Shown here in pieces: positions 1-64,000 of a stretch of 64,000 nucleotides of DNA. Location of the stretch: the NCBI GenBank assembly GCA_030685235.1, contig MU839089.1, forward strand, positions 543,800 through 607,799. Direction: 5' to 3'. This DNA is from Copromyces sp. CBS 386.78. Taxonomy: Eukaryota; Ascomycota; Sordariomycetes; Sordariales; Sordariaceae. A program made the position numbers and the translations under genes. The notes under the pieces are model-generated. The model ran no database searches. It saw nothing but the letters and a program-made list of their open reading frames with translations, and was not told the DNA's origin. Numbering within the stretch: position 1 is the stretch's first letter; each line of letters begins with the position of its first letter.

Positions 1-1
1 G

Positions 2-598
2 GTTATCTCGGAAGAAAGTCAAACAGATAATGAAAGCGAGGTTGGGAATGGCGAATGTGTTGAGGACGAAGAGACGCGCTATAACAAAGGCGAACAGCCA
101 GATCAAGGGGGAAACGAAGTCGACGACAATGCAGACGATAGGCCCAAAGCCGCAAGACCATGTATGGCGAACCTATATACAGAGGTACCAGTCATGTGTC
201 CTTTCAAACCTATCCCCGCGATTCGTCAACTTGACGGATCGTCCATAGCCAAAAGGCGGAAACACAAGCAGAATATCGAGAATGCAGGACGCGTGGACCA
301 GAAGACATTACACCACAACAGTTGTGATGTTGTTCAATGCACCATCGAGGATGCTGAGGTCTCAACGTTGGACTCTCTTATAATAGAGGTTGACGCAAGG
401 GAGGAGTCATCATCCGACGGCACAGTGGTGCTTACACCAACATCAACTAGCGCTGGTGAGACATGGCCAGGAGATGCGCCTTCAAACCCGGCTCTCATGT
501 ACAAGTTGATGTTCTCCCGAAGAGCCTCAGATTCTGACTGGGGTCAGAAAATCCTCAGTCTTCACGAACGGGATGACTCGGGCGCCAACACACTCTGA
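2..598 (+). CDS. 3' end of a hypothetical acidic protein (partial)
   Basis: The frame is open from base 2 to a TGA at 596-598, so this is the last part of a gene that begins left of the window. The first 50 or so visible residues are rich in Glu, Asp, Asn and Gly, followed by a mixed Ser/Thr-rich tail ending near an RRASDSDW stretch. There are no membrane segments and no domain I recognise. The first Met in view (position 164) is internal to the open frame and is probably not the start. Function unknown. It could also be the tail of a low-complexity regulatory protein. Confidence is limited by the missing 5' part. Confidence 0.55.
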   Translation, partial: VISEESQTDNESEVGNGECVEDEETRYNKGEQPDQGGNEVDDNADDRPKAARPCMANLYTEVPVMCPFKPIPAIRQLDGSSIAKRRKHKQNIENAGRVDQKTLHHNSCDVVQCTIEDAEVSTLDSLIIEVDAREESSSDGTVVLTPTSTSAGETWPGDAPSNPALMYKLMFSRRASDSDWGQKILSLHERDDSGANTL

Positions 599-1090
599 TG
601 ATAGCAGTTATAGGTGGAATTTGATGAGGAGCGGAATGGAGGGGGAGAAAAGCGCACGACTTGTGATATCGAGACTGCTATAGTTTTCCAATTCATTGAT
701 ACCACCAAGCACAGCATGTAACAACGAAACTCAACCCAAATTCACATCTCCATGCTCGCCGTCAGGTGGTGTTGTGTTTACATGAACTCAGGGGCACCCC
801 TATTCGATCCCTGCACTCTCAAGGTTAGGGGGAGTCGGCGGGCATCGACGTCACTAAAAGCGGGATGAACCGCTCCACTGGATCGCCGTAGCAGCCCGCC
901 GAGCCCCTAAAAATCCGGGGTGAGATCTGCCCCGCGTTCGAGGTCCATTCAGTTCATCACGACGGGAAAAATGCGACAACCTAACATTCTTCTCCCCTCT
1001 CCCCCTCCCTCCCTTCTCCCTCTTCAACAGCCCATTGCGCCCACCACACAACCCAATCCACCTTTTTCGGTTTCCAATCCACAAGCCACA

Positions 1091-1831
1091 ATGGACATCG
1101 ACGACATCCTCCGCGAAGTCGACCCCGTCTCGCACCAGATCCCGCAAGAAACGCGCGACCTGCAAGACCTGACGCGCGCCTGGGTCGCCGAGCGCTCGAC
1201 ACCCGAATTACTCCCTTGGCCTTCCAACGGCCTGTTCGAGCGCATCAACGACAAGATCAAGCGGCAGATTGAGCGAGTAGAAGAGATGACGGGCGACATG
1301 GACCCAAAAACCAATTTCGCGCTGATTGTCATCCAGACCGAGTTGGAGAGGTACAAGTATCTGGTTAGGTCGTTTTTGAGGACAAGGATTGCAAAGGTAG
1401 GGCACGCACCCAATTCTGTTTTTTAGAGAGTCATTTGTTGTTGACGTTTGGGATTGCTGCGAACCGAACAGATCGATAAACACCTCCTCCACTACATCTC
1501 CAACGACCACCTCCGAACGCGCATGTCGCAAATCGAAGAGGCGTACGCGAGACGACACCAGCTTTTGTTGCACAACCACTACCTCAACTCTTTCCTGGGG
1601 ACGTTCCCTCCGGCAATGCAGAACTTGAACGATACGGCGGGGAATATCAGCATGATTGACAGTCCTGACCTTGACTCGGCCGTGTTCATTCGCCTGCTGA
1701 AGGACGCGGAGATTGAGTGTCATGGAGTGGATGTCGATGGTGTGCTCACGGGCAAAGAGGGGGATATTGTCATCTTGAGATGGTCAGATGCCAAGTCATT
1801 GGTAGAAAAGGGCGATGCCGAGTTGGTTTGA
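1091..1831 (+). CDS. sld5: GINS complex subunit SLD5
   Basis: Two exons, 1091-1396 and 1472-1831, joined across a 75-nt intron, give 221 residues, the usual length for the family. The protein is the Sld5 member of the GINS tetramer (Sld5-Psf1-Psf2-Psf3), which with Cdc45 and Mcm2-7 forms the replicative CMG helicase. The N-terminal half carries the helical domain ([46 protein letters not shown]), with the Leu-Pro-Trp segment typical of Sld5. After the intron come the FLGTFP linker and a small C-terminal beta domain ending in [26 protein letters not shown] sequence. The ATG was chosen because it opens directly into the conserved MDIDDIL start, and both exons keep phase. Identification is firm. 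Confidence 0.93.
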
Positions 1832-2144
1832 GGCAGCTGGTATGGGTGAATAAGCTGTCTACAAACATTGAGGGCTGTTGGGCTTGCTTTGTCTTCGACG
1901 TTGCGATCCCCGAGTTTAGGTGTTCGTGGACGCTTATCTCCAGGAAGGTCCTTCAACACCAACAAAGCAGGTGATCAACGACGGGAGGTATGGGCAAAGT
2001 GCCAGGTGTTTAACCCCGTTAAGCTTTCGGCGATTACCATACACCCGTCTATCGGTGTCCGCGGGACGAATAGCTGGACTGGGTTGGCAGCTCCGGAATG
2101 ATTCACAAGACGTCCGCGGATACGTCGCGATGACGTGCGGGCGG

Positions 2145-2150
2145 TATAAA
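2145..2150 (+). promoter_or_regulatory. TATA box upstream of the broken SDR gene
   Basis: A canonical TATAAA lies in a GC-rich setting about 140 bases before the ATG at 2293, at a plausible distance for a TATA element with a leader of roughly 110 bases. It suggests that the now-broken gene once had, or still has, a working core promoter. Confidence 0.45.
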
Positions 2151-2292
2151 ACCTCACGATGTTCAGACGAACAGAACCGGAGACGACGACAAAACCAGCA
2201 ACGTCGAGGAGACATCGCCAAGACCGGCCTCTTCAACCTCTTGGTTAACAATTCGAACATTTCCCAGCCGGCCCACACCAAAACCTCCCATC

Positions 2293-3174
2293 ATGGCCAC
2301 CACCGCTCCCGACTCCAAGACCATCGTCCTCGTCACCGGCGCCAACCGCGGCATCGGCTTCGAAATCGCCAAGAACCTCGGCACCTCCCCCGAAAAGCCC
2401 TACCACATTATCCTCTCCGGCCGCCACCTCTCCTCCGTCGAATCCGCCATCACCACACTACGCGCCCCTCCCCAACCTGCACAGCTCCACACACCCTCGA
2501 ACCCCTACCTCTCGACCTAACCTCCGACACATCCATCTCCTCTGCCGCTTCCCACATGTCCTCCCAACACGGCCACCTAGACATGCTAGTTCACAACGCC
2601 GCCCATCTCCTCTTCTTCGCTGCCCACGCATGTTACAGACCCGCACGCGCCGTCAAGAGAAAGAGAGAATTGGCGTTCAATCTTTTGACACCAACCTCAT
2701 CGGACCCGCTCTCCTAACCGGCGGACTTGTGCCTTTACTATCTGCCTCCCCAAACCGGGAGAGGAAGATTGTTTTTGTTAGTTCGGGGTTGGGGTCCATA
2801 CCCTATAGTCGTAATCTTGACTTGAGCAATGTCACGAGGCATTCCACCGAGTACAGTGCGAGCAAGGCGACGTTGAATATGTATGCGAAGCATTTGGCTT
2901 GGAGGTTGGAACATGCCGATCGACGAAGGAGACTCGGGGAGTGAGAAGGGAGGGAAGAATGGAGGAGAGAAGGAAGAAGAGAAGGGAGGAGAGAAGAAGA
3001 AGGGAAAGTGGAAGGTCAATGCGGTTTGTCCGGGGTATACGAAGACGGGTTTGAATGATTATCGGGGGAAGCAGGAGCCTTTGGGAGGCGGCGGAGACGG
3101 TGGTGAGGGTTGTGAAAGAGGAGGAAGGGGAGACGGGGACTTTTAGGGATAGGGAGGGGGTGGTGCCGTGGTGA
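2293..3174 (+). pseudogene. Short-chain dehydrogenase/reductase, frame-broken
   Basis: The sequence opens as a classical SDR. The TGxxxGIG dinucleotide-binding motif is at residues 15-22, followed by a DLTSD segment, a LDMLVHNAA segment, FDTNLIGPALLTG, the catalytic YSASK and the VCPGYTKTGLNDY motif after it, ending in a VPW-like C-terminus. These blocks lie in different frames. Shifts are needed near 2470-2490, near 2685 (an extra T before the GACACCAAC block), between about 2905 and 2930, and near 3075. A purine-rich stretch (about 2935-3010) encodes a Lys/Glu-rich insert absent from ordinary SDRs. No intron set with normal splice sites repairs all the shifts. A decayed gene is the simplest reading; multiple base-calling errors in the assembly are the alternative. 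Confidence 0.72.
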
Positions 3175-5145
3175 TGGTGACGGTGTGTGCAAGTGAGGAG
3201 GCGGTCGTGGTGAGGGAGGCTCTAGACAGGAGTATGGGAGATGTGAGGGTTAGGGTTGAGCAAATGACTTTTTGGACAAGAGGTGCACAAATGAAGCTAT
3301 TCGCGAATTGCCGTGTTTGGGAGATACCTGATCTGCAGAGATACCTCTAGGTAGGTATTGTCAGAGCCGAGGCGGAGAGATTGCGACGGACCTGCCCACC
3401 AGGCCCCGCGATGAAGGAAACTGAGTGGCCACCGGTAGTAGTGTAGGTATATGAAAGGCGCTCCCAATCACAAGAAGGATGCCATCACCATGGAAGAGGA
3501 AGGAGCTATCGCCTCTCTACCTCTGTCCTCCACCAAATACACACTCCCATCAAGAGCTGAGCGCTGAGGTCCCGCTGCCTACTACAACAACAAACACTTT
3601 TGTTCTCTGCATGTGTCGGTCGCCAGTGCTTCTAAAAACATGACAATCCAAGGGCACGCAAATCCAAGGGGAGAATGATCTGATAATTTGTTGCCGTTGA
3701 TCTGGTAACAAGCTAAGCTTCCTTGGACAGCGATCCAGACCACCCATATATAAAGCTTGTGAGCTCGTAATAAATGCATCGAGACCCTTCATGCATCTTA
3801 ACAAGTTCAAAGCCTCACGTCCTGGGCCATAACGAAGTGTGGGCTTCAACATGCCTGAATGTGTGTGTGTCCCAGCAGCAGAGCGAGTGGTCATCGGATG
3901 AACAGTTGTGCATGCCATTCGTTGGCTGGGAAGTCCCCCGCCTCGTATAAGTCGGCTAGTTCTAGACGGCCTTATTTCCGGCAAGGCAGCGCAGTGCACG
4001 GCACGGCACTACAGACCACAGGGCACAATACTCGGGCTCGGAGAGCTTCTTTCATTCCCTGGTGTACAAGTGGCACGAAGCCTAGAATAAACTTGACGCA
4101 CAGCGTTCAAGATTGGCCTTGCGCAACCCAGCGCAGCGCAAATGTCACGGTCCTGGGCCCAGGCTTGTACAATCGTTCACGACATTTGTGTGAGCGTTGC
4201 AAAGCCTCCCTTGGTCTCGGGAAAAGGGCATCTCTTTGGTGCTGTTGGAGGCCCTTGAGTCCAGCCAAGCAAGCCAAGGCCGAGAATCAGTACAAACCAT
4301 CATGATATGATGGCTGCGTTTCTTCGCGTTTGCTAGCTCGGCGCAAGTTGCTGATCACCCAACCGCCTGCCGTTGGTGCTAGGGGGAGGAGGAGGAGGAG
4401 AGGCTTTTTGTTGTTCGCCCAGCCTGATGGGTTGCGCTTGGCAAGTCGTCCAAGCGGTTCTCGGTTCGGGTGGCTTGGACGGATTCGCAGGCGTGCATTT
4501 TGCATTTTTTTTAACGTGCAGTGCATCGTCTGTTTGGACATTCCCGGTCTGTCAAGTCTGCCTTTGCTCGTTTGCATCGTTGTCTGTTCTCCAGATTGGG
4601 ATGAACTGAACCACACAATATCGTGAGTCTCAGCTTCGACTCTGTTCTATAATAAAAACAGCAATGGAAACGAGACGAAGTGAACACCGAGCGGAGCTGA
4701 GTGGCCCAGCGTCAAACACGAATTACACTAAAAATCCGAAACCCAATGCCAGTTCTGATTGGTCACCACCTCAAAGGGGGATACCGAATCGGGCAAAATA
4801 GCACCACACCCACTTTTCTTCCGTTGTTTTCCTTCAGTTCCCTTCCCTTCCCTTCCCTCTTGATCGTCTCGGCGCTGGCGTATGCGAGTCTGCGAGTCTG
4901 CGACACCACCACCACACTGACACGCCCGCAATCTGGTCAAAGGATGATGGTGGGTGACAGCGAGTGATTTTAATTTTACAACGCCTGAACATGGCCAAGC
5001 CAGGGGAACCACGGGAAGTTAAGTGAGGTGTGCATAAACTTCTGACCAGCCCGCGATAATTCAAGATGGTATAGTGGTTCGGTAAACGCAAGGGGACAAC
5101 AAAGGGATCTTGGTGGGAAGGGAGGACAGGCCAAAACATCAGACA

Positions 5146-5172
5146 ATCTCTCTCTCTGTCTGTCTGTCTGTC
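5146..5172. repeat. (CT)n/(CTGT)n microsatellite
   Basis: A CT dinucleotide run passes directly into five CTGT units. Confidence 0.8.
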
Positions 5173-5259
5173 CATTTCGCGGGGTCACACAATACTTGAC
5201 CGGGCTGATGAGGACTCGTCTCCGGAGTCGAATTGCCGACTTCCAGCTTGTCAGTCATC

Positions 5260-5294
5260 AACACACCACAACACAACACAACACAACACAACAC
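5260..5294. repeat. (ACAAC)n microsatellite
   Basis: About six near-perfect ACAAC pentamers. Confidence 0.8.
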
Positions 5295-5538
5295 GACATT
5301 CCGTCCAGCACAACAGAGTCTCCAACAAGGCAACACAGCAGCTTTCTACTCACTTGACCAGTGGAGAAACTTGAAGCAACAATAAGGTATCTACAGGACG
5401 TCTTTCAACTCACTCATCCACTTTCGAGGCGCATCGTTCTGTTCTGCCTGCACATCGTGGATACACTTCTCTGGTGGTTCTGTTTGGTGGTGTCTGTCCA
5501 TCACATTCAAAAGGGCTGCTACCGCTCGCTCAGACCAG

Positions 5539-5602
5539 CCACCCCTGTCCCTGCCTTCGTGTCTGTGGATCCACCCCTGTCCCTGCCTTCGTGTCTGTGG
5601 AT
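5539..5602. repeat. Perfect 32-bp tandem duplication
   Basis: The 32 bases 5539-5570 (starting CCACCCCTGT and ending GTCTGTGGAT) are repeated without a mismatch at 5571-5602. The identity suggests a recent event. It lies outside any gene I can support. Confidence 0.9.
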
Positions 5603-6276
5603 ATTTGTGGGGAAGATACGCGAATGTCCAAGACCGGTCCAAGACCCCGGCTCGGGTATGTAGTTTGGACAAGTCAGTCAGTGGAAATCACACAACAACA
5701 ACAACAGACAAAGTCAGGCATCGTGACCTGCTTTCCCCCATGTTCTATCCCATCCCATCCCATTGCATTATCCCTAGCACAGCTGCTATGCCATTGCTAC
5801 TGAAGACAACCGAATCGAGTGAGTGAGCGAGTGGTTGAGGCGCAGGCAAGCATGTCTAACTGGTTCTCTTGGACGGTAGGCCACGGTAGGTTCTGGTTGC
5901 TACGGCGCTCGGCGTAGACTGGAGGGAGTGGAGGGAGAAGACGACGAAAGTGGTGGCTTGCATGTGTCTGTCCGTTCCGTCCATGTCATGTCCGTATGAG
6001 CATCCTCTCCTAGTAGAAGAGTATTTAACATAACACAACCTTTACCTCCCCCCCTCCTCTGCTTCTCTTTTCCTCTTCTCTTCCTTTCCTCAGAACTTCT
6101 TGTTGCCTCGTCTCCTCGTACCGAATTGACACTCGCTCTCACACTCGCTTGTTGAGATTATTGCCCGTTTACATACACGACACACACGACATAGATATCG
6201 GACTGACTACCTTGACTACTCACTTGATAATATCTAATACCTACCTTACCCGATCGATCTACCAAGACCGAAGAAA

Positions 6277-7042
6277 ATGCGTTTCACTCCTCTCATCCTC
6301 ACCGGCCTCTTCGCCCTCGCTGCGAATGCCCAGTCTACTACTACGACTTCTGCTTCGGCCCCTGTCAACTCGGAGCAGGCCGCCATCATCAAGTGCATCG
6401 AGGCGTGCCAGGAGGGCGACGTTTCTTGCACGAGCAAGTGCATTGCTGTTCCTAACCCTAGTGATCAGGATGTATGTTCTTTTCTCTTTTTCTTTCTGCT
6501 ATCTATCTACCTTGTTTACTTTTTCCTTATTACTCACTCCCTTCGCTTCCCTGTCCAAAATCGTCCCCCCACATCAACCCTCTTAATCTACCTACCAGAC
6601 ACCAACCATGCTGACGAACAAACAGGTCAACGACACAAACGACTGCGTAACCGCCTGCCCCAAAGGCACCGGCACCGAATCCGACAACGCCAAATACCAA
6701 AGCTGCGTGGAAGACTGCATCGGCCAGCATTACTTTTCCGCCACCACGGGAGCAGCCGGCGGCGGCGGCGCCAACCCTACCTCTCCTGCTACCACTACCA
6801 CGGGCGTTACTCGCACAAACGTCGTGGTGGTCAGCACGGTCGTCAGTGGCAGCTTCACTACAACGGTCACGAGCACTAGTACCCCGCCGTCTGCGGAGGA
6901 GCCTAGCAGTGGTGGTGATGATAGCAAGGCTACTAGCACGTCGACGGTGGAGAGCACGAGGAGTGCTGGTGGGGCGGCGGGTAGGGGGGTGGCGGTTGGT
7001 GGGTTGGGAGGGTTTTTGTTGGGGGTTGCTGCTTTGCTTTAG
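6277..7042 (+). CDS. Cys-rich, Ser/Thr-rich probable GPI-anchored cell-wall protein
   Basis: Exons 6277-6471 and 6626-7042, separated by a 154-nt intron with GTATGT donor, CTGAC branch and CAG acceptor, give 203 residues. A signal peptide is clear (MRFTPLILTGLFALAANA). The mature N-terminal part has four evenly arranged CX3C pairs (CIEAC, CTSKC, CVTAC, CVEDC), two per exon. A long Thr/Ser/Gly-rich region follows, then a small-residue, hydrophobic C-terminus (GGLGGFLLGVAALL) without charged residues after it, as expected of a GPI attachment signal. It probably sits at the plasma membrane or in the cell wall. The CX3C spacing does not fit the CFEM pattern. Exact role unknown. Confidence 0.85.
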
Positions 7043-7175
7043 GGAGAACAAAAGAAGTGAGTTGGTGGGTGGCATGTATGATGTGCTGGCTATGAGCATG
7101 ATGGGATGAGTCGGATGGGTTATGGGTATGGGTATGGGTATGTTTATGATTTAATGGTTCGGATGTCTTTGGATG

Positions 7176-7198
7176 ACGGACGGACGGACGGACGGACG
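7176..7198. repeat. (GGAC)n microsatellite
   Basis: About six GGAC units in the gap between the wall-protein gene and the converging dehydratase gene. Confidence 0.85.
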
Positions 7199-7422
7199 TA
7201 ATGGTTCTGCGGCGGTTGCTTGGGTCTGTTTGATACCTTTTTGGAAACTGAAAAGTTGCAGGTAGTAAGTAACGAGCGGTTATGGTATGGTAGTAATGAA
7301 TGACCAGCGCAGCGGTTTGAATCACTTGGTGGACACACACACATATCTGAACTGAAATTGTAGAGGTATGGTTTTGATCGAGTGTTTTTGGTTCTCTGTT
7401 CTGTTTCTGGTATCACTATGTT

Positions 7423-7425
7423 GTT

Positions 7426-7467
<42 letters not shown>

Positions 7468-7469
7468 GC
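7423..7469. repeat. (GTT)n microsatellite abutting a stop codon
   Basis: A run of about fifteen GTT units with one interruption. On the minus strand it reads (AAC)n and begins immediately after the TAA of the dehydratase gene, so it lies in that gene's 3' UTR. Confidence 0.9.
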
Positions 7470-8358
7470 TTACTTCCTGGTAGGAACCGTAGGCTCGATA
7501 TCGGTGATCCAGGGAAGACCGAGCTGCTTCATCTCGACGGCGAGTTGGAAGAGGTAATCCAAGCTGTAAACAACCCACGCTCGTCAGCCCACGGTCAGAC
7601 AACAACAATAGCAACACGGATACAAAAAAGAAAGAAAAAAAAAGGACATACCTCTCGCACATAGTCTTCGCCTTGTGCACATTCTCCCCCCACACATAGA
7701 CACCATGTCTCCTGACCAGCACCGCGTACGTATCCGGGTACTTATCCATGGCCTCCTCCAAAAACTCGGTCAAGTCCTCCTCATGCGCCGTGTTCTCAAT
7801 GACGGGGATCCTAAGCGTATCATGATATCCCAAGTTCCCCGTCTTTCCGTGTCCTCGCCCAAAACCCTTGATCTGCTCAATGTTGTTGATCTCAAACACC
7901 TTGCCCTTCTCCTCATTCCCCTCCCCGTCCCTTCTCTCCCTCTCCAAAATCAGCGTAACCAGCACGGCCCAGTGGGAGTGCGTATGGATACAGCATCCCG
8001 CGTTCCGTTTCGTAAAAGCCGCTAGGAACAAGGGAGTGCATTGCGAGGGCTTGAAGTTGGCTGGGGAGCGGAGGTACACCCGTTGGCGCTTGTCGAGACT
8101 TTGGGATTGCGCGGCGAGAGAAAGGACGTAGATGTCTTCGGCTTTCATGAGTTCCTTTTGGACGCCCGAAGGCGCCAGGTAGACGAGGTCATCGGAGCGG
8201 ATGGAGGCGCCGCCGCCGGTGCCGGTCACCCAGCCTAGGGTCCAGAACTTGGCGCAGAGGGCGGGGATGAGGTTGGCGGGGTGGTTGGGGTCGGAGGAGA
8301 GGACTAGGTGGTTGTTGTTCTCTGTAGAGGTGGCGGAGGGGGGGCAGGTGGGACACAT
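7470..8358 (-). CDS. mde1: Methylthioribulose-1-phosphate dehydratase (class II aldolase family)
   Basis: Exon 1 runs from 8358 to 7652 and exon 2 from 7563 to 7470, giving 266 residues. The enzyme dehydrates 5-methylthioribulose 1-phosphate in the methionine salvage pathway (Mde1/MtnB). Diagnostic segments are [23 protein letters not shown] near the start, the [10 protein letters not shown] loop, the metal-binding HTHSHW motif, the NIEQIKGFG segment, the RRHGVYVWG histidine motif near the end of exon 1, and the [18 protein letters not shown]-terminal segment in exon 2. The 88-nt intron (GTATGT donor, TACAG acceptor) splits a Ser codon and removes a stop-prone stretch. Identification is firm; the start is the ATG that opens directly into a short Ser/Thr/Pro-rich leader. 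Confidence 0.93.
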
Positions 8359-8647
8359 TTTGGCGGAGGGTTCCGGTGAGCGGGTAGGGCTGGAGGGTTA
8401 CCGGACGCGGGGAACGGAACGGTCGCGGAGTAGGGAGGGCACGGAGGTGGAGGGGTCGATTTGGCGATTTGCGGATTTTATTAGCGGCCGTTGCCCGTTG
8501 ACGTGCGCGGGGGAGCAACTTTTGACGCCAAGAAATTGAAAAAGAATTGTGGAGAGACTGGGATCCGGGAAGAATGACACTATGTTGGGACGGGAGCTTC
8601 TGCCGTGCGGATCCTACGTCTGGTCCGTTTAAATGTCTATGAGGATA

Positions 8648-9183
8648 CAATCTAATACCGTAAAAACTCGAGAAACTGGCGAAAAGCTAACCCTGTTTTT
8701 CTGGCAGATATGTACAGGGAGCTGGCAGGATCAGCCTGCTTCCTGTACATGTAAATGTATGTGAGTTAACGTGGAGGGCAATATCCTTCAGTTTTCTTCA
8801 ACTGGGCAGGTACATTTGCTGGTGTATGTTGGCTGACCGGGCTGATTCCTGCCTTACATCTGCCAGAAAAACAGGATTAGCTTTTTGCCAGTTTCTCGAG
8901 TTTTTACGGTACTGGTTTGTTTGTTAGCTCGGTACGCCTGGTCTACACTGGACGAGATCTCTCTTAAATTGTTCTTAACCTCTCATAAGCATAGACACAA
9001 ATGGCTCTGTACGGTTCAAAAGGGCTCTAATGAAAACCAATATCGTATATCAAACTCACCAAAACAGTATATGCAAGGTACGATACGCCTTGATTATTGA
9101 ACGAAACGAAATATCAAGGTGTCAAAACGTCCAAGGAAGTTGATTCGAGGTCTCGAGCTAACAAACAAACCAGTATTAGATTG
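8648..9183. mobile_element. Outer MITE, copy 1, carrying a nested MITE
   Basis: The ends are inverted copies of each other. The left end starts CAATCTAATACTGG and the right end, read on the other strand, starts identically, with the match continuing about 30 bases to TTAGCTCG. Both ends are flanked by TA (8646-8647 and 9184-9185), the target duplication of Tc1/mariner-type elements. Without the insert at 8658-8909 and its duplicated TA, the element is about 282 bp and has no coding capacity. The internal sequence aligns in reverse orientation with the element at 32992-33190, so this is a family rather than a chance palindrome. Confidence 0.85.
8658..8909. mobile_element. Inner 252-bp MITE with long terminal inverted repeats
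   Basis: The terminal inverted repeats of about 52 bp start CCGTAAAAACTCGAGAAACT at both ends and differ by only two transitions, one G/A and one C/T. The element is flanked by TA (8656-8657 and 8910-8911). The empty site is preserved at the other end of the outer element (about 9153-9183), which shows directly that a single TA was duplicated on insertion. A second, smaller palindrome lies inside (TGTACAGG ... CCTGTACA at about 8707-8751). There is no open frame of note. Confidence 0.9.
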
Positions 9184-10479
9184 TATGTATGATGCATAGC
9201 GAGATGAGGCTAAATTGAAAACTTGCCCAGGGAAAAGGAAGAGACACGTTGTTTGAACTTTTGGTTGAACGGTGAACTCGACGTGAAGAGTTGTTGTGCG
9301 CTATCCGCAGACTTGCATCTGTGGATCTTGGAAGAGAGTTGACCTACCCGATCTAGAGTCCATCAAGGTTCCAACCCAGAGTCTAAGATATCTTGTGGTC
9401 AACTTATTATATCCCAATACTCGGAAGCTGCAAAGCTCCGTTGCCAGAATCCATCAGATGGAAGATCGAGATCTCGGAACACTAACACCACTTTTTAAAG
9501 GACGGGACACGGTGGTGGATAAACAACCAGGCAAGAGACGGAATCAGCCTTTGATTGCATCTTTCACAGTACAAACACCAACCAACATATTCACACGAGA
9601 CGATCCACAAACATTCTTTGCACCGACGAGACAGGACTCGAAGTGTTCTCTCTGTATGGCCATGTTCGTGGTCGAAACTGATGGTCCCACCTAATAATAT
9701 ACACGCGCTAGAACGAATGGCTCCGACGCAATTGACCAACAGGACGCTACGGGAAAGAGAGCCACTCAGCAATCAGCATCGAAGCCATTTATCGCCGCAT
9801 GTTACATGTTTGAGAACCACCACCAACAACAACAGTCTCAAGGGAGTAGGTAGCTGAGATAAAAAAACAACAACCACCGTTTGTACCACATGCACGTTGG
9901 CTCCTTTATAGCAAAAAAGGGATGACAATGAGCTCGAGTAACAATCTCCTTACAAAACGGGTAGAACAATTGTTAGTTCAATGCTGGCCAATCAGCAAAG
10001 AGACCCCTGTCCTTCTGTCCAATCCCGTCCATGGAAGTTTCCAAGCATTTCCACAAGTCCCGGCCGACTGGACTCTGAGACGACGCTGAGAGGCCAGTTT
10101 GCCATAGCCTCCCAGGCCTGTGCCCCCGCAATACTGTAGAGGTAATGTTGGTCTCCGCAGGTCCCGCCCGCTACCGCGCCAAACCCAAAGCTCCCCCCCC
10201 CCCAGCAGCTGCCATCCCACGTCTCAAAAGACACGTTGTCACTTGGAACGAGGTTTCAACCATCGCCGAAACTTTTAATTCACCACCGCAACCCTTTCCC
10301 CCATTCTCCTCTTTTCCTCTCCTTGTGCTGTGGGAGTGAATATCCATTGCCCAACAAGGTTCTTGTCTCTGTCTGTCTCGAACTCGAAACCTCGACTTCG
10401 ACGTCTTTCTTTCAGCCATCATTCTACCACATACGCGATTGCGAATTCAGCTTGAGGTATCAGCAACTTCGCCTTCATC
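9184..10479. other. Intergenic, calnexin promoter side
   Basis: No gene I can support. Open frames are short and lack recognisable domains. The last 250 bases are C/T-rich and are probably the calnexin leader. Confidence 0.45.
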
Positions 10480-12338
10480 ATGAGGTTCAACGTAGCTGCC
10501 GCTGCCGCCAGCGCCGCCCTCCTTGCCGGAGGTGTCAGCGCCGATGATGCCCAGAAGGTGCTCAAGGACGAGAGCTCCAGCACCGCCGCCGAGGCCGCCA
10601 CCTCGGTCTCCCCCGTCGAACTCCCTACCTTTACTGTAAGTAGTCGTCAATGCAGTCCATGGCCATCAGCATCACGGACAGCAGCTAACCAATGCATTCC
10701 TACAGCCTACCAAGCTCAAGGCTCCCTTCCTCGAGCAGTTCACCGATGACTGGGACGCGCGCTGGAAGCCTTCCCACGCCAAGAAGGAGACCGGCCCCGA
10801 TACCGAGGAGGAGTGGGCTTACGTCGGCGAGTGGTCTGTCGAGGAGCCCGTCGTCTACAAGGGCATGGAGGGCGACAAGGGTCTCGTTGTCAAGAACGCG
10901 GCTGCTCACCACGCCATCTCGGCCAAGTTCCCCAACAAGATCGACCCCAAGGGCAAGGATCTCGTTGTCCAGTATGAGGTCAAGCTTCAGAGTATGTCAT
11001 TCCCGCTACTATATCATACCACAGACAATGGCTAACAAACACCCTTCAGACGGCCTCGAGTGCGGTGGTGCTTACCTGAAGCTCCTCCGTGAGAACAAGG
11101 CTCTCCACCAGGACGAGTTTTCCAACACCACTCCCTACGTCATCATGTTCGGTCCCGACAAGTGCGGCCACACCAACAAGGTGCACTTCATCTTTAACCA
11201 CAAGAACCCTAAGACGGGCGAGTATGAGGAGAAGCATCTCAGCTCTCCCCCGTCGGCCAAGATTGTCAAGACCACCGAGCTCTACACGCTCATCGTCCAC
11301 CCCAACAACACGTACCTCATCCAGCAGGATGGCGAGACCGTCAAGGAGGGCAGCCTCCTCGAGGACTTTGTTCCCTCGGTCAACCCCGAGGCCGAGATTG
11401 AGGACCCCAACGACACCAAGCCTGAGGACTGGGTTGATCAGGCCCGTATCGCCGACCCCGATGCCAAGAAGCCCGAGGACTGGGATGAGGATGCCCCGTA
11501 CGAGATTGTCGATGAGGAGGCTACCATGCCCGAGGACTGGCTCGTTGATGAGCCCCAGACCATTCCCGACCCTGAGGCCCAGAAGCCTGAGGACTGGGAT
11601 GATGAGGAGGACGGTGACTGGATCGCCCCTACCGTTCCCAACCCCAAGTGCTTCGAGGTTTCTGGTTGCGGCCCCTGGACTAAGCCCATGAAGCAGAACC
11701 CCGACTACAAGGGCATCTGGAGCGCTCCTCTCATTGACAACCCCGCCTACAAGGGACCCTGGGCTCCTCGCAAGATCGCCAACCCCGACTACTATGAGGA
11801 CAAGACCCCCGCCAACTTCGAGCCCATGGGCGCTATTGGCTTCGAGATCTGGACCATGCAGAACAACATTCTCTTCGACAACATCTACATTGGTCACTCG
11901 GTTGAGGATGCCAAGGCTCTCGCTGACGAGACTTTCTTCAAGAAGCACCCCGTCGAGGAGAAGCTCGAGGAGGCTGAGAAGCCCAAGGTTGAGGAGAACA
12001 AGCCTTCTTCCCCCAACGACCTCAAGTTCACCGAGGACCCCGTTACCTACATCAAGGAGAAGGTTGACCTCTTTGTGACCATCGCCAAGAAGGACCCCGT
12101 TGAGGCTATCAAGTTCGTTCCTGAGGTTGCTGGTGGCGCTGCCGCCCTCCTCGTTACCTTTATTGCCATCCTCGCTTCTCTCGTCTCTGGCGGCAGCGCT
12201 CCTGCTCCCGTCAAGAAGGCCGCTAAGGATGTCAAGGAGAAGGCCAAGGACGCCAAGGACAAGGCCGCCGAGGCTGTTGCCACTGGCGCTGAGAAGGCCA
12301 AGGAGGCTACCAAGCGCAACACGCGCAGCCAGTCGTAA
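10480..12338 (+). CDS. cnx1: Calnexin, ER membrane lectin chaperone
   Basis: Three exons (10480-10635, 10706-10991, 11050-12338) encode 576 residues. The signal peptide covers about residues 1-21 ([21 protein letters not shown]). The lumenal lectin domain includes [12 protein letters not shown] and the MFGPDKCG and FIFNHKNP segments. The P-domain, about residues 264-400, shows type 1 repeats ([36 protein letters not shown]) and then type 2 repeats ([25 protein letters not shown]). One transmembrane segment at about residues 503-530 is followed by a Lys/Ala/Glu-rich cytosolic tail without a di-lysine ER signal at the extreme end. The protein binds monoglucosylated N-glycoproteins during folding. 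Both introns have normal sites and keep phase. Identification is firm. Confidence 0.97.
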
Positions 12339-13266
12339 GCAGACAGAAGTGTGGAGTGAGGAAGTTGGGGAAAGGTGGGACTATCTATTAAACGGGTAAT
12401 AAAAGGAGTTTGAGATAGTTGGAAGAGGAAGAGAAGAGAAGCAAAGTACAGGATCACCTAAATCTAGTTGGGTGTTTTGTTTGACGTGACATGAAATTCA
12501 TATTTTAGCTCTGAAGCGATATACCGGGCCTGGGTATAGTTGGCCCAAAAGGTCTCTTTGTGGTTTGGGTTCACCAGTTTTGGAAGTGCTCGATTCGATA
12601 TTTTCGGAGTATCAAAGGGGGCGCAACACTGTATTCTATCTAGGTCTTGACACGATACTTTTTTGCAATTATCTGAAGCAGTTAAGCAATGTGGAGTGTT
12701 GAATGTGATGGCGTCGTCTCGACTGATAGTGACAATGGACTCCTCAGGCTCAACTGGGCTGACTTTGGCTGGGATGTGCCTGATGACTGATCGCCGTGGC
12801 CAGGACAGGGAGAGGCACGGAAAAGGTCATTGGTTGGTCGGCAGGCGGCGGCTTATTCACTGCAAGAAAGAACCATCTCCACCTCTCCGCACTCCCCCGC
12901 ACGGCGGCATGCTTGCGCTAGGACGACAGTGGCAGTTTGTATCATGGTCCCTGCCTTGTACGTAACCGGGCGACCCCAATGGACACGATAAACCGAGATG
13001 GTCAAGCCGGGAACACAGTTCGCCTCGGGCTAACGGTTGGTTTGGAAAGGGGAAAGCGGTATCAGTCCGTGTCTGATAAAAGGGCATCGTGGCCAGTCCT
13101 GCACCGAGACCTCATCTCTTTGCTCGCTGTCGTTGATCCAACCAGTCAGCAGACACATCGGGTAATACCAGACAACACCAACAAACTACGTCCACGGCTC
13201 TGAAAAGAGACTGCCGTCGTGCCGTGGTTGCATTTCCTCTTTTTCTCCAGGACTTCTTCCTCAACA
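12339..13266. other. Intergenic
   Basis: About 0.9 kb holding the calnexin 3' UTR and the promoter and leader of the dehydrogenase gene. Nothing else recognisable was seen. Confidence 0.5.
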
Positions 13267-15024
13267 ATGCAGCGCCTCACCTCTCGGGGTCTCCTCTCAG
13301 CGTCTGCCTCTGCCGCTGGTCGTCGCCTCGCCTCCACCAGTTCACGCAGAGCAGTATCACCACTTCTGCTCTCCTCCGCCTCTCCGATGTCGTCCCCCGT
13401 CAAGACCGCTTCCGCCACCGCGGCCCGAAGGATACATGCCACCGCCAGCCACCTCCGTCCCGCCGCCGCTGCTCTAGAGACCACGGCGAGCAGCTATCCT
13501 ACCACGCACGACAAGATCGCCGACGTCAAGGACACTCCTTGGTTCATCAACAACCAGTTCGTCGCCTCCTCCACCACCCAGTACATCGACCTCCACGATC
13601 CCGCCACCAACAACCTCGTCACCCGCGTGCCCCAGAACACCGATGAGGAGCTCAAGGCCGCCGTCGACTCGGCCCAGAAGGCCTTTGAGTCTTGGAAGGA
13701 CACCACCGTCCTCCACCGCCAGGCCATCATGTTCAAGTTCGTCTCCCTCATCCGTGAGAACTGGGACCGTCTTGCCGCCAGCATCACGCTCGAGCAAGGC
13801 AAGACCTTTGCCGACGCCAAGGGCGACGTGCTCCGCGGTCTGCAAGTCGCCGAGGCCGCCTGCGGTGCTCCCGAGCTTCTCAAGGGCGAGCTCCTCGAGG
13901 TAGCCAAGGACATGGAAACGCGCACCTACCGGGAACCGCTCGGCGTCGTGGCCGCCATCTGCCCCTTCAACTTCCCCGCCATGATCCCGCTCTGGTGCAT
14001 CCCCATCGCCACCGTGACGGGCAACACCCTGATCCTCAAGCCTTCGGAGCGCGACCCCGGCGCGGCCATGATCCTCGCCGAACTCGTCCAGAAGGCCGGA
14101 TTCCCCGAGGGAGTTGTCAACATCGTCCACGGCGCCCACCGCACCGTCAACTTCATCCTCGACGAGCCCGCCATCAAGGCCATCTCCTTCGTCGGCGGCA
14201 ACAAAGCAGGCGAGTACATCTTCTCGCGCGGCTCCGCCAACGGCAAGCGCGTGCAGGCCAACTTGGGAGCCAAGAACCACGCCGCCGTCCTGCCAGACTG
14301 CAACAAGAACCAATTCCTCAACGCCGTGGTGGGCGCGGCTTTCGGCGCCGCCGGCCAGCGCTGCATGGCTTTGTCTACCCTCGTCATGGTCGGCGAAACC
14401 AAGAACTGGCTCCCCGAGCTCGCCGAGCGCGCCAAGACTCTCAACGTCAACGGCGGCTTTGAGGAAGGCGCCGACCTCGGCCCCGTTATCAGCCCGCAAA
14501 GCAAAGAGCGCATCGAATCCCTGATCGCTTCAGCCGAGCAAGAAGGCGCCACCATCCTTCTCGATGGCCGGGGTTACAAACCCGCCAAGTATCCCAACGG
14601 CAACTGGATCGCGCCGACCATCATCTCCAACGTTACCCCAAGCATGAGGTGCTATCGTGAAGAAATCTTCGGCCCCGTTCTTGTGTGTCTAAACGTGGAA
14701 ACCCTAGACGACGCCATCGACCTGATCAACAACAACGAGTACGGCAACGGCGTCGCCATCTTTACCCGGTCGGGCCCCACGGCCGAGACCTTCAGGAAGA
14801 GAATCGAGGCTGGACAGGTGGGCATTAATGTGCCTATTCCAGTGCCGCTTCCCATGTTCAGTTTCACGGGAAATAAGAAGAGTATTGCGGGCGGAGGAGC
14901 GAGCACGTTTTACGGAAAGCCGGGAGTGAATTTTTATACGCAGTTGAAGACTGTTACGGCGCATTGGGCGGCGCAGGACGCGATTGAGAGGAAGGCGGAT
15001 GTTGCTATGCCTACTCATTCGTAG
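13267..15024 (+). CDS. mmsA: Methylmalonate-semialdehyde dehydrogenase, mitochondrial
   Basis: A single intronless frame of 585 residues. The first 60 or so residues are rich in Arg, Ser and Ala with no acidic residues, a mitochondrial targeting sequence. The rest is a complete CoA-acylating ALDH6 family enzyme, oxidising methylmalonate and malonate semialdehydes in valine and pyrimidine catabolism. Visible motifs are [37 protein letters not shown], the catalytic cysteine in AGQRCMA (Cys366), [16 protein letters not shown] and REEIFGPVL. The ATG follows CAACA, a good fungal context. The frame extends 16 codons upstream only from a GTG, so I use the ATG. It is longer than the animal enzyme (about 535) because of the leader. 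Confidence 0.95.
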
Positions 15025-15379
15025 GTTTAAGGGGAATGAGGGAAGGGGGCATAGTTTGTATATCTAGGTACAAGTATAGCTGGGAGGATGGGTTGTGTAG
15101 TGTATCTAGGCGTAGCTGGGAAGATGGGTTATGAGTTGTGTTTCGAAATAGCAAGCAAGCCAGCAGTCAGTTTTGGATTCACTTTTCCGCGAATGCGATA
15201 TTAACCCCAGGCCAGTCTAGAGGTAGGTACATCTACATCCAGATAACGGTCAATTCCGCTTACTTGAAGGCCTTTGGAGCAGTTTTCTTTTCACCATCCT
15301 CTTCATCCACTTCTCCCTCATTATACTCAAGTTCCTGGTTTCACCAGTCCCAGCCATTACCACGAGCCTTCACGGGCTC
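15025..15379. other. 3' UTR and intergenic
   Basis: Contains a repeated TATCTAGG...TAGCTGGGA...GATGGGTT motif at about 15060-15130, probably in the dehydrogenase 3' UTR. No gene. Confidence 0.4.
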
Positions 15380-16013
15380 CAACCATCGCCATCGGCAAGG
15401 GACTGCGGGGCACCGCGAAAGAGGGCTGGTATCTCAAGTTATCAAAGGCTAACCGCGAGTGGGAGCCCCTCAAGAAACAATTCTTGACGAAATTCAAACT
15501 TCGCACCACGGACTATGACTGGAAGACAGGTCATCAAGTCAACGCTTTCCGTCGAAAGAGGGGGCGAGACTACCGAAGCGTACGTGGACAGAGCCACCGA
15601 GCTGTCATACAAATGCAACGAGTTGCAACTCAAGGAGCTTCGTGATCGGTTCTATACCCGACTAAGACTTGCCGACAACCAAGAACCGGCTGACATCAGA
15701 CTGCTGGAACGCGTCTGAGATCGACTTTATTGAGATCATGGACGAAGCCTATAACCGCTGCCTTGAGAGAGAAGGCCCACAGTCATTTTGAGATAACTTT
15801 GAGCTCGCTCGGGTGGCAGGGGCTTATAGACACACCGGAGAGTACGGCGCCCTTTCCTCGAGACTTTGGGAGGCTGTACTTAACAAGGATGATTTAATAA
15901 CTCGGACCCGATTCATCCTTCGACTGTTGAAATATAAGGCAGAATTAGAGGGAAGAGGGATTTGGAGCCGTTCTCATACTTACGGACAAAACATTTCCAA
16001 TCCGGACGACTGA
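15380..16013 (+). pseudogene. Degraded retrotransposon Gag-like relic
   Basis: Coding-like sequence is spread over at least two frames. The first block has the W-x2-L-x3-F-x3-F pattern of retrotransposon Gag (EWEPLKKQFLTKFK). A frame shift near 15515-15545 leads into a block with IKSTLSVERGGETTEAYVDR and ELRDRFYTRL, again Gag-like. A further frame continues with an acidic, Tyr-containing stretch broken by a TGA at about 15789 and ends near 16013. No pol domains, long terminal repeats or zinc knuckle are visible. I interpret it as a fragment of an LTR-element gag, possibly Ty3/gypsy type; a decayed cellular Gag-like gene is possible. Confidence 0.42.
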
Positions 16014-16758
16014 TCTTGTGACAGTGGCTCATATAGATGGGACACATGAACACCATTTACGACTTGATACAAATTACGCCTCGGATGAAATGAGAGAAAA
16101 GTAGGTATGACATCCGTTCCGAAATTCAAAGGCGAGCAACTCGGGGGAAACACCGACCGACCGCAACGCCCATCATCATCATCGTCAAATGCGACGAGGA
16201 GGACCGAAAGTGGGAGATCCGACCTGGTTCCGCCGGGTGGTGGTGCAAATATATGTATCCTCAAAACAGTGAGTGTTCTCTCGTGAGGATAGACCGACTG
16301 CACATGTTAGCTCACTCCTGGGCCAGAGACAGACAGACTGGACATCCCAGCCAAACCATTAGAGGTATGGATTCACCGAAAAGGGAGCTCTCCGCTCGAT
16401 GCATTCCATTATCTTTGAATCTATACATACCTACCCAAAAGATCTCACCCGGAAGATCTAGTTCTGCTACCGAACGGGCCAAACCGATCCCGCACGGCCT
16501 CGCACTGCACTGAACGAACACGCACCTCCGATAGATAGCTGTTGGTATTAGTCTATATACCGTGAAGCTTACCTTCTAGGTACTCACCTACATTATCACA
16601 ACCGCTCTACTTCACTTGTGAGGGTACCTTATCAAAATACAATTTTGCCCCTAAAACACAAATCAACAAATACACTACACTACACTTGATAAATCCAGCG
16701 GTATTACATGTCATGTGGACAATGTTAGACACCTAAGGTAGCAAACTCCTCCAGTCCT
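16014..16758. other. Intergenic
   Basis: No gene supported. The sequence becomes C/T-rich towards the right, where the duplicated segment starts. Confidence 0.4.
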
Positions 16759-17779
16759 CCCCTCATCTTCGCCTTTTTTCCCTCCATCTATCTATCTCTT
16801 CCATCACACCACTGTCACCACACCAAGCCAGACTACCTTACCTTACTCGACAACATACATACATACATACATGTACCAACCACACCCCGACCAGCCCTCA
16901 CTTCCAAGTTCCAAGTTCCAAACACCTTCCTTAAAAGAAAAGGACATTAGTCTAGAGCTTCATTCATCCTTAAAGCACATGCAAAGCCAGACAGGCAGGA
17001 CCTGATTCTCTTCTCGTCAAGAGATCCACACTCCACACTCCACCTTTGCCTGGTCAATCATCCCCCATCCCCCTTTATATTCGCAAATCTCCCGCTCCAG
17101 CGCGCTTGACGACGTAATAATCGGCTTTTCGGCGGCGGCGGCGGCGGCGGTGGGAGGAGGATTGGGCGCGGCGGCGGACTTGGAGGAGGCGGCGGGTCGG
17201 GGTGTGGTATTTGTTGTTGTTGTTGGATGTAGAGGTAGTTGTGTTTTTGTGGTCTGTGGATTACATGTATGTCCGGGTGGCTATGTTGATGTTGGTGTTG
17301 GTGTTGGTCTTCTGAGAATGAGATGCCACTTGGTGACGGCGGCGACGGCGGCGGCGTGGTTGCGGTTGTTGATTTGGCTGCCGCTAAAGAGGATGAGGAT
17401 GAGGATGAAGAGGATGAAGAGGATGAAGAGGGATGATAAACAGCTTGAGGGTGATGAACATGAAGAGGAGGATGCGGTATTAGATAATGTGATGGGGGGA
17501 CTTGTTGCCGATGACATGGACATGGAGATGGAGAAGTGCGGGCTGATAACTTGAATGACAGGGGTGATGAGTTTGATGCCTTCTTCTTCTTCTTCTTCTT
17601 CTTCTTCTTCACATGCCAGTGGACGACATGGAGGAAGTGATGGAGGAGGAGGTGGAGTGGTTGAGGTTGTTTGCTCCGTGGAGATCTTGATGGAAGTGGT
17701 GGTTGGTTGACAGTGAGGAGTACATGTAACCTGTACCTGAAGGCGAACCTGAAGGCGAAGATTGAGAAGAGGAAGACAT
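16759..17779 (-). pseudogene. Frame-broken copy of the bZIP-like gene at 63.3 kb
   Basis: Read on the minus strand, 17213 down to 16759 aligns with 63597-64000: the Arg-rich coding block, the end of the frame, and some 200 bases of 3' flank including TTGGAACTTGGAAGTGAGGG and GGTTGGTACATGTATG. Against the intact copy the coding part has extra bases (GCG to GCGCG, GAGATT to GAGATTT, ATATAAGG to ATATAAAGG) that break the frame, an expanded CCG run, and several G-to-A changes. Upstream, to an ATG at 17779, lies low-complexity sequence (Ser-, His-, Gln-, Pro-rich in various frames) whose relation to the other copy is weak. A transcribed gene with another exon structure cannot be excluded. Confidence 0.6.
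17581..17610. repeat. (TTC)n/(GAA)n microsatellite
   Basis: Ten TTC units, inside the broken bZIP-like locus. Confidence 0.9.
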
Positions 17780-19236
17780 CGTTGAAGGTAGGTATTGAAA
17801 AAGTTCGGACCAAGTAGTCTAGACGTCATGTGTGTAGGCCAGGCCAGGCCAAGCTTTATATTTTCAGACTTTGATCAACGTAATCTTCCATAGAGCAGAG
17901 CAGAGCAGAGTAGTTGTAGAGAAGTCAAAGTTATTTAGGAGCTCAAGATCTTGTTTTGTTTTCAACACAACAACAAACGGGCAAGAGGAAATGGAAATGG
18001 AAAAGAACATACAAATCTTCGAGACGGGCATATAGCCATTGCAGGTATGTAGTTAGGTACATTAAATGCCGTGGTCAAATGATTTGATCATCGGGGACAT
18101 TCCACCGATCGATCACCAAGAGCAACCAACTCAAACGACCGAAAGAGAGAACAGAACCTCGATGAAGAAAGACACTCCTCAACAAGTCACCCCGACCTAG
18201 ACTACCGTGAATCCAGTCCAACATCGAGTCATCAAATCAAGTCTCCGAGTGCCAGCCACTCTTGACTTCCATTGACACCTCACCTTTGCGTTGCTGCCGT
18301 GAGACATACAAAGTCTCCGCTTGATGGAGGATAGAGGTATGGAGGTAATTCCGCCCTTGTCAGTCACTTCACTGACACAGCTGACTGACATCTGCCATTA
18401 AAACCAAACTCAAATCAAGATTTAAAACTCAAATACCATCCTACCATCCTGTCCACCACCAGTTCAAAGTCATCAAAGTAGTAGAATAGTAAACCGCCTT
18501 GCCAATCTGTCTGTCATCCATCCCCATCTCTCAGACCTGCACCTCCCAAAGCGGATAAGAACCTTGACGGCCCCGGGATTGCGGATCCATCCATCCATCC
18601 ATCCAACCCCAGGGCCAAAAGTTCCACTTCCTCGCTTGGTTGGTGTTGACAAATACTCGTGATGCAACGCTGCGATGGGTCAATGCTAGGCTACCTTACC
18701 TCAACCGGGATGGGATTTGGGTTAAGTATCAATATGTATCAATATCTTGCCTCAATTCGTTCGCTAGGTAGATAGGTAGAGTTTTGTTTGTTTGTTTGGC
18801 TTTACTTCTTCGCTGCTAGCGCTGCTTCATCCTCCGAATAACCGCAACCACAACTCAAAAACTAATTCTTCGATCCATCCATCCACCTATGGTATATCCT
18901 CCTCTTCATCCTATATGCTGTCTCCTCCATCCGTTTCACCCCTGCCCTTCCTCCTATCAATTCTTCGCTGATCCCTTGCTATACCCTTATAATCCCGACC
19001 AAAGAAAAAAAAGAGTTAATTTTCCGACCCTCATCCTTTTTCCTTTTTCCTTTTCCATTCCCTTTTTTTCCCTTTTTTCCCTCCCAAACGCCATAAGTGA
19101 CGAAGGCGATGCGCTTTCCCACCCACCCCTTTCGCCATGCAGACAGAACAAAACAGAACAATGAAAAAAAAAAAAAAAAAGAAATAATGCCCATCTTCCA
19201 CATTCACCCAACGCTCTTCAAGCCTTTGAAGTCCTC
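17780..19236. other. Intergenic with homopolymer tract
   Basis: No gene supported. It holds an ATCC tetranucleotide run at about 18586-18605, an A17 tract at 19164-19180 and pyrimidine-rich stretches. The right end is the RRN3 3' UTR. Confidence 0.45.
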
Positions 19237-21472
19237 CTAAGTCCTCCGAAAACTCCCATGATACCTAATCTCCTCTTCTTCCCCATCCGTGCTCTCCTCA
19301 TCACCCTCAGCATGTTCCACGTCCCCACCCTCCTCATCACTCTCATAATCGCTCGCATCCCCAATCTCGCCCATCCCACCCTCACTGACATCATCATCGT
19401 CGTCGTCGTCATCCTCACTATCACTATCATCATCACCGCCCTTCTCAAGCACAGCAATACTCCTCCACTCGACATAATTCTTGTCCAAATCCAACCACCT
19501 CTTCGCCACCGGTAGCTGGAAGGGGTCAAAGGGGAAGCAAGCCTCGATGTGCGTCCAGTTCTCGTGGTCGAATTCGAAGCCCGAGTCGCGGAGGGCGCCG
19601 CCGGTGGCATAGGAAGAGGTGAAGAATTGCGAGAGGTGGATGGTCTTGTTCTTTTCGATTTGCGGGTAAATGTAGATTAGGCGGAGGTGGTGGGAGAGAC
19701 GGGCGAACTCGTCGACGATTATGGGGGAGCAGCATTTTAGGGGCTGTTTTTCGGGAGTATCTGGTTAGTAAACGTGCCCTCGTGCCTTAAAAAGGGTGGA
19801 TGGACGGAAGACTCACATTAAGTTTACTCGCAATATTCACCTGCAACCTCTGCCTCAAGCCCTTCATCCACGGCAAATCCTGCCCCAAAAAGCTGGCCGG
19901 GTCGTCCCAGTCAAAGGTCGCGGGGACCTCGTCCCGATAGATCAGGTCCCGCCAGCGGAAGCAAAAGATGTACAGCAACCCCTGAAAGTAGGCATAATAC
20001 TGACTATAGCGCCGGATGTCCGGTCCGCGGCAGCTGGTGTGGGTGTTTCTGTAGTGATCGATGTAGTCCAGAAAAGTCTGCGCAATCAGCTGCACCTGCT
20101 CGCTCTGCACGCGGGCTCCTCGCGCCGTGAAGGAGGCCAGGTAGGCGACAGCCGCTTGCTTGACTACGGGTGCGCGATTGGATTGGAAGGCGATGTTGAA
20201 CAAAGTGCCGATGAACATCTCCATTAGCCGGTTGGACTTCATGGCGAACTTGAAGAGGAGGTATTGCGTGTGGCGCGATTTGAGGTGGGGGAGGATGACG
20301 TTGACGAAGTCGGTTAGGAGGTCTTCGAATATTGCGACTGCCTCTGGGCTATCGGGGTCGGCGAAGACGGGGTCATAGATGGAGAAGAGGAGGTCGAGGA
20401 TTGCGTCCATGGTTTCGAGTTTGCTTTTTAGTAGGAGAATCCGCCGCGTTTGCTCGTCGCTTTCCTCCTCGTCTTCGTCGTCCGAATCGGCGTCGCTCAT
20501 GGCATCGTCGTCCTCGTCGTCGCTCTTAGCGTTCGAGGCTTCGAGTTGTCGTAGAACCGCCCGTGTGGTCTCGTCATCATCGTTCTCCAGATCGAGTGTC
20601 ATTTCGACGTCCAGCTTTACCAACCGCGAGAGTATCAGCTCCATTATGTCCCGTTCCAAATCCGGCTTGTCCGCTTTTAGCCTGAGCAGGTGATCGATGT
20701 ATTCCATATGTCTCGTCTTTGACTCTTCGGTATGTGGGAAGTTGTGCGTTACGATGTCGAGGATCATCGGTCGTGCGTCGGCGTAGAGCTCGAGGAGGTA
20801 TTTCAGACCGAGATGTAGCCGTTCTTTCTTGGTCTCGCTATCGACAGGCGGGAACCCCGGTACGACTTCTACGGTCGAGGATCGTGTGTCTGTGAACTTG
20901 TCGACCATCATCGAGAGTGCTTGTTGCCTGAAAGACACCTTTGCAGACAAGGCTGCCAGTAGCTGAATGTACGCCCGTGCAAAAACATCGTCCCTGTCCA
21001 GCCATGTGCAACTGAGCACCGCCCGTATAAGCCCCGAACACGATCTATCCAGCAATGGTGCATGGCTGGTCAACGCGACGACGTAAACCTGGAGGTCTTG
21101 TGGTTGTGGTGCATCGGCATCTTCCTCTTCGACAATTGTTCGCTTCGGGCTGGGGCAAAAGATTTCTTTCAGACCATCGTAATCCTCGTCGTCTCCACGG
21201 GCATGACCCTCGAGGGCCTGCTTGACCTCGCGTTTTGCGTCGTCCAACGTCTTGCCACCGAACTCCTTGATCATGTTGAGCTTGTCGTTGAACATGACGG
21301 TTTTCCTCTTCTTGACGGGGCTGCTGCCTGGTAGGCCGTCGCTGCTCTCGCCGTCCTCTTCCCTGGGCCTCCTCCCGAGCACTGTGGACGGCTTTCGTAG
21401 GATGGACTTGATGGCGGATGAAGTAAGCGGGGTTGCCTGCGATCGGGTCGCGACCGGAGTGAGAGTTGTCAT
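19237..21472 (-). CDS. rrn3: RNA polymerase I transcription initiation factor RRN3
   Basis: Exon 1 runs 21472-19817 and exon 2 19743-19237, giving 720 residues, as expected for fungal Rrn3. The 73-nt intron has a GTGAGT donor and an ACAG acceptor and keeps phase. Rrn3 (human TIF-IA) binds RNA polymerase I and recruits it to rDNA promoters through core factor. The helical-repeat body includes LDRSCSGLIRAVLSC, LKYLLELYADARPMILDIV, LLKSKLETMDAILDLLFSIYD, KSRHTQYLLFKFAMKSNRLMEMF and SRYSQYYAYFQGLLYIFCFRW-type segments. An acidic Asp/Glu block interrupts the middle (about residue 330), as in other Rrn3 proteins, and the C-terminus is strongly acidic (an Asp-rich run after DDDSDSE). The N-terminus has a KKRKT basic patch. 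Confidence 0.95.
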
Positions 21473-22781
21473 GATCGAGGATGGGGGTGGGCGGATAATA
21501 TTCGCCGTTGGTCTATTATCTGGAGATTATTTTGTCGATAGGATGTGGATCCCTGGAGATGGATTTGGCCGGCAGAAAAAAATACGATGATAATTAGCGT
21601 GGTCGTGTGGTGGAAATGGGAAAGGTACGCAGTCCTCGGTCTGCTTCGTTTTCGATGTGCACGTCTTGAATGTCCAGTGATCAGGTCTCACTCCCGTGGC
21701 AGATTTGGCCAAACAACAATAGCATACTTGTCGAAATTGAGATTACAAGCAGATGAAGCGAAAGAAGGTGCGGGAGTCTCCTTGGGGCCAGTGGCATTCC
21801 GCTCTGGTCTGGTCTGGTCTTTTCTTCGTTGCTGGCCGCAAGGATACCGCTTGAAAGAGTTTGTTTACGCTGTGATGAAAAGACAAATCAATTGCGACTT
21901 TGGATGTTTTTGTCCCCATCTGTTAGTGATTGCCCCCACAGTATGGCACGTGCACGCCGGCTATGTTGGGCCGTGAATGACGCATTAGGAAGGCGGTCAC
22001 GGTGAGGTTATCGGTCTCGGTGAGTGACGCTTGATTACATAACCACTGACATCGGGGTCAACCTCCAAGTCCCCAGATTCCCATGTCATTGCCCGGCATC
22101 ATACGCATAATGGCTTAATCATACGAAGACATAGGAAATGTTCATTAGAGACATCATGACGAGTTTTAGAGTACAGGCAACAACTTCACGAGATCACACC
22201 GTTAACTTCTCCATTCTTCAGTCTATTCCTGATGTGATTGCTACTTGTTACCATGTCCAACCTGGTGGTCAAAACTCACAGAGATGCAAGATCAGCACCT
22301 CCGGCTCTCTCACCAAGAAAGACAGCAATCTCCATAACCGCTCATTGCGCCAGCTAGCCGACTAAATACCAATTTTGGTGGCCGCTCCTGTATCTTTGAA
22401 GACTAAACAAAATCCACCCCCGAGAAAAAGAAAAGCAAAAGAAAAACATGGTAATGTAAGAGAGGCCGCTGCTCATGGCCTTAAGAATCCAACAAGCAAC
22501 AACCCCATAGTTATACATACATCAGAAACTCGGTAATCGTGAGCGTGGGTATTCGTAATCCTTCCCAGTTTCAGCGGCAGGTGCATTTGTTTCACCAACC
22601 ACATGGCTTCTTCTCGGCGGCGGCGCTTGCTTGTCTTGAATCGTTGCAAACCGGATCATCGAACGTCTCAAAAGAGCAAAACGTCGTCTGGACCTGGTTT
22701 CGGGTCGTCCCCTTCATCACAAGCTTATGGAATGACTATTCGCTGCCAACGACCATAGGATCCGAAAAGCACTGCCAACGC
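21473..22781. other. Intergenic between RRN3 and HAP3
   Basis: RRN3 promoter and leader, and HAP3 3' UTR. No further gene recognised. Confidence 0.45.
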
Positions 22782-22791
22782 TTATATGGCT

Positions 22792-23001
22792 CCAGGAGTC
22801 TTGGGATTGTCGGAGGATTGTTCTTGTTGATGAAGTTCGGGGTCTATGGGCCCCTGGTACCCTTCAGCACCGCCGCCGTTATGACCTGTCTGGGCTCCAG
22901 GAGCCTCGGGATTTGTGGAGGTTTCCTGTTGTTGATGAAGTTCGGAGTCTATGGGCCCCTAGTACCCTTCAGCACCGCCGCCGTTATGACCTGTCTGGGC
23001 G
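22792..23001. repeat. 105-bp tandem duplication in the HAP3 3' end
   Basis: Two adjacent copies of a 105-bp (35-codon) unit, in frame with HAP3. In minus-strand sense the unit starts GCCCAGACAGGTCATAACGG. The copies differ at a few sites, one of which makes TAG in the first copy where the second has CAG. Confidence 0.88.
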
Positions 23002-24297
23002 CCATAGAGATTGTAGCCTTGAGCATCGCCGCCCTCTTGCTGACCGAGGTCATTGCTGGAGAAACCGCCCTGTCCAGGTTGGTTCTGGCCCTGAGGTGCA
23101 CCGTAACCTTGACTGCTGGGTCGATTCTGCTGGTTCTCGCTACGATTGGTCTGATTCTGCTGCTACTGGAGTTAGCCGGGTTTTCATATTCTCGCCGTAC
23201 CCTCGGGATCGTTATTGTCATGTCTCGGTATCGTATCGGCCGAAACGCCACGAGGCAGCAATAAGATCCGTGGTACGAAAGGAGCCCCGCGGAACAAGGA
23301 ACTTGTTGAATGGAGACCTACTTCTCTGTACTTGGAAAGGTAAATCTTCAGAGCCTCTGCATAGTTTTCAAATCCCAGAGACGTCATGGCGAACAAGATG
23401 TCCTCGCCGTTGACGGTCTTGCGCTTTTCTTGCTGGCATTTTTCCGAAGCTGTGATAGGTCAGATTCAACTTGTTCCTCTGACTGGATGACCTCTGGCTC
23501 CGACGTACCTTCACTGGTGATAAACGAGATGAACTCGCTAACGCACTCTTGCATGCACTCCTTTGCCTCTTTGGCTATCTTTGCATTTTCGGGAAGCGCA
23601 TTCTTCATAATGCGAGCGACTGGGGCAAAGTTGCGTATGTTAGCATCATAAGCGTCACATCTATCGGCCTTGGAAGAGGAGGAAGAAGCGCGCGGCGCTT
23701 CGGGCGACTTGGGCGACGAATGGTGAGACATGGAAGTGTGTAGAGAATATGCGCAGCGGCTGTTCTAGAAGTGCTCTCGAGCCCAAAGCAGCAGCAGCAG
23801 CAAGACAGAAGCGAAGCCAGTCGGAGACGGTCTCGGGTCTGTTTCTCGTCGCCAAACCCCCAGCCATGAATGGACATGGTGCCATGCAAGCGCAAGCGGG
23901 CGTGCTGCTCTGCTCTGGCTGGCCACACGGCTAGAACACAAACCACATACTCCCACGAGCGAGGCGGGCGCACACACGAATCATGGTCTGGTGACTGTCC
24001 ACAAAGACCTAGAGACACAAAGAGGCTCAAGGGCCCGCCGGCACCGAGACAGAGGCCAGAGACAGATAGGGACGGGTAGAGGAAGGTAGGTCAAGAAGGG
24101 CAAGAGAGGATAGGCAACGAGGTGTGTAACATACCATTGGCTATGGGCAACCACCGGTCCTGCTCCTTGACTTCGAACTCATACTGGTTGAGCCCGCTCG
24201 AGTGTGGGTCCTGAGGGTCGTTCATTTGTGGTTCCTCGCCGGGTGACGGTGCACCTTGTTCGACATCCTTTGAATTGGATTGGGGGGAGTCGGACAT
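22959..24297 (-). CDS. hap3: CCAAT-binding complex subunit HAP3 / NF-YB
   Basis: Four exons (24297-24135, 23619-23509, 23449-23322, 23162-22959) give 201 residues. The histone-fold core is assembled across three exons: [10 protein letters not shown], then [20 protein letters not shown] and [12 protein letters not shown], then [34 protein letters not shown]. This is the NF-YB/Hap3 fold that pairs with Hap5 and Hap2 to bind CCAAT boxes. The first intron is long (515 nt), the third is 159 nt and ends at a TAG acceptor before a Gln/Asn/Gly-rich C-terminus. The frame closes at a TAG that lies inside the first unit of a 105-bp tandem duplication; beyond it the frame stays open to a TAA at 22782-22784. 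The histone-fold identification is firm, the C-terminal end less so. Confidence 0.92.
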
Positions 24298-27200
24298 ATT
24301 TGGCTACCTGCAGCGGCTGCTCACGTCTTTCTAAATTCCTTGGACTGCCAGCTCGCACAGACTGATTAAAGGTCGGTGATGTGTCGTTGGACACGTTGCA
24401 AGGGTGTTAGGTAAGGCTTGAGGCCACTTTTTTTTTCTTGGGCGGCTCGGCCTGCAGGCGACTGCGTCAATGTCCCCCTGCTTTTCGCGTGTCCAGGGAT
24501 CCTTCAGGCTGTGATGGAGGGCCGGGGCTGGGCACGATGGGACTTGATGGGGTACCTTGTGGTGACTGGTGGCGATGAAGAGGAGGGACGGGAAAAGCCC
24601 GAGACTGGATATGGCAGCCCGAACCCGAAGCAAAGGAACGCCCCGACCTTGGCTTGTCTGATGTCTCTTTCTAGCGGCACGCTCGGTACCTGTAGCGAAG
24701 AGTGAGGTGACTGTTCCGGGGTTGAATGGGTGGCCCGACGAGACTGGTGACTGGACGGGGCACTGCGGGTCCTACCCAAGGGTGCAGGGTGGTGTCTCTA
24801 GCGCGGGCTTGCCTGGAGACTCTCTGGGGCTCTGGAACCTTGCCGGCGTCCGCTGGATGGATCGCCTTACTGCAGGACTGGTGCGGTCCGTAAACAGGAT
24901 GACCAACGGCCACCAAGATTTCTGGGTGTAGACCGACCCTGCCGCAAGTGTATATTCCCGTGTCCCCGGATTCGACGTTTCGTCAAGTCCGTTCTCTTGC
25001 TGCTGCTGATGGCCTCCTTATGTTGTGTGTCTCTGTGTACACACGGGTCGCTGTTACACCACACGGCGATGGGCTGGTGATGGTTGGTTCTTTGGCTCTA
25101 TTTGTCCGGGCCAGCGCAGGGCAGAGCAACGCGTCTTGTTCTTTGATCCCGCGGTGGGGGTATAAAGAGACAAGCAGTCTAGTGTAGAGTAGATTGTATT
25201 GTGTATCGATGATGATGCTTTCTGCCTGGTGTTCGCCTCGTGGAAAAGGTAACCTGCAAAGTCGTGTCAGAAGAGCAAATCCAGTCGACTAATGACCAAT
25301 AACTTGGCCGAACGCGGGACTACGACAGTGGATTGGACTGGGATGGGTTTGGGGGGCAGACGAGACGGGGCACAGGAGATGGAGACGGACGACTGGAGCG
25401 GTAGCGTGATCACTGGAACCCGGACTGGGGAAGTGTGGAAAAGGCCGGTCGGTAGAAGCTAGGACCGGGAAGGTTGGGATGGATGTTGTTCAACGCCCCT
25501 CCTTGGACTGCCGCGTTCTTGAGGGGCCAACAAGCAGCAACAGCAACAGCAGCAGCAAGCACCTCACAGCACCTCATGGCGCTCACGCAAAAGACGGGAT
25601 GACTGTGGTGTTGCCTGTGTGTGTGGTGGTGATGCGCGCAATGATGCAGTGCGCGCATGGCAACATGGCAGCAGCAAGGCAAAGGCGGAGTCTGGCTGCT
25701 GGTCTGGCTCCTTCACTAGACTCCATAGTCCCGTCTCTAGTGTAGTTTCTCACGATGTGTACGTACCAGTTGCAATATCAAGAGATGAGTGGTCTGTATG
25801 GCCCCGTTGCTTCAGGCTTCGCGTAGAGTACAAAAACGGGTTTCTGCTTTGTCCTGGACGGGGTTGTCGGACGGCGTGTGTATCCACGTCAAAGGAAGGG
25901 GGTTGTTTGACTGGGGCGCATCGACGGTAGGGTACCTCTTGGGTTAGGGTGTCGATATACAATTGATAGAGTGAATGGATATGAAAGTGGAAGATAATCC
26001 GGGTGGTGTCTGAGTTGGCCAATATGGACGTGTGAATGCCAAGCTATGTAGTTGCAGTACGTCTGTCGTTGTCGTTTCGTTCCGTGTCTGAGATGCATGG
26101 AGACACAAAACCCAAGACAAGCCGACTCGTGGGGTTGGTTGTCGCCGAGCGTGTCAGTGTCAGCTCGTTGACAGCTCTTTCCTTCTGCGGTCTCTACCAA
26201 AACATTGCACTAACAATTTACAGAAAGAAGTTAGATTCGGGTGAAGGAAAGAGCCCGGGCATGCGGCGGGGGAGAAGCGGGCCCCATCCGAATCATGCGC
26301 CGCAATCCATCCCGGATAGGCATAGCTGCGTTGTAGTCTAATATTCCAGCGATTTAGCGAGCATCGCGACTTCGCCAGCACAACGTCGGATTTGCAAAAC
26401 GACAACACCACCACCACCACCAACAACAACAACAACCACAATCACTCCATCTACATTGCCCCTGATATCGATTGACAACGGCACATAAAACACCCAACTG
26501 CTACCTCTTGTTGTGACGTTTGCTTGGGCATACCTATGCCCTGCTTGTTGGCATCAAACTGTTTACCTATTTTGATACCTCGTTTAGACATCTACAACTC
26601 GTTGTCAAATCATCAGTTCTAAACTGACGCTTTCGTCGATATCGAAATGCAGAGGTTTCAAAGAAACTGTTCCCCTCACCCGACCCCGATGTCCTTGCTG
26701 CGATCCTAAACCCGCCTCTCCCACCTCAAACGATGGATATCATCAGTGCCCATGACGACTAGTCACCCGACTGCTACTCCTCGCCCTCAGCGAGACGTCA
26801 ATATCTGATATCCGTGGACCGACAAGAGCGGTGAAAGTGCATCGTCCGTGACCTCCTCAAAGGGTTGCATGCTTGCGACTATTAGCAAGGATAATGCGCA
26901 GCGCAATAGTTTTACTCTTCCAACTCATCAGCAACAAAAAGCAACAGTTGAGCATCTGTCGACAATGATGTCGAACGTCAACACCATTCCAGATTTGATA
27001 TCTTGGCGAAACATCAACCCCAACTTCAGGGCGACGAATGCCTGGAAGGTGGGTGGAGACGGCCTCTGATTCGACAATGGCTGTGACATATCAACACCAT
27101 CTTCAACCCAAACAACAGGAACGAGAGAAGGCTGAACGAATCCAGAAGCCCAATGGATGCCCTGAAATCCAACCACGGCTTTTGGGCCGAAAGAGAGGCT

Positions 27201-28573
27201 GGGGGGCTTTTGTTGTTGGGGGTCCAAAAAGGAGATCCCAAAGGAATGATATGCCCGCCCCCTTCTTCGTTTCCCGCCCACGATGCGGGTAACCATTCAC
27301 ACGCCATTCATCATTCACCATTCACCATCCCCCAGACACGAGGCTGGGACAACTTCAAAGGCCAACCTCAGTGGTTGTCACAAAGCCAGTTCTTCGCCAA
27401 TGATCGATTTTAGATGTAAGTTCGACAGCCTCATTGGAAGATATTCCGGAGATTATGTGAGAAAATCCCCTGTTGGCTCACAAAGCTATCACGGCCACGA
27501 GCGAGTGTCCTCCTTGGAAAGTAGTGTATAGCACCCCTCACTCGCAAAGTCCAGAAAAAGTCGGGGTTGGCCAACAGTAGCCCATTGAAACCCAAGTTTC
27601 ATGATCTGCTGCTGTACGACTGCGGAGAAAATGACGCCGTCTTTCCGCCCGCCGACGGCAAGTCCGTCATCCATCGTTTTTTTGCTTTTTGCCCGTCCGT
27701 CCGTCCGCCCGTCATCTCAGACAACCTTCTACGCAGTAGCCCATCGCCGGTCTTGTTGCTTGCCTGCTTCGCTTTGCTTTGCTTGCTCGCGGGTTCCAGT
27801 CCAATCGAAGCCCAACCAGCCAACCGCATGTGCTGGCTGGGGTTGGGGGAACGGAAGTCTGGATTTACGGCCTCCCGGTTGGGTGGGCACTGAGACGCGC
27901 CCCTTTTGCCGCTAGGCTGCAGTGAGCCTCCTTGGGAGTAGGTACCAGCATGCCATTGGGACAACTCATCAACCACACCACCACCACCACCATCATCATA
28001 TCCAGGATCTTAATAAAGCACAACACAAAAAGCACAAATATGCCGTGACAACTGTCAACCCGATCGTTTCTGCCTTGCGCGTAAAATTGGAAGAGGATGA
28101 CGACCTGAAAGCTTCTTTTGGTTATTCCATTTCCGGAGAAAGTTTCCACATCATAATCGGTCCTGCTGAGATGTCGACCGCCCCTTGACAACCCTCAACA
28201 TCGACATGATCCATGATATGATTCTAAGCACTGTCTGTCGGTTTCACGGTGCTGAAATAGAACAAAAACACTCTCTGATACGACGTCATCGCTCTTCGAT
28301 CATCATCGCCTTCAAGATGCCGAACCTTGCCCCCTCCCTCGATGAACACGTCAACAGCCGACCATCCTTGGTGATCGTTTTTATCCACTTAGTCAAACCT
28401 TTCACTTTGCTTCATTCGGGCTGTTGCTCCTCTTCACTATGACAAATCCGTCGTAAAATGGTGTCGGGGGTATTGTATCCGTACCTACACTATACCTGTC
28501 TGAATCTTCTCTCTCTCTCTCACACACACTCTCTCCCTATCTTCTTCCAACATGCCCTATCGTCTTCGTGTCC
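24298..28573. other. Long gene-poor stretch
   Basis: About 4.3 kb between the HAP3 start and the end of the prefoldin gene. I see no open frame with a recognisable domain or a convincing splice pattern. It contains several C/A- and G/T-rich runs (for example about 26400-26445 and 27975-28000). It must include the HAP3 promoter; short unrecognised genes or noncoding RNAs cannot be excluded. Confidence 0.45.
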
Positions 28574-29480
28574 TCATGACTGAACAACCTGGACGTTGTT
28601 CTTCTTCTGTATAGTTAAAAACCCGTCAGTTGACTATTCCCATTTGGTTCAAACCTTGAAGGAAAAGAAATCAAGGACACAAACCTTCCACTTATCCAGC
28701 TCCTCCTGCTTACTCTGGTATTGCTTGACCAAGTCGTTCAGGACCTTCTTCAAACCCTCGGCGTTGGTCTTCAAAGCGGGGACCACGTCCTGCACCGTCC
28801 TCTCCACCAGGACGCCATTGATCATGCGGAAGCACTTGCGGTCTGCCGGGAGGGGGTCCAAGGTTTCGAGGACGAGTCTATTTTCGGTTGTCAGTTCAGT
28901 TCAGCTCACAGATCGGAATTCACTCAAGGTCAGATCAGATCTTCCAAGGTAAGGTGAGGTACGGGTCGGATGAGGAGTCCTAGAGGGATGGGATGGGGAA
29001 AGGGGCGGTGTGACCAAGCATAAGAAAGAAAGAGGCAAGGATACAACAGACACGAGATGGGTATGATGAAAGGAAAGAAAGGTACAGAAGAAACAGGAAA
29101 CACCACCACCATTCCACAGTAAAGCGGTGTGATAACCTGTATGAAATCCCAAAACAAGAAGAAGAAGGAAGGGGCCAAAACATAAGCGATGAGATGAGTG
29201 AGGAGTTCACACCATCACCATAATCTAAATGTCCCAAGACCGAAGATCGAGATGCTTACTTATGCTCCTCAGCCTCCTGCTCAACATCACCAATCTTCTG
29301 GGCAATTTGTTGCAGAGTGTTCTTGTAAGTGGTGTACTGAAGCTGAAGGTCTGTCGTTCAGTTTGTTAGCTTGCCTGCTTGCCTCTATCGACAAGGATGC
29401 CCCTCATCTTCCTCAGATGCCGGGGACAAAAAGACTGACGCACCTTGCTGCTTCTTCGCAGCCGCTTGTTGTTGAGCCAT
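28574..29480 (-). CDS. pfd2: Prefoldin subunit 2
   Basis: Four exons (29480-29444, 29350-29260, 28877-28685, 28606-28574) give 117 residues, normal for this beta-type prefoldin. All junctions keep phase; the introns are 93, 382 and 78 nt. The protein is one of six subunits of the cytosolic prefoldin complex that delivers unfolded actin and tubulin to CCT. The N-terminal helix is Gln/Ala/Lys-rich, followed by coiled coil (LQLQYTTYKNTLQQIAQKIG, VEQEAEEHK), the beta hairpin region (LDPLPADRKCFRMINGVLVERTV), and a second coiled coil (LKKVLNDLVKQYQSKQEELDKWK), ending in KKNNVQVVQS. The last coding exon is only 33 nt. Identification is firm. Confidence 0.94.
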
Positions 29481-29907
29481 GATGAATAGATAGGTATGTC
29501 TGATATGATCACAACTCCTTTTTCAAGGCCGAGTGTAGGATGTTGGGTGAGAGGTTCTCGTCGTCGGGCAAGATTAAACAGGAGATGCTGGTTAGGTAGT
29601 GGACGGTTCAATTGGTGAAAGACAGGCCAAAAAATGTTAGTGCTCAGGAGGTGTTGAAAACCGTTGGAGGGGCAATCACAGGCTCTCTTTGGGCCCAAAG
29701 TATGGAAACTTTGGTTGGTCAAAGCTTCCGACAACCTAACCACTTCCACTTCGTTAGCTCCGGTCCAGCAGGCCTGCCGCGCTTTTTGTCGTCTTCCGTC
29801 GCGAATTCGCAACCTAAACCGATCTCCAGTTTTGCGACAACACCCCACGACTTGGTCTCATTAGCCACTTGTTTCCTCCGCGACAGCTCTCAAAACCTCC
29901 GGTCAAG
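29481..29907. promoter_or_regulatory. Shared divergent promoter region of pfd2 and cmc2
   Basis: The two start codons point away from each other and are 427 bp apart, so both promoters and leaders must lie in this segment. I see no TATA box in it. Confidence 0.6.
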
Positions 29908-30366
29908 ATGCATCCTCACTTGCATACCAAGGACAATGCCGGTACGTGGTTTTCTTCTTCTTCTTCTTGCAGCAGTCACCCAACCCTCTCTTCATACCTC
30001 CTCCAACTGCCCTCCAGCCCCTCTTCCCGGCGGGGCTTGAATCCTCCCACTATGTACCAGCCCACCAACCGAACCAAGCACGCTTCCTCCCCCCCTTCCT
30101 CTGCAGACTGACTGACCGACCGACCCTAACAACTAACCTTCTCCCCGAGTATTATAGCCTGCCACGACATCATGATCGCCTTCGAAGAATGCCACGCCCG
30201 CGGCTTCCTCTGGAAGTCCATGGGCATGTGCAACGACCTCAAGGAGCAGCTGTCGTCGTGCTTGCGTGCTGAGCGCTTCAAGAACCAGAAGGACAACCAG
30301 AACAAGGTGACGGACAAGAAGGCGATCATTCGGCAGAAGTGGAAGGAGATTGATGAGAACTCCTAA
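29908..30366 (+). CDS. cmc2: Cytochrome c oxidase assembly protein CMC2 (twin CX9C)
   Basis: Exons 29908-29941 and 30158-30366 give 80 residues. The 216-nt intron splits an Ala codon. The protein carries the twin CX9C motifs of the CHCH family, CHDIMIAFEEC and CNDLKEQLSSC, with the sequence ARGFLWKSMG between them, as in Cmc2. Such proteins are imported into the mitochondrial intermembrane space by the Mia40 relay and act in complex IV biogenesis. The N-terminus MHPHLHTKDN and the basic C-terminal helix fit the family. The gene is divergent from pfd2. Confidence 0.95.
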
Positions 30367-30681
30367 ACAACCTACAATAAACAACCTATTTACCACGACT
30401 GAGAGACGGAAGCCGAGAGTCCCGAGCCGAGCGAGCGAGCGAGCGGGCGAAGCGATTCTATCAACATACGAAACCGAGAACGAGATCGCGACCGATCGAT
30501 CGACCCTTCCTTCTTTCCCCGATCGAAGCAGCGTTATACCTCGGACTTTCTTTTTGGAAAAAGTATCGTAAGCGGAGGAAGGCTGGAGGTGGAAGTTAGA
30601 CATGGGACATGGGCGGAATACCACACACCAACTACATACATACAAACTGCAAGCGATCCGAGAGACAGACCATCAAGGTTC

Positions 30682-30682
30682 A

Positions 30683-30719
<37 letters not shown>
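30682..30719. repeat. (CA)n microsatellite
   Basis: About 18 CA units, probably in the CMC2 3' UTR. Confidence 0.92.
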
Positions 30720-30721
<2 letters not shown>

Positions 30722-31023
30722 GATACCCATCAGCAACACAACGAAGAGCATAAGGGCGGCGCAACAAACTGGCATTTGGTTTTATCCTGTAACATTTTTG
30801 GCTGGCTTATAGCACATATACTACACAAATACCAACTCCCCTCTACCAGAGTTCCCTAGGTACATACTCGTCCCAACCGAACCGTTCCAGGCCTGTTCCG
30901 AGCAAGGGGTCCAGTCCAGTCCAGCAGAACCTAAGTCCCGGGCAGCCTCCTCCTCCTCCTCCTCTTTCTACAATTAATTTGGGGGTTGTTTCCCTTCCAA
31001 GACTGTCCGTCCACCTTCTTAGA

Positions 31024-31825
31024 TTAGAGAGTCCTGCGGAAAGCATCACCAAAGGTATACAGGCCAAAAGCAGCAATGGCGCTGAGCATCAAGGGCACAG
31101 GCTTGCGGAGCTTGATGGCGCGGGGGAGGGAGGCGCCGCCGAGGACGACGGAGGCGAGGAGGCCGAGCTCGACGCCGTGGGGCTGGTTTTCCTGGATGCG
31201 GTAGCCGCCGAGGCCGTCTGTTTTTGTGCAAGGCGGGCGTCAGCAAGAATGCTAGGTTTTGCAAAGGCCGTTATGGTAGAAGGAAGGAAGGGAGGTAAAG
31301 GTATGATAGGACTGGGATGGGAGGGAGGTTGTAGATGCTGGTATAGGAAGATCGGACGGAAGCTCGGTGGAGGCGCTGGGTTCGCAGAGGTAGGTAGGTA
31401 GAACGGAAGCGGTCGTGAGGTTCCTTTGGGAGGGATAGTAGAGGTAGTGTAGGTAGGTAGGTAGGTATCGGGATTCCGGGCTGTGATGTGAAGTGACGTA
31501 CAGAGAAGACCGACAGCGCAACCGGCGATGATGGAAGGCTTCGACTTGGTACGAGCGTAGCCGGCGATACCACCGGTGACGGTCAAGGCGGAGAGGATGT
31601 AGGCGGGGAGTTCGAGACCCTGTTGAGGTTGCGGTTGCGATTGCGATTGTTAGTTAGCGGGCATGATAGGTAGCTTCAAGCATCCAAGCATCCGATACAT
31701 CCAAGACATCCAAAGTAGCCATTTGTAAACATCGGCTTCTTTCTCTCTGCCCGCCAATGTTCCGTTGCCTTGCGCAACTGAACGACGGGGCTCGTGGGCA
31801 ACGTTATTTCATCCGAACGTACCAT
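31024..31825 (-). CDS. tmem14: TMEM14 family small membrane protein
   Basis: Coding exons 31825-31823, 31619-31502 and 31217-31024 give 104 residues. The protein matches the TMEM14 (UPF0136) family of small mitochondrial or endomembrane proteins with three to four hydrophobic segments: GLELPAYILSALTVTGGIAG, SKPSIIAGCAVGLLYGLGGY, HGVELGLLASVVLGGASLPR and VPLMLSAIAAFGLYTFGDAFR. Human TMEM14C acts in haem synthesis; the fungal role is less clear. The first coding exon consists only of ATG, followed at once by GTACGT; splicing to the acceptor at 31620 gives the expected MGLELPAYIL start. No other ATG precedes the conserved Gly-Leu-Glu-Leu in frame before the acceptor. The family call is firm; the start is well supported but inferred. 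Confidence 0.88.
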
Positions 31826-32989
31826 TTTGATTTGCGACTGCCTCTGTTGCTGTAGAAACTGCAAGTGCTTGTTGTTGAAGCTTCAAAGATACAACAAGGT
31901 TCAGTTCGGAAACTTACCAAACAAGCTCGGGCTAGTAGCGAGCCCGAATGCCCGCGTCCCGGCCGCGATCTTGGGGGGACTCCGCTCACACGCAGTTACG
32001 AGCGATCGGCAGGCGGGCACCCGGGCAGGCAAGTCGGCAAGCTCAACAAAGATCGCGATTGCTGATTTGATTTGATTGGGAGCTCGGGCCACTTTGTCAT
32101 CATACCTCAAAGCTCCGAAGCAACGAACTGAAGCTTCGGGAAGAGCCGAGGATGACGGGTGGGTTGCTTGGCCCTAACCCTGATCATGAAGGAGAGATAC
32201 CCTAACCTGGCTGGCTCTTGTCTATACCAAAACATCATCGAACAGATGATCTTGAGAATGATTCATTTCATCGTTCGAGGCAGGATTGAATAGGTAGACT
32301 CTCAAGTCAACGGCAGTCAGTAGTTACACTCGATGCCTATTTTATTCCCCCCTGTCGATGAGTTCTGTAACGGTATATCCTGAGACGGGTGCAATGGGCG
32401 AGTTGTCCATTGCCCCTGGGCAGTCAATGGCATGATACTTGTGAGATCTCGAGCGCAACAATGGACAATGGATAGTGATATGTAGTGCCGTCAGTCAGCT
32501 CATCAGATCCACATAGCACCGGAAGTTCCCCGAGAGGCTATGCTATTCGTCACACATGGAAGTTCAGAAGAGCTTAAACAACAACCCTAAAGTGCGGATC
32601 TAAGCCCAGTCCGTAGAGGTATGGAAGTCCTGCCTTACCGTTAAAGCTTGTGCGTGTCATCGGTGCTCGGACAAGCGTGGAAGAGGCACAGAAGGCTTAC
32701 CATACCTTAGCTTGCGGCGCAAGGGTTAGATGGGCTCAAGTGTTCGGCGATACTTCCACGGTGTTGTCAGGATGGTGAGACCGTGAGATGGTGTGACTTT
32801 GGGATAGCAAAGAGGGAGTCTAGAATGCAGGCTTGGGGTCGGAAAGCTTGTGCGATGCTAAGCTTGTATCATGGGTGACATGTTGGGATGTGCCGACGGT
32901 GTTAGATAGGGCTGGGCCTGGGGTGCGGAACGACCATCGTGAATGTCCCGGTGGTTGGCTAAGTAATGTAGGTAACTTGGATGAAGACA
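31826..32989. other. Intergenic
   Basis: No gene supported. The first part is the TMEM14 promoter side, the remainder lacks recognisable features. Confidence 0.4.
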
Positions 32990-32991
32990 TA

Positions 32992-33190
32992 CAGTCCAAT
33001 ACTGGTCTGCTTGTTAGCTCAAGACCTTGGGTCAACTTCCCTAGGTCTTTTATATCTAATCGACTCGTTTCATTCCATTACTGAAGCGTAATCTTCCCTT
33101 GAAGATGCTAGCTCAGAACTTCAAGATGTCATCTTGAATTCAGTGTGCTAGGAGTACTTGGAAGCTACCAAACAAACCAGCATCAGGTTG
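32992..33190. mobile_element. Outer MITE family, copy 2
   Basis: The left end (CAGTCCAATACTGGTCTGCT...) and the inverted right end (CAACCTGATGCTGGTTTGTT...) are diverged versions of the terminal repeats of the element at 8648-9183, and both are flanked by TA (32990-32991 and 33191-33192). Internal blocks also align with that element read in reverse, for example CTCAAGACCTTGGGTCAACT here against CTCGAGACCTCGAATCAACT there. Most differences are C/T or G/A. It is about 199 bp long and noncoding. Confidence 0.78.
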
Positions 33191-34128
33191 TATTCGGGAA
33201 TTTGGTAGGTGGTGTGAATCAGAAGATTATCAAGTGTGGGGGATGCTCAGACTGGTGATGATCTTTCAAATTAGTTTACCGGGTACTAACACCGGAGATA
33301 CTCCAGCGGTATGGTAATGTCGGCGTCTGAAACATCCACTGAAGACCGCCGCGTGGTCCATAACGGTTCCTGGTCATTGTCCGTTATGTGTCAAACTGTT
33401 TGCGTTGAAAAGTTCTGATAGCTGCTCCTCTGGTCAGTGTAACAACACGGCTCGTGATAGTATGCTGATGTCAGTCGGCAGCCGAACGATGAAAAGAACA
33501 CGACGTTGGAAGTGAATCATTGAGATCCCGGAGGAGAGTTGCATCGTGGGAAAGGCTCCGTAAACGGGGGTGGCAGAGCGGAGTGGAAGCCGGCGTGGCG
33601 TGGCAGTGCAAGCCGTCCGGAGGTTGCACGGCATCAAACCTACAACCCCAACCACTAGAAGGAATCTTGAAATTTAAAAGACACTGGGTGGCTCTGAGTC
33701 AAACTGAATGGAATGTTTGTGATTCTGTTGACGCAGTGGAGTGTGAGAAAGTGCTGAGCCGCATCAATGAAAGGTCCTCGGGTGATCGGCCAGGGATTTG
33801 GGTTCAACGGTCCGTCAGAACTTTTGACATGGTGATATCAAAGTGACAGGCGAATCGGGATGGTTCAATATCGGTTGTGTGAAACTGAAGAGGAAGTGAC
33901 TGGAGCATGTCCAAAGAGGTCTGATCATGGCTTCGACTTCCATGCTTCCTTCCGTGCTTATGGGTTGCATATATCATTGTGATGATGTAAAGTCGCAAGG
34001 CACAGTGCAATCCAAGCCCCTGGTTTACTCGGTGGTGATGATGTCGGGTTGGTGGTTTGCAAATGGTTCGCGCGGGGCAGTGCAAGATGCCTTGTCCAAG
34101 GTGGGGTCAGCACGCCGTTAAGGTTCAA

Positions 34129-34940
34129 CCGTACCGGGAAAGGGGGGGTTTAGCGAACAGTCACAAAATAGTTGGAAATTTTCAAAATGTAAATTTATAA
34201 TTGGTTTTTGGCTAAACGTTTACCAAGCGTTGATAAACGGTTGATGCAGGCCAAACTATTTTCAAATAGTTGATATGGATAAACGTTTGAGCATAGGTTA
34301 ATATTTAATCTAAGTATAATTACAAATTTGAAAAAGAGAAAGAACAGCTAACAAAGTATAAAGTTTACATTAGAGTGAAAACTTTGTACTTCTTCCTTTT
34401 CCTCTTTCCACCCAACCAAAACCTCTAAGTTAATTAAGGATTCGGATAGCCTATTCACTAAGTCATTATCATTGTTTTCTAAGTAGAAATGTTAAGTGGC
34501 ATCGCAAACCAATGCCTTGATGAATGGACTGCCCGGCTCTTTGCTACTATCTTTATCTCTTTTTTCTTTCTTCTTTCTTTCTTTCTTTCTTTCTCTCTCC
34601 TTCTTAGCCGGAAGATGAAGATAGATAGTTCCCAATTGATTTTTTTTACCAGAAACCAAATGCATCAATATGACCGTGACCGTGACCGTGACCGTGACCT
34701 TGACCCTGACCGTGACTGTAATAAATTGTTTTCAAATAATTCATATGCATTCCAACATTTGAGAATTTAAACGTTTATCTTACCAAGCGTTGGAACCTAT
34801 TTAAACGTTTATTTAGCCAAACGTTTAGAAATTTTTGAATAGTCACTATGCAGCTGGAAAAATTACCAACGTTTACAACCTCCCAACAATTAAGTGACCG
34901 TAATTTTGCTGTTCGCTAGACTCCCGCCTTCCTGGTACGG
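34129..34940. mobile_element. 812-bp AT-rich element with terminal inverted repeats
   Basis: The left end CCGTACCGGGAA...TAGCGAACAG matches the inverted right end CCGTACCAGGAA...TAGCGAACAG over about 32 bases, with similarity continuing after an indel. Inside both ends lie repeated AAACGTTTA-type motifs (34214, 34281, 34769, 34803, about 34818) and a shared TACCAAGCGTTG (about 34221 and 34780). Clustered subterminal motifs are typical of transposase binding sites. The interior is AT-rich with no coding frame. No clear target duplication was found beyond a possible AA. Superfamily undetermined. Confidence 0.65.
34671..34717. repeat. (GTGACC)n minisatellite
   Basis: About seven hexamer units with two variants, inside the 812-bp element. 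Confidence 0.85.
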
Positions 34941-36594
34941 AAGTTGGTCGGGCAGGTGGGGTACCTTGTAGGTTATCTGGGGGATCTTGCTAGGGGATAG
35001 AGGTAGTCCCTTCTGTTTCTGTCAGTGGTTCCCTCTTCCTTTTTTTCTCTGCAACCGAATTCCCGTGACCTTCATTTTGTTTCTTCTGTGACTGGATTCA
35101 ACCGGCTTTCTCGTTGGTCGCCTTGAATTGCTGCAATACCACAACCCAACGACCTTTTGATCAATTGACGCTGTTCAGCCTGCTGCTCTGCCCGAGTCTG
35201 CCCTTTTCAAAATGTTGCTTCGCCTCAATTCGCGATCCACTCACAGACTTCAACCACCACATCGAGTGGACGCACCATGAGTGTTGCGATATTGGCGAGA
35301 CCGTGCCGACTTCGGGATTTCTTCCACTGTCTCGGGTTGTGATGATATCGAACTTGATCCAGGTTCGTTTGTCTCACCGACCGGTATGCCTTCCTCTTGT
35401 CATCATCTCATTGAGCCTTGGACCATCTGGACCATGGACCTCTGCAGGTGCTCACAGTGTGTTCATGGAGGGTGAAGTGAAAGTCCAACAAGCCGATTGC
35501 TTCAAGTTGGCTGCATATCCAGGCCTAATCAGTCAATATTTGACAGGGGCTTGAGGGTACACAAGGACAACACACTTCAACACCCACCACCGACCGGGCT
35601 CTGGTCCGTCTAGATGACATGAAGCCACGATGAGGCAGACCGAGCACTGCTCCATGTGGCTGGAATACCATGAGATTATCACAGAGTCCGTCAACTCCAT
35701 GTCCCGATTGAGAGACATCGAGAACATGACTTCATACTCGGGATAATTGGCTTGTGGTTTCAGCATCACATCCTTCCCAAAAGGGCCTACACCATCACTA
35801 CCTATCGACCCCAGGCAACCACGGTAACCTAGAACCAGGACTCCCATCGTCGGCTACCTCACCTCGAATATCCAGTACACTTGACTGATGAAACCCTAGA
35901 GACTATCGGTGATCTTCAAATCATGGCGAATCCATATAATGATAACTCAAAGATTTCACAGTTCGACAGAGTTTAAACCCTGAGGTGTTGCGGATACACG
36001 GCTATTCTAGACCACCAGACTGCGCTACCACACACTATTTCGGACCCCTGGTCACATCACCCAAAATCTAAGCGCTTACGGCCACAGACCAGGCTCGAAA
36101 GCGCAGCTGTCTCTGCGCCTCTTCCCCCCATCCTCTAGGCCAGTGTTGCTCAAGCTTTGCTTCCTGTTCTCCTCTTCCCGTCCTTCTTACAGTTCCCGAA
36201 AGTTTTCTCTTGGAATCGCTTCATATCCGGCTTCCATCACACGTGGGAAAGGGGAAAAATTGCAAACATTTTAACCTCAGTCTCGGTCCATGTGGAGAAG
36301 CGTCTACCACGAGGGCGATCATTCAGCCAATCCAACATCACCATCACTCTCTCTTCAGAACCCCGCGCAGCCGCAACCACCGCAGCCGCAATTCGCTCTC
36401 CTCCTCCTCATCCTCCTCTGAGGTTGCCTACGCAGATATACCATGATTGCCGCCTGATCGCCTACTTCGGGACCTGGCCGCGCACCGCCCATTCAGCCAA
36501 CATTCTCGGCGTCATAACATCACTTCTTGATATATACACACTCAGACTCAGGGAGCCACTCTCTTAAGGGCCCCCACCCCTCCCCTCCTTCAAC
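34941..36594. other. Intergenic
   Basis: No gene supported. The last 450 bases are C/T-rich and are probably the leader of the zinc-finger gene. Confidence 0.45.
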
Positions 36595-39500
36595 ATGTCT
36601 TCGGGTTATACCTATTACACGCCGTCCTCACTGGCCGATAACGACTCGGCCACGCCGGAGCGCAACCAACTATCACAAGGAAGCCATCATCTCACACCAT
36701 ATACCCTCAGTAACTCGGCGTCACCTGCCCTCAACAACACACAGACGCCAGAAGAGTCTCTAGAGGCTTTCAATAACCATTACCACTATCCACAATTAGA
36801 CTTCGCCAACACTGAAGACCCGTTCTTTGGCGTCAACTTTTCTTCCATCGAGGACGGTTCACCTTCCTTTCTCGAAGACGACTTCATCCAGACAGCCAAC
36901 AGCAACCACTTCCCCGACCGCACCTCGTCCGAACCAGTCCTCAAGACACAAAATGCTCTGTTAGGTGCCAGTCATCTCCCCATGAGTCCAGAAAAAACGC
37001 CTTCAATACAGACCTCTCCAAATCTCGAAGCCGGCTCCAACCAAGCCACCTTTCCGAAACGTTCACTTATTTCCGTCAATACCCAAGAGGTCACCCATCG
37101 GCCAAAACAGCCATCTCTATCAGACTCGCAGGACAGCAGCCAAGCCGGGTACGAGTTGACACCAGAAACCACCAATAGCGCGGAGCTGGGTGACGACGGC
37201 TCTGTGCCCTCAATCCACGTCATGTCAGAGCAAAGTCCAAGGGTAACAGTCTCAAATTGGGACAACATCAACTCGTATACTCTCAACAACGCTCGATCCC
37301 ATGCTCTCTACCCCGGCGTCAATGGAAATGACTTTGCCAATCGGACTTCGGACGGCAATATGTCCCCATCATCGACACTCGCACGCGATGGGTCAGTACG
37401 CTGGGCCCCAGATCAAGTCACTGGCCGAACTGGAGTAGCACCCGATAACCGGTCCTCCGCCGAGGTACGCAGCGTAAACGAACTTGCTGCCGAGAACCAC
37501 GTTAAAGAACGAAACGAGGAGGTCGATGCCTGGATGGCCAAGTTGAAGACTGTCGGCCGTACAGGGTCGGGCTTTGTGGATGTAAACCAGCCTTCCTTAC
37601 AACCACTTAACCAAGATGATGAAAGCATCGATCCGTGCGAGATCCCAAGGGAGATCGGAATGAAACCTTCCGAAAACAAGGAAATACCAGGGCAGACCTA
37701 CTTTACGGAGAAAGGCGGCAAAATGACAGCGGAGGATCGAGCTATTATTTACGGGAACCGCAATTGGGCCGATGCACCGCTGTCATTCCCCATCACCTCT
37801 GAACGACATCAGCCAGAGACTTCCCAAGATGCCATTCGAAAATATGAGCAAATGTGCAAAGACAATGGCTCCATCATCTCAAGAGCAGCAACCTGGGGAA
37901 CAAGGCGTCGCAGTGTCGGCACCATTGACGCCGAGGTCGAAAACGCTGGAAACTTTCTCAAAAAGCTGTCCTTGAGCAGAGGAGATTCTCTTCGTCGACC
38001 CAGCGCCATCATCCAAGAGCTCCGAGGTCTAGTCAGAAGACCCAGCAACACCAAACGAACTAGGGCCGAAAATGAAGAGGATGTTTCCAACTCGACGTGC
38101 TCATCGGTGGACCGAAAGGAAAGCCAGGGCAGTCTGAGTTTGGCTCCTCCAAGTCGCACAGGAAGCTTGGGCAAAAAGCAATCGGTTCCCAGCATCAACA
38201 CTGCCTTGGTCGCCATGGGAAGCAATGTGGCATCTATCGGAGCCGCGCATGCTAGGAATGGCTCGATCAGTAACACTCCCATCGCTTCTCCTAATGCCAA
38301 AAGTCCAGCACGGAATTTGAGTGTTTCAAAGTTTTCAAGCCGCTTCCGCAGCAGGTCGGACGCTTCTGCTCGCAAGGAGTCCAATCCTGGTCTCGCAGGC
38401 ATGTTGAAGAGTTATGGCGGTCCTCCAGTCCCGTCTCTTCCAAGACCTCCTCCGGAATCCAAGCCTTCCGCGGAAGTCATAGAGATCGATGATGATTCGG
38501 ATGAAGAAGATGATGAGGACGGGGAAGGAGACTCCAGCGCCGATTCAAGCGCATCGATTCTCAACATCCAGCCAACAGACGAGGGTTTCAAGAAACACTT
38601 TTTGGAGCTTCATCCCAAGCTCCCCGAAAAAAGCCTTTACCTGGTTGACCGCGTTGTCTACCAGCAGAAAGTACGTTACAAGGCCCTCTTGAACCTCAAA
38701 AAGGACCACGAACAGCACCTCATGAACAAGGGCTGCCCATCTGGGTCCAAGTGCATCAAATCAGGCGGAAAGGCAAAGATGTTGAAACCCGGTCCCAACG
38801 GTCGAGGATTCTCTGAGCGGTCTGAAGACGACATGCCACCCGGCGACAAAATGATCAACCCAAACCAGTTCCCTGCCAACATCCCTCCGCCAATCACCAG
38901 GGACTTGCCCGCTGAGCTGGAGTGTCAGTTGTGCTTCCAAGCCAGGGTGTTTGGGAAACCTTCGGATTGGACCAAGCACGTGCACGAGGATGTCTCGCCT
39001 TTTGCCTGTACCTGGGAACACTGCAGAGATGGCAACAAAACATTCAAGCGAAAGGCCGACTGGGTCCGCCATGAAAACGAAGGCCATCGTCATCTCGAGT
39101 GGTGGAAATGCCGCGTCGACGATTGCACCCATGAATGCTACCGGCGGGACAACTTCCTCCAGCATCTCGTGCGCGAGCACAAGTACCTTGAGCCTAAGGA
39201 CAAGACAAAGGGCGCTATCAGGAAAGCTGGCGGCGCGCGCCACCCGACGTGGCAGATGGTGGAGAAGTGCCACGAAATGACTACCAAAACACCGCGTCAG
39301 GAGCCGTGTCGGTTCTGCGGGGAAGAGCTCGCGACATGGAAAAAGTTGACAGTCCATCTGGCTAAGCACATGGAGCAAATCAGCTTGCCCATCATCAAGC
39401 TCGTGGAGCGAACGGAGGTAGATCCTGACACGATCATCAGTCCGGTGCAGGAACCCCCGCCGAGGCATTTCCCGCCTCCTATGCCCCAGAATAACGACAG

Positions 39501-40224
39501 AAGGCACAGCGGGCAGCCTCATATGCAGCAGCGGTTCGATCCGGCAATGACTGGCATGAGCCATATGCCCATGCGCCAAATGCCAATGTCGTATCCCGGC
39601 ACCCCACAGCAACACCCAGGCTTTGGGTACCAAGCCTTCCCTCAGCCTGGCTACCAGCCATCACCCTTTGGCGATGTCTCCCAAGGCATGATGCCATCAG
39701 GTTCAATGAACATGTCCATGGGCCAGCAACCAATGAACCAAGGCTTTCCCAACTTGATCACCACTCAGCCAGCGTACACCACCATGCCCATGACCACCAC
39801 AGCTGGGTACATGACCTCGCAGATGGGCGTCTCCTCACAGCTAACCACCCCGCTAATGGGCACACCGTTAATGGGCGCGCCGCCTAACCAATTCATGGGT
39901 ATATCCCCAGACGGCACCGGAACAGAGGCGTTTCCCGGAATGGATCTCAACATGGATATGAACGCTTTGGGACTTCAAGATGCTGCCTCGTCAATGGGAT
40001 ACGGAACTATGAACAGTGGTGGTGGTGGTGGGATGTTGATGGACCCCAACTTCACTCCCAATCCGAGTCAAAGTGGCAGTCGACCGCATTCACAGAATGG
40101 TCACCACCAGCACCATGGACATGGAAGACAACAGTCGCATGGACATGTGAATGCGCAGTTTATGCCGATGAATGGGCTTGGGACTGGGACGTCGCCTATG
40201 CCGGGACAGAATGGATTTTACTAA
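36595..40224 (+). CDS. Large C2H2 zinc-finger protein, probable transcription factor
   Basis: One uninterrupted frame of 1209 residues. The long N-terminal region (1 to about 620) is Ser/Thr/Asn-rich and probably disordered. An acidic stretch (DDDSDEEDDEDGEGD) lies at about residues 632-650. The finger region, about 776-925, holds CQLC...H, then CTWEHC...H, then CRVDDC...CYRRDNFLQHLVREH, and CRFCGEELATWKKLTVHLAKH; spacings are irregular, as in a known family of Sordariomycete C2H2 proteins with an LEWWKC segment. The C-terminal 280 residues are Met-, Gln-, Pro- and Gly-rich. Probably nuclear DNA binding; the target is unknown. The ATG follows TCAAC and opens MSSGYTYYTP. Confidence 0.9.
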   Translation: MSSGYTYYTPSSLADNDSATPERNQLSQGSHHLTPYTLSNSASPALNNTQTPEESLEAFNNHYHYPQLDFANTEDPFFGVNFSSIEDGSPSFLEDDFIQTANSNHFPDRTSSEPVLKTQNALLGASHLPMSPEKTPSIQTSPNLEAGSNQATFPKRSLISVNTQEVTHRPKQPSLSDSQDSSQAGYELTPETTNSAELGDDGSVPSIHVMSEQSPRVTVSNWDNINSYTLNNARSHALYPGVNGNDFANRTSDGNMSPSSTLARDGSVRWAPDQVTGRTGVAPDNRSSAEVRSVNELAAENHVKERNEEVDAWMAKLKTVGRTGSGFVDVNQPSLQPLNQDDESIDPCEIPREIGMKPSENKEIPGQTYFTEKGGKMTAEDRAIIYGNRNWADAPLSFPITSERHQPETSQDAIRKYEQMCKDNGSIISRAATWGTRRRSVGTIDAEVENAGNFLKKLSLSRGDSLRRPSAIIQELRGLVRRPSNTKRTRAENEEDVSNSTCSSVDRKESQGSLSLAPPSRTGSLGKKQSVPSINTALVAMGSNVASIGAAHARNGSISNTPIASPNAKSPARNLSVSKFSSRFRSRSDASARKESNPGLAGMLKSYGGPPVPSLPRPPPESKPSAEVIEIDDDSDEEDDEDGEGDSSADSSASILNIQPTDEGFKKHFLELHPKLPEKSLYLVDRVVYQQKVRYKALLNLKKDHEQHLMNKGCPSGSKCIKSGGKAKMLKPGPNGRGFSERSEDDMPPGDKMINPNQFPANIPPPITRDLPAELECQLCFQARVFGKPSDWTKHVHEDVSPFACTWEHCRDGNKTFKRKADWVRHENEGHRHLEWWKCRVDDCTHECYRRDNFLQHLVREHKYLEPKDKTKGAIRKAGGARHPTWQMVEKCHEMTTKTPRQEPCRFCGEELATWKKLTVHLAKHMEQISLPIIKLVERTEVDPDTIISPVQEPPPRHFPPPMPQNNDRRHSGQPHMQQRFDPAMTGMSHMPMRQMPMSYPGTPQQHPGFGYQAFPQPGYQPSPFGDVSQGMMPSGSMNMSMGQQPMNQGFPNLITTQPAYTTMPMTTTAGYMTSQMGVSSQLTTPLMGTPLMGAPPNQFMGISPDGTGTEAFPGMDLNMDMNALGLQDAASSMGYGTMNSGGGGGMLMDPNFTPNPSQSGSRPHSQNGHHQHHGHGRQQSHGHVNAQFMPMNGLGTGTSPMPGQNGFY

Positions 40225-43200
40225 AGTGATGCTTGTTTCTTTGTTAGTGGTGGTTGTTTCGATACCCTTCGTTTGCGTATACGTTTTTGCTGTTGGGGTC
40301 GATTTTAACATGATATGTCCATGAGAGAGTTAGGGTCGAGGCGTTACAAAGCCGGGATGATGCAGGTGTTTTTTTTTTTTTTTTTTCTTTCTCCAGTCTC
40401 TTATTTTCTGTGGTTCATATTCACGACATACATGAGAGACGAAGGCTGAGAGAGTCGGACAAGGCGCGAGCGAGGTTTCCCTTTCTCCTGTCTTCTGGGT
40501 GGGTTCTTGATCTTTTTTTTTTTTGAAAACGCAATCATTGGACGCGGGCGGTCGGTCGTTACTTGAGTTCTAGAACTAGTTCGGGGGAACCTCTTCCAAG
40601 CGCGAGGGTGACCTTCATTTTTGGATATATTGGATACGGTAGACAAGCCCTTTTATTGTTGCTCACTCATTTGACCATGACCGTGGGCCGTGGCCATGAA
40701 CCATTGCGTATCGACGGAATCTCAGATGTTGCAGTCAGTCACATGGGCGTCTATGTACTCACTCTGTGCTATGTACCTCATGAATCTGGCTTTAGATACT
40801 AGATACTAGAACTACCACAGGGATGGTAGGTGGTGAAACTTGCATAAACCTGATGCATTTCGTGCCTCGGATCTGTGAGGCGATCTTCGCAATCTGACGT
40901 GTAACGGAATCGCGACAGGGGCACAGACAGGGGCACAGGGGCTCGCATTCGCATGGTGATGCAGGGATGGCTGGCTCATTTGAAGGTTTACCGAACGGAA
41001 TCTCCATGGTCAAATGATGAGCTGGACAGAACACTCCGACGTTCGATGTCTCTCCCAAAAAAATAAAATAAAAATTAAAAATTTAAAAAAAATTGGTAAA
41101 AATGGAAATGGCAAGTTGTACGAATGGTATCTCGAGTGTAAGGCCAAAGATGATGGACAAGCTACCTAGAAACGAGGTTGAGACGGATTTGAGGAAATAA
41201 CTGAACCCGGTTGGGTGTTGACCGTTGAGGCAGGCCATGGGGAGGAAGGAGGAGGACCCAGCTGAGATGACGGGATGCAAGGGCGACTTCCCCTGGTCCA
41301 TTCAGTGGGCATCCATGGTCCGGTACCTTACTTAGAGTAAGGTTTCGGGACCCGGCAGGCGTTGATCGTAACATGTACACCTCTGCCGGGGGGAAAGAAA
41401 AGGTTAAATCTTCCTTCCACTCTCTTAAGTTGGTTGATGTCTTGGAGATGAGGTGACAACCTAACGGGAGAGGAGTGGATGGCGGCGCCCAGTGTTCTTC
41501 CACTTCATACCTACTAGGTAGGTATATGACCTCGAATCTCAAGCTCATTGTATTCCCAAAATAAAGCCGTGAGTGCCGTCCGTTTAAACAACATGCTTAA
41601 TTCCCCTCTGCAGTATGTATCTCTCTTACGGAAAGGAAACAAGTCCTTGGAATTCCCCCCTCCCAAAACAAAAAGGGCCAAGAAGATCGTCAGGGGTCCA
41701 GAACTCGTGCTCGTCTCCATCTGACTCTCGGTTAGCGGCTCTCAGTGGACAAGGCGGGGCTCGGTACCTGAACGGTGGCGCACTGGCGACCTTATTGTTG
41801 CGCTTTCAACCAATCAGATCTCACAAGGAACGAAAGAGCCGCCCACTTGGACCCGACGACACGAGACATTACCCCCTGTTGGGCGCTGCTCCCGTCGGCG
41901 CGCAACCCCACCATCGTTTCAGTTAACGATGCTTGGGCTTGTCAGGGGAAATTCTTGGACTGCAAACTTCCAGTCTTTTCGATGATTGAACAAGTGAACA
42001 ACCGGGCACTTGGCCTGGCAGGGGCATCAAAGATGGGGGACTGGCGACCGCTGCCCGCTGCCCGCTGAGCCACGCGGGCATGAACCTGAATGCGATGAAT
42101 AGGCCGGTGGATGTTCGTATCTATGTAGTCTATCTATGGAAGAAGACCAGACTGGGCCGACAACCTGAAGAGGGGGGCAGTGAAGGTTCTTTATACGAAA
42201 GGGTCGAGAACAGACGGGGGCGCTGTTCATCGTATCCTCGCTCATCCTCTGGAGATGGGAGGCCTGGGCTGCCCCCCTTCGATGCAAGCAAGGTACGCAC
42301 TGGACTGGATAACCTGCCCCCGAAGACCAGTCACTGACACTGACAAGAGCGAGAGAGATGATGATGAGCGTTTGATGCTGATGCTGAGATGAATAACGAA
42401 CGGATTGGACGGATCGGGCAGTCCGTTTGTTTTCCTTCTCCTTCTTCCTTGCTGCCATGATGGCTTGCTCCGTCTGGCTGTTGACCCGACTCCGAGTGGG
42501 TGAGTTGCCTGCCTTCCCGGGAAGGTGATGGAGTTTCGTTCGCTGTTTGGCATTTTGATCAAGAAAAACAAAAAAGATTACACGTCATTCGTCATTCGCC
42601 CGAGTGGGTGAGTGAGGCAAGGCGAGGAGGCGTTTTTACCATCAATACATGCGGACTCGGGACTCGTTCGCTGGGAGCCTTTGATAGGTTCGGTTCGGTT
42701 GATTTTGTTCCATTTGTTCCTCGCTTGATTCGTTCCGAGAGATTCGATTCGATTTCGAATAGGGGACTGAATGACAAAGAAAGATGTGAGGTGTGTGTGT
42801 GTGGGAGGCAACTCGACACGCTTCATGGAGGGGGATTCCTGGTCTTTTTCATTCATGGTGCGGTGCCAATACGGGGCTTCCTGACAACTTTGGAATCTCA
42901 AACCTCAAACTTCCATCATATCGTCACTTGGGAAAAAGCTGGAGAGATTCTTGTTTCACATACCCGCTGGGGTGAACCCTTCTTGTCGTCCGTCTGGTAG
43001 TCGTCCTGGTTTTGGGTGTTATGAGATCATCGGGGGGACTCTGAGACTTCCACTTTCTTCGCTCTTTCCACTTTTCCATCACCCATCACCATTCTTTTTT
43101 CACGCCTCTTTTCACTTCTTTCCAAACAATCCAGCTGGCCTGTGCATTTTCTTTTCCCGAACAAGCACAGCGCAGGTCGCTTTCCTTTTTTCTTCTGTTT

Positions 43201-44032
43201 TCGATTCACGCACTCCCGAACACTGCAGAAGAACAGGAGGGTTCTCGACTTTCCGTTCGAGTTTTTCTTTTTTCACATCCATGACGACTTGGACAACATC
43301 CTAGAAGGCCTTTTTTTTACCCTTCTCCCATCCAAACGTCGATCATCATCTGACTTGGATCCGATTTCTTAAACTGGGGGCCTGGACCGTGAGCACCTGG
43401 ACGCCTTGGACAAGGACAATTCAACCCAAACGAACAATACCCATTCTTCTCATTCTTCGCGCCCATCCTTCTCTCACACCTTTTGTTCTGCTCGCTCTCC
43501 TTCTTTGAGCACACAGACAGGGCCCTTTGAGGATCTTTTTCGATTTTCTTTCACTTCTCCTTCCAGGTTGATCCTCGGCTTTTTCCATTGTTTGGCCTTG
43601 ACCATCCCGTCCTTTTTTTCCAACACGTCAATCGTCGTCGCTTAGGAGGGTTCAACAACAAGAACTTTGCCTTCTTTGTTTGTCAATCACTCACTTCCAA
43701 CCAATCACCACTCAACATACACACCATTCATTGTTTTACTACCGCGACATCTGATCGATACATCATCCAACTTTCCGAGAACCGGCTTCGAGGATACTAC
43801 TGAACAGCAAATCTTTCGACAGCACACATGAACTAAGGGGTTTCGATTCGATACCACAATAGAATCAACTTCGACCATTTCGCCAGCACATATCTCTTTC
43901 TACAACATTATCGACGACACAACATAGGAGGAAGAAGGAAGAAGGAATTTACATACGACTGGGGAGAGAAGAAGATACTAAGCTGGACATTATTACCCGA
44001 ACCGAACATCAACACATTCAACAACAAACACC
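40225..44032. other. Long intergenic region and probable long leader
   Basis: About 3.8 kb without a supported gene. It starts with the 3' UTR of the zinc-finger gene, with T-tracts at 40369-40386 and about 40513-40524. An AT-rich patch lies at 41056-41100. From about 43000 to 44032 it is pyrimidine-rich, as in long leaders of Neurospora genes, and leads into the channel-like gene. Confidence 0.5.
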
Positions 44033-47000
44033 ATGATTCGCAGGAAGCGGACGGCCCTCGCGGCCCTTTTCGCCGGGCTGGTTATGGCACAGGGAGTCAT
44101 GGGCGACGACATTCTCAAGACAGTCGGCTTTGACACATGCGAGCAGGACGCCCAGGTTTCGGTGCAAAAGGCCGATATCACCTACAACAACGCCGACAAG
44201 ACGGTTACTTTCGACGTGGTGGGGACGAGCAACCAAGTACAGAATGTCACGGCTCATCTAACAGTGACGGCGTACGGGGCGAATATCTACGAAAACAAGT
44301 TTAACCCTTGCGATGCGGGTACTTTTGTTAAGCAGCTATGTCCTGGTATGTGCAAGTTCTGGATGACGGGGTTTATTGTAGGTGGTGGTATGCTGACATC
44401 TGCTAGTCCCCGCTGGTACCTTTTCCGCCAAAGGAACTCAGAAAATTCCTGCAGAGTTTGCCGACATGGTGCCGTCGATAGCATTTCAGATCCCCGATAT
44501 TGCCGCCATGGCCAAGCTCGAGCTCCTATCAGAATCCACGGGAAAGAACGTCGCCTGTATCCAGTCCGAAGTAACGAACGGAAAGACCGCCAGCGTCCCC
44601 GCAGTCTCCTATGTCGCCGCCGGCGTGGCCGGTGCTGCCTTGATCTTGACCGGTATCTCTGCCGCCGGAGCTGCCGTTGCAGGAGGTAGTGCTGCCGCAG
44701 GAGGAGCAGGAGGAGCAGCCAGCAGTGCCGGCATGGGCACCATCAGCCCCAGCTTCACCGAAGTCTTTGGCTTTTTCCAGGGTATGGCCATGAACGGCAT
44801 GCTTTCCGTCAACTACCCTCCCGTCTACCGCAACTTCGCCAAGAACTTTGGCTTTTCTACGGGAGTCATCCCCTGGGCGGCCATGCAGACCTCCATCGAC
44901 GACTTCCGTGGCAAGACGGGCGGAAACCTCACTCACAACAGCTTCTCCTTCCTCAGGGAGCATGCTACGCTCGTCTTCCCCGACAACAGCACCATGACGC
45001 TCCACGAGAACAATGGTAGCTTGCCCGTCAAGCGCGCCATCAACGAGTTCATCCGCCTCGCCACTCGCGAGATCGAGACCAGCGTCAACCTGACCGATCC
45101 CAGCGCAGCTACCACCGAGTCCGGAAACGGTACCACCGAGAGCTTCCGCGTTGCCGTCAAGGGCATCACGCAATACGTCCAGCAACTCTCCATCCCCTCC
45201 GCCAACATGTTCATGACGATCCTTCTCATCGTAGCCATCATCATCGCCGCCATCGTCGTCGGCATTTTGCTGGTCAAGGTCGTCCTCGAGTTATGGGCCC
45301 TCTACGGCTCATTCCCCGCCAAACTCGCCGGTTTCAGGAAGCACTACTGGATGTCGATTGCGCGTGCCATCACCTCGCTCATCATGCTTCTGTACGGCGT
45401 CTGGGTTCTATACTGCGTCTTCCAGTTCACGCAGGGCGACTCCTGGGCGGCTAAGGTCCTCGCCGGAGTCACTTTGGCCTTGTTCACCGGTGTTTTGGCC
45501 TTCTTCAGCTACAAGATTTGGAGCACGGCTAGGAAGCTCAAGAAGCTCGAGGGCAATGTCGGAGGCCTCTACGAGGATAAGAAGATCTGGGTTCGGTACT
45601 CGCTTTTCTACGAGTCCTACAGGAGGGATTACTGGTGGATTTTCGTGCCGACTATTCTTTACATGTTCAGCAGGTCGATGGTTCTCGCCGCGGCGGACGG
45701 GCACGGTATGGTCCAGACGATTGCTCAGCTCTCTATCGAGGGGTTGATGCTCATCTTGCTGATCTGGAGTCGGCCGTACGAGAGGAGGAGTGGAAACGTG
45801 ATCAATATCATGATTCAGACGGTCAGAGTTCTGTCTGTGGTTTGCATCCTCGTCTTTGTCGAGGAATTTGGCATCAAGCAGACGACGCAGACGGTTACGG
45901 GCGTGGTGCTCATTGCGATTCAGAGCACGCTGACGGGTATTTTGGCGATTCTGATTGTCTGGAATGCGGTTAATGCTTTCTGCAAGGCGAATCCGCATAG
46001 GAAGAAGAGGAAGGAGATGGGTATGTTTTTGTCCATTCCCTCTATGCCCCCCCAATTTTCTTTTTTGCGCAGGACATATTACTGACAACCCACACAGAAA
46101 AGCTCCAATCCGACGACACCCTCACCCCCCTCGACGCTCGCAACTCCCTCCTCCTCGGCCGTACCAAAACCGCCGACACGACCTCCACCTTCGAAACCCT
46201 CGACAACAAGCCCTACCACGACGAAGAAAAGGCCCTGCTCGCCTCCCGCGACTCGACCCCTCCCCTCCCCGACCTCAGCCTCATCCCCGGCCCCAACCAG
46301 CGTACCTCCACCGCCACCACTGTCGCCCCCGGCGGCGGCCCCGGCGGCCTTGACGTCAGCAACGGAACGAATGGTGGTAGTAAGCTCGGCAGAATCCAAT
46401 CCGGCTACACCATGTCCGTTTACTCTGATTACCAACGCTCCACCACCCCCTTGCAATTCGACGCCGCCGCCGCCGCGCCGCCCGTGCCTCAACAACCGCA
46501 ACAGGTTCAGCAGCAGCAGCAGTTACATGGCAGGAAGGGAAGTCGCGAGCAACTTACTGCTAGTCCTGCGCCGATGGGTATGGGTCAACCTCCGATGAAC
46601 CCGATGACTACTAGACAGCCAACCATCCCCAATGTAGGAGTTGGAGCAGCTGGTGCTGGGTATAGAGGTATGCCCGCCACGCAGGGTCAAGGTCAAGGTC
46701 CAAGGCCAGCTAGATCTGGGTCTGCACCTGGTTTCGCTCCCGGACTGGTGGGACAAAGAGGTGTGGGAGGATCCGGATATCAAATGCGTTTCCAACCGCA
46801 ACGACCACCGAGGTATGGAGCTGGTAGTCAAAGTGCTGGAAGCGCTGTTGGTGGGTATGGTCAGCAGCAGCAGCAGCAGCAGAGGCAGGGGAGTGTGAGT
46901 AGCCAAAGTGGAAGTCAGGGGGGTTACTATGGCCAGGAACAGCAGCAGTGGCCGCAGCAGAGGAAGGGAAGCCAAAGCAGTCAGGGGCAGCCCCAGGGTG

Positions 47001-47116
47001 GTGGTGGGCCGGTTTATAGTAGGCCGCAGGGTCAGCTGCAGAGCAGAGGTCCTGGACCGCAGTATAGGCCGCAGTGGCCTTCTCAGCAAGACCAGCAACA
47101 GGGGCAGTACCGGTAG
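44033..47116 (+). CDS. TRP-like / flavin carrier (FLC) family membrane protein
   Basis: Three exons (44033-44345, 44407-46020, 46098-47116) give 981 residues. A signal peptide (about 1-24) precedes an ML-like lumenal/extracellular domain (DILKTVGFDTCEQDAQ to about residue 160, with paired cysteines). Next come a small-residue hydrophobic stretch (about 172-200), a glycosylation-prone loop with several N-x-S/T sites, and a TRP-type membrane domain of about eight to nine helices starting near residue 373 (MFMTILLIVAIIIAAIVVGILLV). The cytosolic tail from about 643 is Pro/Gln-rich with poly-Gln runs. Family members Flc1-3 and Pkd2 act in FAD transport, calcium signalling and wall integrity. Family firm; substrate not decided. 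Confidence 0.92.
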
Positions 47117-49639
47117 GGGTAAGGTAGTCCGGTAGTGCTGAGGAATACCTTACGGTGAAAAGGGGAGAAGGTGAGGAGGTGCAGGGGAGGAAGTGTGTAG
47201 GTATGTACATGTAGGAAAAGGGTGAAGTGTAGGACTACCTAGGAGGGAAAGGAAAGATTGAAGATTTAATGATTATGGAAAGGCGATATAGGAAACTTTC
47301 TGATTGATTGTATTTGAAACTAAATACCATGTACCGTAACTGAGAGCGAAGAATTCTATGGTACTTTGTGAATAAGGTACCTACCAAGATTCACCCAAGA
47401 CATTGCATCACATTTGTCGGATATCAATCAAATGCATTTGAATTGCTAGCATGCTCAAGCCTCCTAGACTAGAAATCACATCACTTTCCATGTGCATGTG
47501 CATGCTGCAATATCGTTCTCGGCTCACTCCAGTCTCCATCTTCCTGACCGAATTCTCTTCCTATCCCCTTAATCCCCCCCTTCCACCTCGCTCCTCACCT
47601 CACTTCCTTCACACCCTCTCTCTTCCTTCTTCTTCTTCCACTCCTCCACCTTTACCTCTCCCTTCTCCTCAAACAAACAAGTTCTCTTCCAACTCCCTAC
47701 GCTCCTCGCTCAAATATCTTTTCCCAGTAGTCTAGTCTTTCAGCGCCTCGCTGTTTCATAGTTAGTATCTCCCATCGGGTCCTCGCTCGCTGGCCTTTTT
47801 GTGGGGCAATTGTCCCTCGCTGCGTCCTTCTTGCCGAAGACAGCAGAGAAGGGATTTTTTCAAGGGCTTCCTTCTTGGATGAAGCCAGCACAGCTCACGT
47901 TCTGCTTTGAGAGTAGAGAGGGAAGAGCAAAGTTCGGTTCAATGATGTACAAGTTGGGCATGAGGGCCGGCATCAAGGACAAGGCGGAGACTGGACTGAT
48001 GTTGAGGGTTTTGGATGATATGGAGGGCGGGTGTGTTGGTGGGAGATGGTGCTGAGAGGGTACCGTATGGACCTTGTGTTTGGGTAGGTGCTAAGGAAGC
48101 GCGGGAAGTAGCCGGCCGATTTATGGGAACCCTTTTTTTGGGGGGGTTGGACTATGGAAGTGTTCAACCCCTTGGTCAACGAGCACATCCATCCTCAGGA
48201 GATGTCAAAAGTGTTGAGGTATTGGCGAGAAGCAAAAAAAAAAAAAAGAAAAAAAAAAGACCTACAGCCCAGGCATGGCACCCGGTTGAAAAATGTTGGA
48301 GGCCTAGAGTCGTCAACTAGACGACCGCCACTATTGAAGATTCAGCTGAGATGCTTGCCCAATTGTGGTCTGGTCTGGCTTCTCAGCCATCAGCTACACG
48401 GCACCTCAGGTCCGACAGGAGAGCTGTCTGTCACCCGATCTATCGATGAGATTAGATTAATCGATGGGGGAATGCAAGACTGGCTACCTAGTGTAGTGAC
48501 CCAGCCGTTGGAGATATGTGACCAAGACCGTCAGGGGCAGAGGTCTGGCACTTCACATAGCCAATACTGACTCCCTATCACCTCGGGTAGCTTAGCTCGG
48601 TGACATAGGCTTGATAATATGCCTCTTGTTGTCTGGAGCATGCGGAGGTGGCATCTCTAAAACTTTGAAGTGGTGTCAGCCATCCATCCGCCTTGTCCCC
48701 AAGAACTTTGGAAACATTCCAAGGTGATCAAGAGAAACTTGGGCCTACCTACCTGCAACACCCAAACACATATCTTTTACGACACAAACGATGACACAAG
48801 AACGACAGAGCTGAACTCGATGTATCGGACTCCTCGCTCTACCGCTGCGTCGAAGATGGGGCTGACGGGGGCCAAAAGTACAAGCAGATATTTAGTATGG
48901 GTATGGGGGATGCACACGAAGTTGAGCCTACCCCAGCTGAAGCGGGAGGGAGTGGAAGGAGGAACATTTGCCTTGAATGTCAGGTCCATCACACAGCTTC
49001 CTGACGCCAGTAACCCGCAGCGTCATCTTGGGATTCTCATCAAGTATTGACCCAATTCAGCTTTGCGCTGGGGCAGGTCCATGATGTGAGTTTGAATTTC
49101 ACGTCGCCGGTGAGGAGTCCATATATGCATTATGTTTTTAGCGTGGGGGATCATGTTAATATTACCGACGTGGATGAGGGTGAGGACCTGTCAGAGGCCA
49201 AAGGGGTTCAAGGTTGGGTCGGTGGTGGTCACGCCGTCGGCGTTTTCCGTGCTTGGTTAATCATCGTGCTGGGAATTTGAACATCTATCAAAGTGAAGTT
49301 CAACCGTCGGTGATGTTTGCAGTCGACGTTGGCCGCTCCCCACCAAGTGCCAAGTTACAAAGTGACCGTCTGCCAACTGTCAACCCAACCGTCGAGGCCC
49401 ACTTGCAGCAGGTACATCTTGACTTGTATTTAAGCTAGACTGCGGGGCCAAGATCTGCATTCAATCATTTACCCCATGCTTCGTCTCTTGGCTTTTTACC
49501 ACTTTTTCACTTCCGTCTAACATTTCATCCAATCACAATCCACCAGCCGTTTTTCTTTTTACATTTCCCAACATATTCACCCAATCCTCCCAATTCTCAC
49601 CAGCCCTTGAAATCACCAACCCTACCACCTCTTTCCAAA
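47117..49639. other. Intergenic
   Basis: About 2.5 kb without a supported gene. It contains an A-rich tract at about 48235-48260. Short open frames exist on both strands but have no recognisable domain. Confidence 0.45.
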
Positions 49640-52174
49640 ATGTCCCGCAAAAGAAAAGCCGACGCCGGCCAAGTCCTCAAAATCGGCAACAAAACCATCT
49701 CCCTCGAAGGTTACCTCACCAAGAAACCAAAAACCAGCACCCCTTCAACTTCCACATCCGACAACAACACCCCAGCCCCAACAACCGAAAATGATTCTTC
49801 GACAACAACAACAGACCCCAAGGAATTCAAGCCCTCCCGCCCCCTCACCGGCGACCCTTCCCTCTTCCCCACCCGCCGCGCCCTCCCGCTCTACCTCTAC
49901 CAGGACCGGATCCGCTCCATCCTCACCAAGAAGGACGTCCTGGTACTAGTGGGTGAGACCGGTTCCGGCAAATCGACACAGGTCCCGCAGTTTCTGTACC
50001 AGGAGCGGTGGTGTCAGCGACGGAGAGTCAAGGTCAAGACGAAGGTATTGGATAAGGGTGGGAATGAGGTTCTTGAGGAGGGGGGCAAGGTAAAGACGAG
50101 GGAGGAGACGGTCAATGTCGGTGGTGTCATTGCGATCACCCAGCCGAGAAGGGTAGCTGCTACCACACTTGCGGGGCGTGTGGCTAACGAGTGTGGGACG
50201 CCGTTAGATACGAGTGGGAGGGGTTCAGGGTTTAAAGGGCGGGGGCCAAAAGGGAAGGATGTGAAGGGCCCAAAGGGTGGGAAGGACGGGGAGGAGTGGG
50301 ATGAGGAAAAGGATGTGGTTGAGGAGATGGGGAAGGATGGAGGAGACGACGAGGTGATTGAGGAGAATGGGAACGAGAGGAAAGACAGAAAAGACCAGGA
50401 AAAGGGTCTGGTTGGTTACTCAGTCCGTTTCGATCATCGAGTACCGCCGGGGACCAAGATCAAGTACGTTACCGAGGGTATGTTGCTGCAGGAACTCTTG
50501 AGGGACCCGCATCTACGACAATACTCGGCCATTATCGTGGACGAAATCCACGAGCGCAGTGTGGATGTCGATTTGCTGTCTGGTTTCCTCAAGCAGATTG
50601 TTACGGGCGACAAGGCCGGCCGCGGAGGGGTCCCGCTCAAGGTGGTAGTCATGAGTGCTACCGCCCAAGTGGAGCGCATCAAGAAGTTCTTTTCCAGCGA
50701 TGACAGCCTCAAAAACGGGACATCGGGGGAAGAAGTGGAATACCTCCAAATCGAAGGCCGCCAGTTCCCCGTCGAAGTCATCCACGAGCCCAAACCCGTT
50801 GCCGACATCCAAGAAGCCCTCATCAAAACGGTGTTCAAGATCCACACACAGGAACCGCTCTCCGACAAACACGGCAAGAAGGACATCCTCTGTTTTTTGA
50901 CAGGTCAAGAAGAAATCGAAGCCGCCCAGCGCTTGATCGAAGAATTCGCCGAAACCCTCGACCCCAAGGTGCCCAAAGTCAAAGTGTTCCCCCTCTTCGG
51001 CCAGCTCTCCATGGAAGCCCAACACGAAGCCTTCCAGCCCATCAAACACCCTTTCACGCGCAAGATCGTGCTCGCCACCAACATTGCCGAAACCTCGGTC
51101 ACCGTCCCGGGCGTGCGCTACGTCGTCGACTGCGGCAAGGCCAAAGTGAAGCAATACCGGCCCCGTCTCGGCATGGAATCCTTGCTCGCAAATCCCATCT
51201 CCAAGTCCTCGGCCATCCAGCGAACCGGTCGTGCGGGTCGTGAAGGGCCCGGTAAATGCTTCCGCTTGTACACAGCCGACACCTTCGCCACCTTGCAAAA
51301 GACGGACCTCCCCGAGATATTGCGGACCGACGTCCTAGGCGCGGTCCTAACCATGAAAGCCCGTGGCATCGACGACGTGCTCTCTTTTCCCCTTATGGAC
51401 CGTCCAGAAATCGAAGCCGTCGAAAACGCCCTCGTGCACTTGCACGTCCTGGGCGCACTAGGCGACGACGGCCGCATCACGGACATGGGCCGCAAAATGG
51501 TCATGTTCCCCGTCACGGCGCCCTACGCGCGCGTTTTGCTAGCGGCTGCCTCCCCAAAATACGATTGCTTGCTCGAAGCGATCGACATCATCGCGTGCAT
51601 CACCGCCGGCGACGACATCTTCATGCAAGTCCGCTCGGAAGAGGACAAGGAATCGGTCGACGTGTACCGCAAGGAGTTGCAGCGTCGCGAGGGCGACCTA
51701 ATCACGTACCTCAACACCATGCAACGTTTCGTCAGCACGCCCTCTTCCGACCGCGCGACATTCTGCAAACAACGCCGCATCAACGTGCGCAACATGCGCC
51801 AGGCGCTCAACATCCGGAAACAACTCCGTTCGCTTTCCGTCAAAACCAAGATGCTCCAAGACGCAGACGCGGCACCACCACCGCCGCCCGACTCGGAGGT
51901 GACGACGTACCAGCCCGTCTCCCCCGAAACGGCAGAGAGGATCCTCAAGGCGTTTTTGAAGGGGTTCGCGATGAAGACGGCGGTCCTGGCACCCGATGGC
52001 AGTTATGTGACGGCCCATGGCAAACATGTCGTGGCTATTCACCCGAGTAGTAGCATGCATGGCGTCAAGAGGGAGGCCATCATGTTTTTGGAACATGTGT
52101 ATACGCAGAAGAACTACGCCAAGAAGGTGAGCGCGATCCAGGCGGGGTGGATTGCTGAGGCTTTGGCTGTGTAG
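49640..52174 (+). CDS. DEAH-box RNA helicase (Dhr2-like)
   Basis: An intronless frame of 844 residues. Motifs in order: I GETGSGKST (about 105-113), Ia TQPRRVAA, II DEIH (301-304), III SAT, IV FLTGQEEIE, V TNIAETSVT and VI QRTGRAGR (527-534), followed by the winged-helix/ratchet and OB-fold regions of DEAH helicases. The N-terminus is basic, then Ser/Thr/Pro-rich. A charged, low-complexity insert of about 80 residues (Gly/Lys then Glu/Asp-rich) sits between motif Ia and the VGYSVRFDHR block. The size and the short N-terminus resemble yeast Dhr2 (rRNA processing) or DHX33 rather than the spliceosomal Prp proteins; that assignment is inference. The ATG at 49640 follows CCAAA; the frame extends upstream only from a TTG. 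Confidence 0.9.
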   Translation: MSRKRKADAGQVLKIGNKTISLEGYLTKKPKTSTPSTSTSDNNTPAPTTENDSSTTTTDPKEFKPSRPLTGDPSLFPTRRALPLYLYQDRIRSILTKKDVLVLVGETGSGKSTQVPQFLYQERWCQRRRVKVKTKVLDKGGNEVLEEGGKVKTREETVNVGGVIAITQPRRVAATTLAGRVANECGTPLDTSGRGSGFKGRGPKGKDVKGPKGGKDGEEWDEEKDVVEEMGKDGGDDEVIEENGNERKDRKDQEKGLVGYSVRFDHRVPPGTKIKYVTEGMLLQELLRDPHLRQYSAIIVDEIHERSVDVDLLSGFLKQIVTGDKAGRGGVPLKVVVMSATAQVERIKKFFSSDDSLKNGTSGEEVEYLQIEGRQFPVEVIHEPKPVADIQEALIKTVFKIHTQEPLSDKHGKKDILCFLTGQEEIEAAQRLIEEFAETLDPKVPKVKVFPLFGQLSMEAQHEAFQPIKHPFTRKIVLATNIAETSVTVPGVRYVVDCGKAKVKQYRPRLGMESLLANPISKSSAIQRTGRAGREGPGKCFRLYTADTFATLQKTDLPEILRTDVLGAVLTMKARGIDDVLSFPLMDRPEIEAVENALVHLHVLGALGDDGRITDMGRKMVMFPVTAPYARVLLAAASPKYDCLLEAIDIIACITAGDDIFMQVRSEEDKESVDVYRKELQRREGDLITYLNTMQRFVSTPSSDRATFCKQRRINVRNMRQALNIRKQLRSLSVKTKMLQDADAAPPPPPDSEVTTYQPVSPETAERILKAFLKGFAMKTAVLAPDGSYVTAHGKHVVAIHPSSSMHGVKREAIMFLEHVYTQKNYAKKVSAIQAGWIAEALAV

Positions 52175-52861
52175 AATTGTAAACATGGATGTCTGAGTTT
52201 ATTGTATGGTACGGGATATGGTGCGGGTGGAGAGAGAGAGATGATGTGGGATATAATACCCTATAGAGGTGTTTAATACATTTTTGTCCAAGTTAAATTA
52301 AATCCATATCTCATTCATTCATATTCTCGTGTGAAAGCGCAAATTAGAATAGAAGCTTTGTTTACATCGTGATATCATCCATAGTGTTGTCCGTACTCCG
52401 TACTCCGTCTGGTTCCTCGAAAAGGTGGGTCTGGGGCCAGACCCACCAGTCTCCGGTCTCCGGTCCTGGCAGCTGCCACCAACTGCCCTTCAACCGGCGG
52501 CAAATCCGGCATTCCATTCCATTTCCCAGCCCGGACGGAACTCACTCGGCAACCCAACGCCGTCCGTCCGTCCGTTCGCATCATCATCAACTCCAGTCCC
52601 TTTCGCCTAGTCTAGTGTCTCCCATCACTTTCAACCACCTGCCTGCTCCTAGACTCCTCCATCTTATTCTCCCCAGACGGACGGACACCAATCACTCCCA
52701 AGTTTTTATACCTTTTTTTTTCTTTTTTTCCCCTCCTTGTTTTTCCCCCCCTTGTTTACATATTTCCCTCCAGTCCCTCCCTGCCCTGCCCTATCCATCA
52801 TCCATCCATCCATATCCCCAAGTTTTTTTCCCCAAAAAAAATAAGAAGAAAGACAACGAAA
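52175..52861. other. Intergenic, leader of the SDHAF3 gene
   Basis: 3' UTR of the helicase gene, then a strongly pyrimidine-rich leader (about 52590-52840). No other gene. Confidence 0.5.
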
Positions 52862-54161
52862 ATGATCGCCGCCCCCCTCCGCCCCACCGCCCGCCGCCTC
52901 CTAGCAGCAGCCCTCACCCCCTCCAAAGACCACGGCATGACGCCCGGCCCGCTGGCCCTGCTGCCGCCCATTTACCTGTACAGGAGGCTCCTGAGGGCCC
53001 ACAGGAAATATCTCCCGACGGAGATGAGGCTGTTGGGGGATGAGTATGTCAAGGCCGAGTTTCGGGCGCATCGGAGCGTGGATAACCCGGCGCATTTGGT
53101 GAGTTTTTTATTTATTTATTATCTAGGTTTTGCTTCTTTGGTGGGTTTGGTGGGTGTGGTGGGGGGGTGAGGAGGATTGAGAGGGGGAAGAGGTTCGAGA
53201 GGGGGAGGTAACCGGCGGGAAGGAAGAAAGAAAGAAAGAAAGAAAGGATGGGTTGGGTGGGTGGGTATGGACGAGAAGGGCGAGCGAGCGAGCGAGCGGG
53301 GGGGGTGAGGGGGTTAGGTACCGTAGGTAGGGAAAACGGATGCAAGCAAGAGCAAGGGATGGATGGATGCCCAGGATGGATGGGTAACCGGGACGAGGTA
53401 ATGGCCGGCCGGGCCCGATGAAGCCGGGATGGAACTGGAAGTAAGACGGTGGAAATGGGGATAATAAGATTCAAAATGAAGGCGAGGGAGAGAAGGCTTT
53501 TTTTTTTTTTTTTTTTTTTTTTTGTGGGAGAGTGGCAGGTTGGTTGGGAGGCACGAACAAGGGAATGAATCTGTACAGCAACGGAGAGGAAAGCCCGGGT
53601 TTGAACGGGACGAGGTGACGATGGGAAATCCAGGACAGGGAATATTGGATTAGGTGGAGGATGATGCCTCTGAGAATATGCGTTGAAAGGGGCCACCGAA
53701 AGAGGTTTTGGATGGGGAAAAGGAGAACTGAGGCAAAGGGACCCTGAAATGGTGAAGATCGTGAGCTCAGAAAAAAGAGGGGGAAAGAAACCACGAGAAC
53801 GGAGGACGCGGACTTTACGTCTCTACGTACGGCAAGGCTTGACCCGGCTGACAATCATGACTTTCTTTCTCTCAACAGATCGGCTTCCTAACAGAGTGGC
53901 AACTCTACGCGCAAAAGATTGAAGGAAACTCGTGGGTAGGCGACAAGTTGGATAAGAGCAAGGTTGAGAAGATGAGCGGTGCGTGGTGTTCCCTTTTCAC
54001 TTTCTTTTCACCTCTTACTCAGCAACTAATACTAACACTTTTATAAAACAGACGAGCAAATCGGCCAACTATACGAACTCATGCAAGCCATCCAAAAGCG
54101 CGGAACCGAAGGGGATCTTGAGGACGGTGATGGTGGAGAGTCCGGACAGAAGTCGCAATGA
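52862..54161 (+). CDS. sdhaf3: Succinate dehydrogenase assembly factor 3 (ACN9)
   Basis: Exons 52862-53098, 53879-53978 and 54052-54161 give 148 residues. The protein is a LYR-type factor of the mitochondrial matrix that protects the iron-sulfur subunit Sdh2 during complex II assembly. It has an Arg/Ala-rich targeting leader, the LYR-like segment IYLYRRLLRAHRKYLP, the conserved MRLLGDEYVKAEFRAHR and, after the first intron, IGFLTEWQLYAQKI. The C-terminus is acidic (EGDLEDGDGGESG). The first intron is about 780 nt, many times the usual length here, and is full of simple repeats; the second is 73 nt. Both keep phase and have normal ends. Identification is firm. Confidence 0.94.
53498..53523. 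repeat. T26 homopolymer in the long SDHAF3 intron
   Basis: An uninterrupted run of 26 T on the sense strand, well upstream of the acceptor at 53877-53878. Confidence 0.9.
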
Positions 54162-54444
54162 TCATCGTCCTTGTTAGTAGTGGCAGGATTGTGTTTTGAT
54201 AAGTCTATGTGTTTGGTTTTGGTCAGCAACTGTATCATTATTCTCTTTTAAAACTTGTGAGAATAAGGAACGGGTGAAGAGAGAAAAGGGACCAGTATCG
54301 TCTAACGAGTGACATGCTTTCTCTCGAGTTTATCTAGCACCTATTACTGTAAACAAGGCTATTCAAACCAAACGCTTTTTCGCAACTCTCAAGTATACGA
54401 GATATCTACCTCTGTGATGAAAAGACAAGCCTGAAATGTTCCGC

Positions 54445-56290
54445 TCAATAGTCAATACTGTGCGTTCCCAGCCAAAAAGCCACGACCCTCTCCATACTGG
54501 CCCGTCCCCATTGTGTCGGCGGTGCCGTCTCTTGGAGAAACCTCGCTCCTGCCTTTGCAATCACCACGTTGATCAGCGCTCGAGCATTGGCATCCAAATT
54601 TCCTGGGGGGTCACAGAAAGGCGGGCCACCCAGGATGCGGCGAGCCTCATCCGAAATCGGGACGAGTTCCCCCTTGGGGCTTACCACGCAGAGCCAGGGG
54701 GGCTGGCGATCCTGGGGACTATGAGACAACGGATGGAAGTACTCGGGGGCCAGTCCATACTTCTCAAGCCAGCTGAGCAAGGACGGAAGAACCGCGTAGC
54801 GAGAAAGGAGGAGAACAGGGATCGTGGAGAGATCTTCCAGGGGTGGGTTGGTGATGGATTGTAGTCTAGTGGTTGATTAGCTGTGCGTTGCTCTCGTTGA
54901 AGAAGCTATCTTGTGGAGGAGAGGATAAGGGGCAGGGACTATTCGAAGTACGTGCCTGGTTGAAAGTTCAGTGAAGGCGACCAATCCCGATACTTCTAAC
55001 TGTCTCTTTTCGCAACGAAGATCCTCGAGGCAGAAGATGATTGCCGGCCTGGTGGGGCATTCGCTGCTGTACCGGGAGGCTCGTTCGACACTTTGAATCC
55101 GACATAGTGACTTATCGCGCAGCATATCCTCGGCGGAAAGTAAAAAGAGAGAGAGAACTCGAAAGTGGCTGTATTTAGGCATTTGAAGGCCGATGTCGTG
55201 AAATGTTTCCTCGGTCTCTGAGTAAGCTTTGTTAGACGGCTGGTTGATTTGATAGATGCACCGAATACGTACGTTCCTAGCGATCTCCGTGGAGACCAAG
55301 GACCACCTTCATAGCCTCTTGCCATTCCGGCTTCATTCGACCGTGGTGGCCAAATACATGCTTGCGCTGATCAGCTGTGTTGACATGCGGCTTAAACTCA
55401 ACCTTTGAGTCCGCCGTGGTACTGGTAGAAGCGGACCATGGCCTAGTCGGTAGGACGGAGCTCTCGACAGGCTGCGTAGGTTGCTCCTGCGGGGGTGCCC
55501 TCAATTTGGACGAGATGATAGCCGGGTCAATAGAAGCTTGCTGTGGGGGTATCTTTAACCTGGACGACACGGTAGACGGGTTTATAGGAGCTTGTTCGCC
55601 GTGTTGAGCCTGGTTGCTCTGTTGAACCTGCTTGCGCTGACCAGCTATGTTGACATGCGGCTTAAACTCAACCTTTGAGTCCGCCGTGGTACTGGTAGAA
55701 GCGGACCATGGCCTAATCGGCGGGACGGAGCTCTCGAAATGAGCCACAGGCTGCGCAGGTTGCTCCTGTGGGGGTGCCCTCAACTTGGACGAGATGATGG
55801 CCGGGTCAATAATAGAAGCTTGCTGTGGGGGTGTCTTCAACTTGGACGACATGGTAGACGGGTCTACAGGAGCTTGTTCGCCCTGTTGAACCTGGCTGCT
55901 CTGTTGAACCTGCTTGCTCTGACGAGCCCGCTCGCTCTCACGGGTCAAGACGTCTCGCCAGGCATCGCTCTGACGGGCCAGGTTGATTCGCTAGATAGGC
56001 TGGTCTGACAAGTCGAGCTGTTCTGGCAAGTCGGGCTGCTCCGAGGCGACAAGGGTGTCTTCCGAGTCCGAGTGCACTGGCGAGACAGGCTTCTTTGAAT
56101 GAGCCCGCTCGCTCTCACGGGCCAGGACGTCTCGCCAGGCCTCGCTCTGACGGGCCAGGTTGATTCGCTAGATAGGCTGGTCTGACAAGTCGGGCTGTTC
56201 TGGCGAGTCAACAACCGTGTCTTCCGAATCCGAGTGATCTGGGACCGACCCTTCTGAAAGGGTTGGTAACTTGTCATTATTGTAAGACAT
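54445..56290 (-). CDS. Hypothetical protein with three in-frame UAG codons
   Basis: Exons 56290-55273, 55217-54956 and 54865-54445 join into exactly 567 codons in one frame. Only three internal stops occur, all TAG, at codons 41, 100 and 338 (56170-56168, 55993-55991, 55279-55277). Intron 1 is a normal GT-AG intron; intron 2 needs a GC donor (AG|GCACGT) with a TAG acceptor and is 90 nt. The N-terminal part has two 177-bp repeat units (HSDSEDT ... RINLARQS.AWRDVL), then two 270-bp units (SSKLRAPPQEQP ... DSKVEFKPHVN). The C-terminal 220 residues look globular (MPKYSHFRVLSLFLLSAEDM, LEDLSTIPVLLLSRYAVLPS, WLGTHSIDY). I do not recognise the family. Either a lightly decayed pseudogene or a gene whose UAGs are recoded. 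Confidence 0.6.
55375..55914. repeat. 270-bp tandem repeat, two copies, in coding frame
   Basis: Blocks such as TGACATGCGGCTTAAACTCA recur at 55380 and 55650, a period of 270 bp (90 codons). The copies differ by substitutions and small in-frame indels. Outer boundaries are approximate. Confidence 0.8.
55935..56250. repeat. 177-bp tandem repeat, two copies, in coding frame
   Basis: GGCCAGGTTGATTCGCTAGA occurs at 55977 and 56154, a period of 177 bp (59 codons). Both copies carry the TAG at the equivalent codon. Outer boundaries are approximate. Confidence 0.8.
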
Positions 56291-56710
56291 CGTGGGGAAG
56301 AACAGGAGGAAGATAATTAGGGATGGGGAAAATGATGAAGATTGGATGGTGAGTGGCGATGGTTTGTTACTTATCCAAATGAAAAGGGTATCGTCTAGCT
56401 TTATCTGGTATGCTGTCTAAGATGCTCCTTCCTGTATTTGTAGTCCGCCGTGCCTGGATGCGAAACTGCCCAGTGTTTCCGAGGCCATTTCGTCCGTCGC
56501 TCCTCCCCTGGATTGTCCTCATGCCTAGGGCGCAAGAGGATCCGGGTATAATACAGTGTTACGTGTATGTACACGTATTGTGTGTCGCATAGTACGCCTT
56601 TCTTCATAGTCCGTCCTTCAACATCGAGGCTCGCTGAGACCGCGACAGTTCGGCCGGTATCAAAAGGGAGCTTGCCGTGTCATCAAGATGGCCAATCCAC
56701 AAAATGGTAC
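56291..56710. other. Intergenic
   Basis: About 420 bp holding the promoter side of the UAG-containing gene and the 3' UTR of the OPA3-like gene. Nothing else was seen. Confidence 0.45.
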
Positions 56711-57507
56711 TCAAAAGCCCAACTTCCCAGCAAGTCCAGAGAACGTCCTCGTAAGAGCAAAGCCCTCCTCCGACTCATCTGAAGTGCCTGTCGCCGGGGC
56801 CGGGAAGATGGGCTTCTTCGTCTTCGGATCCTTGTAGGCCCTCAGCGCATCCTCAATAGCCTGCAGCCTCGCCTGTTTCTCCTCGTCCATCTTGAGGAAC
56901 GCCTCCTCCCTCTTCTTTCCCTCTTCCAACTGCATCTCCAAATCATTTATCCTCTGCACGTTCGGATCGGGCTTTGACGAGGACCGGTAGTACTCGTACA
57001 GTAGCAGCGAGCTAGCAATCGTCAAGATAAACACATCCCCAATCACATCCGCAAACAGATCCACGGCCTTGGGCTCGGGCAACGGCCGGAACTTGCGCCT
57101 CCATATGCTTTGGGGTGGCTCCTTGACGGGATGCGACTCCTGTGGCACGACGCCGTACTTGGCTTTGAGTTCCTCCTCTTTGCGTATTTGCTCCTCTGTC
57201 TTGACCGTGGGCGCTTCGGCTTTCTCCTTTGCTTCTTTTGCGCGCTGCTCGGCGTCGGCGTTTCGGAGGGCGAGGACGGACATGCGCATGTTGAGCTGGT
57301 GCATCTTCTGGCCATACTTGGCGGCGAAGGCGCGGAATCGAGGGTGTTCATGGGCTTGGTGTTTGATGTGATTCTGCGCAAAGACATGTTAGTTGTGCCG
57401 AGGAGAAGGGGAAGGGAGGGCAAGGTGGAGAGACATACTGCGCCATACTTGGAGACATGCCGCACAAAGAGGGCGGCAAGCTTGAAGAGAGGAAGGGAGA
57501 CGACCAT
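56711..57507 (-). CDS. OPA3-like mitochondrial protein
   Basis: Exons 57507-57439 and 57373-56711 give 243 residues. The start MVVSLPLFKLAALFVRHVSK and the following HIKHQAHEHPRFRAFAAKYGQ segment are the signature of the OPA3 family, mitochondrial membrane proteins linked in humans to optic atrophy and 3-methylglutaconic aciduria. A charged region with REEEL-type repeats follows, then a hydrophobic segment (DLFADVIGDVFILTIASSLLLYEYYR) and a coiled coil (NDLEMQLEEGKKREEAFLKMDEEKQ). The tail is longer than in animal OPA3, as usual in filamentous fungi. The 65-nt intron keeps phase. An earlier ATG does not fit the conserved start. Confidence 0.92.
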
Positions 57508-58565
57508 GATGAAGTGTTGTTGCCAAGGAGGTAACCAGGGAAACCGTTGGTCGTGGGTGGATGGTGATCCCGGGGTTGCGCGAAAGGGACGAATTGGGTT
57601 GGACAACTTGAAAACCAAACGAATATTAGATAGAAGCAAACAATATTTACTGTCTAGGTCGCAATTGTTGTTTCCACAGGCGCATATGACAACACGTCGA
57701 ATTCGAGCAACTGAAGTCTTCAAAAGTTCGGTATGACGAACAATTCCAGGATCCTACAGCTTCTGTCATGCTCCATCGCCGGCACGGAGAACGGCGGGAC
57801 ACAGCAGCTGCCTGATTGGTGTAAACAACGCTGATTCAAGATGCCGCTAACAGCCAGCTCACCACCCCACTGAACACCGCCCGGGCGAGTCAGGGCCCCC
57901 GCAACCTTTACGTTGCCCGTTGCCCTGGCGACTTGACTGGACAGGGCAGGGACAAACAAAGGTCTGCCTGCCAATTTTGGACTTGTGGATTCATTCCTTT
58001 GCAACTTCCGTCCTTGACCAAGAACACACTGGAACCTGAACGTTTCGGTTTGCCGGGTGCTTCTTTCCCACGCTTCACCTTCCTTTGGCCTCTGTGAGCC
58101 TGGGTTCGCATTCGAATTCAGTGTGCGCGCAATCTTGAAAGTGGATTATTTACCGACCTTGGTTGTCTTTGTCACCAATCATTCCTCCAACCCCCCAGCG
58201 CGCACTCGAGTCAATCCGCGCTGCACATCATCATCGACGACAATTATCTTCACTTCAGATTCCAGGTCGCCGAGCAGTGCTTGACGATTACTAGTCCTAC
58301 TGTATGTTTTGCTTCTTCCAAGCAATTGGCGCTGTCCTCTGTCCCTCCCTTCCACTTTGCCAGCCACCGTTCAATCCCCACTCTGCACACCCCCTTGCTT
58401 TGTTTACTTTGTCTCTGACCAAATCACTCCTCAGACCTTCAGATAATTTACGGCATTGAATGACGCGACCAACAAAACGAGACTCCCGACCAACGACACC
58501 GACGTCGAACTCGACGACTCCCTAATAATACCCGACCCGTTTATCCTCGAGGCGCTCGAGAAGTC
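57508..58565. promoter_or_regulatory. Divergent region between OPA3-like and Polo kinase genes
   Basis: About 1.06 kb between two start codons pointing apart; it must contain both promoters and leaders. No TATA box or other named element could be assigned. Confidence 0.45.
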
Positions 58566-61500
58566 ATGGGAATGAGAGGTGTCGGTATGGACGCCCTATC
58601 CCCCAGAGATGTTAACGCCCAGGCGAGACCGAGAGCCCATGAGCTAAAGTCCAAGGCAGCTGCCGGGCTCAAGGCTTCCAAGGACAAAGACCACCCCCCG
58701 CCGCCGCCGAACCATGTCAACGAACCCCCCAGCTCCGATCGCAAAGAGGGCGCCATCTACCAAGTCGGCAAGCCACTAGGAAAAGGCGGCTTCGCTATCT
58801 GCTACGACGGCAAGCTGATCGGAAGCTCCAAGCGATATGCCCTCAAGATCGTCAAGGCCCAGATGGCCTCCAAGATGGAGCAGAAATTCCAGACCGAACT
58901 CCAGATCCACTCCAAAATGCGACACCCGAATATCGTCCAGTTCCACCGCGCCTTTACCTTTGAAAATTGCACCTACCTTGTTCTCGAACTATGCTCCAAT
59001 GGCTCCTTGATGGACATGGTCAAGCGCCGCAAGGGTCTGACAGAACCCGAAGTGCGCTTCTACACCGTTCAGATCGCCGGCGCCATCAAGTACATGCACG
59101 CCAAGGGCATCATCCACCGCGATCTCAAAATGGGCAACATCTTCCTCGACAAGTACATGAACGCCAAGATCGGAGACTTTGGCCTGGCTGCCTTGCTTCT
59201 TACCGGAAAGGATATGCAGATCATGAGGAGGACGACACTATGCGGGACACCCAACTACATTGCCCCAGAGATTCTGGAAAAGGGAAAGAAGGGCCATGAC
59301 CACATGGTGGACATTTGGAGTCTGGGTATCATCGTCTATGCCATGCTCACATCGAAACCACCGTTCCAGTCTTCGACAACCGACGAAATTTACCGCCGCG
59401 CGAGAGAACGTGACTACGAATGGCCATCGCCCGATGCCACGCAAAAGTACTACAGCCTGGAGGCTAAGGATCTTGTCGCAAGCATGCTGCAAGACGCAGA
59501 TATGAGGCCGGACCCCGATACTATCGTCTCTCATCCCTTCTTCACCTCTGGCTACATGCCCGTACCTTCGGACATTTCGTCCAGACTCCGAGAGTGCGCG
59601 CCTCAGAACCCAGCATTCTACGATCCTCTTTCCGGTCCCCGGGCAGAAGCAGACAATCTCCGCAATGTGCAAGAGATGTGCAAGGAGTGCAGTGTCGGGC
59701 CATGGTGCACACAGCAGTTTGTCTTCAAGAACATCTGGCGAGAGATGGCAGAGGAGGAGGCAAACGGCCTAACCCCTGCTATTCCGCTCGCCGAGGGTAT
59801 CGTCTACAGGCCCTATGACGAGATCAAGACTGAGGCAAGACGTCGCGCTCGTCTACTACAGCAACAGCAAACCGAACAGCAACCCGCAAAGTTGACATCA
59901 TCGCAGCAACCTCAGAAGCGCGTTCCGTTGGCAGACATTGGCGGAAGTAGGATGGAGGGAATAATACATTCACAACCTCCAAAGCCGGTCGTGGATGACC
60001 TAAGCAACAGTCTCGCCCAAGCAAGCATCGCCAACAGGGGCACCACAGGACTTCTACGTGCGCCACCTCAGAGTTTTGCGGCTCAACAGAGGGCCCAAGG
60101 CAGACCTCTCGCTACAGTCAGGTCGCAAACAGTTCCAGAGCCGGCTCTCCCAAGTGTTGGCTCTACTTCGGTACGCACCCGGTCTAGCAGGCGGGAAGTG
60201 CCAGAGACTGCTGATGCCCTAGGATCCCAACCAATTCGACCCACAACTCGTAGTTCTCGCAGCTACCCAGCAACCAGAAGCCAGGCGACGGCGTTGCCTA
60301 CTGAGGAGCCCGCTCCTGCCCAAAGGAGTGCGCCGACCTTGACAATGCAAAAACCTCAGGAAGACAAGCTGAGTCTCTTCAGTCCTGCCGAGTATCAAGA
60401 GGCAGTACCAGGGACTCAGCCCGATATTGTTCTCGAGAGGCTTCGCAGATTGCAGGCAGAGTTGGAGAGAGCGCTCAACGCTCGCTCAATGGCTCTTGTA
60501 TCCTCCAGGGACAAGACCCCACCGCCTCCTCACATTGTTGTCAAGTGGGTTGACTACACAAACAAGTTTGGTCTGGGCTACATCTTGAACGACGGCAGCG
60601 TCGGCTGCATCTTGCGCACTATTCCTACTCAAGAGGGCAGCCGAAGCGGTCTGTTACCCCCTGCTTGCGTGCTTGTTCACGGCGCGGAACGTCATTGCCA
60701 GCGCAGAGACGATCCTAGGTACCCAGACAGGCACCAAATCCTACCCCAGAATGAGGGCGTATACTTTTACGAGAACAATGGCGAGGACGGCATCAACCGT
60801 GTCCGTGTCTCGCCTCAGAACTTCCATATTCCAGTGAACGCCGACGGTACTACGGGTAAGTTGACAGCTGGTAGGGACATCTACGACCACCGTAAGCGGG
60901 AGCGCATTGTGTTATGGAAGAAGTTCGCCAACTACATGATCCAGTATGGCCGCGAGTCGGACAACCAGGATGATGCACCAATCCGGATGCCCACTATCAC
61001 GGACCCGACTGTTGCACCGAGTGATGTCGTGACTTTTTACCAGAGGTTTGGTGACGTCGGGTGCTGGATGTTTTGCGATGGTCATTTCCAGGTTTGTTTT
61101 CCTCGGTCCCCCTTCTTCATATTCTCAACTAACAGTAACGATAGTTCAACTTCCCCGACCACACCAAAATCGTCCTCGACCCCACCGGCACCTTCTGCCA
61201 CTTCTGGCATCTCCCCGAGTCCGCCGCCACCCACCTCTCCATAACCGGCTCCCTCTCCGAATCCGCTCTCGATGAGCGTTCCGTTCTCTCGTACCCCTTA
61301 CAAACCCTCCTCAACTTGTCCTCCCCTTCCCGCTCTGCCACCGTCACCAGCACTTCTACTTCACGTCGTCGCCCCGAAATTCCTACCTCGATACAAAACA
61401 TCCCCGCCGCTAACCACTTCCGTGAGAAAATCACGTTCATCCGGGACGTGATCAGGGAGTGGTCGGCCAACGGCGGACTGGGTAACAGCGACATGTCGCG

Positions 61501-61678
61501 CGAGAAGAGGATGCGGTGGACGGGCTGCAGGGAGACGAGGGATGTGACGGGCCCGATGAAACACGTTTGGGTCACGATTGGAGCAAGGTGGGGGGATTCG
61601 AGATTGAGTGCGTATGTGGATCCGAGGAGGCCGGAGGAGATGGGGGAGGAGGTTGATGAGAATGCGAAGAGGAGGTGA
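58566..61678 (+). CDS. cdc5: Polo-like serine/threonine kinase (Cdc5/Plk1)
   Basis: Exons 58566-61091 and 61145-61678, with a 53-nt intron, give 1019 residues. The kinase domain spans about 65-330: Gly loop GKPLGKGGFAICYD, ATP Lys94, catalytic HRDLKMGN with Asp186, DFGLAALL, and the T-loop RRTTLCGTPNYIAPE. A long Gln/Ser/Pro-rich linker follows. The Polo-box region starts near residue 655 (HIVVKWVDYTNKFGLGYILNDGS) and continues into exon 2 (GCWMFCDGHFQ joined to FNFPDHTKIVLDPTG). Polo kinases drive mitotic entry, septation and exit and bind primed phosphosites through the Polo boxes. It is longer than yeast Cdc5 (705), mainly in the linker and tail. The start is the first ATG; one eight codons later is possible. 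Confidence 0.95.
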
Positions 61679-62712
61679 ATCACACCCGGGATGAAAGAGG
61701 ATTATGGGTGATGAGAAAGGAAAAGGGTGGCTTATGTGTTTTCGTTCAAAGGAAAACAAGGAGATGGCAAGATGGCATTATACCCACTACGACGACGACC
61801 GCGACGTATGATTGCAATGCCGCATTTTATGAATGGGCGTATCTTTAACTTTTATAGGATGGCGTTGTTTTTCTTCAGTTGTTTTCCTATCGCTATCTAG
61901 TTGTAGGCGTGAACGAAGATTCGTTGTCAGGTTAGCTTGTACGGTTTTTGTACTTGATAAGGCAATTCTCTGGTATGAAAGGGGGTACCTATTGCGTTAG
62001 GAAGGCATCAGCGTTGGTTGGGACTTTGAGCCTATCGGATGTTTGAGTGTTTGTTTGTAGAAATGGAAGGTACCATGTACATATCATCATTTACTTCACC
62101 CCCTTTCTCAAGTTTCTCTTTTCGTCGGACAATGAGGAGTGAGTGAGTGAGTGATAGTCAAGAGTGAAGTGTGACGTGACTTAACTCGTAAGGTAGTCAG
62201 CATCACATCAGCATCAGGTTATATATAGCCATAAGGGAATGAATAAATGACAAGATAGTGAAGTATCTCAGACGCTATAGAATAAATCACCCTTAAATCC
62301 CAACCATGAAATCTATGTATGTATGTACCAGAGGGTTCATAAGGTAGGTAGGTTCTGGTAGATAATAATAGCCCAGGAAACTATGGTAATGAAAAGGAAC
62401 CAAAAATATATATCCAAGCAAGTCGCTGACTGACTTGGTCGTGAACAGACATTCTAGTCTAGAATACTATACCTTGAGACGAAAAAAAAAGGGCCTCTCT
62501 CTCTCTCTCTTGCCCGTACCATCCATCCATCCATCCATCCATCCATCCCATCCATCCATCCATCCATCCATCCATCCATCCATCCATCCATCCCATCCAT
62601 CCTCTTCAGTTCTTTCTCTCCCAAGATGCATGAAAACATGATGACGGGAAGCACAGAAGCTCTAGACTTACTTGTACTTGTACCTCGGCAAGCAAGCAAG
62701 CAAGCTTCAAAC
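61679..62712. other. Intergenic
   Basis: Polo kinase 3' UTR and AT-richer spacer with GTGA repeats near 62138. No gene supported. Confidence 0.45.
62519..62602. repeat. (ATCC)n microsatellite
   Basis: About twenty ATCC units with two one-base interruptions. Confidence 0.92.
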
Positions 62713-62919
62713 TCGAGAGAAATACAATCGAGAGAAATATAATCGAGAGAAATATACGACCGAGAGAAATACAACCGAGAGATAGATACGACCGAGAGAG
62801 ATATACAACCGAGAGATACATAGATACGACCGAGAGAGATACAACCGAGAGAAATACAACCGAGAGATAGATACAACCGAGAGAAATATACGACCGAGAG
62901 AAATACGACCGAGAGAAAT
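62713..62919. repeat. Minisatellite with CGAGAGA core
   Basis: About fourteen degenerate units of 13-18 bp, each with a CGAGAGA core followed by AATAYA or TAGATA-type spacers (AATACAACCGAGAGA, AATATACGACCGAGAGA). It ends some 370 bp before the start of the bZIP-like gene, in its probable promoter or leader. Confidence 0.88.
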
Positions 62920-63290
62920 TCTTCTTGTGAGTTTGTTGCTTCTGTGGGATTTTTTTCTATCTGTTTGGTCTCGAGGGCAAAGGTAAGGTACGCTCCAAAG
63001 CGAATGCTTAACCAAAGTATTTCGTCTATCTATTTACTTCATTGCCCTGATGACTTCTTGCGTATCCAGACTCATTACTCGCATACTTCCTCCCTCTTTA
63101 TCTCAATTGCACCAGCATAACTACAACTTACAAGTTCACTTTACGGCGTTGAACAAAAAGAACAAGCAAGAAAGCAAAACCAAAGCAAAGACCTTCTCTT
63201 CTTTTCTTTTCTTTTCCTTCCTTCCAGTTCTTCCTACCCCTTATCCCCTCATCCCCTCATCCCCGGCCTCCCCAACCTCCCCGACCGACC

Positions 63291-63785
63291 ATGATGGAGG
63301 GAGCCCACGACAACAACACACCATTACCTCCTCCGTCTATGTCTTCTCTAGGTCTACAGACTGCCGACCTCAAGATGGAACCTACCTCTACCAGTCCCAG
63401 TCCCAGTCCGCCTATCATCCACAGTCGACAGTCCTCCACCATCATCAAACCAACACCAACACCAACAACTTCACGTTCACCACCACCACCGCCAACAACA
63501 CCTCGCACCCCCATATCACCACCGCCCTCCTCTTCCTCCTCGAATAACCAGTTCCCACCCCAACCACAACTTGAACTCTCCGGACCTAAAAACCACGAAT
63601 ACCACACCCGCCGCCGCCTCCAAGTCCAGATCCGCCGCGCCCAATCCTCCCACCGCCGCCGAAAAGCCGATTACGACGTCAAGCGGCTGGAGCGGGAGAT
63701 TGCGAATATAAGGGGGATGATTGACCGGGCGAAGGTGGATGTGGATGTCTTGACGAAAGAGAATCAGGTTCTGGGTTTGCTTTGA
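63291..63785 (+). CDS. Small bZIP-like protein
   Basis: A single frame of 164 residues. The N-terminal 100 residues are Pro/Ser/Thr-rich and probably disordered. A basic region at about 107-125 (RRRLQVQIRRAQSSHRRRK) is followed by a heptad-like helix (DVKRLEREIANIRGMIDR, DVLTKENQVLGLL). This resembles fungal bZIP proteins with QVRRAQxTHRxRK basic regions, but the Asn that is nearly invariant in bZIP is not at the expected place and the zipper is short, so DNA binding is inference. The 3' half and 3' flank have a broken inverted copy at 16.8-17.2 kb. Two ATGs open the frame; further exons beyond the window are possible. Confidence 0.62.
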   Translation: MMEGAHDNNTPLPPPSMSSLGLQTADLKMEPTSTSPSPSPPIIHSRQSSTIIKPTPTPTTSRSPPPPPTTPRTPISPPPSSSSSNNQFPPQPQLELSGPKNHEYHTRRRLQVQIRRAQSSHRRRKADYDVKRLEREIANIRGMIDRAKVDVDVLTKENQVLGLL

Positions 63786-64000
63786 GGATGGATGAAGGTC
63801 TAATATCATCTTAAGGGTAGGGGAGGGAGTATTTGGAACTTGGAAGTGAGGGCTGGGCTGGGCTGGGGTGGTTGGTACATGTATGTTGTCGTGTAGTCTG
63901 TTTGGCTTGGTATGGTGTGGTGTGGTGTGGTGTGGTGTAGTGTGGTGTGGTGTGGTGTGGTGTGATCGAAGAGATGGAGGGTAAAAAGGGCAAAGAGGGG
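63597..64000 (+). repeat. Right arm of an inverted segmental duplication (mate 16759-17213, minus)
   Basis: Coding and 3' flanking sequence align collinearly with the minus strand of 17213-16759, with indels mainly at simple repeats. Similarity still holds at the last base of the window, so the duplication probably continues. Confidence 0.82.
63909..63963. repeat. (GGTGT)n microsatellite
   Basis: About ten pentamer units, one of them GTAGT. The inverted copy at 16.8 kb has only a short GGTGTGGTG trace here. Confidence 0.9.

Follow-up and report, generated by a model that had tools for sequence, protein, structure and literature searches.

A gene on the minus strand of the window (the whole stretch of 64,000 nt analysed here) is a candidate for premature-stop correction by A-to-I mRNA editing: its long frame is interrupted only by three TAG codons, behind which lies a domain that appears to be under purifying selection. 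A requirement for editing of UAG to UGG is plausible from the sequence, though unproven by it, and its chances are judged to be about evenly balanced. According to this reading, the locus would be a real, fast-evolving Sordariaceae gene with a full-length product that depends on recoding of the internal UAGs.

The frame comprises 567 codons including the stop and two introns (Table 1), and the only stops inside it are the TAGs at codons 41, 100 and 338. Re-derivation of the model yielded the same codons and the same A positions as given in the earlier note; its further statements, that the frame is free of TAA, TGA and frameshifts and that the repeat indels are in frame, hold on recount (repeat spacings of 177, 270 and 282 nt, all multiples of three). 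Exon 1 is open beyond chance: its coding frame has 3 stops as compared to 10, 14, 23, 9 and 16 for the five remaining ones, and base shuffles of exon 1 contain a mean of 11.9 stops, with 3 or fewer at P 0.0005. Intron 2 at 54955-54866, whose GC donor is unusual, is the sole one among the enumerated models to yield 567 codons. The annotated protein of Pseudoneurospora amorphoporcata (P0001) has the identical residues across its junction (ELSTR-LQSITNPP), which lies at the same place in those of Sordaria sp. (P0002) and in P0003. The upstream neighbour (56711-57304, minus strand) is an OPA3-type gene according to a Pfam match.

Table 1. Features of the candidate gene, with positions given in the window
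Feature	Position	Strand	Remarks
Exon 1	55273..56290	-	begins with ATG 56290; 339 codons and 1 nt; holds the three in-frame TAGs and two internal duplications
TAG 1 (codon 41)	56168..56170	-	context CUAGCGA; candidate edited A 56169
TAG 2 (codon 100)	55991..55993	-	context CUAGCGA; duplicate of TAG 1; candidate edited A 55992
TAG 3 (codon 338)	55277..55279	-	context CUAGGAA; four bases upstream of intron 1 donor; candidate edited A 55278
Intron 1	55218..55272	-	55 nt; GTACGT...CTAAC...CAG
Exon 2	54956..55217	-	conserved domain, first half; in-frame ATG at 55182 is the model start in two relatives
Intron 2	54866..54955	-	90 nt; GC donor; CAG/GCACGT...CTAG (slash, exon border)
Exon 3	54445..54865	-	conserved domain, second half; closes with TGA 54447-54445
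Repeat A copy 1	56101..56209	-	contains TAG 1
Repeat A copy 2	55924..56032	-	contains TAG 2; 5 differences in 109 nt
Repeat B copy 1	55626..55927	-	blocks 55626-55754 and 55811-55927
Repeat B copy 2	55356..55645	-	blocks 55356-55484 and 55529-55645
Ataxin-2-type segment	55642..55807	-	166 nt, 80 % identical to L002 1501-1666; part of repeat B copy 1

A search with the protein encoded in exons 2-3 retrieved four matches among 401 candidates, the best being that of P. amorphoporcata (95 % identity), followed by proteins of Sordaria sp. (65 %) and Neurospora tetraspora (51 %) and by a partial match (P0004, 60 % over 38 %). Judged from the best match, a single protein, the source would belong to the Sordariaceae near Pseudoneurospora; its placing in Neurospora by the earlier note is not supported by these results. 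To assess conservation of the domain, columns in which Sordaria sp. and N. tetraspora have the same residue were defined as conserved (101 of 207 ungapped columns). Of the 11 residues at which the window departs from P. amorphoporcata, none is in these 101 columns and all are in the 106 variable ones (hypergeometric P 0.0005), and therefore the domain, which lies behind every one of the TAGs, seems to be kept rather than decaying. Purifying selection on exons 2-3 is thus indicated by the alignment, which alone is no proof of translation through the UAGs. Known domains were found neither in Pfam (E up to 10) nor in NCBIfam (E up to 1), and no sequence match to the domain was obtained in the PDB. 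Since the predicted structure was poor (mean pLDDT 44.3) and a fold search with it gave no match at E 0.001, structure was left out of the interpretation. A literature search returned no genome paper for P. amorphoporcata.

All four annotated relatives lack exon 1. For P. amorphoporcata and Sordaria sp., the gene models begin at the Met encoded at 55182, which is invariant across five aligned sequences; for N. tetraspora and P0004, they begin within the region aligned to intron 1. Searches for homologues of exon 1 (2766 proteins scored, candidates of about 186-591 residues) yielded none at E 0.001, and searches for full-length homologues via residues 300-565 (2399 scored, candidates of about 311-990 residues) none at E 0.1. 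Such absence is expected if the relatives have stops there too; it would also result if exon 1 were simply missing from them or had diverged fast.

Conservation extends upstream of the downstream Met, where the segment ETEETFHDIGLQ matches ETDAIFHDIGLQ of N. tetraspora in 9 of 12 residues and the corresponding segment of P0004 in 7 of 12. The frame contains no ATG from 55299 down to the one at 55182; therefore, a protein started at an ATG of this frame includes ETEETFHDIGLQ only via exon 1. Protein-level conservation between the acceptor of intron 1 and the first downstream ATG suggests that coding enters from exon 1. In P0003, the residues at the N-terminus would allow for a CTAAC branch site and a CAG acceptor at the same place, as judged from back-translation rather than from observed DNA. 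The model of P0003 reaches the equivalent segment from an ATG located within intron 1, which means that exon 1 may be dispensable in that species.

Exon 1 is built in part from internal repeats. The two copies of repeat A (109 nt, 95 % identical) are spaced by 177 nt, i.e., 59 codons, and each carries one of the first two TAGs, which therefore represent, together with codon 338, two independent stops and not three. Exon 1 is also rich in codons prone to become TAG: because 23 CAG stand against 11 CAA, 5 CGA and 5 TGG, TAG is the commonest new stop to be expected, with a share of 0.56-0.59 in a neutral mutation simulation of exon 1. Missing TAA and TGA therefore mean little, and for both independent stops to be TAG is about a one-in-three event and no evidence in itself. 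The count of stops on which the earlier note had based the exclusivity of TAG is correct; the exclusivity is unsurprising, and the TAG-only pattern was rejected as evidence for editing.

Part of repeat B copy 1 resembles a piece of another gene (L002) and is in the same reading frame there. This gene probably is of the ataxin-2 type, considering its LsmAD match and a weak SM-ATX match (20.6 bits, below its cut-off). The candidate gene would in that case be of chimeric origin, with an ataxin-2-type piece within exon 1 that was duplicated there afterwards.

Constraint on exon 1 was estimated from these duplications. The duplicated units show dN/dS values of 0.52 (P 0.15) and 0.65 (P 0.28), with a pooled P of 0.09. 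Comparison of exon 1 with the ataxin-2-type gene over a strict core of 55 codons gave a ratio of 0.51 (P 0.068; wrong-frame control 0.70), and a long alignment of repeat B copy 1 with the same gene, which includes unrelated flanks, gave 0.57 (P 0.030). Apart from this flank-including alignment, constraint on exon 1 seems weak and is not significant. In neutral simulations (kappa 2, assumed indel rate of 0.1), the fraction of sequences that stayed free of frameshifts and acquired no more than one new stop, which had to be TAG, was 0.17, 0.025, 0.009 and 0 of 4000 at 0.02, 0.04, 0.05 and 0.11 changes per site, respectively; which divergence applies is ambiguous, with estimates of about 0.02 changes per site from the repeat core surrounding the TAG and of about 0.11 from the longer alignment.

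The surroundings of the three TAGs were compared with the editing motif reported for Fusarium graminearum (-2 C/U, -1 U, +1 A/G, +2 G, +3 A/G, +4 A/G; PMC9600606). TAG 41 and TAG 100 agree with it at 5 of 6 positions each and TAG 338 at all 6. For comparison, 198 CAG codons from long open stretches of the window were scored at the four free positions, with 18.2 % of them reaching 3 and 5.6 % reaching 4; of the 27 CAG codons of the gene itself 3 score 3 and none scores 4. By our own arithmetic, for a comparison chosen after the fact, the chance of one site with at least 3 plus one with 4 is near 0.02. Location in a hairpin loop is a preference, applying to about 62 % of published edited sites (PMC4817773). 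Predictions in 61-nt windows at 25 °C (two runs) assign hairpin-loop probabilities of 0.26-0.34 to codon 41, 0.88-0.90 to codon 100 and 0.03 to codon 338, and the predicted probability of being unpaired is at least 0.89 for each of the three A in either run. Predicted loop placement accordingly fits at codon 100, is doubtful at codon 41 and fails at codon 338. In a ranking of 238 tested A of exon 1, the sites come at the 59th, 78th and 34th percentile (codons 41, 100 and 338), and therefore structure around the TAGs is not special.

The main alternative, considered a serious though lesser possibility, does without editing: exon 1 would be a relic or a 5' leader, and the domain (about 214 residues) would be translated from the ATG at 55182. 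In a variant of this view, translation would begin at some other ATG and yield a shorter protein, with TAG 338 spliced out as part of an alternative intron 1. The model starts of P. amorphoporcata and Sordaria sp. at the invariant Met agree with this, as does the lack of significant constraint on exon 1. Moreover, 16 of the models obtained by testing 366 intron sets with 12 ATGs are open into the domain, the simplest having 370 codons with an ATG at 55852 and an intron at 55422-55218. However, all 16 use the donors GTACCA, GTCCGC or GTCCTT, which are weaker than the consensus GTACGT of intron 1. Protein-like conservation upstream of Met 55182 is likewise unexpected for a leader, and the 339-codon frame of exon 1 has far fewer stops than the other frames. 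A precedent for the involvement of splicing is FgBUD14, for which both editing and alternative splicing of a stop-holding intron are described (PMC11156358). Were exon 1 a relic leader, the locus would serve as a warning that CAG-rich repeats easily give rise to TAG-only frames and to well-matching editing motifs.

Alternatively, the gene may have been broken recently by ordinary or RIP-type C-to-T mutation of CAG to TAG, with no recoding involved, which is considered improbable. The predominance of TAG among the new stops to be expected would suit such an origin. A change of CAG to TAG takes place in a CpA context, which is preferred by RIP, and the TpA/ApT index of exon 1 is raised (0.89 vs 0.65 for the window). 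On the other hand, the (CpA+TpG)/(ApC+GpT) index is at window level (1.15 vs 1.17), RIP-like contexts account for 5 of the 25 differences between the B repeats, and a genome search that skips very common words found no long duplicate elsewhere, but one 166-nt match at 80 %; RIP is thus not supported. Furthermore, the TAG is common to both copies of repeat A, which have since gained their 5 differences, and the domain behind the stops seems to be under selection. With exons 2-3 constrained and the frame devoid of other lesions, decay into a pseudogene is not supported either, which applies to exons 2-3 more than to exon 1 with its non-significant constraint. Partial translational readthrough of UAG or an error of the assembly consensus is regarded as very improbable: three readthrough events in series would probably leave very little product, and it is hardly to be expected that three errors would all give in-frame TAGs, in two cases within separate copies of a repeat.

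Recoding by editing, as put forward in the earlier note, is thus favoured by selection on the domain, the conserved residues ahead of the downstream Met and the motif agreement of all three sites, and disfavoured by the hairpin prediction at codon 338 and the weak constraint on exon 1. It also demands three edits on one molecule, and it competes with open models arising by splicing, albeit at weaker splice sites. If editing does occur, the known fungal A-to-I mRNA editing by Tad2-Tad3-Ame1 in fruiting bodies would be its most likely basis, with virus-induced OLD deaminases as less likely editors. Exon 1 and exons 2-3 would then form one mRNA, the edited codons (UGG) would insert Trp at the three sites, and an unedited transcript would, from the start at 56290, give a 40-residue peptide, the C-terminal domain not being made from that start. 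One may further speculate, as a rather unlikely extension, that internal duplication copied an editable stop together with its context and thereby placed several A-to-I edits in series. The amount of full-length protein would then rise as the product of the editing levels, in the manner of a steep developmental switch. Partial editing of the single transcript would generate graded products of 40, 99, 337 and 566 residues, the gene being a chimeric one with an ataxin-2 piece.

Premature-stop-correction genes known from Sordariomycetes include PUK1 of F. graminearum and NCU03242 of Neurospora crassa (PMC4817773, PMC11156358). Features shared with the genes described there are a UAG with U at -1 in an otherwise open frame, a pseudogene-like annotation that avoids the stop, and conserved sequence beyond the stop. 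By contrast, editing of the present gene is a candidate from sequence, there are three UAGs of which two are copies of one repeat, the family is devoid of known Pfam or NCBIfam domains, and hairpin placement is poor at one site. Genes that are readable only after UAG editing escape annotation pipelines; about 70 such genes are reported for F. graminearum (PMC4817773, PMC11156358). Should the editing reading be true, the locus would add a candidate family in which the gene models of the relatives retrieved here lack exon 1, and it would offer a case, open to testing, in which duplication has multiplied an editing site. One fast-evolving gene of the Neurospora group arose by partial gene duplication. 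That gene is linked to RNA editing (PMC8092558, PMC9315408); the present gene resembles it in its fast evolution and possible tie to editing, with no indication of spore killing here.

OLD-ZAO antiviral modules of N. crassa, in which a UAG with U at -1 is reported to be corrected by A-to-I editing (PMC12754623), offer a further comparison. Shared with these are the candidate UAG with U at -1 and the presence in the genome of two OTT_1508 deaminase loci accompanied by TAG-bearing frames; unlike in these modules, the present gene has no Pfam zinc finger and is located on a contig other than that of either locus. In the genome searched (49.8 Mb, 273 contigs), deaminase-domain matches number 7. 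About 3 kb from each OTT_1508 locus, an open frame with one in-frame TAG was observed (L021 7946 and L020 7530, plus strand). These putative zao genes, so assigned from their nearness and zinc-finger-like motifs, have TAGs with motif scores of 3/6 and 4/6 and predicted hairpin-loop probabilities of 0.99 and 1.00, i.e., sequence context is better and predicted structure worse in the gene studied here. PUK1 was dropped as positive control, since the inspected near-complete kinase match with a single TAG (C178, L017) resembles an intron. AME1 is described as a DUF726 protein (PMC11087585), and DUF726 is present at three loci in the genome, which are Ame1-type by domain only. One DUF726 match (L018; G000:C16:305775-306347) itself contains a single internal TAG.
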